Source: an uncultured Eubacteriales bacterium
Lineage (GTDB): Bacteria > Bacillota > Clostridia > Christensenellales > CAG-138
DNA length: 52,152 bases
Assembly: GCA_900319345.1 (NCBI GenBank)
Contig: ONNZ01000009.1
Span: 1-52,152 of the forward strand
Reading direction: 5' to 3'
The position numbers and the translations under genes are program-made. Shown here in pieces: positions 1-52,152 of the stretch. Each line of letters begins with the position of its first letter. The stretch's first letter is position 1. The notes under the pieces were generated by a model, which saw only the letters and a list, made by a program, of their open reading frames with translations, was not told the origin of the DNA and made no database searches.

Positions 1-549
1 CATGACCTTGGGGGCCCGGACGATGGCGCGGCCGATGGCCACACGCTGCCGCTGGCCGCCGGACAAGGCCTTGGGCTTGCGGTTCAGGTACTGGGTGATG
101 TCCAGGATCTCCGCGGCCTCCCGGACCTTCTTGTCGATCTCATCCTTGGGCACGTGCTTGAGCTTCAATGAGAAGGCCATGTTCTCGTACACGGTCATGT
201 GGGGGTACAGGGCGTAGTTCTGGAAGACCATGGCGATATCCCGATCCTTGGGGGGGATGTCGTTGACCAGCTTGCCGTCGATCAAAAGCTCGCCGTCGGT
301 GATCTCCTCGAGACCGGCCACCATGCGCAGGGTCGTGGACTTGCCGCAGCCGGAGGGGCCCACCAGCACGATGAACTCCTTGTCCGCGATGTCCAGACTG
401 AACTGCTGGACCGCCACCACGCCCTCGTCGGTGATTTGAAGGTTTACCTTCTTCTTCTCCGGTTGGTCGTCCTTCTTCTTGCTCTTCTTCTGTTCGCCGC
501 TGATGTAGGGATAGACCTTCTTGATGTTCTTGAGTTGTACGGTTGCCAT
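1..549 (-). CDS. Sugar ABC transporter ATP-binding protein, partial (MsmX/UgpC/MalK type)
   Basis: The reading frame begins at an ATG at 547-549 ([15 protein letters not shown]) and runs off the left edge after 183 codons. Visible are Walker A (GPSGCGKST), the Q-loop region ([11 protein letters not shown]) and the ABC signature (LSGGQRQR); Walker B and the C-terminal regulatory domain lie outside the window. Near residues 15-40 there is a Lys/Glu-rich insert ([17 protein letters not shown]) before the Walker A region; I recall such inserts in Clostridia homologues. It would energise sugar import at the inner face of the membrane. It is the only ATPase near the solute-binding protein and two permeases at 4.5-7.8 kb, so it probably powers them. 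No strong terminator separates it from the GH94 gene upstream, so cotranscription is likely. Confidence 0.9.
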
Positions 550-590
550 CGTTCTTGTTCATGGCGGTTCCGCCTCCGCGTCCCCGTCTC

Positions 591-661
591 GCCCATGGGA
601 AGCTTTCGCCCGTGGGCTTTACGGCAGGTCTCCACACTGCCGCACCGCTGAACAAAGCGGT
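591..661 (-). promoter_or_regulatory. Structured leader ahead of the ABC ATPase gene
   Basis: The 180 bases between the GH94 stop and the ATPase start hold three consecutive short hairpins: arms 644-649/656-661 (ACCGCT/AGCGGT), 622-627/637-642 (CGGCAG/CTGCCG) and 591-595/613-617 (GCCCA/TGGGC). None is followed by a T-run on the minus strand, so they are not ordinary terminators. They may stabilise or process a GH94-ATPase transcript. I do not recognise a known riboswitch. Confidence 0.35.
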
Positions 662-729
662 AGTTCTCCTTTCTTTGACCCGCCCGCGGGCATGAAGTGG
701 AGTGCGTCGCGGGATGGGGTAAGTCGTAG

Positions 730-3141
730 TTAGATGGTCACGATGACCCGGGACACGGGCCTATAGCACAGGGGCACCAGGTCCCCCACTACAGGCTGGC
801 CGTCCACGACCAGACCCTTGTTCTCGCCCCGCTGGACGGTGATCTCGTAGCGCACGCCCCGGAAGATCCGGCAGGCGGTGAAGCCGTCCATGGTGTCGGG
901 CAGGCAGGGATGGACCCTCAGCCCATCGTAATCGGGCCGGATGCCCAGGATCCCCTGGCTGACCGCCACGAAGGACCAGGCGGCGGTGCCGGTGAGCCAG
1001 GAGTTCTTGGCCTCACCGTAGTTCTGGGCGTCCCGGCCGGCGATGGTCTGGCTGTAGCAGTAGGGCTCGGTCCGGTGCACCTCGCTCTTGTCCTCGATAT
1101 AGGCGGGGGCGTTGCGGGTGTACAGGTGGAAGGCGCCGTTGCCGTCGCCCAGGGCGCAGTAGGCCAGGGTGACCCAGGGATTGTTGTGGCAGAACACGGA
1201 CCCGTTCTCCTTGTAGCCGGGGGGATAGGAGGATATCTCGCCCAGGTAGTCCCGGTACGTGGTGTAGCAGGGGTGCAGGACCTCCAGACCGAAGTCGTTG
1301 CCCAGGTACTTCTCCGCAGAGGCCAGGGCCTTCTTACCGTATTCCTTGCCGCCGATGCCCGCCAGGACGCAGAAGCCTTGGGGCTCGATGAAGATCTGTC
1401 CCTCGTCGTTGAGATGGCTGCCCACGGGCCGCTCGAAGGCGTCGTAGGCCCGGCGGAACCATTCCCCGTCCCAGCCGGCGGTCCTGACCGCCAGGTCGAT
1501 CTCGTCCACGGCGGTCAGCACAGCCGTCGCCTCGTCCTCAAGGCCCAGGCGGCCCACCAGCTCTGCATATTCCTTTCCGTACTTCACGAACATGCCCGCG
1601 ATGAACACGCTCTCCGCCTTACCGCTCTCGAAGTTGGAGCAGGTCTGGAAGCTTTCACCGGGGGTGTGGCTGAAGCAGTTCAGATTGAGGCAGTCGTTCC
1701 AGTCGGCCCGGCCGATGAGGGGCAGGCCGTGGGGGCCCCGGTGGGTCATGGTATAGGTGACGCTGCGGCGAAGATGCTCCAGCAGAGGCGCTTCGGTGCC
1801 CTTCTCGTTGTTGAAGGGGGTGGGTTCGTCCAGGATGGTGAAGTCGCCGGTCTCCCGGATATAGGCCGTGGTGCAGGCGATGAGCCACAGGGGATCGTCG
1901 TTGAAGCCGGAGCCCACGTCCGCGTTGCCCCGCTTGTCCAGGGGCTGGTACTGGTGGTAGGTGCTGCCGTCGGGAAACTGGATGGAGGCGATGTCCAAAA
2001 TGCGCTCCCGGGCCCGCTCCGGGATCAGGTGCACGAAGCCCAGCAGATCCTGACAGCTGTCGCGGAAGCCCATGCCCCGGCCGGTGCCGCTTTCATAATA
2101 GGAAGCGCTGCGGCTCATGTTGAAGGTGACCATGCACTGGTACTGATTCCAGACGTTCACCATCCGGTCCAGCTTTTCCTCGCTGCTCTTGACGGTGAAG
2201 CGGCTCAACAGCCCGGCCCAGTAGGTCTTGAGCTCAGAGAGGGCCGCATCGAACTGCTCCACCGTGTCGTAGGCGGAGAGCAGGGCGTGGGCCCGAGTCT
2301 TGTTGATGACGCCGGGGGCGGAGAACTTCTCCGCCTCGGGGTTCTCCACGTAGCCCAGGCGGAACAGGAAGCTCTTCTCCTCGCCGGGGGCCAGGGCGAT
2401 CTCCAGGCGCAGGGCGGCCATAGGGGCCCAGCCGGAGGCCTTGCTGTTGTAGGAAGTGCGATTTTCCACCGCCACAGGCTCGCTCCAGCCCCGGAACCGG
2501 CCCAGGAAGGTGTCCCGGTCCGTGTCGAAGCCGGCGATGGGGGCGTTGACGGAGTAGAAGGCGTAGTGATCCCGGCGCTCCCGGTACTCGGTCTTGTGGT
2601 AGACGGTGCTACCCTCGATCTCCACCTCGCCGATGTTCCAGTTGCGCTGATAGTTGGTGGAATCGTCCACCGCGTTCCACAGGCACCACTCCACGGCGCC
2701 GTAGACCGTGAGACGCCTGACTTCCTTATTCATATTGCGCAGGGTCAGCTTCTGCAGCTCACAGGGGTTGCCCATGGGCACCAGGCAGGTGAGCTGGGCC
2801 GAAACGCCCTGCTTCTCCCCCTCGAAGACGGAATACCCCAGGCCGTGGCGGCAGCGGTAGCTGTCCAGAGGGGTCTTGACCGGCAGGAAGGCGGGGCTCC
2901 AGGTCACGTCCCCGTCGCAGATGTAGAAGCAGCGGCCCCCCTCATCGTGGGGCACGTTGTTGTAGCGGAAGCGGGTGATGCGCCGGAGCTTGGCGTCCCG
3001 ATAGAAGGCGTAGCCGCCGCAGGTGTTGGAGATCAGGGAGAAGAAGCCCTGGTTGCCCAGGTAGTTGATCCAGGGCAAGGGCGTATCGGGACGGGTGATG
3101 ACATATTCCCGGGCCTCGTCGTCAAAAAAGCCGTATCGCAT
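730..3141 (-). CDS. GH94 cellobiose/cello-oligosaccharide phosphorylase
   Basis: The protein of about 803 residues opens MRYGFFDDEAREYVITRPDT, typical of GH94 phosphorylases, which split beta-1,4-glucosides with inorganic phosphate to give glucose-1-phosphate. The motif RADWNDCLNLN holds the Asp (about residue 483, codon at 1693-1695) that corresponds to the catalytic acid of cellobiose phosphorylases. There is no signal peptide, so it acts in the cytoplasm on imported oligosaccharides. The start at 3141 is preferred because GAGGT lies just upstream; an earlier ATG at 3153 has no good ribosome site. It is divergent from a LacI regulator and shares its operator sequence. The exact substrate (cellobiose, cellodextrin or laminaribiose) cannot be fixed from sequence. 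Confidence 0.9.
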   Translation of the reverse strand: MRYGFFDDEAREYVITRPDTPLPWINYLGNQGFFSLISNTCGGYAFYRDAKLRRITRFRYNNVPHDEGGRCFYICDGDVTWSPAFLPVKTPLDSYRCRHGLGYSVFEGEKQGVSAQLTCLVPMGNPCELQKLTLRNMNKEVRRLTVYGAVEWCLWNAVDDSTNYQRNWNIGEVEIEGSTVYHKTEYRERRDHYAFYSVNAPIAGFDTDRDTFLGRFRGWSEPVAVENRTSYNSKASGWAPMAALRLEIALAPGEEKSFLFRLGYVENPEAEKFSAPGVINKTRAHALLSAYDTVEQFDAALSELKTYWAGLLSRFTVKSSEEKLDRMVNVWNQYQCMVTFNMSRSASYYESGTGRGMGFRDSCQDLLGFVHLIPERARERILDIASIQFPDGSTYHQYQPLDKRGNADVGSGFNDDPLWLIACTTAYIRETGDFTILDEPTPFNNEKGTEAPLLEHLRRSVTYTMTHRGPHGLPLIGRADWNDCLNLNCFSHTPGESFQTCSNFESGKAESVFIAGMFVKYGKEYAELVGRLGLEDEATAVLTAVDEIDLAVRTAGWDGEWFRRAYDAFERPVGSHLNDEGQIFIEPQGFCVLAGIGGKEYGKKALASAEKYLGNDFGLEVLHPCYTTYRDYLGEISSYPPGYKENGSVFCHNNPWVTLAYCALGDGNGAFHLYTRNAPAYIEDKSEVHRTEPYCYSQTIAGRDAQNYGEAKNSWLTGTAAWSFVAVSQGILGIRPDYDGLRVHPCLPDTMDGFTACRIFRGVRYEITVQRGENKGLVVDGQPVVGDLVPLCYRPVSRVIVTI

Positions 3142-3178
3142 AACAAACCTCATTTCTTATAGGAAAGGACATGCCTTT

Positions 3179-3234
3179 TCGAAATCGATTAAGTAACCAT
3201 GTATACTATAAACGAACCAGCCCCCGTTTGTAAA
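3179..3234 (-). promoter_or_regulatory. Promoter and LacI-type operator of the GH94 gene
   Basis: On the minus strand TTTACA (3229-3234) and TATAGT (3205-3210) are 18 bases apart. Just downstream lies TCGAAATCGATTAAG (3179-3193), centred on AATCGATT with the central CG typical of LacI-family operators. The same 15 bases occur at 3325-3339 beside the regulator promoter. Confidence 0.65.
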
Positions 3235-3288
3235 GGGCGAAAATGAAAAAACAGGGGATTATTTCAAAAAATTTTTTCGTTTAGGGGG

Positions 3289-3339
3289 TTGACGAGAGCG
3301 GGAGAGCCATGTATACTACAGATATCGAAATCGATTAAG
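3289..3339 (+). promoter_or_regulatory. Promoter and operator of the LacI-family regulator gene
   Basis: TTGACG (3289-3294) and TATACT (3312-3317) are separated by 17 bases. The operator-like TCGAAATCGATTAAG (3325-3339) covers the expected transcription start, which would give repression and autoregulation. A further half-match (TCGATTA) follows at 3341-3347. Confidence 0.7.
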
Positions 3340-3430
3340 CTCGATTATTTCCGTTTCGGAACAAAATCCTCCTGTTTGGAGCTGAATCGTTTTCAATGCT
3401 CCCGTCAAGGGAGCGGAAAGGACGGCGCGA

Positions 3431-4438
3431 ATGGTCACGATTACGGACATATCCCGGCGATGCAATGTGTCCCGCGCCACCGTCAGCAAGGCCCTCAACG
3501 GCCACAGCGACATCAACGCGGAAACGGCCGCCCACATCCGCCAGGTGGCCAAGGAGATGGGGTATCTGCCCAACGCCACCGCGCGGGCGCTGAAGCTGGG
3601 ACGGTCCCACAACATCGGGGTCCTGTTCGTGGACAAGACCTCCAGCGGGTTGAGCCACGAGTACTTCTCCCGGATACTGGAGAGCGTAAAGCAGGAGGCG
3701 GAGCGAAGCGGTTACGATATCACCTTCATCTCCCGGGATATCGGCACCCTTCACATGGACTATTATGAGCACGCCAAATACCGCAACTGCGACGGCGTGA
3801 TCATCGCCTCGGTGGATTTCACGGACCCCGCCGTGATCAAGTTGGTGAACAGCGACATCCCCACCGTCACGTTGGACTACGTGTTCGACAGCCGCAGCGC
3901 GGTGCTGTCCGACAACGTGGGGGGCATGGCGGACCTGGTCCGGTTCGTGTACGACAGAGGCCATCGGAAGATCGCCTTCATCCACGGGGAACCCACCTCC
4001 GTCACCCAGAAGCGGCTAGGGAGCTTCCACAAGACCTGCAGCGAGCTGGGAGTGACGATCCCGGAGGAGTACGTGGAGGCGGCCACCTTCCACGATCCCA
4101 AAGCGAGCGGCCTGGCCACCAGGCGGCTGCTGGCCCTGAAGGATCGGCCTACCTGTATCCTCTATCCCGACGACTTCTCCTTCATCGGGGGGATGAACGA
4201 GCTGGAGAAGCAGGGCATCTCCATTCCGGGGGACATGAGCGTGGCGGGGTACGACGGCATCCTCCTTTCCCAGGTGCTTCGTCCCCGGCTCACCACCTAC
4301 CGGCAGGACGCGGAGGCCATGGGGCGGGAAGCCGCCCGCGAGCTGGTGGAGATTATCGAACGGCCCAAGGAGTGGATCCCCCGGCAGATCATGATCCCCG
4401 GCAAGCTCCTCGAAGGGGACACCGTTCGAACCATCTGA
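3431..4438 (+). CDS. LacI-family transcriptional regulator of the beta-glucan locus
   Basis: This 335-residue protein starts with a LacI-type helix-turn-helix (TDISRRCNVSRATVSKALNG, residues 5-24) and the hinge region, followed by a periplasmic-binding-protein-like effector domain (about residues 60-330). A purine-like DNA contact region (NATARALKLGRS) is visible. It sits between the divergent GH94 gene and the ABC transporter genes, and both flanking promoters carry an identical candidate operator, so it most likely represses the locus until an oligosaccharide or sugar phosphate binds. Its gene is followed after 72 bases by the solute-binding protein, so regulator and transporter may share a transcript. 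The effector is not known. Confidence 0.92.
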   Translation: MVTITDISRRCNVSRATVSKALNGHSDINAETAAHIRQVAKEMGYLPNATARALKLGRSHNIGVLFVDKTSSGLSHEYFSRILESVKQEAERSGYDITFISRDIGTLHMDYYEHAKYRNCDGVIIASVDFTDPAVIKLVNSDIPTVTLDYVFDSRSAVLSDNVGGMADLVRFVYDRGHRKIAFIHGEPTSVTQKRLGSFHKTCSELGVTIPEEYVEAATFHDPKASGLATRRLLALKDRPTCILYPDDFSFIGGMNELEKQGISIPGDMSVAGYDGILLSQVLRPRLTTYRQDAEAMGREAARELVEIIERPKEWIPRQIMIPGKLLEGDTVRTI

Positions 4439-4443
4439 TTTTT

Positions 4444-4460
4444 AGATGCGAAAAGCATCT
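4444..4460 (+). other. Short hairpin between regulator and solute-binding protein genes
   Basis: AGATGC (4444-4449) and GCATCT (4455-4460) can pair around GAAAA. There is no T-run, so it is more likely an mRNA processing or stability element than a terminator. Confidence 0.3.
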
Positions 4461-4510
4461 CGAAATAAAAGAGCCGAAAGACTCAAAAATAAAAAAAGGA
4501 GAGAACCAAA

Positions 4511-5842
4511 ATGAAAAAGCTCATCGCCATCGTCCTGTGCCTTGTCATGGTAGTCGCCGCTGTGGCCTGCACCAGCAAGCCCGCCACCGAGACCAAGACC
4601 GAGACCAAGACCGAGACCAAGGCCGCCCAGGGCAAGGTGTTCAACATCTACGCCTGGAACGAGGAGTTCAAGGGATTCTTCGAGAAGTACTACAAAGTGC
4701 CCGAGGGCGTGACCGTCAACTGGATCATCACCCCCAGCGACAACGGCGCCTATCAGCAGAAGCTGGACGAGGCCCTGCTCAACCAGGCCAATGCCGCTGC
4801 TGACGACAAGGTGGATATGTTCCTGGCCGAGGCCGACTACATCGGCAAGTACGTCAACTCCGACGCCACCATGAGCATCGACGCCATCGGCTTCAAGAAT
4901 GCCGACACCATGTATGAGTACACCATCAAGGCCGCTTCCGACGATAAGGGCGTGTGCAAGGGCGTTTCCTTCCAGTGCTGCCCCGCGGCCGTGATCTACC
5001 GCAAGAGCATCGCCAAGGACGTGCTGGGTGTGGATGATCCCGCCTCCGTCCAGGCCGCTATCGACAGCTGGGAGAAGTTCGACGCCGTGGCTGCCAAGGC
5101 CAAGGAAAAGGGCTACTACATGACCGCTTCCTTCGCTGAGACCTTCCGTACCTTCTCCAACAACTGCACCATGCCCTGGGTCGACGCCAACGACAACCTC
5201 CAGTTCGATCCCATGATCACCGCCTGGATCGACCAGACCGACAACTACATCAAGAACGGCTACACCCTGACCGCCGGTGTGTGGGATGCGGAGAAGACCA
5301 ACCAGATGTTCAAGACCGGCAAGACCATGTGCTTCTTCGGGCCTGCCTGGTACTACAACTTCTGCATGACCAACGCCATGGATCCCGAGCAGGGCTGCGT
5401 GGGTGACTGGGCCATCGTCCAGGGTCCCCAGGCCTACTTCTGGGGCGGCACCTGGCTGCTGGCCGCCGCCGGCTCCGACAACACCGAGATGCTGAAGGAC
5501 ATCTTCGAGTCCTTCACCGTCAACGAGGAGATCGTCGAGAACCTGGTCAAGAACGAGAACCAGTATCCCAACAACACCAAGATCGCCGAGAAGTATGCCA
5601 ACGATCCCACCTACGGCAACACCGCCATCCTGGATGGTCAGAACGACATCGCCGTGTTCGCTGAGCTCGCCAAGAACATCAAGTGGGAGAACCACACCAA
5701 CTACGACCAGATCCTGAACGAGGGCCTGCAGAACAAGCTCCAGGAGTACTTCAACGGTTCCGTCGATAAGGACACCGCCATGAAGAACTTCTATCAGCTG
5801 ATCAAGGAGACCTATCCCAACATCAAGCTGCCTGCAGCTTAA
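4511..5842 (+). CDS. Carbohydrate ABC transporter solute-binding lipoprotein
   Basis: The 443-residue protein has a lipoprotein signal (MKKLIAIVLC..VAAVAC) with the lipid-modified Cys at residue 20. A short TETK repeat linker (about residues 26-37) follows, then a family 1 extracellular binding domain (starting KVFNIYAWNEEF). It would be tethered outside the membrane and deliver oligosaccharides to the permeases encoded next. The start has a clear ribosome site (AAGGAG). A GC-rich stem-loop directly after the stop probably raises its expression above that of the permeases, a common arrangement. The substrate is inferred to be a beta-glucan oligosaccharide from the GH94 and GH5 neighbours. Confidence 0.93.
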   Translation: MKKLIAIVLCLVMVVAAVACTSKPATETKTETKTETKAAQGKVFNIYAWNEEFKGFFEKYYKVPEGVTVNWIITPSDNGAYQQKLDEALLNQANAAADDKVDMFLAEADYIGKYVNSDATMSIDAIGFKNADTMYEYTIKAASDDKGVCKGVSFQCCPAAVIYRKSIAKDVLGVDDPASVQAAIDSWEKFDAVAAKAKEKGYYMTASFAETFRTFSNNCTMPWVDANDNLQFDPMITAWIDQTDNYIKNGYTLTAGVWDAEKTNQMFKTGKTMCFFGPAWYYNFCMTNAMDPEQGCVGDWAIVQGPQAYFWGGTWLLAAAGSDNTEMLKDIFESFTVNEEIVENLVKNENQYPNNTKIAEKYANDPTYGNTAILDGQNDIAVFAELAKNIKWENHTNYDQILNEGLQNKLQEYFNGSVDKDTAMKNFYQLIKETYPNIKLPAA

Positions 5843-5855
5843 TCTGTCCTAAGAA

Positions 5856-5888
5856 ACTGCGGCAGGGGTTTCCCTGCCGCAGTGTTTT
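5856..5888 (+). terminator. Stem-loop after the binding-protein gene (partial terminator)
   Basis: A perfect 12-bp stem (5856-5867 with 5872-5883, loop GTTT) is followed by GTTTT. It lies inside an otherwise continuous operon, so it probably acts as a leaky terminator or 3' stabiliser. Confidence 0.75.
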
Positions 5889-5915
5889 CCTAAAACTATC
5901 CGGGAGGAATCATCC

Positions 5916-6869
5916 ATGGAAACGATGCAGAGGGGAACACGCAAGAGGAAGTCCGTCAGCTATGCAAAATGGGGATACATTTTCATAGCGCCGTTCTTCC
6001 TTGCGTACTTCATTTTTACCCTGATTCCGCAATTTCTGACGATCTACAACAGCTTTTTCGAGACGTATCGGATCGGCCTCACGCAGGTAGGCCCGAACTT
6101 TGTCTGGTTCGACAATTATAAAACGCTGTTTACGCCGGACGCGGACGGAACGATCCTGATCCTGAAGTACGCGCTGAACACGATGATCCTCTGGATCGCA
6201 GGCGCGCTGCCGCAGTTTGTGATCGCTATGCTGCTGGCGGTGTTTTTCACCAGCTATCGCCTCAACATCAAGGGCCAGAGCTTCTTCAAGACGGTCATCT
6301 ACATGCCGAACCTCATCATGGCGGCGGCGTTTTCGATGCTGTTCTACACGCTTTTCTCCCGCGTCGGCCCGATCCAGGCCCTTTTGGAAAGCTGGGGCGT
6401 GATCGATCACACCTTCGATTTCTTCGCGATCCGTGTCAGCGTTCGCGGCATGATCGCTCTTATGAACTTCCTCATGTGGTTTGGCAACACCACCATCGTG
6501 CTCATGGCGGGCATAATGGGCATCGACCAAAGCCTGTTTGAATCCGCCACCATCGATGGAGCCAACTCCGTACAAGTATTTTTCCGCATCACCATGCCCC
6601 TTTTGATGCCGATCTTCGTCTACTGTCTCATCACGGCCATGATCGGCGGCATCCAGATGTTCGACGTACCTCAGGTCTTGAGCAAGGGCGACGGCGTGCC
6701 CAACGGCACGACCAGAACGCTGGTGATGTATCTGAACGGGTATCTGAAGACCAGGAATCTGGGCATGTCCGGCGCGATCTCAGTCGTCATGTTCATCATC
6801 ACCGGCGGGCTCGGCGGGATCGTCTACAAGATGCTCTCCGCCCCCTACAAAGACGGCAGCAGGAAGTAA
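5916..6869 (+). CDS. Sugar ABC transporter permease (MalF/UgpA type)
   Basis: The protein has 317 residues with six predicted membrane helices (first WGYIFIAPFFLAYFIFTLIP). Its EAA loop (ESATIDGANSVQVFFRITMP, near residue 210) contacts the ATPase. Start and ribosome site (GGGAGGAAT) are clear. It forms a heterodimer with the permease encoded 12 bases downstream. Codon choice differs visibly from the neighbours: codons ending in A or T and GCG/TTT are more common here than in the GC-rich binding-protein gene, suggesting a different recent history for this segment. Confidence 0.92.
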   Translation: METMQRGTRKRKSVSYAKWGYIFIAPFFLAYFIFTLIPQFLTIYNSFFETYRIGLTQVGPNFVWFDNYKTLFTPDADGTILILKYALNTMILWIAGALPQFVIAMLLAVFFTSYRLNIKGQSFFKTVIYMPNLIMAAAFSMLFYTLFSRVGPIQALLESWGVIDHTFDFFAIRVSVRGMIALMNFLMWFGNTTIVLMAGIMGIDQSLFESATIDGANSVQVFFRITMPLLMPIFVYCLITAMIGGIQMFDVPQVLSKGDGVPNGTTRTLVMYLNGYLKTRNLGMSGAISVVMFIITGGLGGIVYKMLSAPYKDGSRK

Positions 6870-6881
6870 GGAGGCATAGCT

Positions 6882-7760
6882 ATGACGATGAAACATGCGG
6901 GCATGGACGAGAACACCAAGGGAAGGGTGCAGCTGATCGCCCTTCGCATCCTGGTCTACGCCATATTGATCTTCCTTACGATCCTTTGCCTGTTCTTCTT
7001 CTATCTGATGATCATCAACGCCACGCGTTCCAACGCGCAGCTGGCCACAGGCTTTACGCTGCTCCCCAAGGGCAACTTCTTCGTGAACCTGAAAAACGCC
7101 TGGAACGACGCGTCGATCAACATCCCCCGGGGCATGCTGAACAGCCTCATCATCGCCCTTTCCTCCGCGGCTATCACCACCTATTTCTCGGCTCTGACCG
7201 CTTACGGCATCCATGTGTATAACTTCAGAGCCAAGAACCTTGCGTTCACCTTCATCATGGCCGTCATGATGATCCCGTCGCAGGTCTCCGCACTGGGCTT
7301 CTTGCAGCTCATGAACAAGTGGAACCTTACGAACAACTACATCCCCCTCATCGTGCCCAGCATTGCCGCCCCCGTGGTGTTCTTCTACATGAAGCAATAC
7401 ATGGAGAGCGTGCTGCCCCTGGAGATCGTGGAGGCGGCCCGGGTGGACGGATCCAACGAGTTTCGGACCTTCAACACCATCATCCTGCCCATCATGAAGC
7501 CGGCCCTGGCCGTCCAGGCCATCTTCTCCTTCGTGAGCTCTTGGAACAACTACTTCATCCCCGCCCTGTTGCTCGATAAGGCGGATATGAAGACCGTTCC
7601 CATCATGATCGCCCAGCTTCGCAGCGCGGACTATTCCAAGTTCGACATGGGCAAGGTGTACATGTTCATCCTGCTGTCCATCCTGCCGGTCATGGTGGTG
7701 TACATCATCCTAAGCAAGTCCATCATCAAAGGCGTTACCTCGGGAAGCGTGAAGGGATGA
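6882..7760 (+). CDS. Sugar ABC transporter permease (MalG/UgpE type)
   Basis: The 292-residue membrane protein carries the EAA motif EAARVDGSNEFRTFNTIILP (about residues 185-204) and helices typical of carbohydrate ABC permeases. It follows the first permease by 12 bases with ribosome site AAGGAGG. With the binding protein and the ATPase at the left edge it completes an importer. Codon usage becomes GC-rich like the rest of the window from about 7340 onward. Confidence 0.92.
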   Translation: MTMKHAGMDENTKGRVQLIALRILVYAILIFLTILCLFFFYLMIINATRSNAQLATGFTLLPKGNFFVNLKNAWNDASINIPRGMLNSLIIALSSAAITTYFSALTAYGIHVYNFRAKNLAFTFIMAVMMIPSQVSALGFLQLMNKWNLTNNYIPLIVPSIAAPVVFFYMKQYMESVLPLEIVEAARVDGSNEFRTFNTIILPIMKPALAVQAIFSFVSSWNNYFIPALLLDKADMKTVPIMIAQLRSADYSKFDMGKVYMFILLSILPVMVVYIILSKSIIKGVTSGSVKG

Positions 7761-7785
7761 CGCTTCTTCAGTTCCTTCTCCTTTG

Positions 7786-7815
7786 CCGCCTTGCCCCTTG
7801 GGGCAGGGCGGTTTT
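7786..7815 (+). terminator. Rho-independent terminator-like hairpin after the permeases
   Basis: CCGCC..GCCCC (7786-7797) pairs with GGGGC..GGCGG (7800-7811) and is followed by TTTT. The GH5 gene starts only 33 bases later, so some readthrough is likely. Confidence 0.6.
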
Positions 7816-7847
7816 CTGACAAAACGACCTCAAAGAAAGGAAAGACC

Positions 7848-8876
7848 ATGCGCATTTTTACAGGATATCAAAAGGGCGTGGACCTGGGGGGCTGGTTCTC
7901 CCAGTGCGATCACACCGAAGAACGGTACGACACCTTCATCACGGCGGCCGATTTCGCCACGATCAAAAGCTGGGGCTGCGACCACGTGCGCCTGCCCGTG
8001 GACTACGATCTGCTGGAGGACAAATATGGCGCGCCCCGGGAGACGGGATACGAACGACTGGAGCGGGCCATCGGCTGGGCACGGGAAAACGGGCTCAACA
8101 TGGTGTTGGATCTGCATAAGACCGCTGGCTTTTCCTTCGATCCCGGCGAACTGGAAGCGGGTTTCTTTGAGAACGAGAAGTATCAGGAGCGGTTCTACGC
8201 CCTGTGGGAACGGATCGCCCGGCGGTTCGGTCACTATTCGAACATGCTGGCCTTCGAGCTCCTCAACGAGGTCACCGAGCAAAAGTACGGCCCTGTGTGG
8301 AACCGGATCGCCGCAGAGTGCGTCCGCCGCATCCGGGCCTATGCGCCGGACGTAAAGATCCTGATCGGCGGCTACTGGCACAACAGCGCCGTGGCCGTGA
8401 AGGACCTGCCGGAGCCCTTCGACGAGAACATCGTCTACAACTTCCACTGCTACGAGCCCCTGATCTTCACCCACCAGGGGGCCTACTGGATGCCGCCTAT
8501 GGAAACGTCCTTCCGCATCCCCGTCACCGCCACCTATGGGGAGATGGCTCAAGCAGGCCGCCGCTACCTCAACGGCTCCCAGGCAGGCCTGGAGGCCCTC
8601 CCGGCGGACGGCCATCTGGACAGCGCCTATTTCGAAGCGTTCCTCGCCGAGGCCGTTCGTACCGCTGAATCCCGGAACGTGCCCCTTTACTGCGGGGAGT
8701 ACGGCGTCATCGACAAGGCTTTGCTGGAGGACGCCCTTCGCTGGTACAGTTTGATCCATGCCGCCTTCGAGAAGTACGGCATCGGCCGGGCCGCCTGGAG
8801 CTATCGGCAGATGGACTTCGGCCTTTCCGACCCTCGCATGGACGCCGTGCGGCCCGCCCTGCTCCGGTATCTGTAA
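7848..8876 (+). CDS. GH5-family glycoside hydrolase (cytoplasmic glucanase/glucosidase)
   Basis: The protein has 342 residues with the (beta/alpha)8 fold signature of GH5. The acid/base Glu is in LLNEV (about residue 141) and the nucleophile Glu in YCGEYG (about residue 284); HVRLPVDY, VLDLHK and NFHCYEP are further family landmarks. There is no signal peptide, so it would act inside the cell on imported oligosaccharides together with the GH94 phosphorylase. The start at 7848 follows AAAGGAAAG; the frame is open further upstream but lacks a ribosome site there. Which beta-linkage it cuts is not evident. Confidence 0.87.
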   Translation: MRIFTGYQKGVDLGGWFSQCDHTEERYDTFITAADFATIKSWGCDHVRLPVDYDLLEDKYGAPRETGYERLERAIGWARENGLNMVLDLHKTAGFSFDPGELEAGFFENEKYQERFYALWERIARRFGHYSNMLAFELLNEVTEQKYGPVWNRIAAECVRRIRAYAPDVKILIGGYWHNSAVAVKDLPEPFDENIVYNFHCYEPLIFTHQGAYWMPPMETSFRIPVTATYGEMAQAGRRYLNGSQAGLEALPADGHLDSAYFEAFLAEAVRTAESRNVPLYCGEYGVIDKALLEDALRWYSLIHAAFEKYGIGRAAWSYRQMDFGLSDPRMDAVRPALLRYL

Positions 8877-8924
8877 CGCTCGCCTCCTTATATAAGCAAG
8901 AAGAGGAAAACCTGTTTATATCAG

Positions 8925-10346
8925 TTAATATCCGTAATCTGTGTGCACGATGGACCCGTCCACGGCGTTGATGAGCAGGGTCTCCTGCATCGTGGTCTTG
9001 TCGTTCCGGCTGCTGTCCGGCCGCTGCCAGGGGTCGAAGAACACGGCGTAGCAGGGCATCTCGTAGTAGTCCTCGCTGTTCGGCACGTGGAGGGTGTAGC
9101 TGGTGAGACCGATCTTGTAGATCTCCACGTTCAGCTTTAGATCCGGTTCGTTCTGCTTCAGGTCCTGGGCCCATTTGGTGAGGCCGTAGAACAGGCCCTG
9201 GCGGATGCGGTCCTGGACCTGGTCGAAGGACAGCAGCTGGACGTTTTTGCTTTCGATGCCCACGATCATCTTGGGGGCCTCGAAGCTGATGAGCTTCACG
9301 CCCTCCTCGTCAGCGAAGAGCCGCAGCTCCTCGGCGCGGATGTCCTTGTTGGCCATGAAGCTGCTGTCGCTGCCGTAGGTCAGGCCCTGGGCAGGCTCGA
9401 AGTTGCTGCCAAGATAGGGGTAGCCCCCGAAGTCCCGGACGAACAGACATTCGTAGCCGCCGGCGAGGCACATGCGGCCGTCCATCAGGTTCGCTTCCTC
9501 CGTCTCGACCAGGACCATGCCCTCGATGCCCAGCTTCATGAGAGCGTCCTTGGCCACCTGCTCGCACTTCTTTTGGTCCGCGGTCACAGGGGTGTAGGGG
9601 AGGGTGTCCTCGTCGTCAAATCGCTTCATCTCCTCATACTCATACCGCGGGTACACGTGGGTATGGTTGCTGCCCAGGCCCGCGTAAAGGCTCCCGTTCC
9701 AGGAGGGGGTCACGATCACCGTGTCCCCGGACTGCATCCGGTAGACCAGGATCCCTTCCTGGCCGGTTGGGATATGGTAGGCCGCGGTGGGGCTCTCCTC
9801 GTTGGTCTCCGGGGCCTTCTGGATCAGCGCCTGGTAGTTGGCCAGCTCCTCGTTGACCTCCTCCCGGGTGAGGGGCGTCTCGTCCCGATCCACCCCGTCG
9901 TCGGGCCGGCCCGCGTCCTGCCAGTCCAGTTTGGCCTGGGCTTCCTGCATGTACCACTCCATCTCCCGCTGGATGTCCGCCTTGGTGGGCAGGTTCTGCC
10001 GCACGGCCACCGGGTCCGGGAAGAGGATGTCGAGATACTTCACCAGCTCCGCCTCCGTGAGCTGGTTCGCCCGGGTCCGGTACACGGGATAGAGCCCGTC
10101 CTCCTTCTGCAGGATGGGGGCGCTGAAGGTCAGGGTCATCAGATCCGTTTCATACACCTCGTCCCATCGGTCCGGCACCCGCTGGGCGCCCCGGGTCTCA
10201 GCGCTCTCGGCGGTGTCCTTCTCCAGTTTCGCCGCCGCGCCGCTGTCCTTTTTATTCACCACGTACTCCTGCTCCGGGGTGGACTGGCAGGCCACAGCGC
10301 CCATGAGCAGCAGGGCCGCCAGCAATAGAACCATCAGCTTTTTCAT
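8925..10346 (-). CDS. Exported lipoprotein of unknown function (DUF6034-like)
   Basis: The 473-residue product starts MKKLMVLLLAALLLMGAVAC with a lipobox Cys at residue 20, so it should be anchored outside the membrane. The rest is acidic, mixed alpha/beta and without a catalytic motif I recognise. The opening after the Cys (QSTPEQEYVVNKKD) reminds me of Clostridia lipoproteins of the DUF6034 type, a tentative match. The start at 10346 has AAGGAG at the right spacing; a start seven codons earlier does not. Its upstream region carries the same 11-bp direct repeats as the two-component genes at 17.5 and 19.4 kb, so it is probably a target of that response regulator. Confidence 0.75.
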   Translation of the reverse strand: MKKLMVLLLAALLLMGAVACQSTPEQEYVVNKKDSGAAAKLEKDTAESAETRGAQRVPDRWDEVYETDLMTLTFSAPILQKEDGLYPVYRTRANQLTEAELVKYLDILFPDPVAVRQNLPTKADIQREMEWYMQEAQAKLDWQDAGRPDDGVDRDETPLTREEVNEELANYQALIQKAPETNEESPTAAYHIPTGQEGILVYRMQSGDTVIVTPSWNGSLYAGLGSNHTHVYPRYEYEEMKRFDDEDTLPYTPVTADQKKCEQVAKDALMKLGIEGMVLVETEEANLMDGRMCLAGGYECLFVRDFGGYPYLGSNFEPAQGLTYGSDSSFMANKDIRAEELRLFADEEGVKLISFEAPKMIVGIESKNVQLLSFDQVQDRIRQGLFYGLTKWAQDLKQNEPDLKLNVEIYKIGLTSYTLHVPNSEDYYEMPCYAVFFDPWQRPDSSRNDKTTMQETLLINAVDGSIVHTDYGY

Positions 10347-10401
10347 TTCATCTCTCTCCTTTTCCATTTTCCGCCTTCATCCTACACCCCATATTCGGAC
10401 A

Positions 10402-10442
10402 AACTGCAACATAGTTGTAATGGAGTTGTAAGAGAGTTGTAA
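10402..10442 (-). promoter_or_regulatory. Response-regulator box: 11-bp direct repeats before the lipoprotein gene
   Basis: On the minus strand TTACAACT occurs at 10435-10442, 10424-10431 and 10413-10420, exactly 11 bases apart. A degenerate fourth copy (TTGCAGTT) is at 10402-10409. This helical-turn spacing is typical of OmpR/PhoB-type binding. The -10 element is not clear here (GAATAT at 10391-10396 or TAGGAT at 10379-10384). Confidence 0.7.
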
Positions 10443-10446
10443 ATAC

Positions 10447-10468
10447 AAAAAAGCCTCCCGAAGGAGGC
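10447..10468 (-). terminator. Rho-independent terminator of the deacetylase gene
   Basis: GCCTCC/GGAGGC (10453-10458 and 10463-10468) form a stem with a TTCG loop on the minus strand, followed by TTTTTT (10447-10452 complement). Confidence 0.85.
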
Positions 10469-10482
10469 GTCGCCGGAGAGGA

Positions 10483-11622
10483 TCAGTTATAGATCCGGGA
10501 GTGGATCACCGGACTGGTCATATCGAGGGGCAGGAACGTGTAGCCGTTCTTCAATGCCCAGGGGATGAAGTATTTCAGGGCGCGGATGCTGTAGACGTTG
10601 GGATCGTGCTGCAGCACGATGGTGGGGCTGCCGTCCTGTTTGACCGTGCTGACGAGGGTGGAATAGTATTCGAGGATGTTGTCGCTGCCGGGGCTCTGCG
10701 CATCCTTGGCGCTGGCGTTCCAATCGAAATAGCGGTAGCCCATGTCCTCCATGATCTTGGCCAGCCGGGAGATGATGCCCGGGTTATAGAGACTGATGGT
10801 GTTGGCGCTGCCGCCGGGGAAGCGGAAGATGGTGGTGTACTGGCCCGTCTGCCGGTGGATGACCTCCTCCGTGGCCAAAAAGTCGGCGAAGAAGGCCTCC
10901 TCGCTGGCGTAGATGTTCTCAAACTCATGGGTATAGGAGTGGACGCCGATGCTGTGTCCCTCCTCGTAGGCGCGCCGGATCACGTCTCGGTAGGGGGATC
11001 TGCCGACCACGAAAAAGGTGGCCTTCACGTCGTATTGTTTCAGCGTATCCAGCAGAGCATCCGTATAGGTGGCGGGCCCGTCGTCAAAGGTGAGGTAGAT
11101 GGTCTTGGGCGGCGGATCGATCACCTGGGGCAGCTCCACGGGCACCACGGTGACGGTGCGCCGCGCCTCGGCCCGGCGGCCGTCGTCGTCCGTCACGGTA
11201 TAGGTGAGGGCATACTCGCCCACCAGATAGGGGATCACGGTCCCCTCCACGGCGATCCGATCCGTCAGATCCGTGCCCAAATAGTCCCGGGCGACGGCGC
11301 CGGGGTCCGTGAAGGCGAAGGCGGCGTTCACGGTCAGCTGTTCCCCACCCGTCAGGGTGATGACCGGGTCGGTCGCCGGCAGGGGAGTGGGCGTCGGCTC
11401 AGGGGTCGGCTCTGGCGTCGGCTCGAGGGTCTCGGTGGGGGCGGGGCTGGAAGGCAGAGTCGGGCTTGGGGTCGGCTCCGCCGTTGGCGCCGGGGTGGGG
11501 GCGTCCGTGGGCGCGGCGGTGACAGCAGGCGCAGCGGCCTCCCCAGGGACCGGCTGGCAGACGGCGAAGGAGCCCATCAGGAAAAGGATGCAGAGCAGGA
11601 ACGAGGCCATCCGGCGGATCAT
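10483..11622 (-). CDS. Exported polysaccharide deacetylase (NodB domain, PgdA-like)
   Basis: The product has 379 residues. The order is a lipoprotein-like signal (SFAVC, Cys at about 22), a Pro/Thr/Glu-rich spacer (about 30-82), an Ig-like DUF5011-type domain (about 85-160) and a NodB deacetylase domain. NodB motifs are TFDDGP (about residue 176, metal Asp), HSYTH (metal His pair) and RFPGGS. It should remove acetyl groups from cell-wall peptidoglycan or another surface glycan. The last residues (LPLDMTSPVIHSRIYN) look complete. It lies 18 bases after tmk and ends at a good terminator, so both are probably one transcript. Confidence 0.9.
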   Translation of the reverse strand: MIRRMASFLLCILFLMGSFAVCQPVPGEAAAPAVTAAPTDAPTPAPTAEPTPSPTLPSSPAPTETLEPTPEPTPEPTPTPLPATDPVITLTGGEQLTVNAAFAFTDPGAVARDYLGTDLTDRIAVEGTVIPYLVGEYALTYTVTDDDGRRAEARRTVTVVPVELPQVIDPPPKTIYLTFDDGPATYTDALLDTLKQYDVKATFFVVGRSPYRDVIRRAYEEGHSIGVHSYTHEFENIYASEEAFFADFLATEEVIHRQTGQYTTIFRFPGGSANTISLYNPGIISRLAKIMEDMGYRYFDWNASAKDAQSPGSDNILEYYSTLVSTVKQDGSPTIVLQHDPNVYSIRALKYFIPWALKNGYTFLPLDMTSPVIHSRIYN

Positions 11623-11640
11623 ATCGGTTTCCTTCGGCGA

Positions 11641-12309
11641 CTACAGGATCGCTTCCGCCGCCGCGTATACCCGCTGGGCGATGGCTTCGATGGGCAGCAG
11701 CGCGCCGTCCTCCATGCAGGGGATCACCTGCACGTTGGGAAGGCGCTCCCCGAAGGACAGGTATTTAGATCGGGCCCGGAGCTGAATGGAATCCTGCTTC
11801 TCGTATTCGTCCTTCTCGTCGCCCACATAGTCCCGATAACCCTTCTTGGTCACGTTGTCCTGGGCGGCGGACAGATCCACGTCCAAAATGAGGTACAGGT
11901 CCGGCTGGGGAAGCTTCAGCTGCCGATGCTCCAGCTCCAGCACGAAGTCCAGGATGTCGGGCTGGTCCACGTCTCGATCCCGGATGCTCTGGTACACCGC
12001 ATTGCTCAGCACGTACCGGTTGATGAGCAGCACGTCGAATCGGCGGTAGTCGAAGCCCTGAAAGGCCGCCCACCGGTCCATGGCGAACCAGAGGGCCATG
12101 CTCCGCTGATCCACGTCGCTGGCGGAGACCCCGTCCTTCTTGGTGAGATACCGGCCCACGCAGCCCCCGAAGAAGCTGTCGTAGTCCGGGAAGGAAAGCA
12201 CGCCCACGGCGAGGCCTCGCTGCTCCAGCCTGGTCCGCAGCTGTTCCATCTGTACGCTCTTGCCGGTGCCGTCGATGCCCTCGAAGGCGATGATCTTCGT
12301 CTCGCTCAT
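11641..12309 (-). CDS. tmk: Thymidylate kinase
   Basis: This 222-residue P-loop kinase has FEGIDGTGKS at residues 9-18 and the DRW..NRYVLSNAVYQ region with the DR(Y/W) thymidylate-kinase signature. It phosphorylates dTMP to dTDP in the cytoplasm. The insert after NVTKKGYRDYVGDEKDEYE is somewhat unlike the classic bacterial lid, so it belongs to a divergent tmk branch. The promoter at 12343-12371 is well placed and the deacetylase gene follows. Confidence 0.88.
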   Translation of the reverse strand: MSETKIIAFEGIDGTGKSVQMEQLRTRLEQRGLAVGVLSFPDYDSFFGGCVGRYLTKKDGVSASDVDQRSMALWFAMDRWAAFQGFDYRRFDVLLINRYVLSNAVYQSIRDRDVDQPDILDFVLELEHRQLKLPQPDLYLILDVDLSAAQDNVTKKGYRDYVGDEKDEYEKQDSIQLRARSKYLSFGERLPNVQVIPCMEDGALLPIEAIAQRVYAAAEAIL

Positions 12310-12342
12310 AGTCGCCCTTTCTGTTGGATCATATTTACAGCA

Positions 12343-12371
12343 AGTATACCATATCCGGCCCGCCGGGGCAA
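12343..12371 (-). promoter_or_regulatory. Sigma-A-type promoter of tmk
   Basis: On the minus strand TTGCCC (12366-12371) and TATACT (12343-12348) are 17 bases apart, about 35 bases before the tmk start. Confidence 0.75.
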
Positions 12372-12517
12372 GACAGGGTTTTCATGGCATGGGGCCACAG
12401 GAAGGCAGGGAAGGGAGCATATGAGGCCGAGGCCCCGCCGATCCTGTCGGGAAGAATAGCAAGCGCCCGTGCCGGATTCGCCGAAAATGGACCCTGCCCA
12501 TCATATACAATGGGGCC

Positions 12518-14758
12518 ATGGATCGCAAGAAACAGGGAACGAACACAACGAAGCATCTGCTGGAGCTGGCCGCCTTCACGGGGAGCCTGATCCTCTGTCG
12601 GGTGCGGGTGGGGGAGAGCTGCGCCCCCTTCGGCCTGGCCTCCATGGCGGCGGCGGAGCTTACGGGCGTCGACCCTATCTTTGCCGGAGCCGGGGTGGTG
12701 GTGGGCGCCTTTTTGAGTGGGGAGCCCCTGTGGGGGGTCATGATCGCCGCCGCGGCCTTCGTGCTGCTCACCCGGCTCATGAAGGTCGTCGTGGGGCACG
12801 TGCCCTCCAGTGCCCGGATGCTGGTGTTCCTGCTGTGCGAGATCGCGGTGCTGCCCTTCGAAATGATTTTGACCTGGCGGTCCTCCGCCTATGCGCTGCT
12901 GGCTCTGGCCCTGTCCGCTGTGGCTGTGGTGCCGATGCAGCGGTGCTGGGCCCTGTTCCGCCACGCCGGGCGGCTGGCGGTGCTGCAGGAGAAGGAGCAG
13001 CTGACGCTGTCCTCGTTCCTGGGGCTGCTGCTCCTGGGCATGAGCGACTTTGCCGTGGGCGGCATCTCCCTGCCGGTCATATTGCTGGACGTGTACGTGC
13101 TGATCCTGGTCTTCACCAAGGGGCCGGAGGGGCTGGGGGAGGGGATATTGACCGCCGCCCTGCTGGCCTTTGCCTTGGAGGAAGGGGCTCTGCTGCTGGG
13201 GGTCACGGCCCTGTGCGCCTTGATGGCTGCCTTGGTCGCTCCCTATGGTCGGGCCTATGCCGTGGGCGCCTTCCTGCTGTCGGCGCTGGTCCTCGCTGTA
13301 TTCCTGGGGGCGGAGGGGGAGACCTGGCGGGTGGGCAGCGCCCTCATCGCCTGCCTGGTGGTGCTGGTCCTGCCCCGGGAGTGGATGGGCCGGCTGGAGC
13401 TCTTTTTCAACAGCCGCCAGTTCGGCGAGCGAAACGGGGCGGAGGCCATGGACCGGTGGAAGCGCCGCATGGCTGCGGAGGTGGAGGAGGCGGCCCGGCT
13501 CTGTGGGGCCCTGTCCGGCCTTTTCGAAGAGGAGCGAGCCGGGGATCGGTTCGTCGTCGAATGGCCCTTGGGCGCGGCCCGGCGGGTGTGCGTGGGCTGC
13601 GAGGGCCGGGTCCTGTGCCAGCGGGAGGAGGGGGACTTCGACCAGGCGGTGCTGCGCCTTTTGTCCGCTTACGATCGGGGGGAGCCGGTGCGGCCCGTGT
13701 CGCCCATGGACAGCCATTGCAAGTTTTTTCGGGAGATCATGACCTCCGCCTACCAGTCCTACAACCAGGCCTTCGTCCACGAGGCGGGCCTTCGCCGGGC
13801 GGCGGAGCAGAACGAGTATATGAATCGGCAGCTCAACGGCGTGTCCGCCATGCTGAGCGTCCTGGCCGCCCGCCTGCGGGAGGATCGGTGGGGGGACGAG
13901 CGAGTGGAGGGGGCGCTGTTCCCCTACCTCATGCGCCGGGGGTTCGCGCCTTTGTCCGTGGACGCCTACTATCCCAACCGCCGCCTGTGCCTGTCCATCC
14001 GGCTGGGTCCCCAGGGGAGCGAGAACGGGGCGGCCTTGGCCGCAGCCGTGGGCCGGAAGCTTCATCGGACCATGCGGCTCATCGACCAGCGGCGGGAGGG
14101 GCAGGAGACCGTCTTCGAGATGGAGGCCCTTCAGGGGCTCACGGCCCGCATGGCCCGCATCTCCCTGCCGGAGGACGAGGAGAGCGTCTGTGGGGACGAG
14201 ACCGGGGAGCTTCGGATGCCCAGCGGGAAGGTGGTCTACGCCGTGTCCGACGGCATGGGCAGCGGCGAGGAGGCCAGCCGGGAGAGCCGGGCCGCCATCG
14301 ACCTGCTGTTCGACCAGTATCGGCTGGGGGTGGAGAAGGAGCTGATCTATGAGAACGTGAACCGACTTTTGATCGCCCGAGGGGAGAAGGAGATCTACGC
14401 CACCTTGGACGCGGCCAGCATCGACCTGGTCACCGGGGAGGCGGAGATGGTGAAGTTCGGCGCGCCGCCCACCTGCCTCATCCGCGGGGGCAACGTGCGC
14501 ACCCTGTCCGGCGAGGCGCTGCCCTGCGGCATCGTGGACGAAGCCCGGCCCTACATCCGCCGCATCCGGCTCAAGCAGCGGGATCGGCTGGTGTTCTGCA
14601 CCGACGGGGTCTACGATCTGCTGGGCAAGGATATGGAGGCGGAGCTGAAGAAGGGATCGGGGCAGCCCCTGGACCGGATGGCGGCGGCCCTCATGGCGGC
14701 GGCCAAGGGCCGGGGCCAGCGGGACGACATGACGATCATGGTGGTCGAGGTGGCATGA
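12518..14758 (+). CDS. spoIIE: Stage II sporulation protein E (SpoIIE phosphatase)
   Basis: The protein has 746 residues. The N-terminal part (about 1-295) is a run of hydrophobic helices, the middle is a regulatory/FtsZ-binding region and the C-terminus (about 545-746) is a PP2C phosphatase with VVYAVSDGMGSGEEASRES and RDDMTIMVVEV. It dephosphorylates the anti-anti-sigma factor SpoIIAA and so activates sigma F in the forespore. No good ribosome site precedes the ATG at 12518. TATACAAT at 12504-12511 lies only a few bases upstream, so the mRNA may be nearly leaderless or the true start may be internal. The stop overlaps the spoIIGA start (ATGA), an unusual linkage. Confidence 0.92.
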   Translation: MDRKKQGTNTTKHLLELAAFTGSLILCRVRVGESCAPFGLASMAAAELTGVDPIFAGAGVVVGAFLSGEPLWGVMIAAAAFVLLTRLMKVVVGHVPSSARMLVFLLCEIAVLPFEMILTWRSSAYALLALALSAVAVVPMQRCWALFRHAGRLAVLQEKEQLTLSSFLGLLLLGMSDFAVGGISLPVILLDVYVLILVFTKGPEGLGEGILTAALLAFALEEGALLLGVTALCALMAALVAPYGRAYAVGAFLLSALVLAVFLGAEGETWRVGSALIACLVVLVLPREWMGRLELFFNSRQFGERNGAEAMDRWKRRMAAEVEEAARLCGALSGLFEEERAGDRFVVEWPLGAARRVCVGCEGRVLCQREEGDFDQAVLRLLSAYDRGEPVRPVSPMDSHCKFFREIMTSAYQSYNQAFVHEAGLRRAAEQNEYMNRQLNGVSAMLSVLAARLREDRWGDERVEGALFPYLMRRGFAPLSVDAYYPNRRLCLSIRLGPQGSENGAALAAAVGRKLHRTMRLIDQRREGQETVFEMEALQGLTARMARISLPEDEESVCGDETGELRMPSGKVVYAVSDGMGSGEEASRESRAAIDLLFDQYRLGVEKELIYENVNRLLIARGEKEIYATLDAASIDLVTGEAEMVKFGAPPTCLIRGGNVRTLSGEALPCGIVDEARPYIRRIRLKQRDRLVFCTDGVYDLLGKDMEAELKKGSGQPLDRMAAALMAAAKGRGQRDDMTIMVVEVA

Positions 14759-15681
14759 GGGTCTCCCTGGAGTGGTTCTTGCTGGACAACTTCGCCGTGA
14801 ACTGGCTGTTGCTGCAGCTGGCGGGGGCCCTGGGCGGGGTGGCCGTGCCCCCGGCTCGGGCGGCCCTCACGTCCGGCTTAGGCGCGCTGGGGGACCTGGT
14901 CGCTCTAGGGAAATGGCCCCAGCTGCTGAGCTTGCCGGGACGGGCGGCCTGCCTGCTAATGACGGCGCTGCTCATGAGCCGCAAGGAGTATTTCAGGGCC
15001 CTTTTCTCCCTGTTCGCCGCGTCGTTGCTGCTGGGCGGGGGGCTGCTGCTCCTTACCCTGGGCCGATCCGGGCCCTGGACCGGCGGGGTGTTCCTGGGCA
15101 CGGTGCCCCTGCGGGCGGCTATCTACGGCTTCTGCCTGCTGCCGCCCCTCGTCCGCGCCGTTCGTCACCTGGTCCACCGGGGGTACGAGGGGAGCTGCAC
15201 CCGCACCGTCACCCTGACGGTGGGCGGCAAGGCCCATGCCCTCACCGCCTTCGTGGACTCGGGGAACCTGCTGACGGAGCCCCTTTCGGGCCTGCCCGTG
15301 GTGCTGGTGGAGGGGATCGACCTGCCCCCCGGGCGGCCGCTGATGGTGGCGGGGCAGGGGATCGTGGAGGTGGTCCGGGCCACGGTGGAAGCGGGGCCGG
15401 GCCGGGCGCCGGTGCCCGTGTACGCAGGCAGGTCGCCCCTGCCGCTCGTCGATTTTCAGGCGCTGCTGCCGGTGGCGGCGCTCCATGAAGGGAGGAAGGA
15501 TCGTGTTCCAAAAGGTCAAAGCGTTTTTCTATCGGCTCTACGCGCGGCTGTTCACCCGGCGGTATCGGGTGTATCTGGTCCGCACGGGGGAGAGCCTGCC
15601 CCCGCCGCTGTCGCCCGAGGAGGAGAAAAGCTGCGTTCAGCTTTCCAAGACCAGCGAGGCGGCTCGGAATCGGCTCATTGA
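14755..15681 (+). CDS. spoIIGA: Sigma-E processing peptidase SpoIIGA, with run-on into sigE
   Basis: The membrane-bound aspartic protease has about five N-terminal helices and the active-site motif [11 protein letters not shown] (Asp about residue 168). It removes the pro-peptide of sigma E in the mother cell. The start overlaps the spoIIE stop by four bases. The part that looks like the family ends at about [11 protein letters not shown] (near 15483). Instead of stopping there, the frame stays open for about 65 more codons, to 15681, inside sigE in another frame. That tail is low-complexity and looks like translated shadow. A stop (TGA at 15486-15488) exists one frame away, so a one-base indel or assembly error near the 3' end could explain the run-on. 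Confidence 0.85.
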
Positions 15682-16213
15682 GCACAACCTGCGGCTGGTG
15701 GTGTTCATCGCCCGGAAGTTTGAGAACACCGGCGTCCAGGCGGAGGACCTGATCTCCATCGGCACCATCGGCCTCATCAAGGCGGTGAACACCTTCAACC
15801 CGGAGAAGAAGATCAAGCTGGCCACCTACGCCTCCCGGTGCATCGAGAACGAGATCCTCATGTACCTCAGACGGAGCTGCAAGCTGAAGCTGGAGGTGTC
15901 TCTGGACGAGCCGCTGAACGTGGATTGGGACGGGAACGAGCTGCTGCTCTCCGACATCCTGGGCACCGACGGGGAGGAGGTGAGCCGGGAGCTGGAGGAC
16001 GAGGTGGACCGGCGGCTCCTGTGGGCGGCCTTGTCTCGGCTCAGCCCCCGGGAGCGGCGGATCGTGGAGATGCGCTTCGGTCTGGGGCACCGGTCCCCTC
16101 GGACCCAGAAGCAGGTGGCCGACGCCATGGGGATCAGCCAGAGCTATATCTCCCGCCTGGAGAAGCGGATCATGGACCACCTGAAACGGGAGATCATCAA
16201 GATGCAGGGCTGA
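15503..16213 (+). CDS. sigE: RNA polymerase sigma-E factor precursor
   Basis: The product has 236 residues and is very close to Bacillus pro-sigma E. The pro-sequence (about 1-30, [18 protein letters not shown]) is followed by ESLPPPLS, region 2 ([33 protein letters not shown]) and region 4 ([18 protein letters not shown]). It directs mother-cell transcription after cleavage by SpoIIGA. I place the start at the GTG at 15503 because GGGAGG lies seven bases upstream. An in-frame ATG at 15485 would add six residues and has no ribosome site. In many spore formers sigG follows sigE; here galM does. Confidence 0.93.
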
Positions 16214-16248
16214 GGATACAAGCTTATCAATACAGGAAGGAGGCGCTT

Positions 16249-16285
16249 GGGAGCGTGTCGGCACGGCTTGACACGCTCCCTAATT
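16249..16285 (+). terminator. Terminator-like hairpin after sigE
   Basis: A perfect 11-bp stem GGGAGCGTGTC/GACACGCTCCC (16249-16259, 16270-16280) with a 10-base loop is followed by TAATTT. The T-run is weak. Confidence 0.6.
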
Positions 16286-16324
16286 TGTGGTAATCATGAA
16301 AAAAAGCGAAAGGGAAGCAAGACT

Positions 16325-17374
16325 ATGGCCGTGACCACGGAAACCTTTGGCACCCTGAAGGACGGGCGGGATGCCCACCTCTTTACCATCTCCACATCGG
16401 CGGGCAGCTCCGTCACGCTGACGGACTTCGGCGCGGCGGTGGTGAAGGTGATCGTACCGGACAGCCTGGGCCGCCTGGGGGACGTGGCCCTGGGCTTCGA
16501 CGAGCTCGATCTCTACGAGCAGGAGCTGGGGAACTTCGGCGCGGTCTGTGGCCGGTTCGCCAACCGGCTCAGCCGGGCGTCGTTGCCGCTCGATCGGCGG
16601 GTGTACCCTCTGACCCGGAACGACGGGCCCAACACCCTCCACGGCGGGGCCGTGGGGTTCCACCACAAGCTCTGGGACGCCGAGATCGTCGGCGAGGACG
16701 GGGTGAAGTTCACCCTCTTTAGCCCCGACGGGGAGGAGGGGTTCCCCGGGGATCTGACCGTGACCGTCACGTACCGGTTCAGCGAGGAAAACGTGCTGTC
16801 CCTGGACTACGAAGCGGCGGCGGGGGAGAGGAACACGGTGGCGAATCTCACCAACCACACCTATTGGAACCTGGACGGGGACACCTTCGGCAGCATTCTC
16901 GATCACAGCGTCCGCATCCACGCCTCCCGGTTCACGCCCACCAACGAATACAACGTGCCCGACGGGCGGGTCCTGCCCGTGAAGGGGGTCTTCGACCTTC
17001 GGGCGTACCGGTCCATGCGGGAGGGGATGACGAGCCGGGACGAGCAGATCGTCAAGAGCAACGGCTACGACCACAACTTTCTCATCGACGCCTACGACGG
17101 CAAGAGCCTGGTGAAGGCCGCGGACCTGAAGGGGACCGTTTCGGGCCGGCGGATGGAGGTCTGGACCACCCTTCCCGGCATTCAGCTCTACGGCGGCAAC
17201 CATTTCTCCGGCTTCCCCGGCAAGGGCGGCATGCGCTACAACAGGGCCGCGGGGCTGGCGCTCGAGACCCAGTTCTACCCCGACGCGCCCCACCATCCCG
17301 CCTGGCCCCAGCCCACCGTGAAGGCGGGGGAGACCCAGCGCTCCCGCACGGAGTTTCGGTTCTTTACGATTTAG
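16325..17374 (+). CDS. galM: Aldose 1-epimerase (mutarotase)
   Basis: This 349-residue protein has the GalM landmarks: FAVCGRFANRLSRA-like substrate loop (GAVCGRFANRLS), NTLHGG with a catalytic His, NLTNHTYWNL with the second His, and LALETQFYPDAPHHP with the catalytic Glu. It interconverts alpha and beta anomers of glucose or galactose in the cytoplasm. The start at 16325 is chosen for AAAGGGAAG upstream; the frame is open earlier but crosses the preceding hairpin. Confidence 0.93.
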   Translation: MAVTTETFGTLKDGRDAHLFTISTSAGSSVTLTDFGAAVVKVIVPDSLGRLGDVALGFDELDLYEQELGNFGAVCGRFANRLSRASLPLDRRVYPLTRNDGPNTLHGGAVGFHHKLWDAEIVGEDGVKFTLFSPDGEEGFPGDLTVTVTYRFSEENVLSLDYEAAAGERNTVANLTNHTYWNLDGDTFGSILDHSVRIHASRFTPTNEYNVPDGRVLPVKGVFDLRAYRSMREGMTSRDEQIVKSNGYDHNFLIDAYDGKSLVKAADLKGTVSGRRMEVWTTLPGIQLYGGNHFSGFPGKGGMRYNRAAGLALETQFYPDAPHHPAWPQPTVKAGETQRSRTEFRFFTI

Positions 17375-17405
17375 TTATGGTATAAAAGAAAAGCACAGGA
17401 AGAAT

Positions 17406-17451
17406 AATGGGAAGTACAGCGAAAGCCATACTTCCCATTTGCGTTTCTTTT
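17406..17451 (+). terminator. Rho-independent terminator of galM
   Basis: AATGGGAAGTA (17406-17416) pairs perfectly with TACTTCCCATT (17429-17439), followed by TGCGTTTCTTTT. Confidence 0.8.
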
Positions 17452-17453
17452 GG

Positions 17454-17481
17454 GTACCTTTTCTTTACAAAGAAAAGGTAC
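17454..17481. repeat. Palindromic intergenic element (GTACCTTTTCTT type)
   Basis: GTACCTTTTCTT (17454-17465) is repeated inverted at 17470-17481 around a four-base loop. A similar pyrimidine-rich/purine-rich palindrome occurs at 21707-21742. Confidence 0.6.
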
Positions 17482-17520
17482 AAATCTTATTGTATTCCTC
17501 ATACAAATTCCGCATATATT

Positions 17521-17552
17521 TTACAACGCCATTACAACTTTCCTGCTATACT
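17521..17552 (+). promoter_or_regulatory. Autoregulatory box and promoter of the two-component operon
   Basis: TTACAACG (17521) and TTACAACT (17532-17539) are exactly 11 bases apart and stand in for a -35 element. The -10 TATACT (17547-17552) begins seven bases after the last repeat, the same geometry as at 19339-19392. Confidence 0.75.
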
Positions 17553-17584
17553 TAAGATCAAGAAGAGGAATGGAGAGGGAAATA

Positions 17585-18232
17585 ATGGCAAAGATACTGA
17601 TCGTAGAGGACGAAAAGGCCATCAACGACCTGTTGAAGCTGAACCTGGAGATGGTGGGCCACCAGTGCGTGCCCGCTCTGACGGGCCGGGACGCAATCCG
17701 CGCAGCGGGGGAGCAGGGGTTCGACCTCATGCTCCTCGATGTGATGCTGCCGGACATGGAGGGGTTCGCGGTCATGGAGAAGGTCCGGGACGTGCCCACC
17801 ATCTTCCTCACCGCTCGAGGCGCCACCACCGACAAGGTCCGGGGCTTCGGTCTCGGCGCGGACGACTATATCGTGAAGCCCTTCGAGGTGGCGGAGCTGC
17901 TCGTACGGGTCCAGGCGGTCCTCAGGCGGACCCATCGGGAGGAGAAGGAGTACACCATCGGCGATCTCACCATCCGCTGGGACGCCCACGAGGTCTTCCA
18001 GAACGGGGAGCGGGTGGAGCTGACGCCCCAGGAGTTCACGCTCCTGCATATCCTCATCGAGAATCGGAACGTGTGCCTCAGCCGGCAAAAGCTCCTCTCC
18101 GAGGCCTGGGGCACGGACTTCCTGGGCGAGAGCCGCACCGTGGACGTGCACATCCAGAAGCTCCGCCGGAAGCTGAAGCTGGAGGACCACATCAAGACCA
18201 TCTACAAGAACGGCTACCGCTTCGAAGAATAA
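17585..18232 (+). CDS. OmpR/PhoB-family response regulator
   Basis: The 215-residue protein has a receiver domain with acidic pocket (VEDE), phospho-acceptor Asp52 (LMLLDVMLPD), the switch Thr (FLTARG) and Lys (VKPFE). A winged-helix DNA-binding domain follows (about 120-214, TVDVHIQKLRRKLK..YKNGYRF). The start at 17585 gives MAKILIVEDE; GGAG lies upstream. The histidine kinase gene begins on the base after its stop. The direct repeats in its own promoter, and before two exported-protein genes nearby, are its likely binding sites. Confidence 0.95.
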   Translation: MAKILIVEDEKAINDLLKLNLEMVGHQCVPALTGRDAIRAAGEQGFDLMLLDVMLPDMEGFAVMEKVRDVPTIFLTARGATTDKVRGFGLGADDYIVKPFEVAELLVRVQAVLRRTHREEKEYTIGDLTIRWDAHEVFQNGERVELTPQEFTLLHILIENRNVCLSRQKLLSEAWGTDFLGESRTVDVHIQKLRRKLKLEDHIKTIYKNGYRFEE

Positions 18233-19360
18233 ATGAAACTCTGGCAGAAAACATATCTCCTGTCCACCCTTCTCTGCGCCCTGATCCTCTACGGGTGCAT
18301 GTTCGGCGTCACCGCCCCCGCCCTGTCCGTCACGGTGAAGGGGGCCACGGACGCCGCCCTCCGGGAGGAGCGGGTCATCGCCGGGACGCTGGAACGGACC
18401 ATGGACCAGGCGCCGGAGGGGCGGCAGCTCCCCGTGATGCAGACGTTCCTGGAATACTACGCCGGCACGGGCCTGTACTTCGAGGCCCGCCAGGACGGGG
18501 CGGGCTACAGCTCCCTGACCTTTGCCGTGGACAAGGCCCCCGGCACCCTGGGCTTCCTTCGGGACCAGGGGCGGCTGTACCTGTTCGTCAGCGACAAGCT
18601 TCCCTCGGGCTACGACTTTCTGTACCTGAAGGACGCGGCGGCCACGGACGCCCTGCTGAAGCGCCAGGTCACGGCGGCGGCCCTCACCGGCACGCTGGTG
18701 GCCCTCCTTATGGCGGCGGCCTTGTATATCCTTCTCTATCGGGTCAACCTGCCCGTGAGCCGCCTGGCCCACGAGATGCGGACCCCCCTCACCGCCATGA
18801 AGGGCTACGCCGAGACCCTGCGGGACGCTAAACTGAACGAGGAGCAGCGGTACATGGCGGCCAGCTACATCGCCGAGGAGAGCACCCGGCTCTCGGATAT
18901 CTCCGCCCGGCTCCTAACCCTCCACAACGCCAAGGAGGAAGCCACCCCCTTCGGCCCCGTGGACGTGGAGGAGCTCTTCGACCACATCCAGCAGACCTAT
19001 CCCACCGTGACATACGAGGTCCACTGGCCCACCATCTTCGGGGACCGGGCCATGCTTTCGTCCCTCCTCAACAACCTGGTGGACAACGCCGTGAAGGCTT
19101 CCCCGGCTGGGGCACCCGTGGAACTGCGGGCCGCGCCCAACGTGCTGGCGGTCATGGACCACGGCAGCGGCATGAGCGACGAAGCTTTGAACTATGTGAA
19201 CCACCCCTCCAAATTCAAGAAGCTCCACTCGAGCGGCGGCCTGGGCGTACCCCTGTGCCACCAGATCGCCCAGGCCCACGGGGCCAAGCTCACCTACGCC
19301 CGGGGCGCGGACGGGGGCACCGTGGCCACCGTGACCTTTTACAACTCCCTTACAAGTTGA
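18233..19360 (+). CDS. Membrane sensor histidine kinase
   Basis: The product has 375 residues with two membrane helices (about 8-28 and 146-168) flanking an extracytoplasmic sensor region of about 115 residues. The H-box LAHEMRTPLTAMKGYAE (phospho-His about 180), N-box NNLVDNAVKAS and glycine boxes DHGSGM and SSGGLGVPLC follow. There is no HAMP domain: the second helix runs almost directly into the H-box. It starts immediately after the regulator stop, so translation is coupled. The signal is unknown; the exported products of the putative targets suggest an envelope signal. Confidence 0.93.
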   Translation: MKLWQKTYLLSTLLCALILYGCMFGVTAPALSVTVKGATDAALREERVIAGTLERTMDQAPEGRQLPVMQTFLEYYAGTGLYFEARQDGAGYSSLTFAVDKAPGTLGFLRDQGRLYLFVSDKLPSGYDFLYLKDAAATDALLKRQVTAAALTGTLVALLMAAALYILLYRVNLPVSRLAHEMRTPLTAMKGYAETLRDAKLNEEQRYMAASYIAEESTRLSDISARLLTLHNAKEEATPFGPVDVEELFDHIQQTYPTVTYEVHWPTIFGDRAMLSSLLNNLVDNAVKASPAGAPVELRAAPNVLAVMDHGSGMSDEALNYVNHPSKFKKLHSSGGLGVPLCHQIAQAHGAKLTYARGADGGTVATVTFYNSLTS

Positions 19361-19392
19361 TGAAGACTTCCTTACAAGTCTGGCCCTATACT
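19339..19392 (+). promoter_or_regulatory. Response-regulator box and promoter of the exported-protein gene
   Basis: TTACAACT (19339), TTACAAGT (19350) and TTACAAGT (19372-19379) fall on an 11-base register, with a degenerate unit at 19361. The -10 TATACT (19387-19392) starts seven bases after the last repeat. The first two units overlap the end of the kinase gene. Confidence 0.78.
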
Positions 19393-19426
19393 GACGGTGT
19401 CAACTTGAGAAAGGAGCGAAACGCAT

Positions 19427-20914
19427 ATGAGACTCTTCTGGATGAAAAATAAGGTATTGATCGCCACCCTCTTGGCCGTGCTGGTGCTGGGGGTCGCCTT
19501 CTGGGGCGGGCTCAGGCTCTTTGAAGGGAATGAGATGCAGGACATCATGGTCCGCACCTCCTTTGCTGAGGCGGAGGCTACGCCCAGCCCCATGCCCGCC
19601 CAGGCGGACGGTTCCCCCGCCACGGCCCAGCCCACAGCCATGCCCGCAGAGCTGGTGTCCGAGGACATTTTGAACACGGAGTGGAAGTATAAGGACATCT
19701 TTCCCCGCATCACCCAGAACTACTCCTACCAGGCCAAGACCTGGAAGGAGGGGGACAAGGTGGACGACGCCCTGGCGGAGGCCGCCCGGAAGAAGGCCAA
19801 GGACATCTACTACCTGCTGTTCAATGTGGGCGGGGAGGACCACGACTTCGCCACCGCCGCCGTCACCCGGTACGTGGACGAGGCGGGCTATCGGGAGAAC
19901 GTGCTGCGGCTCACCGGCAAGGGCAACAGCTTCGCCTGTGTGCTCACGGAGAAGGATCTGAACCTGCTCATCGCGGACAACGCCCGGTTCCCGGCCACCG
20001 CGACCGTCCACGAGAAGGAGGACGCCAAGGAGGTGGCGGAATACCTGGGCACCACCCTGGGCAAAGGGGCGAAGGACTGGGGCGGCAGCCGGGATCGGGC
20101 CGGGAATCGGATCGATCAATTCTTCGCCTTCGAGCTCAGCGACGGCCGCTGGATCACCCTGTGCTACACCATGAACACCCTTCATGGCATCCAGGTCCAC
20201 CAGGATCAATACAGCATGCAGGAGTCGGTTTGCTTCCAGGCGGATGTCCGCCACAGCGAAGAAATAGTGCACCTGGTGGCGGAGCAGAACTTCGTCCAGG
20301 GCAGCCCCAAGGAGCCCGCCGAGGGGGATATGACCGTGGATCAGATCGCGCTGATGTACCGTATGTTCCTGTCCGCCGCCAACGGCCGTGCCGCCGAGCG
20401 CCGGGACGCCGAGGGCAAGACCGTGGAGGAGCTGGACTATAATCTGAAGGATTGGGAGATCACCTATTTCCTGGACAAGTCCGGCTACCGGGAGAACTTC
20501 TACCACATCCACAAGGACGGCCTCGTGGATATGGACATCGCCGCCAAGTCCGGATACATCGTCCATGCCACCTGCGACGGGCTCTACAACCCCGACGACG
20601 ATCTGAAGCTCATCAACATCCCCTACGACAAGATGGGCGGCGTGGAGTACATCCACTACGTGAAGTACGTGGCGGAGCAGACCTTCGGCAAGGAGAACGT
20701 GAAGGAAGTGGACGTGAACGCGGTCTACGACGGCAACTTCTGCACCATCGACGCCTACATGATGGACGGCCGCTGGTACGAGTTCTGCTTCGAGGGCGGT
20801 CGGCTCATGGAGATCCAGCACTATGCCATGGAGCGCATCGACATCATGGGCTGGGGCGCCGACGCCCTGTACGTCAACACCGTCACCGGCGAAGAGTTCT
20901 ATCAGGAGTATTGA
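19427..20914 (+). CDS. Exported, membrane-anchored protein of unknown function
   Basis: The 495-residue product opens MRLFWMKNKVLIATLLAVLVLG, an uncleaved signal anchor. A Pro/Ala/Thr-rich linker (about 45-70) and an extracytoplasmic domain of about 420 residues follow. No catalytic motif is evident. Two stretches (YRENVLRLTGKGNSFA and YRENFYHIHKDGLVDM) look like related halves, so the domain may be an internal duplication. It is transcribed just after the kinase from its own promoter bearing the 11-bp repeats. I infer a role in sensing or responding to envelope state; the function is unknown. Confidence 0.75.
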   Translation: MRLFWMKNKVLIATLLAVLVLGVAFWGGLRLFEGNEMQDIMVRTSFAEAEATPSPMPAQADGSPATAQPTAMPAELVSEDILNTEWKYKDIFPRITQNYSYQAKTWKEGDKVDDALAEAARKKAKDIYYLLFNVGGEDHDFATAAVTRYVDEAGYRENVLRLTGKGNSFACVLTEKDLNLLIADNARFPATATVHEKEDAKEVAEYLGTTLGKGAKDWGGSRDRAGNRIDQFFAFELSDGRWITLCYTMNTLHGIQVHQDQYSMQESVCFQADVRHSEEIVHLVAEQNFVQGSPKEPAEGDMTVDQIALMYRMFLSAANGRAAERRDAEGKTVEELDYNLKDWEITYFLDKSGYRENFYHIHKDGLVDMDIAAKSGYIVHATCDGLYNPDDDLKLINIPYDKMGGVEYIHYVKYVAEQTFGKENVKEVDVNAVYDGNFCTIDAYMMDGRWYEFCFEGGRLMEIQHYAMERIDIMGWGADALYVNTVTGEEFYQEY

Positions 20915-20955
20915 TCCTAAACCCCAAAAGCATATATGCGGGCCAGGCAAGCCAC

Positions 20956-21016
20956 GGCCCCTACGGACGTGGGACAACAAGTGACCGTAGGGGAGGGGCT
21001 TGCCCCTCCCGTCTTT
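20956..21016. repeat. Palindromic GC-rich element between convergent genes
   Basis: CCCCTACGG (20958-20966) is inverted at 20985-20993, followed by a second perfect hairpin GGGAGGGGC/GCCCCTCCC (20991-20999, 21002-21010) and GTCTTT. It resembles the dispersed CGTAGGGG-type repeats I recall from gut Clostridia, and it probably terminates the upstream gene. Confidence 0.6.
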
Positions 21017-21548
21017 ACACGCTCAACAATCGCCCGAGATACAGCGCTCCGGTCTTGAGGCTCTGCAGGGCGCTATCCCCCAGGGCAGGGCCTCCCTCGG
21101 CGCTCAGCAGGAACACGCCGCCCACGGTGTCCCCCTCCAAAAGGATGGGCACCCCCAACAGGGACGTGAAGGGCGCTTCCTGCCCCTGGGCCAGGAGGGC
21201 GTTGCGCTCCTCGATGACCTGTCGACCCAGCAGCCGCCGCCGGACGGCGTCCAGCAGGGGCTTGTCCAACAGCCACCGCCGCTGCCGCCCCGCCGCCGCC
21301 ACGCAGGCCTCCTTGTCCGTCACCGCCGCCGTAAGCCCAAAGGCCCCGTTCAGCGCCTGGACGTACTGGTCCGCCACCTCCTTGAGGCCGCCCACGGAGG
21401 AGTATTTCTTCAGCTGGATGCTGCCGTCGTCCCCCATATAGATCTCCATGGGGTCGCTCTCCTGTATCCGGAGCGTCCGCCGTATCTCCTTGGGGATCAC
21501 GATCCGCCCCAGCTCGTCTATCCGCCGCACGATCCCGGTCGCCTTCAT
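21015..21548 (-). CDS. spoVT: Stage V sporulation protein T (AbrB-type regulator)
   Basis: The protein has 177 residues, the usual SpoVT length. The N-terminal AbrB/MazE domain (MKATGIVRRIDELGRIVIPK, residues 1-50) is followed by a GAF-like domain (about 55-175). SpoVT tunes sigma-G-dependent genes in the forespore. The ribosome site is AGGTGGAAG. It is separated from the spoIIE cluster by 5 kb. Confidence 0.95.
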   Translation of the reverse strand: MKATGIVRRIDELGRIVIPKEIRRTLRIQESDPMEIYMGDDGSIQLKKYSSVGGLKEVADQYVQALNGAFGLTAAVTDKEACVAAAGRQRRWLLDKPLLDAVRRRLLGRQVIEERNALLAQGQEAPFTSLLGVPILLEGDTVGGVFLLSAEGGPALGDSALQSLKTGALYLGRLLSV

Positions 21549-21600
21549 CTTCCACCTCGTCTATTATTCTTCATGCCCCTATTTTGAACGGTTTTGCCTA

Positions 21601-21634
21601 AAAACATGCAGCCTTTCCTGAAAGAAAGGCTGCA
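21601..21634 (-). terminator. Terminator of the CobW gene pair
   Basis: TGCAGCCTTTC/GAAAGGCTGCA (21607-21617, 21624-21634) form an 11-bp stem. On the minus strand it is followed by TGTTTTT. It lies about 120 bases beyond the second CobW stop, ahead of spoVT. Confidence 0.7.
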
Positions 21635-21706
21635 CCCAAAGAACTTTATTCGGGGAGAAAATGCTCTCCCTTTTTTTCATTATCCCCAAGGGGCTTTTCT
21701 TTTTGC

Positions 21707-21742
21707 GCCGCTTTTTCCTTTCACCTGAAAAGAAAAAGCGGC
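21707..21742. repeat. Palindromic intergenic element (GCCGCTTTTTC type)
   Basis: GCCGCTTTTTC (21707-21717) is inverted as GAAAAAGCGGC (21732-21742) around a 14-base loop, embedded in T-rich then A-rich flanks. It looks related to the element at 17454-17481. Confidence 0.55.
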
Positions 21743-21756
21743 AAGAGAAAAAGGGA

Positions 21757-22704
21757 TCAATAGAACGTAGCCACAGGCTCCTCGGGCTCCCGCCAGGGCT
21801 CGATGGCCAGGGTGTTGAAGACGGGGCCCTTCTTGCCGTAGATGGCGGAGTAGCGGACCTCGATCTTGGCGGTCACCTTGTACCAGCCCTGGTTCTGGAG
21901 GCTGGCGGCGTTGTCGTACTTGAAGGCGAAGGCGGCGAACTGGATATCCGCGGCGCAGCACTGCATGAGCTGCCGCCCGGCCACGAAGGTGTCCTTGGGC
22001 ATGCGGTTGTTCCGCGCCACCAGGGCGGTGAACTCCACCACCTTCCCGTGGTACTTCTTGAAGTCCTCCACCAGGTCCTGGTAGAAGAGGGCGTAGTCCT
22101 TGTCCTCCACCTTCACGATGGGCGCGTCCACGTCGAAGGGCAGGGGGTCCACGATCTCGTCGTACTCGGTCTTGCCGCTGTCGTAGCTGTAGGCGATGTC
22201 CGCCTGGCGGGTGATGGCCCGGACGATCTTGTGGAGGGCCATCTTGTCCGTTTCCTCCGTGACCCGGTTGAAGAGCACCAGCTCCGCGGTCCGAAGCTTA
22301 TCCACCACCAGCTGCCGCATGTTGGCGTTGTAGACGGCGAAGGTGGTGCTGTCGAAGAACAGGGTCTCCCCCGCGATGGACCAGCTTTCGGGCAGGGCCT
22401 GGAACAGGCTGTTGTTGAGCCACATGCCGTTATATTCCACGATGATCCGGGCGGGTTTGTACTGCTTCGTCAGCGCCAATAGATGCCCCTCGGTGAGCCT
22501 ATCCTCGCTGTCGATGGTGACGATGCTCACCTTCCCCTTCTTGGGGAACCGGTCCGGGAGCAGCTCCTCCTCGCCCTCCTCGCACTGGATCACCAGCGTG
22601 GGCTGGCCGTTGTTGAACTCCTTGTCCTCCAGCAGGCTCTCGATAAAGCTGGTCTTGCCCGCGTCCAGAAAGCCCGTGAACAGGAATACGGGGATATCTT
22701 CCAT
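21757..22704 (-). CDS. CobW-type GTPase fused to a DUF1980-like C-terminal domain
   Basis: The 315-residue protein begins with a G3E GTPase P-loop (FTGFLDAGKTS, residues 8-18), then DUF1980-like sequence in the last ~95 residues (GKVVEFTALVARNN..QCCAADIQFAAFAF..WYKVTAKIE). That C-terminal pattern, with a CC motif, is like the YcgQ family of metal/zinc-linked membrane proteins. The CXCC metal motif usual in CobW GTPases is not present in the N-terminal part. It starts three bases after the other CobW gene and so is translated with it. A role in metal delivery or sensing is inferred; the metal is not shown. Confidence 0.75.
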   Translation of the reverse strand: MEDIPVFLFTGFLDAGKTSFIESLLEDKEFNNGQPTLVIQCEEGEEELLPDRFPKKGKVSIVTIDSEDRLTEGHLLALTKQYKPARIIVEYNGMWLNNSLFQALPESWSIAGETLFFDSTTFAVYNANMRQLVVDKLRTAELVLFNRVTEETDKMALHKIVRAITRQADIAYSYDSGKTEYDEIVDPLPFDVDAPIVKVEDKDYALFYQDLVEDFKKYHGKVVEFTALVARNNRMPKDTFVAGRQLMQCCAADIQFAAFAFKYDNAASLQNQGWYKVTAKIEVRYSAIYGKKGPVFNTLAIEPWREPEEPVATFY

Positions 22705-22707
22705 AGC

Positions 22708-23934
22708 TTACACCCTAAACAGGGCCTTGAGGGCCTCCTCGTTGAGCTTGGACCCGATGACGCAGATGCGGCCCGTGAAGGAAGCGGGACCCGTGCGCAC
22801 GTCGTGCTCCTCGGGCACGTAGTCGTAGTGGATCCACTGGCCGTCGGCGCCGGCGACCACGCCCTTGGCCCGCAGGATGGCGCCGTAGGATGCCGCGTCA
22901 TCCAGCTTCGTCAGGATGCCTTCGATCTCGTCCTTAGAATACTTGTTGGCCGTCTCCACGCCCCAGCTGGTGAACACCTCGTCGGCGTCGTGGCCGTGGT
23001 GGTGATGATGGTGATGGTGGTGCTCGTGCTCCTCGTCGTCATCGTCATGATGGTGGTGGCATTCGCACTCGGGATCGTCGCACTCCTCGTCATCGTCATG
23101 GTGGTGATGATGGTGGTGCTCGTGCTCATCCTCCTCATCCTCGTCGTGATGATGGTGATGGTGTTCGTGCTCGTCCTCGTCGTCGTCCTCGTCGTGATGG
23201 TGATGGTGGCATTCGCACTCAGGATCGTCGCACTCCTCGCCGTCCTCATGGTGATGATGGTGATGATGGTGCTCGTGCTCCTCCTCTTCCTCCTCCTTGC
23301 GGGCCATCTCGGTGAGCTCCCGGAGGGCAGCCTCCAGGGTGTCCTTCCGCTCCATAGCGGAAAGGATCATCTTGCCGGAGAGCTCACTCCAGGGGGTGGT
23401 GATGATGACGGCGTTGGGGTTGTGCTCCCGGAGAAGGGCCAGCACTTCCGCCAGCTTCGCCTCCGTCACTTCCTGGGTCCGGCTCAGGATGATGGCGCTG
23501 GCGCTCTCCACCTGGTTATTGAAGAACTCGCCGAAGTTCTTCATGTACACCTTGGCCTTCTTGGCGTCCACCACGGTGGTGAAGGAATTGAGCGCTATGT
23601 CGTGGGAATCGATGCGCTCCACGGCGCCGATCACGTCGGAGAGCTTGCCTACGCCCGAGGGCTCGATGAGGATCCGGTCCGGCGCGTACTCGGCGAGGAC
23701 CTTCTTCAGCGCCCGGCCGAAGTCGCCCACCAAGGAGCAGCAGATGCAGCCGGAGTTCATCTCGTTCACCTGGATGCCCGCGTCCTGCATGAACGCACCG
23801 TCGATGCCGATCTCGCCGAACTCGTTCTCGATGAGCACCAGCTTTTCGCCCTGGTACGCTTCCTGGATCAGCTTCTTGATGAGGGTGGTTTTCCCCGCGC
23901 CCAAAAACCCGGAGAAGATGTCTATCTTAGTCAT
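22708..23934 (-). CDS. CobW/ZNG-family GTPase metallochaperone with long His-rich insert
   Basis: The 408-residue protein has the CobW GTPase domain: P-loop SGFLGAGKTTLI (residues 8-19), metal motif GCICCSL (about 62-68), and IEPSGVG. A metal-binding insert covers about residues 212-312, built almost only of His, Asp and Glu with over 40 His and six Cys. It contains two copies of the block EECDDPECECHHHH about 50 residues (150 bases) apart. The CobW C-terminal domain (about 320-405, GPASFTGRICVIGSKLNEE) follows. The insert should store or ferry zinc, nickel or cobalt. A consensus promoter lies upstream at 23965-23993, divergent from tldD. I saw no clear Zur box. Confidence 0.92.
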   Translation of the reverse strand: MTKIDIFSGFLGAGKTTLIKKLIQEAYQGEKLVLIENEFGEIGIDGAFMQDAGIQVNEMNSGCICCSLVGDFGRALKKVLAEYAPDRILIEPSGVGKLSDVIGAVERIDSHDIALNSFTTVVDAKKAKVYMKNFGEFFNNQVESASAIILSRTQEVTEAKLAEVLALLREHNPNAVIITTPWSELSGKMILSAMERKDTLEAALRELTEMARKEEEEEEHEHHHHHHHHEDGEECDDPECECHHHHHDEDDDEDEHEHHHHHHDEDEEDEHEHHHHHHHDDDEECDDPECECHHHHDDDDEEHEHHHHHHHHHGHDADEVFTSWGVETANKYSKDEIEGILTKLDDAASYGAILRAKGVVAGADGQWIHYDYVPEEHDVRTGPASFTGRICVIGSKLNEEALKALFRV

Positions 23935-23964
23935 TTCTTTCTTGCCTCCATATTAAATCAGTTT

Positions 23965-23993
23965 ATTATAGCCCGGACCATCCCCTTTTTCAA
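23965..23993 (-). promoter_or_regulatory. Consensus promoter of the CobW gene pair
   Basis: On the minus strand TTGAAA (23988-23993) and TATAAT (23965-23970) are 17 bases apart. The -35 lies in a small inverted repeat (CCCTTTTTCAAGGG). Confidence 0.8.
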
Positions 23994-24022
23994 GGGTTCC
24001 CGGGCCCTTCTTCACCTTTTTG

Positions 24023-24051
24023 TTGAAATCCTTGCCCCGTGCTGATATGAT
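24023..24051 (+). promoter_or_regulatory. Promoter of tldD-tldE
   Basis: TTGAAA (24023-24028) and TATGAT (24046-24051) are separated by 17 bases, about 28 bases before the start. It is back-to-back with the CobW promoter. Confidence 0.8.
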
Positions 24052-24078
24052 GATACAAACACCATAGGAGGTATGAGA

Positions 24079-25506
24079 ATGCAGGTACAGCGCAGCGCAT
24101 TTTTGCAGGCGGCCAAGCCCCTGCTGCAATCGCTGGTGAAGCAGCTGTCCGAAAAGTACGGATACGTGTCCGTGCTGGCGGCCGACACCAGGAGCAAGTA
24201 TTATCGAGTGGGGAACTCGGGCGTGTCCGCCGGGGAGGACGATCTGTTCACCGGCCGGGGCTTCGTGCTGAAGGTCTACGACGGCCGGTCCTACGGGGAA
24301 TACTCCTTCACCCATATCGACGAAGACGCCATCCCCGCCATCATGGCGGAGGTGGAGGAGCGGCTCATGCCCCTCACGGGCCTGCCGGAAGGCCTGACCC
24401 TCAGCGAATACGGTCAGATACCAGACGAGCCCGCGACGCTCCTCAAATCCAGCGAGTACGCCATCCACCCGGAGGAGAAGGGCGACGAGGCGATCCTTTC
24501 CGCCCTCACGGACATCCGCAAGACCGGCAAGGGCCGGGATGAGCGGGTGCTGGACTGCATCGCCAGCTTCGAGTTCCAGGAGATCCACAAGCTCTTCCTG
24601 TCCCCCCACCGGGACCTGGAGCAGAACCTCCTGTGGAGCTGCGGCAGCATTTACGCCATGTGCCCCAAGGACGGGGACATCGTGGGCTACTACGATGGCG
24701 CCTCTGACCTGGGCGGGGCTGAGGTTTTGGACGCGCTCCGCGCCAAGCTGGACAACGCGGTCACCACCGCCCTGGAGCTCATCGACAGCCAGCCCATGGT
24801 GCCCGGCGAATATGAGTGCGTCTGCACCCCCGCCGTCACGGGCATGATCGTCCATGAGGCCTTCGGCCACGGCGTGGAGATGGACATGTTCGTGAAGGAT
24901 CGGGCCCAGGCCAAGCAGTTCATCGACCAGTACGTGGCTTCGCCCCTGGTGACCATGCATGACGGCGCCGCCGCGAAGCGGGACACGGGCTCCTATTTCT
25001 TCGACGACGAGGGCGTCCTCTCCCACGATACCGTCATCATCGACAAGGGCATCCTGCGGCGGGGCCTTTCCGACGCCCAGAGCGCCATGCACCTGGGGAC
25101 CGTCCCCACGGGCAACGGCCGCCGGGAGAGCTTCGAGCGCAAGGCCTACACCCGCATGACCAACACCTACTTCGAGCCAGGCACCGACACCCTGGAGGAC
25201 ATGATCGCCTCCGTGAAGGACGGCTTCCTGCTGGACAATCCGTCGAGCGGCATGGAGGACCCCAAGAACTGGGGCATCCAGTGCATGGTCAACGTGGCCC
25301 GGGAGATCAAGGACGGCAAGCTCACCGGCCGCATCTTCTCGCCCATCGTGCTCACGGGCTATGTGCCGGACCTGCTGAAGTCCATCACCATGGTGTCCCG
25401 GGACTTCGCCCTGGAGGGCGGAGGTATGTGCGGCAAAGGCTGGAAGGAATGGGTGAAGGTCAGCGACGGTGGTCCCTGCATCAAGGCCCGCATCCGTCTC
25501 GGATAA
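24079..25506 (+). CDS. tldD: TldD-family metalloprotease subunit
   Basis: The product has 475 residues with the zinc motif HEAFGHGVE (first His about residue 259), the hallmark of TldD. TldD and TldE form a complex that trims unfolded peptides and matures some ribosomal peptides. The start at 24079 is chosen because AGGAGG is seven bases upstream; the ATG at 24073 is too close to it. tldE follows by 12 bases. No peptide-natural-product genes are visible nearby, so a general proteolytic role is more likely. Confidence 0.95.
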   Translation: MQVQRSAFLQAAKPLLQSLVKQLSEKYGYVSVLAADTRSKYYRVGNSGVSAGEDDLFTGRGFVLKVYDGRSYGEYSFTHIDEDAIPAIMAEVEERLMPLTGLPEGLTLSEYGQIPDEPATLLKSSEYAIHPEEKGDEAILSALTDIRKTGKGRDERVLDCIASFEFQEIHKLFLSPHRDLEQNLLWSCGSIYAMCPKDGDIVGYYDGASDLGGAEVLDALRAKLDNAVTTALELIDSQPMVPGEYECVCTPAVTGMIVHEAFGHGVEMDMFVKDRAQAKQFIDQYVASPLVTMHDGAAAKRDTGSYFFDDEGVLSHDTVIIDKGILRRGLSDAQSAMHLGTVPTGNGRRESFERKAYTRMTNTYFEPGTDTLEDMIASVKDGFLLDNPSSGMEDPKNWGIQCMVNVAREIKDGKLTGRIFSPIVLTGYVPDLLKSITMVSRDFALEGGGMCGKGWKEWVKVSDGGPCIKARIRLG

Positions 25507-25518
25507 GGAGGTAGCAGC

Positions 25519-26787
25519 ATGCGCGACATCATTTTGAAAGCATTGGGGGAGCTGAACATCCCCGTATACCAAATCGAGATCAGCGAGGAGCGCTCCGCGG
25601 AGCTGTTCTTCATCAAAAAGACCCTGGACATGCGCCGTATCAAGAGCGCGGTCCACTGCGCCGTCACCGTCTACCGGGACTTTGAAGCGGACGGCGAGAC
25701 CTTTCGGGGCAGCTCCCAGGCCCAGATCTTCGAGGGCATGGGCTTGGACGAGGTCAAGGCGCGGATCAAGGGCGCGTACTTCGCCGCCCAGTTCGTGAAG
25801 AACCCCTTCTACGAGCTGTACGAAGGGCGGAAGGAAGCACCCGTGGCCATGCCCTCCACCCTGGCCGATCGGCCCCTGGAGGAGAACGCCATGCTCATGG
25901 CCAAGGCCCTCTTCGCCGCGGATACGGACGCGGACGCCTTTATCAACAGCGCGGAGTTCTTCGCCATCGAGAACCGGGTCTCCCTGTTCACCAGCGCGGG
26001 CACGGACGTGGCCTACAGCCGGTATCTGGTGAAGGGCGAGTTCGTGACCCAGTGCAAGGAGCCCCAGGACGTGGAGCAGTTCTTCCAGTTCGCCTATGCG
26101 GATCTGAACACCGAGGCCCTCACCGAAAAAGCCCGCCGGGCCATCGCGGCGGTCCGGGACCGGGCGGCGGCCCAGAAGAGCCCCCAGGCCGGCACCTACA
26201 GCGTGGTCCTCTCCGGGGACCAGGTGCCCACCCTCCTCGAATACTACGGCGAGCGCGCCCATGCGTCCATGGTCTACGCCCACTATTCCGACTGGACCGT
26301 GGGCAAGCAAGTCCAGGGGGAGGACGTGCAGGGGGAGAGGCTGGATCTCGATCTGCTGCCTATGACCCCCTATTCCGAGGACGGCATCCCCATGGTGCCC
26401 CGGCCTCTCCTGAAGGACGGCGAGCTGAAGCTCATCTACGGTCCCAACCGCTTCTGCCGGTATCTGGGCATCGAGCCCACGGGCAACTACCAGCGGCTGG
26501 GTCTCAGGAACGGCACCGTGGCCCTGAAGGACCTGCGGAAGGGGTGCCTTTGCCCCGTGTCCTTCTCTGACTTCCAGATGGACGCCTTCACGGGCCACTT
26601 CGGCGGCGAGATCCGCCTGGCGTACCTCTATACCGACGAGGGCGTGAAGATCCTCACCGGCGGCTCCATCAACGGGAGCCTGCCCGAGAAGCAGGGGAAC
26701 CTGCTGTTCTCCACCGAGCGCTACGACACCCTGACCTACACCGGCCCCTACGCCGTGAAGATCGAGGGCGTGGAAGTCGCGGGATAG
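25519..26787 (+). CDS. tldE: TldE/PmbA-family partner of TldD
   Basis: The 422-residue protein is related to TldD over its length but lacks the HExxxH zinc motif, as expected for TldE (PmbA). Landmarks are LYTDEGVKILTGGSINGS and FSDFQMDAFTGHFGGEIRLA in the C-terminal barrel. It sits 12 bases after tldD with ribosome site AAGGAGG and ends in a strong terminator. Confidence 0.93.
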   Translation: MRDIILKALGELNIPVYQIEISEERSAELFFIKKTLDMRRIKSAVHCAVTVYRDFEADGETFRGSSQAQIFEGMGLDEVKARIKGAYFAAQFVKNPFYELYEGRKEAPVAMPSTLADRPLEENAMLMAKALFAADTDADAFINSAEFFAIENRVSLFTSAGTDVAYSRYLVKGEFVTQCKEPQDVEQFFQFAYADLNTEALTEKARRAIAAVRDRAAAQKSPQAGTYSVVLSGDQVPTLLEYYGERAHASMVYAHYSDWTVGKQVQGEDVQGERLDLDLLPMTPYSEDGIPMVPRPLLKDGELKLIYGPNRFCRYLGIEPTGNYQRLGLRNGTVALKDLRKGCLCPVSFSDFQMDAFTGHFGGEIRLAYLYTDEGVKILTGGSINGSLPEKQGNLLFSTERYDTLTYTGPYAVKIEGVEVAG

Positions 26788-26804
26788 CAGAGCGATAAAA
26801 GAAG

Positions 26805-26850
26805 AAGGGATTGGGGTTCAAACCGAACCTCAATCCCTTTTCGCATTTTT
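26805..26850 (+). terminator. Terminator of tldD-tldE
   Basis: A 15-bp stem (26805-26819 with 26825-26839, one G-U pair) is followed by TTTTCGCATTTTTT. Confidence 0.85.
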
Positions 26851-26864
26851 TACTGGGTATCATA

Positions 26865-27063
26865 CGGGCGGTGTAGCCGCCCGCATGTGAGCTGCGCAAA
26901 AGAACGGCAGGCTGAAATCCGTAAAATCTGGCGACATGTGCGTCAGATTTTACACCTTACAGCTCTTGCCGCCCGGTGGCCTGACAAGGCCATAGGCAAG
27001 GGCTGCAAACCCCGCCCGCAGGCGGAAAGCCAGTCTGTTGAAAACGCAGTTTTCGACAGACTG
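26865..27063. repeat. Cluster of four palindromes between tldE and the flavin-reductase gene
   Basis: Four hairpins lie end to end: CGGGCGG/CCGCCCG (26865-26883), GTAAAATCTG/CAGATTTTAC (26921-26953), an 11-bp stem with an inner GGCCT/AGGCC stem (26960-27005), and a 15-bp stem CAGTCTGTTGAAAAC with its inverse (27031-27063). None has a clear T-run. The last type, with TTTTCGACAGACTG, resembles repeats I recall in gut Clostridia intergenic DNA. No gene is visible here. Confidence 0.65.
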
Positions 27064-27065
27064 AA

Positions 27066-27638
27066 TTACTTCTTCATCAACCCCGCGCCCGCGTGCCAGG
27101 CCCGGCCGGCCTGCTCGCCGGTCACGTAGTAGCCGTTCTGGAATTGGTCGAAGATGAGGGCGTTGAGTTTGGCGGGGTTCACCTTGCCGTTGGGGTCCAG
27201 GACCTTCTCCTCGGCGGCCACGTTCACGATCTTGCCCACGATGCAGTAGAAGCTGTCGTTGCTGACCACGTCGGCGAGCTCACATTCCATGACCACCGGG
27301 AACTCCTCGATGACGGGGGCGTTGACGAATGTGCTCTTTGCGGCGTGATAGCCCGTGCGCGCGAACTTGTCGGGCATCTTGTTGCCGGTGGCGATGCCGA
27401 AGAAATCCGCCGCGTCCATGTGTTCCCGGTCCGCGATGGACACGGTGAAAGCCTTGGCTTTCAGCAGATTCTGGGTGGTCTTGTGATCCTCGTCGATGAA
27501 CAGGGCGATCTTGTCCATGGCGCAGATCATGCCCCAGGCCGCGTTCATCACGTTCACCGTGCCGGCTTCGTCATAGGCCGCCACCATGAGCACGGGCATG
27601 GGGTACACCGCCGGGACAACGCCTAAATCCTTCTTCAT
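27066..27638 (-). CDS. Flavin-reductase-like FMN-binding split-barrel protein
   Basis: The 190-residue protein begins MKKDLGVVPAVYPMPVLMV and has the FMN-binding split-barrel pattern (NAAWGMICAMDKIALFI, KTTQNLLKAKAFTVSI). Relatives reduce flavins or bind FMN for redox reactions. The start at 27638 follows AAAGGAG. It is divergent from an HxlR regulator with a candidate operator between them, so it is probably induced by redox or electrophile stress. Confidence 0.87.
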   Translation of the reverse strand: MKKDLGVVPAVYPMPVLMVAAYDEAGTVNVMNAAWGMICAMDKIALFIDEDHKTTQNLLKAKAFTVSIADREHMDAADFFGIATGNKMPDKFARTGYHAAKSTFVNAPVIEEFPVVMECELADVVSNDSFYCIVGKIVNVAAEEKVLDPNGKVNPAKLNALIFDQFQNGYYVTGEQAGRAWHAGAGLMKK

Positions 27639-27657
27639 AGCTTTTTCTCCTTTTCCA

Positions 27658-27731
27658 TTGCTTTTGGTATACCGGCATGGTATCATGAGCCGGAAGAAGA
27701 ATCAAGTACCCACTTTTAAGACAGGTACTTG
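27658..27731. promoter_or_regulatory. Divergent promoters and HxlR-type operator
   Basis: CAAGTACC (27703-27710) and GGTACTTG (27724-27731) form an inverted repeat with a 13-base spacer. On the minus strand TTGATT (27700-27705) and TACCAT (27677-27682) are 17 apart, so the operator overlaps the -35. On the plus strand TTGCTT (27658-27663) and TATCAT (27681-27686) are 17 apart, with the operator just downstream. Confidence 0.7.
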
Positions 27732-27745
27732 CCCGGAGGAAAGCT

Positions 27746-28078
27746 ATGGAACAGCGTCCCATCGAAAGCGCCGATTTTGACGATACCGGCTACAGCTACA
27801 CCCTGTCCCTGATTGCGGGGAAATATAAGCCGGTGATCCTCTATTGCCTCATGGAGTATGAGCCGGTGCGGTTCAACGAGCTGCAGCGGTATCTGAAGAA
27901 GGTGGCGGACAAGACCCTGAGCCGGAACCTGAAGGAGCTGGAGGCGGACGACCTCATCCGTCGGGTGGTCTATCCCCAGATCCCGCCCCGGGTGGAATAC
28001 TCCCTGACGGAGCGGGGCCATTCCCTGGTCCAGGTGCTGGACAAGCTCTGCGACTGGGGGATCGAAAACAGACGGTAA
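27746..28078 (+). CDS. HxlR-family winged-helix regulator
   Basis: This 110-residue protein has the HxlR signature: LSLIAGKYKPVILYCLMEYEPVRFNELQR, then KTLSRNLKELEADDLIRR and VEYSLTERGHSL in the wing. Family members often sense aldehydes, quinones or disulfide stress through Cys; here there are only Cys38-like (YCLM) and Cys near the C-terminus (KLCDW). It is divergent from the FMN protein and probably controls both genes. Confidence 0.93.
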   Translation: MEQRPIESADFDDTGYSYTLSLIAGKYKPVILYCLMEYEPVRFNELQRYLKKVADKTLSRNLKELEADDLIRRVVYPQIPPRVEYSLTERGHSLVQVLDKLCDWGIENRR

Positions 28079-28123
28079 ATCGTCCCTTTACGGGATTGTC
28101 CGAGACGAAGGAGGAATCGAAAT

Positions 28124-28297
28124 ATGGAAAAAAGCAGCAATCAGACTATCATCCAAAAGACGGTCAAATCCGGCGTCACCTTCGGCAGCGCCCTGGCCAT
28201 GGTCATCAGCTACACCGCGTGGAAGTCCATCGGCTGGGCCATCGTCCATGGGCTTCTGAGCTGGGCGTACGTGATCTACTACATCCTCCGGTACTGA
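28124..28297 (+). CDS. Small membrane protein, 57 residues
   Basis: The product begins MEKSSNQTIIQKTVKSGVTF and has hydrophobic stretches (GSALAMVISYTAWKSIGWAI and LLSWAYVIYYIL) giving one or two membrane helices. I recall similar tiny proteins with an AWKSIGWAIxHG segment as widespread but uncharacterised. AAGGAGG lies upstream. It follows the HxlR gene by 45 bases and may be cotranscribed. Confidence 0.75.
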   Translation: MEKSSNQTIIQKTVKSGVTFGSALAMVISYTAWKSIGWAIVHGLLSWAYVIYYILRY

Positions 28298-28344
28298 ATC
28301 CCGTTACGCGCAGCCGTTTTTCCTGAGAAAGGGAAACGGCGAGA

Positions 28345-28380
28345 AATACCGGTCTGCCTGGGCGGACCGGTATTGTTTCG
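28345..28380. terminator. Bidirectional terminator between convergent genes
   Basis: AATACCGGTC (28345-28354) pairs with GACCGGTATT (28365-28374), followed by GTTTCGTTT on the plus strand. A weaker stem GCCGTTT/AAACGGC lies just before (28313-28340). Confidence 0.65.
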
Positions 28381-28381
28381 T

Positions 28382-29065
28382 TTACAGCAGATCGTATACC
28401 TGCTGCAGATTCTGTATCTCAAAGGCGATGGCCATATCCGCAGGCCTGGGAAGGCTTTGGGGGTTGTACCAGCAGGTGGGGATGCCCGCCATGAGGCCCC
28501 CTTTCATGTCGCTGGTCAGGGAGTCGCCCACGATAAGCATGTCCTCCTTTGGAATGTCCGGGAGGGCGGCGAAGACCTTCTCGAAGAAGGCCGGGCTGGG
28601 CTTTTCAGCCCCCAGCTCCTCGGAGAGGAAGACGCCGTCCATCCATTCGCCCAGGTGGGACCGCTCCAGCTTCCTGGTTTGGGCGACGACGGTGCCGTTG
28701 GACACCACGTACTGCTTCACCTTGCCGTGGAGGGCCTTGACGATGCTTAGACTGCCGTCCTGGTAGACCACCGTGTCGCCGAGAGCCAGCTGATACCTGG
28801 CGTTGAAGGGTTCGGCCAGGGAAGGGTCCACGCCCACCTCCGCAAAGAACTCCCGATACCGGCCGATCAGCACCTGCTGCTTGGTGATCTCGCCCCGTTC
28901 GAGGCGCTTCCAGTAGCTTTCGTTGATGGCGGAATACCGGGCCACCATCTCATCCGTGCATTCCCCCAGCCCGAACTCTCCGAACAGCCGCTGGACGGCC
29001 GCCTTCTCTGCCGCTAGAAAGTCCAGCAGCGTGCCGTCCACGTCCCACAGGATCGCCTTCACCAT
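28382..29065 (-). CDS. HAD-superfamily hydrolase (YjjG-like nucleotidase)
   Basis: The protein has 227 residues with HAD motif I LWDVDGTLLDF (residues 7-17), motif II VVSNG, motif III Lys in EKPSPAFF and motif IV IVGDSLTSDMKGG. The pattern matches the YjjG group of noncanonical pyrimidine nucleotidases; substrate assignment is tentative. The start at 29065 (MVKAILWDVD) follows GGAGG; the frame is open 16 codons further upstream. Confidence 0.87.
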   Translation of the reverse strand: MVKAILWDVDGTLLDFLAAEKAAVQRLFGEFGLGECTDEMVARYSAINESYWKRLERGEITKQQVLIGRYREFFAEVGVDPSLAEPFNARYQLALGDTVVYQDGSLSIVKALHGKVKQYVVSNGTVVAQTRKLERSHLGEWMDGVFLSEELGAEKPSPAFFEKVFAALPDIPKEDMLIVGDSLTSDMKGGLMAGIPTCWYNPQSLPRPADMAIAFEIQNLQQVYDLL

Positions 29066-29130
29066 ACGCTGTCGCTCCTCCCCATTTTTTCCATCATACA
29101 CTACATTCGGCAATTATTCCAGCCCATGCC

Positions 29131-29159
29131 TTTACTTTTCGACACCCCCGGCGTATACT
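29131..29159 (+). promoter_or_regulatory. Promoter of the M18 aminopeptidase gene
   Basis: TTTACT (29131-29136) and TATACT (29154-29159) are 17 bases apart, 30 bases before the start. Confidence 0.7.
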
Positions 29160-29188
29160 GGGGAGGAATGAAATATAAGGAGGAAGGT

Positions 29189-30559
29189 ATGGAACGGATC
29201 AACGCGTGGACCACCTACAAGAAGCGGGAAGAGAAGAAGGTCATGGACCTGGGCAAGGCCTATCGGGCCTTTCTGGACAGCGGCAAGACCGAGCGGGAGT
29301 GCGCCCGGGAGACCATCCGCCGGGCGGAGAAGGCCGGGTACGTGGACCTGGAGAAGGTTTCGACCCTAAAGGCCGGGGACCGGGTGTACGTGAACACCAT
29401 GAACAAGGCGGTGCAGCTGTACATCATCGGCAGCGAGCCCCTGGAGAAGGGCCTGAACATCGTGGGCGCCCACATCGACAGCCCCCGCATGGACCTGAAG
29501 CAGAACCCCCTCTATGAGGATACGGATCTTGCCTATCTCGATACCCACTACTACGGCGGCATCAAGAAGTATCAGTGGGTGACGTTGCCCCTGGCCCTCC
29601 ACGGCGTGGTGGCCAAGAAGGACGGCACCGTGGTGGACGTGGTCATTGGTGAAGATGAGGACGATCCCGTAGTGGGCATCTCCGACCTTTTGATCCACCT
29701 TTCCGCCACTCAGATGGATAAAAAGGCCAGCGTGGTCATTGAGGGCGAGGCCCTGGACGTGATCGTAGGCGGCAAGCCCCAGAAGGACGTGGAGAAGGAG
29801 CCCGTGAAGGCCGCCGTGTTGGCCATCCTGAAGGAGAAGTACGGCATGGAGGAGGAGGACTTCCTCTCCGCCGAGATCGAGGTAGTCCCCGCAGGCAAGA
29901 GCCGGGACTTCGGCCTGGACCGCAGCATGGTCATCGGCTACGGCCACGACGATCGGGTCTGCGCCTACGCGGAGATCGAGGCCATGTTCCGCATCACCGA
30001 CACCCCCAAGTACACCTGCTGCTGCATCCTGGCCGACAAGGAGGAGATCGGCAGCGTGGGCGCCACGGGCATGCGAGCCCGGTATTTCGAGAACGCCGTG
30101 GCGGAGATCATGGATAAGCTGGGCGAGTATTCCGAGCTGAAGCTCCGCCGGGCCATGACCAACAGCCGCATGCTCTCCTGCGACGTGAGCGCGGGCTACG
30201 ATCCCTCCTACGCGGGCATGTTCGAGAAGAAGAACGCCGCGTACCTGGGCAAGGGCGTGTGCTTCAACAAGTACACCGGCTCCCGGGGCAAATCCGGCAG
30301 CAACGACGCCAACGCGGAGTTTATGGGCAAGCTCCGGGCTGTCATGGAGGCGGGCAAGGTGGTCTATCAGACTGCGGAGCTGGGCAAGGTGGATCAGGGC
30401 GGCGGCGGCACCATCGCCTATATCTGCGCCCTCTACGGCATGAACGTTATCGACAGCGGCGTGGCGGTCCTCTCCATGCACGCCCCCTGGGAGATCATCT
30501 CCAAGGCGGACCTGTACGAGGCCGTGAAAGCCTATCACGCTTTCCTTTTGAACGCATAA
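29189..30559 (+). CDS. M18-family aminopeptidase
   Basis: The product has 456 residues with the dinuclear-zinc residues of the M18 family: GAHIDSPRMD, GYGHDDRV, DKEEIGSVGATG, DVSAGYDP and SMHAPWE. It removes N-terminal residues, often acidic, from peptides in the cytoplasm. The start at 29189 has AAGGAGG upstream; an earlier in-frame ATG at 29168 is preceded by a weaker site. Confidence 0.93.
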   Translation: MERINAWTTYKKREEKKVMDLGKAYRAFLDSGKTERECARETIRRAEKAGYVDLEKVSTLKAGDRVYVNTMNKAVQLYIIGSEPLEKGLNIVGAHIDSPRMDLKQNPLYEDTDLAYLDTHYYGGIKKYQWVTLPLALHGVVAKKDGTVVDVVIGEDEDDPVVGISDLLIHLSATQMDKKASVVIEGEALDVIVGGKPQKDVEKEPVKAAVLAILKEKYGMEEEDFLSAEIEVVPAGKSRDFGLDRSMVIGYGHDDRVCAYAEIEAMFRITDTPKYTCCCILADKEEIGSVGATGMRARYFENAVAEIMDKLGEYSELKLRRAMTNSRMLSCDVSAGYDPSYAGMFEKKNAAYLGKGVCFNKYTGSRGKSGSNDANAEFMGKLRAVMEAGKVVYQTAELGKVDQGGGGTIAYICALYGMNVIDSGVAVLSMHAPWEIISKADLYEAVKAYHAFLLNA

Positions 30560-30565
30560 GACCCT

Positions 30566-30589
30566 ATCGCCCCGGACCTCCGGGGCGAT
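30566..30589 (+). terminator. Hairpin after the aminopeptidase gene
   Basis: ATCGCCCCGG/CCGGGGCGAT is a perfect 10-bp stem with loop ACCT, but it is followed by CCTTGT rather than a T-run, so termination may be weak. Confidence 0.5.
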
Positions 30590-30601
30590 CCTTGTATCGA
30601 T

Positions 30602-31393
30602 ATGAAGCTGACCATCTTATCCGACAACAACACCCTCATCGACAAATACCTGCTGGGGGAGCCGGGCTTCTCCTGCCTCATCGAAGATGAGGGGAAGCGG
30701 TTCCTGCTGGACACGGGCTATTTCGGTATCTTCGCCCAAAACGCCGAGGCCTTGGGCCTCGACTGGCGGGGCGTGGACGGGGTGGTCCTGTCCCACTGCC
30801 ACGACGACCACACCAAGGGCCTGTCCGCCTTCTTCACCGAGGGGCCGAAGCCCCGGCTGGTGGCCCATCCGGCCCTGTTCCGGCGGGTGGTGTCCAAGGG
30901 ACTCGTCATCGGCTGCCCCTACCCCCGGGCGAAACTGGAGCGGTACTTCGACCTGTGCCTCACGGCGGAGCCCCTGGCCCTGACGGAGAACCTCTTCTAC
31001 CTGGGCGAGATCCCCCGGGTGTTCCCGGACCACCAGGACCAGGCCCAGCGCCAAGGGGAAAACGGGCCCGATAAAAACGAGGACGACACCGCCCTTGCCT
31101 ACCGGGGCCGGGAGGGGGTCTACGTGATCACCGGCTGCTCCCACAGCGGCATCGGCAACATACTGGAGCAGGCCAAGCGCGTGACCGGCCAAAGCCGGGT
31201 CATGGGCGTCGTCGGCGGCTTCCACCTGCGGCAGATGGACGCCCGGTCCCAGGCCATCATCGACTATCTTGCCCGGGAAAACATCCCGTATCTCTATCCC
31301 TGCCACTGCACGGCCCTCGCCGTGAAGGTGGCCATGGGCAATCGGATGCACATCGAGGAAGTGGGGGCAGGCACCAGCCTGGAATGGGTATGA
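30602..31393 (+). CDS. Metallo-beta-lactamase-fold hydrolase
   Basis: The 263-residue protein has the metal motif SHCHDDHTKG (about residues 64-73), ITGCSHSGIGNI (about 178-189) and a late CHC (about 242). This pattern resembles the group annotated as dihydropterin/aminobenzene-phosphate synthase-like MBL proteins, whose substrates are mostly unknown. It has a poor ribosome site just after the hairpin. Its stop overlaps the start of the next gene (ATGA), so they are coupled. Confidence 0.85.
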   Translation: MKLTILSDNNTLIDKYLLGEPGFSCLIEDEGKRFLLDTGYFGIFAQNAEALGLDWRGVDGVVLSHCHDDHTKGLSAFFTEGPKPRLVAHPALFRRVVSKGLVIGCPYPRAKLERYFDLCLTAEPLALTENLFYLGEIPRVFPDHQDQAQRQGENGPDKNEDDTALAYRGREGVYVITGCSHSGIGNILEQAKRVTGQSRVMGVVGGFHLRQMDARSQAIIDYLARENIPYLYPCHCTALAVKVAMGNRMHIEEVGAGTSLEWV

Positions 31394-32628
31394 ACCAGCA
31401 GAAGCAGCGGATTTTCAACAGAATCGACGACAACAGGGTCGCTATCCTGGACAGGAGCAGATTGCTCTTTGACACCCCGGAGCTGGGCTATCGGGAGTTC
31501 GAGACCGGCCGCCTCATCCGGGGCTGGCTGGACGGCTGGGGCGTGCCCTATGAGAGCGTCAGCTATACGGGCCTCATGGTCACCCTGGGCGAGGGGGCGC
31601 CCGTGGTGGCGGTGCTGGCGGACATGGACGGCCTGCCGAAAAAGGCGGGGGAGGGGCGCATCCACTCTTGCGGCCACAGCCTCCAAACCTCCGCAGCCCT
31701 GGCCCTCATCGAAGCCATGAAGGACGAGCCTCTGCAGGGCACGCTGAAGGTCATCTTCACCCCGGCGGAGGAGATGATCGACTTTGACTACCGCCAAAGC
31801 CTGGTGGACCGGGGTCTGGTGAAGTATCCCTCCGGCAAACAGGACATGATCGCCCGGGGTGTCTTCGACGACGTGGACGCGGTCCTCTCCTGCCACGCCT
31901 CCGGGGAGCCCGGCTGCCGGTTCGACGTGGGCTCCACCCTGAAGGGCTTCGTCATCTTCAAGGCCGTCTACCAGGGCCTGGGCGCACATGCGGGGGCGGC
32001 CCCCTTCGCGGGGAAGAACGCCCTCCACGCCGCGGTGCTGGCCCAAACGGGCGTGGCCTTTCTCAAGGACCGGTTCGATCCCCGGGACGGGGTCAACGTG
32101 CAGCCTGTGATCTCCGAGGTCGCCGGGACGGTGAACATCGTTCCGGACCACGCCGTCGTCGAGACCTACGTCCGGGCCAGGACGGAGGAAGCCCTGTTCG
32201 CCGCGGCGGACCTGGTGGAGAACTGCCTCAAAAAGTGCGGGGAGGCTCTGGACATCGAAACCAAGGTCACCCGCCGCCCCGGCTTTTTGCCCCTTTCCCA
32301 AAGCGGGGAGATCAACGCCCTGGTGAAGGAGAACATGCTGCTCCTCTGCGGCGAGGACCAGATCCGGGAGAACCTGATCTCCGGCGCCTCCGGGGACGTG
32401 GGCGACATCGGCGCCCTGCTCCCCACCGTCCAGTTCGGCTTCACCGGCGTTTCGGGCCGGTTCCACGGGGACGACTTCGCCGTCGCGGACGAGGAGAACG
32501 CCTGCCTTTGCCCGCCCAAGATACTGGCGGGCACGGTCCTGGATCTGTTCGATCGTCCCATCTCTGGTCGTCCGGGCTTCGCCGAATGCAAGGCCCGCTA
32601 CCTGAAAACCTGGCTGGGGGAACCCTGA
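31390..32628 (+). CDS. M20-family amidohydrolase/peptidase
   Basis: The product has about 412 residues. Landmarks are ADMDGLP (metal Asp), IHSCGHSLQTSAAL (Cys/His pair typical of the amidohydrolase branch), FTPAEE with the catalytic Glu, and the dimerisation domain GLGAHAGAAPFAGKNALHAA. It likely hydrolyses an N-acyl amino acid or small amide. ATGs at 31384 and 31390 are both possible; the second forms an ATGA overlap with the upstream stop. Confidence 0.88.
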   Translation: MNQQKQRIFNRIDDNRVAILDRSRLLFDTPELGYREFETGRLIRGWLDGWGVPYESVSYTGLMVTLGEGAPVVAVLADMDGLPKKAGEGRIHSCGHSLQTSAALALIEAMKDEPLQGTLKVIFTPAEEMIDFDYRQSLVDRGLVKYPSGKQDMIARGVFDDVDAVLSCHASGEPGCRFDVGSTLKGFVIFKAVYQGLGAHAGAAPFAGKNALHAAVLAQTGVAFLKDRFDPRDGVNVQPVISEVAGTVNIVPDHAVVETYVRARTEEALFAAADLVENCLKKCGEALDIETKVTRRPGFLPLSQSGEINALVKENMLLLCGEDQIRENLISGASGDVGDIGALLPTVQFGFTGVSGRFHGDDFAVADEENACLCPPKILAGTVLDLFDRPISGRPGFAECKARYLKTWLGEP

Positions 32629-32673
32629 CCTTAGCCGGCCCCATACACCCAGTACATCACAGGAGGCATACCC

Positions 32674-33240
32674 ATGGTCCAATCCGCCGTCATCAACGAA
32701 GCCATCGTGTTCATCACCGCCCTGTCCATGCGGGCCGTCATCCGGCGCACGGAGAAGGGGAAGCTGCCGGAGACCTTCCGCTACTTCACCGTACTCTCCA
32801 ACCTGTTCGTCGCCCTCGCAGCCCTGATCTTGCTCATATGCGAATTCTTCGGCGTCCTGCCCGCCTGGGCGGCCACCCTCAAATACATGGGCACCGTGGC
32901 CGTGACGCTGACGTTCCTGGTGGTGCTCCTGTTCCTCTGGCCTTCCTTGGGTTCCATCCAGGGCCTGTGGGACGGGCCGGAGCTGTTTTTGCACTTCGTC
33001 ACGCCCCTGCTGGCCGTCCTCTCCTTCCTGTTCTACGAGAAGCAGGGCCTCAGCGCATGGATCATCCCCCTGGGCCTGCTGCCGGTCCTCCTCTACGGCT
33101 GGCTGTACCTCGACCGGGTGGTGGTCACCAAGACCTGGCGGGATATGTACGGCTTCAACAAGAACGGCCGGTGGAAGCTGAGCTTTTCCCTCCTGGTCCT
33201 GGGCACCGTCGCCATCGCCGTGCTGCTGTGGTGGCTGTGA
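32674..33240 (+). CDS. Pr6Pr-like six-helix membrane protein
   Basis: The 188-residue protein has about six hydrophobic helices and the family-like segment FRYFTVLSNLFVALAAL near residue 35. Similar proteins (Pr6Pr family) have no settled function. It follows the M20 gene by 45 bases with AGGAGG and ends at a bidirectional terminator, forming a three-gene unit with the MBL and M20 genes. Confidence 0.75.
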   Translation: MVQSAVINEAIVFITALSMRAVIRRTEKGKLPETFRYFTVLSNLFVALAALILLICEFFGVLPAWAATLKYMGTVAVTLTFLVVLLFLWPSLGSIQGLWDGPELFLHFVTPLLAVLSFLFYEKQGLSAWIIPLGLLPVLLYGWLYLDRVVVTKTWRDMYGFNKNGRWKLSFSLLVLGTVAIAVLLWWL

Positions 33241-33260
33241 CGGAGGATCGTCCTTCGACG

Positions 33261-33299
33261 CAAAAAAGAGAGCCCTTCTCGGGCTCTCTTCGTAGTTTT
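33261..33299. terminator. Bidirectional terminator
   Basis: AAGAGAGCCC (33266-33275) and GGGCTCTCTT (33281-33290) pair. A-run upstream and TTCGTAGTTTT downstream serve the convergent genes on both strands. Confidence 0.85.
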
Positions 33300-33310
33300 G
33301 GGGCTGTTGC

Positions 33311-34762
33311 TTACGCCTCCACTTCCTTCCTGTCCTTGGGAATGACTACGTTCAAGAGGATGGCGATCAGGGCCGCGGGCACGATGCCGGAGCCGCCGAA
33401 GATGTATTTGAGCCACTGGGGCATGAACGCCTGGGCGGCGGAGGAGGAGCCGAGGCCGAAGCCAAGGCCCAACGCGATGGCCACGATGGTGGCGTTCCGG
33501 CCGGTCAAAGGCTCCTTGGTGATCAGGTTGATGCCGGAGATTACGATGCTGGCGAACATGAACACCGCTGCCCCGCCCAAAACGGGCTGGGGCATGATGT
33601 TGATGATGGCGCCGATCTTGGGGAACAGGCCAGCCAGCACCAGGATGGCCGCGCCCATGGCGATGGCGAAGCGGTTGACCACCTTGGTCATGCCCACGAG
33701 ACCCACGTTCTGGCTGAAGGAGGTGTTGGGCAGCACCCCGAACAGGGCGGCGACGGCGGAGCCGAAGCCGTCGCAGACCACGGCGCCGGACAGCTCCTTG
33801 TCCGTGGGGGGCCGATCGAGGCCGCCCTCCACCACGCCGGAGGTGTCGCCGATGGTCTCCACCGCGGTCACAATGAACATGATGCACATGGGGATGATGG
33901 CGTCCAGCCTAAAGCGGATGTTGGTGAAAATCTCCTTGGGCGGCAGGGGCAGGGCGAACCACTTGGCCGCGCCCACCTGCTCCCACTTGGTGATGTAGGC
34001 GGGGATCACGGTGGCCTCCCCGATGGTGATCTCCCGAGGCAGCACAAAGCTCATCAGCAGGGACACGATATAGCCGATGATGATGCCGATGAGCACCGAG
34101 GCGATGGAGGGGAAGCCCTTGAACCCGTGCTTGAACACCAGAATGGCGGCCAGGGTGATGAGGCCCAGCAGCAGGTTCCACAGGCTCCCGAAGTCCTTCA
34201 CGCCGGAGCCGCCGGCGAAGAAGTTGATGCCCACGGAGATCAGGGAGAGACCGATGGCGATGACCACCGTGCCGGTGACCACGGGCGGGAAGAACTTCCT
34301 GAGGGGCTTGATGAGGAAGCCAAGGCCCATCTCGAACACGCCGCCCACCATGCAGGCGCCCATGAGCACCCCGTAGGCGAAGATGCCTGCGTTGGCGTCG
34401 GTGGTGATGGTCCCCGCGGCGATGCCGCCCATGGTGCTTAGCGCGATGGCGTTGTTGATGCCGATGAAGCCGGAGGAGGTGCCCATGACGATGGGCAGCC
34501 GTCCGCCGATGGGGCCGATGGGGTACAGCTGGATGAAGGTGACGAGGCCCGCGATCACCATGGCGTTCTGGAGCAGCGTCACCCTAAGCGCGCTGAATCC
34601 GGCGTCCACCGTGAGGCCGCAGGTGCCCAGGATGATGAGCAGGGGCGATAGGTTCCCCACGAACATGGCCAGCACGTGCTGCAGCCCCAGGGGGATGGCC
34701 TGCCGAAGCGGGATCCGCCCGTCCAGCTCATAGGGCGAGGTATAGATCGGTTTCTTTTCCAT
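33311..34762 (-). CDS. NCS2-family nucleobase permease (xanthine/uric acid type)
   Basis: The product has 483 residues and about 14 helices. Signature segments are QHVLAMFVGNLSPLLI, TAVETIGDTSG (substrate Glu) and LPNTSFSQNVGLVGMTKVVNR, the latter favouring xanthine or urate over uracil. It imports purine bases with protons. The gene lies downstream of the GMP synthetase gene on the same strand, beyond a terminator. No purine riboswitch is visible in the 77-base gap. Confidence 0.9.
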   Translation of the reverse strand: MEKKPIYTSPYELDGRIPLRQAIPLGLQHVLAMFVGNLSPLLIILGTCGLTVDAGFSALRVTLLQNAMVIAGLVTFIQLYPIGPIGGRLPIVMGTSSGFIGINNAIALSTMGGIAAGTITTDANAGIFAYGVLMGACMVGGVFEMGLGFLIKPLRKFFPPVVTGTVVIAIGLSLISVGINFFAGGSGVKDFGSLWNLLLGLITLAAILVFKHGFKGFPSIASVLIGIIIGYIVSLLMSFVLPREITIGEATVIPAYITKWEQVGAAKWFALPLPPKEIFTNIRFRLDAIIPMCIMFIVTAVETIGDTSGVVEGGLDRPPTDKELSGAVVCDGFGSAVAALFGVLPNTSFSQNVGLVGMTKVVNRFAIAMGAAILVLAGLFPKIGAIINIMPQPVLGGAAVFMFASIVISGINLITKEPLTGRNATIVAIALGLGFGLGSSSAAQAFMPQWLKYIFGGSGIVPAALIAILLNVVIPKDRKEVEA

Positions 34763-34804
34763 AGGTCCCTCCTTATTTTATATGGATAGATGCAGCGCCG
34801 TATC

Positions 34805-34834
34805 AAAAAAGAGAGCCTGAAAGCGGCTCTCTTT
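34805..34834 (-). terminator. Terminator of the GMP synthetase gene
   Basis: AAAGAGAGCC/GGCTCTCTTT (34808-34817, 34825-34834) form a stem; the minus strand continues TTTTTT. Confidence 0.85.
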
Positions 34835-34839
34835 CCGGT

Positions 34840-35826
34840 TTACTCGTATTCGATGGTGGCCAACGGCTTGCTGCTCAGGTCGTAGAGCACCCGGTTTACG
34901 CCCTTGACCTCGGCGAAGATCCGGTCCCGGATCTTGAGGAGCAGGGAGTAGGGGACCTCCTCGATGGTGGCGGAGGTGGCGTCCACGGAGTTCACCGCCC
35001 GGATGATGACCATCCAGTCGTCGGTCCGCTTGCCGTCCTTGATGCCCGTGCTCTTCATGTCGGGGACCACGGTGAAGTACTGCCACACCTTGCCCTGAAG
35101 GCCCGCCGCGGCGAACTCCTCCCTGAGGATGGCGTCGGACTCCCGCACCGCCTCCAGCCGGTCCCGGGTGATGGCGCCCACGCACCGCACGCCCAGACCC
35201 GGGCCGGGGAAGGGCTGCCGGTAGACCATGCCGTCGGGGAGCCCCAACGTCTTGCCCACCATGCGCACCTCGTCCTTGAAGAGGATGCGGACCGGCTCCA
35301 CCAGCTCGAAGCTCAGATCCGCGGGCAGGCCGCCGGCGTTGTGATGGGCCTTGATGCCTGCTTCGCTCTCCAGAATGTCGGGCCAGATGGTGCCCTGGGC
35401 CAGGAACCGGATGCCGGTCAGCTTCCGGGCCTCCTCGGCGAACACGTCGATGAACTCCTTGCCGATGATCTTCCGCTTGGTCTCCGGGTCGCTGACGCCC
35501 GCCAGCTTGTCCAGGAACCGATCCGTGGCGTCCACATAGATGAGGTTGGCGTGCATCTGGTTCCGGAACACCTCGATGACCTGCTCGGGCTCGCCCTTGC
35601 GAAGGAGGCCGTGGTTCACATGGACCGCCACCAGCCGATTGCCGATGGCCTTGATGAGGAGCGCGGCCACCACGGAGGAATCCACGCCGCCGGAGAGGGC
35701 CAGCAGCACCTTGCCGTCGCCCACCTGCTCCCGGATGGCGGCCACCTGTTCGTCGATATACGCCTTCGCCAGTTCCGGCGTATTTATCCTCTTCATGTTC
35801 TCGGGACGGACCAAAAGCTGCTGCAT
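34840..35826 (-). CDS. guaA: GMP synthase, ATP-pyrophosphatase subunit without glutaminase domain
   Basis: The protein of 328 residues aligns with the C-terminal two thirds of GuaA. It has the PP-loop LALSGGVDSSV (about 42-52), RFLAQGTIWPDILES and the dimerisation domain ending LSSKPLATIEYE. The class I glutamine amidotransferase domain that precedes this in most bacterial GuaA is absent, and no frame for it lies upstream. It therefore either uses a separate glutaminase subunit, as in archaea, or free ammonia. GGAGGT precedes the start and a promoter lies at 35856-35884. Confidence 0.92.
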   Translation of the reverse strand: MQQLLVRPENMKRINTPELAKAYIDEQVAAIREQVGDGKVLLALSGGVDSSVVAALLIKAIGNRLVAVHVNHGLLRKGEPEQVIEVFRNQMHANLIYVDATDRFLDKLAGVSDPETKRKIIGKEFIDVFAEEARKLTGIRFLAQGTIWPDILESEAGIKAHHNAGGLPADLSFELVEPVRILFKDEVRMVGKTLGLPDGMVYRQPFPGPGLGVRCVGAITRDRLEAVRESDAILREEFAAAGLQGKVWQYFTVVPDMKSTGIKDGKRTDDWMVIIRAVNSVDATSATIEEVPYSLLLKIRDRIFAEVKGVNRVLYDLSSKPLATIEYE

Positions 35827-35855
35827 ACGCTACCTCCAATATTTGATAATATCAC

Positions 35856-35884
35856 ATGATACCATGTATTTCGCCTCACCGCAA
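35856..35884 (-). promoter_or_regulatory. Promoter of the GMP synthetase gene
   Basis: On the minus strand TTGCGG (35879-35884) and TATCAT (35856-35861) are 17 bases apart. Confidence 0.65.
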
Positions 35885-35900
35885 GAAGCAGTTTCGGGGT

Positions 35901-35928
35901 TTGCATATTTTGTCGGACCTGCTATAAT
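35901..35928 (+). promoter_or_regulatory. Promoter of the PHP-domain phosphatase gene
   Basis: TTGCAT (35901-35906) and TATAAT (35923-35928) are 16 bases apart. An ATG overlapping the -10 is thereby ruled out as a start. Confidence 0.75.
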
Positions 35929-35962
35929 GAAACAAATATCGTTTGAAGGAAATACATATCGA

Positions 35963-36730
35963 ATGATCGCCAACTATCACACCCATACCTATCGCTGCGG
36001 CCACGCCGTGGGGGAGGACCGGCAGTATGTGGAGACCGCCATCGAGCGGGGATTGAAGGTCCTGGGCTTCTCGGAGCACGTGCCCATGCCCTTCCCCGAC
36101 GGCCACGAGTCCCGGTTCCGGGTGCCCCGGCGGCTGCTGGAGGACTATGTGCAGTGCGTCCTGGACCTGCGGGCGGAGTATAAAGAGGACATCGACGTCC
36201 GCCTGGGCTTCGAGGCGGAATACTACCAGGACCTGTTCGAGGCTATGCTGGAGGAGCTTGCTCCCTATCCTGTGGACTACCTGCTCCTGGCCCAGCACTT
36301 CAACGACAGCCGGGAGACCATCTACAACCCCCACCTGCAGCCGAGCCGGGAAGCCCTGCATCAGTACGTGGACATGGTCATCGCCGGCATGGAGACGGGC
36401 AGGTTCTCCTGCGTGGCCCATCCGGACCTGTTCTACTATGCGGGGCCGGACAAGGTCTATCAGCGGGAGATGGCGCGGCTTTGCCGCCGGGCGAAGGAGC
36501 TGGACGTGCCCTTGGAGATCAACATCCTGGGCCTCAGGACCGGGCGGAACTATCCCAACGACCTCCTCTGGCCCCTGGTGAAGGCGGAGGGCTGCCGGGT
36601 GGTCCTGGGCTGTGACGCCCACGCACCCGAGGACGTGGCCGACCCGGATCAGCTGCAGGCGGCCATGGCCTATGCCGATCGTTTCGGGCTGACCCTGGAG
36701 GAGCAGATCGAGCTTATCAAGCCGTTTTAA
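35963..36730 (+). CDS. PHP-domain phosphatase (histidinol-phosphatase type)
   Basis: The 255-residue protein has PHP metal motifs: NYHTHTYRCGHA (residues 4-15), GFSEHVPMP, RLGFEAEYY, VAHPDL and GCDAHAPEDV. This matches the HisJ/HisK histidinol-phosphatase group, but no other his genes are near, so a different phosphoester is possible. The start at 35963 follows GAAGGA at long spacing. Confidence 0.85.
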   Translation: MIANYHTHTYRCGHAVGEDRQYVETAIERGLKVLGFSEHVPMPFPDGHESRFRVPRRLLEDYVQCVLDLRAEYKEDIDVRLGFEAEYYQDLFEAMLEELAPYPVDYLLLAQHFNDSRETIYNPHLQPSREALHQYVDMVIAGMETGRFSCVAHPDLFYYAGPDKVYQREMARLCRRAKELDVPLEINILGLRTGRNYPNDLLWPLVKAEGCRVVLGCDAHAPEDVADPDQLQAAMAYADRFGLTLEEQIELIKPF

Positions 36731-36760
36731 GCGGAAAACCGTCGAACATTTGGTTTTCTC

Positions 36761-36790
36761 TTGACAATTGCCGCGGGGAGAATATATTAT
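36761..36790 (+). promoter_or_regulatory. Promoter of the large exported-protein gene
   Basis: TTGACA (36761-36766) with TATATT (36783-36788, spacing 16) or TATTAT (36785-36790, spacing 18). Confidence 0.7.
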
Positions 36791-36825
36791 CAAACTGTAG
36801 TATTGGTGTCAGAAGGAGGACGACT

Positions 36826-38715
36826 ATGAAACGCACGTTGTCTGTTTGGCTGGCGGTCTTGCTGGTGCTGGCCGCCGTGCCCGCCTTCGCGGAGGAGGGC
36901 GGCCTGAAAGCGGGCCTCTATTCTTCCGAATCGGGCACAGAGATCCTGTATCTCGACGAGGAAGGCGTGGGCGTCCTGAATTACGTGCCGGAGAGCCTGT
37001 TGACCGCCAACGGCGTGGTCTGGACCGAGACCACCCTGGAGATCGAGCGGACGGAGGTGCCCTTCGAGCTGAAGGACGGCGTGCTGTCCTTCACCTATGA
37101 GGGCACGGAATTCGCGCTCCGGTATTCCGAGCCCTTGGTCACCTTCGCATTGGGCGATCAGGGAACGGCCTTTGCCGGTGGATATGAGGCGGAGGACGGC
37201 AAGGAGCTGATCCTCACTGCCGACGGGAAAGGCACCTTCGACGGGCTGGACATATTCTGGGGCTCCCTGCTGCCCTACTGGAATAGCGCTGCGGACGAGA
37301 ACACCTGCTTCATCCTCTTCGACAGCTATCTGGGCGGCCTGACCTTTACGGAGGACGGGGTGTTGATGGACACCGATACCGGTGACCAGATCACCTTCGC
37401 CCCCATCGTGACCCCGGTGGATGACGTGGAGGCCCCGACAGGGAACGACGCGGAAGTCCCGGCGGGGAACGACGCGGAAGTCCCGGCGGGGAACGACGCG
37501 GAAGCTCCGGCAGAGAATGAGGTGGAAGTCCCGGAGCCGGCCGTCATGACGGTCATCAGCCCCGCCTTCGATCTGAGCCTGTCCCTGCCTACGGACCGCT
37601 GGACGGTGACGGAAACGGAGGCCGGCCTCCTGATCGCGCAGCAGCGGAACCTCATCCAGTATACCTTCCTGAGCATGGCCTTGGAGAAGGAACCCAGCGC
37701 CGGCACCCTGGACGCCTATGCGGACCTGGTCTGGAAGGACGCCCTCATGGGCGCAGGCGTGGCCTACGATGCCGCTGAGACGGTCCGGGGCGACCATACT
37801 GTGGGCGAGATCGCCGGCCGCACCGCCGCCACGGAGTGGACGCAGGACGGCGCCACGCTTCTGGGCGACGCGGTGCTCTGGTATGCCAACGGCCGCCTGT
37901 ACGTGGCCCTGTGCGCCTCCAACGAGACTTCCCGGCCGGAAGCCCTGACCATCCTGAACGAGGCGCTTTTGACCGTTCGGACGGCGGAGGAGGCATCCCA
38001 ATCCCTGTCGATCCAGCTGCCCGTGGAGAAGGAGGTCTTCGATCTCATTCGGGAGCTACCCCCGGTGGCCCAGGTGACGGAGAAGGTCTACTACGGCTAT
38101 CGGGTCACCAGCGAAGGCAAGACCTACGATCTGGTCCCCATCCTGGTCCTCATGGGCTTGGATCCCACGACCTTCAGCCTGACGCTGCGGTCTGACGGCA
38201 CGGGCCGGCTCCTGCTGATGGAGGAGGCGGACGCCATGGACTTCACCTGGACGGAGGAAGCCTTCCTCATCGACGAAGAGGACATCCCCTATACCCGGGA
38301 AGGGGATCATATCCTCATCACCATCGACAAGGAGTCCATCGAATTCGCTCCGGCAGAGGAGGTCGAGGCCGCGCTGGCGGAGCTGAACGGCGGAGAGACG
38401 AAGGACGACGCCGTGACGCCCACCGCGGAGGAGCTGATCGGCACCTGGACGTTCACCAAGGCCCGGATTATGGGCATCGAGATCTCCGCAGCCGACGCGG
38501 GCACCGAGATGTCCCTGGTGCTGAACGAGGACGGCAGCGTCATCGTCCTGACCGACGGTTCACCGGCGGAGTACGAGTGGACCATTCGAGAGGACGGCAA
38601 GGTGGCCATGAACCTGGCCGATTCCGAGGAGTATCTGCTGACCTATAACGGCACGGAGCTGAAGCTCTCCGTAGGCGTCGAAGGCATGGAGATGATCTTC
38701 GAGAAGGCGAACTGA
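36826..38715 (+). CDS. Large secreted protein with repeated lipocalin-like modules, function unknown
   Basis: The 629-residue product has a signal peptide (MKRTLSVWLAVLLVLAAVPA, cleavage near AFA-EE). Beta-rich segments of the form GxW/Y...L..DG.G.....G......W....G occur at least three times (about 25-90, 425-500, 545-625), like small lipocalin or DUF-type sensors of secreted Firmicute proteins. A Pro/Glu/Asn-rich linker with three GNDAE repeats separates the first module from the rest. No catalytic residues are apparent. It has its own promoter and a double terminator, so it is monocistronic. Confidence 0.75.
   Translation: MKRTLSVWLAVLLVLAAVPAFAEEGGLKAGLYSSESGTEILYLDEEGVGVLNYVPESLLTANGVVWTETTLEIERTEVPFELKDGVLSFTYEGTEFALRYSEPLVTFALGDQGTAFAGGYEAEDGKELILTADGKGTFDGLDIFWGSLLPYWNSAADENTCFILFDSYLGGLTFTEDGVLMDTDTGDQITFAPIVTPVDDVEAPTGNDAEVPAGNDAEVPAGNDAEAPAENEVEVPEPAVMTVISPAFDLSLSLPTDRWTVTETEAGLLIAQQRNLIQYTFLSMALEKEPSAGTLDAYADLVWKDALMGAGVAYDAAETVRGDHTVGEIAGRTAATEWTQDGATLLGDAVLWYANGRLYVALCASNETSRPEALTILNEALLTVRTAEEASQSLSIQLPVEKEVFDLIRELPPVAQVTEKVYYGYRVTSEGKTYDLVPILVLMGLDPTTFSLTLRSDGTGRLLLMEEADAMDFTWTEEAFLIDEEDIPYTREGDHILITIDKESIEFAPAEEVEAALAELNGGETKDDAVTPTAEELIGTWTFTKARIMGIEISAADAGTEMSLVLNEDGSVIVLTDGSPAEYEWTIREDGKVAMNLADSEEYLLTYNGTELKLSVGVEGMEMIFEKAN
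37441..37512 (+). repeat. Three tandem 24-bp repeats inside the exported-protein gene
   Basis: Units at 37441, 37465 and 37489 begin GGGAACGACGCGGAAG; the last differs near its end. They encode GNDAEVPA-type repeats in the linker and keep the frame. Confidence 0.85.
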
Positions 38716-38733
38716 GCATAAAAGACCGTTTGC

Positions 38734-38771
38734 GGGCCTGCCGGGAAAAGACCCTTTTCGGCAGGCCCTTT
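38734..38771 (+). terminator. Terminator of the exported-protein gene
   Basis: GGGCCTGCCG/CGGCAGGCCC (38734-38743, 38759-38768) form a 10-bp stem followed by TTT. Confidence 0.75.
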
Positions 38772-38778
38772 CCGTATA

Positions 38779-38804
38779 AAAACGGCCCCGACAGGGGCCG
38801 TTTT
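38779..38804. terminator. Bidirectional terminator
   Basis: AAAACGGCCCC (38779-38789) pairs with GGGGCCGTTTT (38794-38804) around GACA. The minus-strand regulator stop lies two bases away, so it serves both genes. Confidence 0.85.
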
Positions 38805-38805
38805 G

Positions 38806-40065
38806 TCAATCTATAAAGCGATAATACTTGATCGGCCGTCCTCTTCGTGAGGCGTCCTGCTTTTGATATACCAGCATACGGCCATCGCCTTCCAGCTGTT
38901 TGAGTATCCGCGCGGCGTTCCGCGTGGTCATATCGAGCACCTCGGCCAGCTCTCCGGCAGAGATGAGGTCCTTGTCGTTCTGCTGCAGGTACAGTCGGAT
39001 CTGCTGCTCGTGAAGGCTGATTTCCTGCTGCGCACGCAGCGCAGAGCTTTCCGGATTCTGTCCGCCCGCAAGAGGACCAACGATATAGCCGTTATTCAGA
39101 CAATAATAGGAAACGAAGCCGCCATGCTTGCGAGCTGTCTGCAGCGCCAACTCCGCCCGTTCGTGGGCCAGCACGGTGCTCTCCGCGATGCCTACTCCGA
39201 AGGAGACCGGGAAATGCAGTTTGCGGCGCAAGAACTGAAGGAGTGGACAGAAGGAATAATCGTCGGTCATCCCCTTCACCACCGCAGAGGTCGTGGACAG
39301 TTCTATCCTGTCGCTCCCCGGGTAAATGAGGATGATCCCATTGTTTTTTTGATTGAATTGCTTAAGAGCGTCCAGAAGGATCGTCAGATTTTTGTCCGTG
39401 CAGTCCTGCTCAGAATCGGGTGCCAGGATGCCGATGCAGGATAGATTCTCCTGCTGGTTTTCTTGAATGCGGGTCAGCAGCTGCCAGAAGGTCTCCAACA
39501 TGGTCTCCGGGGAAGGGAACAGGAAAACGTGGGGGATGCCGTCTTGCTTGAGTTGCTCCTCCATGCTACCGAAGCGGGTGATGATAAGATCGGCCTTCCC
39601 GCTGCTGTACACCTGCCGGTATACGGACAGGTTGTCTTCCCATGAATTCTCATAGGATTGGTTCGGATCGGTCTCTTCAATTATTCTGGGCACGTCCGGC
39701 TCCTCGAAGATCGATTGGAAATCCACGGGGAAGGAGGGCTTGTCTATGTAGACTCGATGAAAATCAAGACCTGGCCGCGTGACGGACAGACGAGCGATCA
39801 TGCGAAAATAATCCCGATCCTCGATGCTGAAATAGGCATAGGGTTTCGTGATCTCAGGCACCAGTTCCTTCAACAGATAATAGGTATAGGGACCGCCGAA
39901 AAGGAAACCGTCGAACCGATCCTTGTTCTGCTCGTAGATATAGACAAGGTTTTCTTTGGAAGTATAGGAAAGATAGGTGATGTTGCAATAGCGCTGCATT
40001 TCATCACCGACCTTCAGGATGTTGTTCAACGACGCAACGACTGCGATGACACCGATCGAATACAT
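38806..40065 (-). CDS. Transcriptional regulator with degenerate GGDEF-like and C-terminal winged-helix domains
   Basis: The 419-residue protein opens MYSIGVIAVVASLNNILKVG, with an N-terminal sensor-like region (about 1-190). A central segment (VSFGVGIAESTVLAHERAELALQTARKHGG, about 285-315) resembles a degenerate GGDEF fold, and a C-terminal winged helix follows (about 355-415, SAGELAEVLDMTTRNAARIL). It has no signal peptide. It is divergent from the amidohydrolase-transporter pair and is the obvious candidate regulator. The gene is visibly less GC-rich than its neighbours, which suggests acquisition. I do not recognise a named family. Confidence 0.7.
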   Translation of the reverse strand: MYSIGVIAVVASLNNILKVGDEMQRYCNITYLSYTSKENLVYIYEQNKDRFDGFLFGGPYTYYLLKELVPEITKPYAYFSIEDRDYFRMIARLSVTRPGLDFHRVYIDKPSFPVDFQSIFEEPDVPRIIEETDPNQSYENSWEDNLSVYRQVYSSGKADLIITRFGSMEEQLKQDGIPHVFLFPSPETMLETFWQLLTRIQENQQENLSCIGILAPDSEQDCTDKNLTILLDALKQFNQKNNGIILIYPGSDRIELSTTSAVVKGMTDDYSFCPLLQFLRRKLHFPVSFGVGIAESTVLAHERAELALQTARKHGGFVSYYCLNNGYIVGPLAGGQNPESSALRAQQEISLHEQQIRLYLQQNDKDLISAGELAEVLDMTTRNAARILKQLEGDGRMLVYQKQDASRRGRPIKYYRFID

Positions 40066-40225
40066 GTAGACCTCACATGCGCTTCAGCTTTTTCTAAGCA
40101 CGGGCACCCTGTATGATGACGCTATAGTATACCATTGAATGCGGCAGAAAACCAGTCCTAAAATCGTTCTTCCGGGATTTTATGAAATAAAAAAATAAAT
40201 TTATGGCGTAAAATGTGAAAAATTA

Positions 40226-40296
40226 TTGACAATGTTGTCTAAAAATAGTATAAAAGACATATAAAAGAAACAACGACACAAGGGTGTGTCTAAAAA
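40226..40296 (+). promoter_or_regulatory. Promoter and operator-like repeats of the amidohydrolase operon
   Basis: TTGACA (40226-40231) and TATAAA (40249-40254) are 17 bases apart. An inverted repeat GACAA-TG-TTGTC (40228-40239) overlaps the -35, and GACACA/TGTGTC (40275-40280, 40285-40290) lies downstream. The direct repeat TGTCTAAAAA occurs at 40236 and 40287. The whole 40140-40300 stretch is AT-rich. Confidence 0.7.
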
Positions 40297-40309
40297 GAAA
40301 GGAGGAGCA

Positions 40310-41740
40310 ATGGTAACCAAAAAACAGGCAATCGATTTGATCGGACAACGGGCTCAGGAACTGACGGCGTTGAGCGATGGGATCTGGGATCATCCTGAGG
40401 TGAAGTACCATGAGAAGTTCGCCAGCGAGACGCTTAGCAGCTTTTTGCGGGAGAATGGGTTTCGAGTGACCCTTGGCGTGGCTGGGATCCCTACGGCGTT
40501 CGTGGCCGAATACGGCAGCGGGCATCCCGTGATCGGTGTGCTGGGCGAGTATGATGCCTTAGAGCGGATGAGCCAGAAGGCGGAGTGCACCCAGAGGGAA
40601 CCGATCGCGGCAGGAGCTCCCGGCCATGGATGCGGCCATAATCTGTTGGGCGTGGGCATGGTCGGCGCGGCGCTGGCAGTGAAGGCGTACTTGGAGTCGG
40701 GACGGGAAGGAACCATCAAATTCTTTGGCTGTCCGGCGGAGGAAGGCGGCTCGGGCAAGACCTTTATGGCTCGAGACGGCGTCTTCGACGGCGTGGATGC
40801 GGCCCTGACCTGGCATCCTGCCGACACCAACATGGTATCCAATAGCAGCAATCTGGCCAACTGTCAGATCCGCTACCGGTTCAAAGGGAAATCGGCCCAC
40901 GCGGCCATTAGCCCAGAGCTGGGGCGAAGTGCGTTGGACGCCATGGAGCTGATGAACGTGGGCGTACAGTTCCTGCGGGAGCATATGCCCTCGGAGTGTC
41001 GGGTCCATTACGCGATCACGGATGTGGGCGGCGGATCTCCCAACGTGGTACAGGCGGACGCGGAGGTGCTTTATCTCATTCGTGCGCCGAAGCTGCCCCA
41101 GGTCAACGATCTTACGGAACGGGTGAACAACATTGCCCGTGGCGCGGCGCTGATGACCGGGACCCAGGTGGCGATCCACTTCGTCAAGGCCTGTTCAAAC
41201 GTGCTGCCCAACAACGTCCTTGGTTGGCAGCTGCAAAAGAACTTCGAGGAGCTGGGATCAGCCGAGTATGACGCGGCGGATTACGCTTTGGCGGAGCGGA
41301 TGCAGGCGGTCATGGAGGATAAGGACGAATACTACCGTGAGCTGGTGCAGGCCATCCCGGACGATGAGGTGCGGCAGCGGCTCATGGCGGACGTGGACAA
41401 GCCCTTGTTCACCCAGATCCTGCCCTACGATCCCCACGACAGCGTTTCCATGGCGTCTTCCGACGTGGGAGACGTGAGCTGGATCTGCCCGACTTCCCAG
41501 ATCACGGCCACCACCATGCCTGGGTGCACGGTCATGCATTCCTGGCAGGAAGTGGCCGTAGGCAAGAGCGCCATGGCTCACAAAGGCATGCTGCAGGCGG
41601 TCCGCGTCATCGCAGCGACGGCCATCGACCTGCTGGAGGATCCTTCGATCATCGAGCGAGCCCAGGTAGAGAAGGCAAGACGGACCGGGAATCTGCCCTA
41701 TAATTGTCCGATTCCGGACGGGGTCCCGATCCCCATGTGA
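40310..41740 (+). CDS. AbgB-like M20 amidohydrolase (aminobenzoyl-glutamate hydrolase type)
   Basis: The 476-residue protein has the AbgB pattern: GVLGEYDAL (metal region), GAPGHGCGHNLLGVG, FFGCPAEEGGSGK with the catalytic Glu, GKSAHAAISPELGRSALDA and the C-terminal SSDVGDVSWICPT. In E. coli AbgA and AbgB together cleave p-aminobenzoyl-glutamate. No AbgA partner is visible here, so it may act alone on a related aminoacyl amide. The start at 40310 has AAGGAGG. It is paired with a transporter 45 bases downstream. Confidence 0.85.
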   Translation: MVTKKQAIDLIGQRAQELTALSDGIWDHPEVKYHEKFASETLSSFLRENGFRVTLGVAGIPTAFVAEYGSGHPVIGVLGEYDALERMSQKAECTQREPIAAGAPGHGCGHNLLGVGMVGAALAVKAYLESGREGTIKFFGCPAEEGGSGKTFMARDGVFDGVDAALTWHPADTNMVSNSSNLANCQIRYRFKGKSAHAAISPELGRSALDAMELMNVGVQFLREHMPSECRVHYAITDVGGGSPNVVQADAEVLYLIRAPKLPQVNDLTERVNNIARGAALMTGTQVAIHFVKACSNVLPNNVLGWQLQKNFEELGSAEYDAADYALAERMQAVMEDKDEYYRELVQAIPDDEVRQRLMADVDKPLFTQILPYDPHDSVSMASSDVGDVSWICPTSQITATTMPGCTVMHSWQEVAVGKSAMAHKGMLQAVRVIAATAIDLLEDPSIIERAQVEKARRTGNLPYNCPIPDGVPIPM

Positions 41741-41785
41741 CACAGTGTACGGCATAAACAATAAACAATACAAAGGAGTGGGAAA

Positions 41786-43078
41786 ATGAGCGTACAAATG
41801 ATCATTACACTGGCCGTTTTCTTGTTCATGATCATCAGCTTTTCCATGAACAAGCTCCCCATGGCCCTGACCTCCATCATCGGCATGCTGGTGCTGGTGG
41901 TGACCGGCTGTGTGGAATCCAAGACCGCCCTTGGCAACATGGGCAGCAACACCGTTATCACCATGATCTCCATGTTCGTCATCGCGGCGGGCCTGAGCCG
42001 CACGCAGATGGTGAACCACCTGTCCAAGCTGGTCTATAAGGTCTCCAAGGGCTCCTTCACCAAGGTCCTTGCGAGCTACGTCCTGGTGACCTTCATCCTG
42101 GGCCAGTTCATCCCCAGCATCACGGCGCTGTTCGCCCTGGTGTGCCCCCTGGTCATCGCCATGTGCGACGAGATGAAGATCAGCCCCTCCAAGATGATGT
42201 ACTCCATCGGTCTTGTCGCGGTGGCGACCTCCTTCACCATCACGCCCATCGGCCCCTACGCCGCTTCCTTTATCGAGGATAATGGGTATCTTGCCGAGTA
42301 CGGCATCACCAACTTCGAGTTCACCATGTTCACCGAGATGTCCATCAAGGTGTTCGTATCCCTGTTCGTGCTCATTTGGGCCATCTTCTTCGCGCCCAAG
42401 TTCGCTCCCGACCAGCCCGTGGTCCCCATCAACATGATGGAGACCCGGAAGAAGGCCCAGAAGGAGCCCCTGTCCCCGGTCCGTGAGGTCATCGGCTACG
42501 TGGTCTTCTTCGGCGTGATCGTCTGCCTGATCTTCCAGTCCTTCGGTCTGCCCTCCTGGATCATCCCCGCCTGCGGCGCCGCCTTCCTGGTGCTTTCCGG
42601 GGTCCTGACGGAACGGGAGGCCATCAACAACATGTGCCTGGACATCATCATGCTCTACGTGGGCGTGGTCACGTTGGGCAGCGCCTTTGCCAACACCGGC
42701 GCGGGCGAGCTGGTGGGCGACGCGGTGGCGGGCCTGCTGGGCGGCGTCCACAACAGCTACGTCATCGGCGCCATCTTCTTCCTGGCGGCCTTCGTCATGA
42801 CCTCCCTCCTCTACAACCGGGCGGTCAGCAAGATCCTGATCCCCCTGGTGATCTTGACGGCCATGTCGCTGAAATGCGACCCTCGCGGCCTCATGGAGAT
42901 GTGCTACATCGGCTCCATGTGCTCCGTCATGACTCCCATGGCCACCTCCGTGGTGCCCATGATGATGGGCGCCGGCGGCTACGATCAGAAGGCGCTGCTG
43001 AAGATGGGCTGGATACCGTCCATCATCATGGGCGTGATCGCCGTGCTGGTGGGCATGACCCTGTATCCCTGCTTCTGA
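41786..43078 (+). CDS. Ion-transporter-superfamily (SLC13/DASS-like) anion transporter
   Basis: The product has 430 residues and about 11-12 helices. The two inverted-repeat motifs are GQFIPSITALFALVCPLV (first) and the region MTSLLYNRAVSKILIPLVIL (second), as in SLC13-type transporters. It would import an organic anion with sodium or protons. Next to the AbgB-like enzyme the substrate is probably the amide that enzyme hydrolyses. AAGGAG precedes the start. Confidence 0.82.
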   Translation: MSVQMIITLAVFLFMIISFSMNKLPMALTSIIGMLVLVVTGCVESKTALGNMGSNTVITMISMFVIAAGLSRTQMVNHLSKLVYKVSKGSFTKVLASYVLVTFILGQFIPSITALFALVCPLVIAMCDEMKISPSKMMYSIGLVAVATSFTITPIGPYAASFIEDNGYLAEYGITNFEFTMFTEMSIKVFVSLFVLIWAIFFAPKFAPDQPVVPINMMETRKKAQKEPLSPVREVIGYVVFFGVIVCLIFQSFGLPSWIIPACGAAFLVLSGVLTEREAINNMCLDIIMLYVGVVTLGSAFANTGAGELVGDAVAGLLGGVHNSYVIGAIFFLAAFVMTSLLYNRAVSKILIPLVILTAMSLKCDPRGLMEMCYIGSMCSVMTPMATSVVPMMMGAGGYDQKALLKMGWIPSIIMGVIAVLVGMTLYPCF

Positions 43079-43097
43079 TCCAAAAGGATTGCTGCGC

Positions 43098-43130
43098 AAA
43101 GACTGCTCCATCCGGGGCAGTCTTTCTGTA
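43098..43130 (+). terminator. Terminator of the amidohydrolase-transporter operon
   Basis: AAAGACTGCTCC (43098-43109) pairs with GGGGCAGTCTTT (43114-43125), with one G-U pair, before CTGTATG. Confidence 0.7.
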
Positions 43131-43227
43131 TGCAGACGACGCAGGGGACTTCCCGTTGCTTTTCATGGGGGACGGTGCTACAATAAATATATGATTACGG
43201 GTGGATCCCGGGATAAGGAGAAAAACC

Positions 43228-45894
43228 ATGAAGAAGCAAGTCTTTGCCCTGCTGCTGGCGGCGCTGCTGCTGTTGACGGCCTGCGGTCCGGCGCAAACGG
43301 CCACGGCAGAGCCCACCCAGGCGCCGGTCGAGAAGCCTGCCGAGACGGCGGCCTCTGCCCCCACCGCCGCGCCTACGGCCGCGCCCACGGAAGAGCCTGC
43401 GCCGGAGGAGTATCAGTTGGAGCGGGAGCCGGGCTGCAACCAGCTGTCCATCTACTGGACCAAGGACAAGATCGACATCGACACCAGCGATATGTGGATC
43501 TGGTTCAAGGGCAAGGACGGCAGGAGCTATCCCATGCACCCCTGCGCCTACGGGGCCAAGGTGGTCATCAACGTCCCGGAGGACGTGGAAGAGGTGGGAT
43601 TCATCGTGCGCACCGGCTGCTCCGACGTGGGCAGCTCCAGCTGGGGCACGGCCACCAAGGACTTTGACGGGGACCGGTTCGTGAAGATGGAGGGCGGCGA
43701 CCTGTCCATCTTCCTCAAATCCGGCGAGGAAACCATCTACTACAGCGAGGACGGCGGCATGAATCTGCAGCAGAAGATGAATATCAAGTTTGCGGGGATC
43801 GTGGCGGAGAACCAGATCAAGTACACCATCGAACCGGCGGCCCGGCTCACGTCCCTGGACCAGGTCCAGGTGAAGGTGAACGGCCAGCCCGTGGCCGTGG
43901 AGAAGCTGTCCTCCCTGAACAACGAGGTGATCACCGGCGTGATCACCACCAAGGAGAAGATCGACATCACGGCGGAATGCGTCGTGTCCATCGAAGGATA
44001 CGGCGAGAAGGTGGCGGTGCCCGCGGCCATCTTCGACAGCCCGGCTTTTGAGGCCATGTACACCTACAGCGGCGACGATCTGGGGGCGTATATCCACGGC
44101 GATACCACCACCTTCAAGGTCTGGGCCCCCACGGCCAGCCAGGTGGTGCTGAACCTGTTCGAGGCGGGCAACGGCGGCAAGGCCTTCGCCACCGTGGACA
44201 TGACCCGGGTCAACCAGGGCGTGTGGACGGCGGACTACGCCTGCGGCCACGGCACCTACTACACCTACACCGTCACCACGGCGGTGGGCACCCAGGAGGC
44301 GGTGGACCCCTACGCCCGGGCGGTGGGCGTCAACGGGGATCGGGGCATGGTCATCGACCTTGCCTCCACGGACCCCGAGGGCTTTAGGGACGAGAGCTTC
44401 GATCTGGGCCTCGCCTCCTATCGGGACGCCATCATCTGGGAGGTCCACGTCCGCGACTTCTCCAACCGGATCGCCGCTTCCCAGTACCCCGGCAAGTACC
44501 TGGCCTTCACGGAGACCGGCCTTACCAACGCCGCGGGCTTGCCTGCGGGCATCGACTACCTGAAGGAGCTGGGCGTGACCCACGTGCACCTGCAGCCGGT
44601 CTACGATTACGCCACCGTGGACGAGACCACCTGCAAACAGTTCAACTGGGGCTATGATCCCAAGAACTACAACGCCCCCGAGGGCAGCTACTCCACCGAC
44701 CCCTACCACGGCGAGGTGCGGGTGAACGAGTTTAAACAGATGGTCCAGGCTCTCCACGAGAACGGCTTCGCCGTGGTCATGGACGTGGTGTACAACCACA
44801 CCTATTCCCTGGATTCCTGCCTGAACCGGATCGTGCCCTATTACTACTACCGCTTCACCAACACCGGCGACGCCTCCAACGGCAGCGGCTGCGGCAACGA
44901 GACCGCCTCCGAGCGCAAGATGTTCCGCAAGTACATGGTGGACTCCGTCACCTACTGGCAGACGGAGTATCATATCGACGGCTTCCGCTTCGACCTCATG
45001 GGCCTCCACGACGTGGACACCATGCAGGCCATCGAGAAGGCGGTCCATAAGAATAACCCCCAGGCCATCCTGTACGGCGAGGGCTGGACCGGCGGCACCA
45101 CCACCATGAAGCCCAACACTCAGGCCACCCAGGCCAACATCCGCCAGGTCAAGGCCTCCGAGGGAGCCATCGGCGGCGTGGCCGTGTTCAACGACGCCAT
45201 CCGGGACGGCCTGAAGGGCAGCGTCTTCGACAACAAGGCCAAGGGCTGGATCAGCACCAACGCCACCAAGACCACCGCCAACCAGGTCCTCTTCGGCCTC
45301 ACCGGCGGCGATCACGCCGCAGGCGCCTCCTGGAAGGTGGACGATGCCCTCATGATCAACTACATGTCCTGCCACGACAATCGGACATTGTGGGACATCC
45401 TGGCCAACGTGGAGCCCAAGCTGACCAACGACCAGAAGCTGGCCGCTAACCGACTGGGCGCCTCCCTGATCCTCATGAGCAAGGGCACTCCCTTCTTCCT
45501 GGCGGGGGAGGAGATGCTTCGCACCAAGGGCGGCGACCACAACAGCTACAACTCCTCGGACGCCGTGAACAACATCGACTGGGACGCCCTGACGACGGAC
45601 AGCGACGCCTACGCCATGATGCTCTACTATAAGGACCTCATCGCCCTGCGCAAAGCCAATCCCTGGCTGTACAACAGCGCTGTGGCGGGGGAGGTCCTGG
45701 AGGGCAGCGCCATCGCCGCCAGCTTCACGGAGGACGGGAAGCTGGTGGGCTACCTGGTGGCCAACCCCGGCGAAGCTCCCATGACCGTCGATCTGCCTGA
45801 AGGCGCTTTCGAAGCCCTCTGGGGCGCTGCCGGCGATTTCACCGGCTCCCTCACCGTGGAGGGTAAGACCGCCGTGCTGCTGAAGGTGAAATAA
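43228..45894 (+). CDS. pulA: Type I pullulanase (GH13), lipoprotein
   Basis: The protein has 888 residues. The order is a lipoprotein signal (lipobox LLTAC, Cys19), an Ala/Pro/Thr linker, a CBM41/PUD-like module (about 60-190), a CBM48 module (about 285-380) and a GH13 barrel. Pullulanase hallmark FNWGYDPKNYN, nucleophile Asp in GFRFDLMG (about 589), acid Glu in YGEGW (about 618) and SCHDN (Asp about 716) are present. It debranches alpha-1,6 links of pullulan, starch or glycogen outside the cell. The start at 43228 follows AAGGAG. It stands alone between terminators. Confidence 0.95.
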   Translation: MKKQVFALLLAALLLLTACGPAQTATAEPTQAPVEKPAETAASAPTAAPTAAPTEEPAPEEYQLEREPGCNQLSIYWTKDKIDIDTSDMWIWFKGKDGRSYPMHPCAYGAKVVINVPEDVEEVGFIVRTGCSDVGSSSWGTATKDFDGDRFVKMEGGDLSIFLKSGEETIYYSEDGGMNLQQKMNIKFAGIVAENQIKYTIEPAARLTSLDQVQVKVNGQPVAVEKLSSLNNEVITGVITTKEKIDITAECVVSIEGYGEKVAVPAAIFDSPAFEAMYTYSGDDLGAYIHGDTTTFKVWAPTASQVVLNLFEAGNGGKAFATVDMTRVNQGVWTADYACGHGTYYTYTVTTAVGTQEAVDPYARAVGVNGDRGMVIDLASTDPEGFRDESFDLGLASYRDAIIWEVHVRDFSNRIAASQYPGKYLAFTETGLTNAAGLPAGIDYLKELGVTHVHLQPVYDYATVDETTCKQFNWGYDPKNYNAPEGSYSTDPYHGEVRVNEFKQMVQALHENGFAVVMDVVYNHTYSLDSCLNRIVPYYYYRFTNTGDASNGSGCGNETASERKMFRKYMVDSVTYWQTEYHIDGFRFDLMGLHDVDTMQAIEKAVHKNNPQAILYGEGWTGGTTTMKPNTQATQANIRQVKASEGAIGGVAVFNDAIRDGLKGSVFDNKAKGWISTNATKTTANQVLFGLTGGDHAAGASWKVDDALMINYMSCHDNRTLWDILANVEPKLTNDQKLAANRLGASLILMSKGTPFFLAGEEMLRTKGGDHNSYNSSDAVNNIDWDALTTDSDAYAMMLYYKDLIALRKANPWLYNSAVAGEVLEGSAIAASFTEDGKLVGYLVANPGEAPMTVDLPEGAFEALWGAAGDFTGSLTVEGKTAVLLKVK

Positions 45895-45911
45895 GGAAAG
45901 AGGATGCAAGA

Positions 45912-45955
45912 GGAGCCGCGGCCATGCCGCGGCTCCTGTGTCTTTTCTTTTTTTG
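45912..45955 (+). terminator. Terminator of pulA
   Basis: An 11-bp stem GGAGCCGCGGC/GCCGCGGCTCC (45912-45936) is followed by TGTGTCTTTTCTTTTTTT. Confidence 0.92.
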
Positions 45956-45985
45956 TCATCCCGAGCTTGTTGAGGGATCTCGGGA
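45955..45985. repeat. Dispersed palindromic repeat (GTCATCCCGAGC type)
   Basis: CCCGAG (45960-45965) and CTCGGG (45979-45984) pair. The sequence GTCATCCCGAGC...GAGGGATCTCGGG belongs to a repeat type I recall in many bacterial genomes. Confidence 0.55.
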
Positions 45986-46004
45986 CGGCAAAGCATGTAC
46001 GCGT

Positions 46005-46370
46005 GCTGGTGATGGGAGTCTACGCGCAAGCTGCGGGCTGCTTGCCCTATGGGCGGCGCAGTCTCTGGCTTGCGCTCCCCGGGGGCGGGAAAAAGCCCCA
46101 CCGGGGCTTTTTCTCTCCGCCCTCCGACTCCCTACCACTAAATGCCATAAAAATAGCCACCCACAAGGGGTGGCTGTTTTTATGGAGCTGGTGATGGGAG
46201 TCTACGCGTTGGCTGCGGGGAGCTGGCCTAATCGGCTGGCGCTCCCTCTTGCCAACGCTCCCCGGGGGCGGGAAAAAGCCCCACTGGGGCTTTTTCTGAT
46301 CCGCCCTCCGACTACCTTCCACTAAAAGCCATAAAAACAGCCACCCACAAGGGGTGGCTGTTTTTATGGA
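46005..46370 (-). repeat. Two tandem ~183-bp repeats carrying tRNA-Thr 3' ends and hairpins
   Basis: The 16 bases GCTGGTGATGGGAGTC (complement of the tRNA-Thr 3' end) occur at 46005-46020, 46187-46202 and in the real tRNA at 46371-46386, spaced 182 and 184. Each unit holds an AAGCCCC/GGGGCTT hairpin (46093-46109; 46276-46292) and a long stem AGCCACCC/GGGTGGCT (near 46155-46178; 46339-46360). The proximal hairpin's outer stem extends into the tRNA CCA end. The middles of the two units differ. No gene is visible in 45937-46366. Confidence 0.85.
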
Positions 46371-46443
46371 GCTGGTGATGGGAGTCGGACCCATGAACCT
46401 CGTCATTACCAATGACGCGCTCTACCAACTGAGCTACACCAGC
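46367..46443 (-). tRNA. tRNA-Thr (GGT)
   Basis: The cloverleaf has acceptor GCTGGTG/CACCAGC, D-arm GCTC/GAGC, anticodon stem CGTCA/TGACG with loop TTGGTAA (anticodon GGT) and T-arm ATGGG/CCCAT. The CCA end is encoded (46367-46369 complement). A consensus promoter precedes it. Confidence 0.95.
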
Positions 46444-46455
46444 GCTGCAACGCGC

Positions 46456-46484
46456 ATTATAACAAAGACCGCACAGGAATGCAA
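46456..46484 (-). promoter_or_regulatory. Promoter of tRNA-Thr
   Basis: On the minus strand TTGCAT (46479-46484) and TATAAT (46456-46461) are 17 bases apart. Confidence 0.85.
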
Positions 46485-46528
46485 GTCTTTTTTTCAAATC
46501 CGCGCAAATTTTTAGGCGGACCTGATGA

Positions 46529-47302
46529 TCACGCGTTCGGCTTGTTCTTGCCGTACAGGATCCGAAGACCGTCGATGAGGATATCCGGCTCCAGATGGAA
46601 GCTGTGGCGGCAATAGGGGACTATGAGGGGGCTGACGCCGCCGGTGAGTACGGGGCTGACGCTTTCGCCCAGCTCCTCCTCCAGCCGGTCGATGAGGCCG
46701 TCCAGCATGGCTGCCGTGCCGATGAGGGCGCCGGAGCGCATGCAGTCCACGGTGTTGGTCCCCAGGAGCTTGGCCGGGCCGTTGAGGTCGATATAGGGCA
46801 GCTGGGCCGCGTGGGCGCTGAGGGCGTTCATGCTGGTCCAAAGACCCGGGATGATCATGCCGCCGATGTAGTTGCCGTTCTTGGCCACCACGGACAGGGT
46901 GGTGGCGGTGCCCATGTCCACGATGGCGATGGGCGCCTTATACTTGGCTCTGGCCGCCACCGCCGCCACGATCAGATCGCTGCCCACGCTGGCAGGGTTG
47001 TCCATGCGGATGGAGAGCCCCGTCTTGATGCCCGGGCCCACCACCAAAAGGTCCACGCCGGTCAGCAGCTTCACGGCGTTGGGGATCACGGTCTGCAGAT
47101 AGGGCACCACGGAGGAGAGGATGCCGCCCTCGATGGCCTCCACCCGCACCTTGTGCATGGTGAGGATGCCTTGGATATCCAGGGCATACTGGTCGACCGT
47201 CTTGTTCCGGTCGCTGGCGAGACGGGCGGAGAAGACCTGCTGGTTATCCATGATGCCGCCCAGCACAATGTTGGTGTTGCCTACGTCGATGGCCAGGATC
47301 AT
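46529..47302 (-). CDS. coaX: Type III pantothenate kinase
   Basis: The 257-residue protein has the ASKHA-fold landmarks of CoaX: LAIDVGNTNIVLG (residues 3-15), GPGIKTGL, IVDMGTATTL and the late LTGG. It phosphorylates pantothenate, the first step of coenzyme A synthesis. The start overlaps the stop of the upstream ECF gene (ATGA), so they are coupled. This points to joint import and trapping of pantothenate. Confidence 0.95.
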   Translation of the reverse strand: MILAIDVGNTNIVLGGIMDNQQVFSARLASDRNKTVDQYALDIQGILTMHKVRVEAIEGGILSSVVPYLQTVIPNAVKLLTGVDLLVVGPGIKTGLSIRMDNPASVGSDLIVAAVAARAKYKAPIAIVDMGTATTLSVVAKNGNYIGGMIIPGLWTSMNALSAHAAQLPYIDLNGPAKLLGTNTVDCMRSGALIGTAAMLDGLIDRLEEELGESVSPVLTGGVSPLIVPYCRHSFHLEPDILIDGLRILYGKNKPNA

Positions 47303-48033
47303 TTTTTGTCCTCCTCGATCAACTTCAATGTGTCGTCAATGGGCGCCTCTGCGACAGGGGCTTCCGCCTCGTCCTTCATGCTCCGGTACACGGCCTGCTG
47401 GGCCGCGAGGGGATCGCGGTCTCGCTTCAGGGCATGGGCCACGCCCTTGGCGATAGCGCCGCCAATGACAAGACCGGTAGCCGCCTCCACCAGGCCCTGG
47501 ACGCCCACCACCAGCACGATGAACATGATGGGGCCGCTTGCCCCCACTTTGCTCACCAGGGTCTGGACGAATTCGGACCGGTAGAACACCAGCACGATGA
47601 AGCCCATGAAGAACAGGGTGTTGAGGACGGGGGCCAGGAGGCCGCCGGCAAAGTAGCTCCAGGTGTGTTTTTTATCGACCCGGCTGAACAGACGGAACAG
47701 CCATCCCGTGGCCGTGCCCACCAGGGCCCGGGTGCCGACGCACAGCAATACGGTCAAAAAGGGGCTTTCCTGAAAGAAAAAATGCGTCATCGCGGATTTC
47801 CCGGTGACGGCGTCATACAGGCTGGTGAGGCCGAAGATCGCGCCCAGGATGGTGCCCGCCAGAGGACCCAACAGCATGGAGCCGATGGCGATGGGGATCA
47901 TGGTAAAGGTCATGACCAGGGGCCCCACGGGGATGCTGGAAAGGCCTGTGATCTTCATGACCAAGATGACGCCCACGAACAGGGCTACTTCCGCCAGATA
48001 CCGGGTGCTGAACTTCTTCTTTTCCATATTCAT
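47299..48033 (-). CDS. ECF transporter S component, probably for pantothenate
   Basis: The product has 244 residues with about six helices in the first 190 and an acidic cytoplasmic tail. The layout (LAEVALFVGVILVMKITGL, MIPIAIGSMLLGPLAGTILG) is that of ECF S components. The overlap with coaX suggests PanT-like pantothenate uptake; the ECF ATPases are not in this window. AAGGAGGTAA is 3 bases before the first ATG and 9 before a second in-frame ATG at 48027, which may be the real start. Confidence 0.82.
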   Translation of the reverse strand: MNMEKKKFSTRYLAEVALFVGVILVMKITGLSSIPVGPLVMTFTMIPIAIGSMLLGPLAGTILGAIFGLTSLYDAVTGKSAMTHFFFQESPFLTVLLCVGTRALVGTATGWLFRLFSRVDKKHTWSYFAGGLLAPVLNTLFFMGFIVLVFYRSEFVQTLVSKVGASGPIMFIVLVVGVQGLVEAATGLVIGGAIAKGVAHALKRDRDPLAAQQAVYRSMKDEAEAPVAEAPIDDTLKLIEEDKK

Positions 48034-48155
48034 TTACCTCCTTGCTCGTGTTCTTCCCTGGGGAAGATACACTGCGTAGAATGCGGCGCGGGTATCGCCC
48101 CTTCGTCCTGCTGTCCCGGCGGGTATAGCAGACGGGCTTTCCCTTTGCCAAGGTG

Positions 48156-48184
48156 ATTATAGCGTACAGGGAGGGTGGATGCAA
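48156..48184 (-). promoter_or_regulatory. Promoter of the panT-like/coaX operon
   Basis: On the minus strand TTGCAT (48179-48184) and TATAAT (48156-48161) are 17 bases apart. It leaves a leader of about 115 bases before the gene; I see no named riboswitch in it. Confidence 0.8.
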
Positions 48185-48206
48185 TACTTTTTTCAGGTCC
48201 GCCGCG

Positions 48207-48235
48207 TTGCATTTGTTCCGCGGCTATGGTATATT
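48207..48235 (+). promoter_or_regulatory. Promoter of coaBC
   Basis: TTGCAT (48207-48212) and TATATT (48230-48235) are 17 bases apart, back-to-back with the coaX promoter and using the same -35 sequence. Confidence 0.8.
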
Positions 48236-48273
48236 TTATGTATCATGGGCGCATAGGCAAAGGAGGACAAGCT

Positions 48274-49467
48274 ATGTTACAGGGAAAGACCGTTCTGCTG
48301 GGCGTGACCGGCGGCATCGCCTGCTTCAAGGCGGCGGCGCTGGCGTCCATGCTGAAGAAACAGCATGCCGACGTGCAGGTGGTCATGACGGAGAACGCCA
48401 CGAAGTTCGTCACGCCTTTGACCTTTGAACAGCTGACGGGGAACAGGGCCCTGGTGGACACCTTCGATCGGAACTTCCGATATGACGTGGGACATATCGC
48501 CCTGGCGGACCGGGCGGATTTCGTGCTCATCGCCCCCGCCACCGCCAACGTGATCGCCAAGCTGGCCCACGGCCTGGCCGACGATATGCTGACTACCACG
48601 GTCCTCGCATGCACCTGCCCCAAGGCCGTGGCCCCCGCCATGAACACCAATATGTATGAGAACCCGGTGACCCAGGACAATTTGAACATCCTTTGCAAAT
48701 ACGGCTGGGAGATCGTGGACCCTGCCAGCGGGCATCTGGCCTGCGGCGCCGTGGGCAAGGGCCGCCTGCCGGAGCCGGAGGACCTTTTGGAGGTGTGCCT
48801 CCACGCCCTCGTCCACGAGAAGGATATGGCGGGCAAACGGGTGCTGGTCACCGCCGGGCCCACCCAGGAGGCGCTGGACCCGGTGCGCTATCTCACCAAC
48901 CATTCCTCCGGCCGCATGGGCTATTCCATCGCCAAGGCCGCCGCCCGCCGGGGGGCCGAGGTGGTCCTCGTTTCCGGGCCCACCGCCCTGAAAAAGCCCG
49001 CCTACGTGGAGACGGTGGATATCGTTTCTGCGGAGGATATGTATGAGGCGGTGACGAGCCGCTCCAAGGATATGGACATCATCATCAAGGCCGCCGCCGT
49101 GGCGGACTATCGGCCTGCCAACCTGGCGGACAACAAGATCAAGAAGAAGGCCGGCGACATGGCCATCCCTCTGGCGCGCACCAAGGACATCCTGGCGGCT
49201 CTGGGCGAAGCCAAGCGCCCCGGCCAGTTCCTCTGCGGCTTCTCCATGGAGACGGAGAACATGGTGGCCAACAGCCGGAAAAAGCTGGAGAAGAAGCATC
49301 TGGACATGATCGCCGCCAACAACGTGAAGGTGGCGGGGGCCGGCTTCGGCGTGGACACCAACATCCTGACCCTCATCACCCCCGACGGCATGGCGGAGCT
49401 GCCCCTTATGAGCAAGGACGCGGCGGCCGACGCCCTGCTGGACGCCATATTGGAGCGGATGAGCTGA
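48274..49467 (+). CDS. coaBC: Bifunctional phosphopantothenoylcysteine decarboxylase/synthetase
   Basis: The product has 397 residues. The N-terminal CoaC flavoprotein (about 1-175) has GVTGGIACFKAA, NTNMYENP and GHLACGAVGKGRL; the C-terminal CoaB synthetase (about 188-397) has VTAGPTQEALDPVR, NHSSGRMG and AAVADYRP. It carries out steps two and three of coenzyme A synthesis. AAGGAGG precedes the start at 48274. It is divergent from the pantothenate uptake/kinase pair. Confidence 0.96.
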   Translation: MLQGKTVLLGVTGGIACFKAAALASMLKKQHADVQVVMTENATKFVTPLTFEQLTGNRALVDTFDRNFRYDVGHIALADRADFVLIAPATANVIAKLAHGLADDMLTTTVLACTCPKAVAPAMNTNMYENPVTQDNLNILCKYGWEIVDPASGHLACGAVGKGRLPEPEDLLEVCLHALVHEKDMAGKRVLVTAGPTQEALDPVRYLTNHSSGRMGYSIAKAAARRGAEVVLVSGPTALKKPAYVETVDIVSAEDMYEAVTSRSKDMDIIIKAAAVADYRPANLADNKIKKKAGDMAIPLARTKDILAALGEAKRPGQFLCGFSMETENMVANSRKKLEKKHLDMIAANNVKVAGAGFGVDTNILTLITPDGMAELPLMSKDAAADALLDAILERMS

Positions 49468-49470
49468 TCG

Positions 49471-50559
49471 ATGATCGAGCGGATCGAAGAGCTGAACGAA
49501 ACGAAGGAATGGTCCCGGGACCTCCTTCACCCCACCGAGGAGGGGCTATGCTCCCTGCTGGCCCTGTACGGTGTCAGCGATGCCGTCGCCGTGGGGCTCA
49601 TCGACACCTCCTTCGACGAAGCGGACATCCGCTGGAACTACATCATCGACAAAAAGTACGTGCTGCGGTTCACCAACGCCCCGGAGATGATGGAGGAACG
49701 GTTTGCCGATCTCAACCGGCTCATCGCTCGCTACGCCGACTTCGGCCTGCGCTGCCCCGCCTTCCTGCCGGGGACGGACGGGCGATTCTTCCACCGCTGG
49801 AAGGAGCTGCAGGTCTATCTTTCCGAATACATAGACCTGCCCACGGCGGACAAGGCGGGCCTCTCACAGGAGGAGAAGGACGCCCTGCGCGGGGAGGTGG
49901 TCCTGTCCATCGCCCGGTTCATGGAGCGCTACAAGGGCGTGGACCTGAGCCCCACCATGGGCATGTACAGCCTCTTCGATCTCTGCCCCTTCGACGTGCC
50001 CCTGGGCATCGATGAGAAGCAGCAGAACCTGAACGACCTGTGCGCCGCTCTGTGCAAGGCGGGGGAGGAAGGCCTGGCCCGGCGGTTGGAGGCGAAGAAC
50101 GAGGCGGTCCGCGCTCAGCTCCTGTCGAAATACAAGGACCTGCCCCGCTGCGTGACCCAGGCGGACGAAGGCTTCACCAACGTGCTCCTGGACGGGGAGA
50201 AGCACCTGGCGGGCCTCATCGATTTCAACCTTTCCGGCACGGACGTGTGCGTGAACCTGATCGCCAACAACGCCATCCTGGATCTGGACGATCTGGGCGA
50301 CAAGCCCTTCGACCCTGCGGACGCTTTGGAGCAGATGCTGGCAGGCTTTGGCAGGAATGCCGCCCGGATGCTGGAGGTGTATCATGCTTCTGAAATGGAG
50401 CGGGATGCCCTTGTTGGATATGCATGGATCGCGCTCGTGTCTCAATACCCCAACGCCAGAGCCTGCGCAAAGCGGATCGAACAGGACGAGACCCGGGCCT
50501 GCACCCTGGCCTATCTGGAGCAGCTCGCAACCCTGGATATGAATAGGCTGGTTGTATAG
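49471..50559 (+). CDS. APH/choline-kinase-like phosphotransferase fold protein
   Basis: The 362-residue protein starts four bases after the coaBC stop. A kinase-like C-lobe is suggested by TQADEGFTNVLLDGEKHLAGLIDFNLSG (about 228-255), matching the catalytic loop (HxDxxxxN replaced by QADEGFTN) and the metal Asp (IDF). The N-lobe is weakly conserved. The catalytic-loop Asp and Asn are kept while the His is replaced. A small-molecule kinase linked to coenzyme A metabolism is possible but unproven. Confidence 0.65.
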   Translation: MIERIEELNETKEWSRDLLHPTEEGLCSLLALYGVSDAVAVGLIDTSFDEADIRWNYIIDKKYVLRFTNAPEMMEERFADLNRLIARYADFGLRCPAFLPGTDGRFFHRWKELQVYLSEYIDLPTADKAGLSQEEKDALRGEVVLSIARFMERYKGVDLSPTMGMYSLFDLCPFDVPLGIDEKQQNLNDLCAALCKAGEEGLARRLEAKNEAVRAQLLSKYKDLPRCVTQADEGFTNVLLDGEKHLAGLIDFNLSGTDVCVNLIANNAILDLDDLGDKPFDPADALEQMLAGFGRNAARMLEVYHASEMERDALVGYAWIALVSQYPNARACAKRIEQDETRACTLAYLEQLATLDMNRLVV

Positions 50560-50653
50560 AACGCATAATTATAAAAATAATGCATAAGAAGGTATAGGAC
50601 CTCCCTTGCCGTGGCAGAATAGGCAAAAAGCACGGCGCCGGAGGTCCGTTTGT

Positions 50654-51475
50654 ATGGAACTGACAAAGAAACAACTGATCCTGATCGCTGCCATCAGCGG
50701 AGCTATCCTCCTGCTCACGGTGGCGGCCGTCCTGATAGCCACGCCCGGAGACGGGGCGGCGTCGGTGGCGCCTACGGCGTCCCCGACCCAAACGGCGTCG
50801 CCCACCGCCACGCCCGAGCCCACGGTCACCCCCGTGCCAACGGCGTTCCGGCTGCCCCTGGTGCCTCAGTGGGACACGCCCCGGCCTACGGTGGACATGG
50901 CTGGAGCCTTCGTGCCCCAGCCTACGGCATCCGCCCCGGATCCCCCGGGGGACGGATCGGGGCCCTGGGTGGAGGGGCAGGGCGAGCACACCCAAGACAT
51001 CCTGGCGGTCGGCCTTCGAGAGGGAAGGGCGGCCGCTTTGCTTATGCTGCGGCTCACCGAGGGCACGCTGACCATCACGGCCCTGCCCCTGGACGAAACG
51101 CCTCTCGTCGGGAAGGATATCCAGGAACAGGGGGCCCAGGCGGCGGCCCGGGCGGTGACCGCGGGGCGGCGCTGCGGTGGCTGGATGGCGCTGGATCTAA
51201 CCTGCCTGCCCGCGGTGCTGGAGATCACCGGCCCCTTGGGGGACTTTGGTTCGGAGCCCTTTTCGGCGGAGGAAGCCCTGTCCCTGGCCATGGGGGCCGT
51301 CGCCTGCCTCCAACGGGTGTCGCTGCTGAAATTCCCCGCCTTGAAGCGGGCGATGGGGGACGCGTTCGCGTCCAGCCTCTCCACGCGGGAGCTGTGGAGC
51401 CTCTTCTGGACGGTCCGCCGGGGCGTCGCCGTCCGCTGCTTCCTGGACAAAACTTTTTTTGGGGAAAGCAGTTGA
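50654..51475 (+). CDS. Short LCP-like (LytR-CpsA-Psr) membrane protein, probably inactive
   Basis: The product has 273 residues with one N-terminal helix (about 8-30), a Ser/Thr/Pro-rich linker (about 33-110) and a domain of about 160 residues. Its pattern DILAVGLREGRAAALLMLRL..LTITALPLDETPL resembles the start of an LCP domain (LLLGxDxR..RTDTMxL..IPRDT). The Arg and Asp residues needed for LCP transferase activity are mostly absent, and it is shorter than usual. It ends inside the promoter of the tRNA operon. The assignment is tentative. Confidence 0.55.
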   Translation: MELTKKQLILIAAISGAILLLTVAAVLIATPGDGAASVAPTASPTQTASPTATPEPTVTPVPTAFRLPLVPQWDTPRPTVDMAGAFVPQPTASAPDPPGDGSGPWVEGQGEHTQDILAVGLREGRAAALLMLRLTEGTLTITALPLDETPLVGKDIQEQGAQAAARAVTAGRRCGGWMALDLTCLPAVLEITGPLGDFGSEPFSAEEALSLAMGAVACLQRVSLLKFPALKRAMGDAFASSLSTRELWSLFWTVRRGVAVRCFLDKTFFGESS

Positions 51476-51500
51476 CAGATGCCCGTTCGTCATATATAAT
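51472..51500 (+). promoter_or_regulatory. Consensus promoter of the tRNA operon
   Basis: TTGACA (51472-51477) and TATAAT (51495-51500) are 17 bases apart; the -35 overlaps the stop codon of the upstream gene. Confidence 0.92.
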
Positions 51501-51525
51501 AACTCCCGCATGAAAAATCGTGTGG

Positions 51526-51601
51526 GGGAGCATAGCTCAGCTGGGAGAGCACTTGCCTTACAAGCAAGGGGTCACAGGTTCGAGCCCTGTTGTTCCCACC
51601 A
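51526..51601 (+). tRNA. tRNA-Val (TAC)
   Basis: Acceptor GGGAGCA/TGTTCCC, D-arm GCTC/GAGC, anticodon loop CTTACAA (TAC), T-arm ACAGG/CCTGT, encoded CCA. First gene of a five-tRNA operon. Confidence 0.97.
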
Positions 51602-51608
51602 GATATTC

Positions 51609-51685
51609 GGCCCGGTAGTACAGTTGGTTAGTACGCCAGCCTGTCACGCTGGAGGTCAGGGGTTCGAGCCCCCTCCGGGTCGCCA
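51609..51685 (+). tRNA. tRNA-Asp (GTC)
   Basis: Acceptor GGCCCGG/CCGGGTC, D-arm GTAC/GTAC, anticodon loop CTGTCAC (GTC), T-arm AGGGG/CCCCT, encoded CCA. Confidence 0.97.
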
Positions 51686-51689
51686 ATGT

Positions 51690-51751
51690 GCCTCGGTAGC
51701 AAGGGACTGAAAATCCCTGTGTCGGTGGTTCAAGTCCACTCTGAGGCACCA
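51690..51751 (+). tRNA. tRNA-Phe (GAA) lacking the D-arm
   Basis: This 62-base gene has acceptor GCCTCGG (51690-51696)/CTGAGGC (51741-51747), anticodon stem AGGGA/TCCCT with loop CTGAAAA (anticodon GAA at 51709-51711), T-arm GGTGG/CCACT with loop TTCAAGT, and encoded CCA. Only TAGCA (51697-51701) joins acceptor and anticodon stems, where about 19 bases with the D-arm are normal. A 14-base loss between AGC repeats of a standard TAGCTC...GAGCA arm would give exactly this. It may be a pseudogene, a real shortened tRNA or an assembly error. Confidence 0.85.
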
Positions 51752-51759
51752 TTTTTTAT

Positions 51760-51835
51760 GCGGGAATAGCTCATTTGGTAGAGCGCAGCCTTGCCAAGGC
51801 TGAGGTGGCGGGTTCGAGCCCCGTTTCCCGCTCCA
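51760..51835 (+). tRNA. tRNA-Gly (GCC)
   Basis: Acceptor GCGGGAA/TTCCCGC, D-arm GCTC/GAGC, anticodon loop TTGCCAA (GCC), T-arm GCGGG/CCCGT, encoded CCA. Confidence 0.97.
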
Positions 51836-51838
51836 TAC

Positions 51839-51912
51839 GGCGCCATAGCCAAGCGGTAAGGCACGGGTCTGCAAAACCCTCATCCCCGGTTCGATTCCGG
51901 GTGGCGCCTCCA
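51839..51912 (+). tRNA. tRNA-Cys (GCA)
   Basis: Acceptor GGCGCCA/TGGCGCC, D-arm GCC/GGC, anticodon loop CTGCAAA (GCA), T-arm with loop TTCGATT, encoded CCA (51910-51912). Last gene of the operon. Confidence 0.97.
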
Positions 51913-52152
51913 AAAACAAAACCACCCCGAAGCGGGTGGTTCTGTTTTTGGAGATGGTACTCCCACATCGACCGGGCGAAGCCCGGTTCGTTCCGGGCAG
52001 CGAAGCTGCGCTTCGGTAGTGAATGAAGCCCCAGTGGGGCTTCAGAGCCGAAGCGTGACCGAGCGTGAGCGAGAAGCGCCTCCAAAGAAAGCATCCAACG
52101 TTACCCCGGATGGGGTGCATTTGTTTTTGGAGATGATACGCCCACATCGACA
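51904..52152 (+). repeat. Repeat unit with tRNA-Cys 3' end and hairpins, continuing past the window
   Basis: GCGCCTCCAAA from the tRNA-Cys 3' end recurs at 52076-52086 (172 bases on). The segment GTTTTTGGAGATG.TAC.CCCACATCGAC recurs at 51944 and 52123 (179 bases on). Between them lie several hairpins, including AAGCCCCAGTGGGGCTT (52026-52042), identical in form to that in the tRNA-Thr repeats. No gene is visible. Confidence 0.8.
51909..51952 (+). terminator. Terminator of the tRNA operon, overlapping the tRNA-Cys CCA end
   Basis: ACCACCC/GGGTGGT form the inner stem and TCCAAAAACA/TGTTTTTGGA the outer stem (51909-51952). The outer stem uses the CCA end of tRNA-Cys. Confidence 0.85.

Follow-up and report, generated by a model that had tools for sequence, protein, structure and literature searches.

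Background

According to PMC11551756, all known bacterial tRNAs are cloverleaves. The closest described systems without a D-arm are metazoan mitochondrial tRNAs, tRNA-Ser for example, and the engineered E. coli mini HisT. The tRNA-Phe gene described here resembles both in having three arms and a linker of 4-5 nt (PMC11551756). In that source, the designed D-armless tRNA-His is reported to be charged and used in E. coli. No natural D-armless tRNA of a bacterium was found in the literature, as far as titles and the beginnings of abstracts tell.

The gene lies near the end of the window, that is, the whole stretch of DNA that was analysed (52,152 nt, one contig of an uncultured Eubacteriales bacterium). 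If it produced a functional tRNA-Phe, nature would offer an exception to the all-cloverleaf rule for bacterial tRNAs, as that rule is given in PMC11551756. The comparisons below suggest another reading. The missing D-arm is very probably a draft-genome error, in which a single-copy tRNA-Phe gene had 14 bases dropped at the assembly or consensus step.

The tRNA-Phe gene as assembled

The window ends with an array of tRNA-Val, -Asp, -Phe, -Gly and -Cys genes (51526-51912, plus strand). Four of them, tRNA-Val(TAC) at 51526-51601, tRNA-Asp(GTC) at 51609-51685, tRNA-Gly(GCC) at 51760-51835 and tRNA-Cys(GCA) at 51839-51912, are called as normal tRNAs by ARAGORN and are also found with Rfam, in line with the preliminary description. 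Beyond the array, similar stretches near 51950 and 52130, seen by eye within 51945-52152, reach the contig end and may explain why the contig stops there.

The tRNA-Phe(GAA) gene (51690-51751, plus strand) is 62 nt long as assembled, while intact copies in the same genus have 76 nt. Its GAA anticodon, 7-bp acceptor stem (GCCTCGG/CTGAGGC), variable loop, T arm and encoded CCA are ordinary, and a five-base linker, TAGCA (51697-51701, plus strand), stands in place of the D-arm. This anatomy had been described before, and both direct reading and the match to the Rfam tRNA model (RF00005) confirm it. The match covers 51690-51748 and is not a chance one, since it scores 44.1 bits against a gathering score of 29; it leaves 13 consecutive D-arm positions of the model empty. 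Thus, as assembled, the D-arm is gone with the other arms kept. ARAGORN sets the Phe gene at 51672-51751 by taking in the end of tRNA-Asp, which is a forced fold. In its place in the array, its acceptor, anticodon and T arms, its CCA and the bases shared with six same-genus copies, the gene is like a canonical bacterial tRNA-Phe(GAA) of RF00005. It differs in the 14 missing D-arm nucleotides.

The two pairs suggested as an extension of the acceptor helix, U-1:A73 and G-2:C74, can form, but intact relatives have identical flanking bases, so the pairs say nothing about the lost arm. In fold predictions, which leave out modifications and proteins, the three-arm form of the 62-nt tRNA, at -21.7 kcal/mol, lies above the minimum of -23.2 kcal/mol, whereas the predicted minimum of the intact 76-nt tRNA is the cloverleaf (-28.0 kcal/mol). 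These predictions argue mildly against function of the 62-nt form.

The window's own assembly (G000) consists of 68 contigs with 2,142,739 bases, at 90.07% completeness and 0.16% contamination. ARAGORN typed 42 tRNA genes in it, 36 in fetched stretches and 6 in the window. The preliminary description had called for a whole-genome check for another tRNA-Phe, and the only GAA anticodon among the 42 belongs to the gene at 51690-51751. tRNA-Ile(GAT) and tRNA-Ala(TGC) are also not among the 42, so the missing second tRNA-Phe in the assembly is no proof for the cell.

tRNA-Phe in related genomes

A search with the 76-nt tRNA-Phe gene of G001 found copies 100% identical to this query in 6 of 11 same-genus relatives (G001, G005, G007, G008, G010 and G011) and no such gene in G002, G003, G004, G006 and G009. 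Comparison of the same operon in the relatives, which had also been proposed, showed that the G000 gene differs from the intact copies only by the 14-nt loss. All bases that it shares with the six copies are unchanged in the alignment, and no compensating change is seen. The earlier claim of a 14-base loss between AGC repeats also holds: G001, G005 and G011 have 14 more bases, all in the D-arm. The exact place of the loss is ambiguous within an AGC triplet, the junction homology being 3 nt.

A pattern spanning the stretch between the Phe anticodon loop and the T loop was found a single time in 7 of the 12 genus genomes (G000 included) and not at all in the other 5; none of the 12 has it twice. 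Because of this distribution, the genus seems to have one tRNA-Phe gene, in the Val-Asp-Phe-Gly-Cys array. The D-armless lesion itself, searched with the pattern GRTAGCANNGGAYTGAAAATCC, is present in 1 of 103 family genomes, namely the window's own. Neither retention in the lineage nor compensating changes, as would be expected of a natural D-armless tRNA, were found.

The pattern GRTAGCANNGGAYTGAAAATCC is narrow and detects only losses between two AGC triplets. In genome_contigs, a search that may omit records of the window's own genome, it matched once, in a Rhizobiales record (L081, about 608-668). In this record, ARAGORN called no tRNA, Rfam had no match reaching the gathering score within 400-900, and upstream there is no 5' acceptor strand that matches. 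L081 was thus rejected as a second D-armless tRNA-Phe. We take the match for a putative 3' fragment of a tRNA-Phe gene, perhaps an integration remnant. In viral_contigs the pattern had zero matches.

The 14 lost nucleotides fall within a 19-nt run common to the relatives' tRNA-Phe and another tRNA of G000. An 18-mer from the relatives' D-arm occurs once in G000, in tRNA-Thr(GGT) (46367-46443, minus strand), which is the only other exact copy in the assembly; the 18-mer is present in 39 of 41 genomes searched, G000 included. Collapse on this shared D-arm was rejected as the sole cause, the junction homology being only 3 nt.

One alternative is that the deletion is real. The assembled copy would then be a pseudogene that no longer works, or else a variant of a minority strain, while the unassembled part of the genome would contain a normal tRNA-Phe gene. 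The 14 nt are bounded by 3-nt direct repeats, the AGC triplets on either side of the D-arm hairpin, and slippage between them may perhaps provide the mechanism. About 10% of the genome is missing, the assembly lacks tRNA-Ile(GAT) and tRNA-Ala(TGC), and the tRNA-Phe of sister genome G009 is also damaged, by a different deletion. Against this, the Phe pattern is found once in each of the seven genomes that have it and never twice, and a real deletion here would leave the broken proS, pheS and other genes of G000, considered below, unexplained. We consider this alternative improbable.

Short deletions elsewhere in the assembly

Altogether 788,413 bases of G000 were compared with 770,639 of G005 and 373,052 of G001, on contigs chosen partly for tRNAs and pheS rather than at random. 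One G000-G005 alignment has 316,626 columns at 81.9% identity, and in it gaps were counted where their flanks are conserved. Small gaps are similar in number in G000 and G005: 75 versus 58 of 1-2 nt, 28 versus 32 of 3-6 nt, and 6 versus 5 of 7-12 nt. In the 13-200-nt class there are 11 in G000 versus 3 in G005, of which 9 versus 1 are not multiples of three. A gap of 164 nt is an insertion in G005, because the sequence is also absent from G001. After its removal, 10 gaps of G000 remain against 3, and 8 of the 10 are not multiples of three. The gap excess in G000 is limited to the size range into which the tRNA lesion falls. Between G001 and G005 (343,825 columns, 93.2% identity), the 11 gaps of at least 7 nt that were listed are mostly multiples of three.

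At eight of the 10 junctions, the sequence of G000 right beside the gap equals that of G005 over 34 nt or more, while about 14% of the aligned columns (43,410 of 316,626) lie in runs of at least 31, a contrast inflated by the requirement for conserved flanks. Homology at the junctions is 0-3 nt, so simple repeat collapse fails to explain these deletions. A gene-level count of broken frames (15 of 137 and 16 of 132 in G000 versus 2 of 148 for G001 and 3 of 145 for G005) was set aside as evidence, because wrong-strand frames enter it and because G001 and G005 are closer to one another than either is to G000. We rely on the symmetric gap count in its stead.

As far as one assembly can show, G000 carries a class of deletions of 14-150 nt, mostly adjoining stretches identical to a related species, and these deletions break genes, including its only genes for ProRS and PheRS alpha. 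First, proS is frameshifted twice, by a 58-nt and a 37-nt deletion (C51:2398-3961; L277, L278). It is present in G000 only in three pieces, none of them at the family cut-off, while G001, G005 and G009 have full frames of 583-585 aa scoring 520-529 bits. The sister genome G009 has neither deletion. A cell without ProRS cannot live. Second, a 58-nt deletion splits feoB into two frames; the gene is full-length in G005, G009 and G011. feoB is not essential, and G000 has further, distant FeoB relatives. Frames are also split in genes for a rubrerythrin-like protein (28 nt), a SpoU-type RNA methylase (56 nt) and a CotH-domain protein (20 nt), the names of the broken genes being taken from the G005 proteins. 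A 59-nt deletion falls in a 104-aa frame with no Pfam or NCBIfam match at 1e-5, and a 39-nt deletion adjoins a tRNA-Gly gene. Loss in G000 rather than gain in G005 was checked in further genomes for the tRNA, pheS-pheT, proS, CotH and feoB lesions. The unassembled tenth of the genome could contain the broken genes in intact form.

The pheS-pheT lesion

The only match to pheS over the cut-off in G000 scores 253 bits, versus 298-303 bits in G001, G005, G009 and G011. In the alignment of this locus (L172, C24:76693-77481) with those of the four genomes (L168-L171), a 150-nt deletion takes out the C-terminal end of PheS together with the stop codon and the first part of pheT, which leaves an in-frame PheS-PheT fusion. 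The deletion is in none of the four, including G009, which is the closest of them at this locus (94.8% identical). The lost part of PheS is, we presume, the one that contains motif 3 of class II synthetases, and an enzyme without motif 3 should be dead. In G005, the pheS locus (L171) has a 164-nt insertion upstream of pheS, which G000 and G001 lack.

Both pheS-pheT and tRNA-Phe act in Phe charging, and the two lesions together could be read as one real event, which counts against an error. A loss confined to Phe charging, in which tRNA and PheRS decay while a second Phe system takes over, had been favoured by a first survey that covered mainly variable regions and showed few other lesions. It was rejected in view of the like lesions that a wider sample revealed in proS, feoB and other genes. 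The few lesions seen in that survey also count against an error, as does the removal of exactly one arm with the other three intact.

Error or function

The preliminary description had put the matter as an either/or: a sole tRNA-Phe would have to be functional, unless the assembly is in error. The framing was right, and the evidence, with the only ProRS gene broken and the only PheRS alpha gene cut, leads to the assembly branch. Since G000 has like short deletions in genes that the cell cannot lack, the tRNA-Phe lesion is most likely an assembly error too. The same class of lesion is present elsewhere in indispensable genes (proS, pheS-pheT), together with the excess of 13-200-nt gaps. The tRNA-Phe lesion would belong to the 14-150-nt deletion class of G000. 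It would have arisen at a place where several related species yield the same reads, and the living cell would have a normal 76-nt tRNA-Phe. The genomes compared are presumably metagenome-derived, and local deletion errors in draft assemblies of this type resemble what is seen here in two respects: short deletions in conserved genes, and tRNA-array lesions and contig ends that vary by genome. Nothing observed in G000 differs from what such an error would produce.

The opposite reading, a functional tRNA-Phe that would be the first natural D-armless one in a bacterium, is very unlikely. In its favour, the gene is the sole tRNA-Phe of the assembly, and Phe codons are used in ordinary number (410 among the 15,562 codons that make up 34 long open frames in the window). 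In PMC11551756, E. coli HisS, EF-Tu and the ribosome accept the engineered D-armless tRNA-His, and the five-base linker has the length quoted there for human mitochondrial tRNA-Ser. However, the same source also states that an RNase mutation was required for the engineered tRNA-His and that strains dependent on it failed to grow at 37 C. The mitochondrial tRNAs and mini HisT are proven to work, whereas the tRNA-Phe of G000, to judge from its sequence, gives no hint of being conserved, compensated or functional, and essential genes are broken in the assembly that contains it. The three-arm form is not its predicted minimum, no compensating change accompanies the loss, and the lesion is confined to one genome among the 103 of the family. 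Moreover, a tRNA that works without its D-arm would lead one to expect an intact, perhaps adapted PheRS; in G000, PheS has lost its C-terminal end and ProRS is broken. With deletions in the only proS and the only pheS of the same assembly, the notion of a working D-armless bacterial tRNA is unsupported. Even less credible is a variant in which the lineage would decode Phe with the D-armless tRNA and a remodelled, single-chain PheS-PheT fusion, as the first natural bacterial case. It requires that these two lesions are real and that the other broken genes are assembly errors.

The case cautions that a rating of 90% completeness and 0.16% contamination does not keep a genome from carrying scattered deletions of 14-150 nt in its most conserved genes. 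Such assembly deletions can mimic remarkable biology.

tRNA arrays in the family

The array has a match at E 1e-45 or better in 83 of the 103 family genomes, and many of the fetched matches end at or close to a contig end. Three same-genus relatives have lesions of their own in it: 57 nt inside tRNA-Phe are gone in G009 (L026), with only the acceptor strands left; tRNA-Asp lacks 34 nt in G010 (L028); and the end of tRNA-Cys is gone in G007 (L025). These lesions differ from each other and are plainly dead. Such tRNA arrays are, to judge from these loci, sites of breaks and errors in these assemblies.

Among the fetched loci, 139 inter-tRNA spacers were scanned, and tRNA-like remnants turned up in 10 rows, a few of which list one place twice. 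The rows include the lesions of G009 and G010. Short tRNA-like matches in spacers of G028 and G100 may be due to chance. In G025 (L039, 1575-1653), a tRNA-Gly-like stretch without an ARAGORN call, decayed or odd, lies between tRNA-Phe and tRNA-Cys. In G068 (L150, about 322-404), a tRNA-Glu gene has two N in a doubled stretch, which looks like a scaffold join inside the gene. Finally, the tRNA-Asp of G108 (L151, about 733-838) has a 5' acceptor strand unlike that of its relatives, with the remainder matching, perhaps because of a chimeric join or a real recombination.
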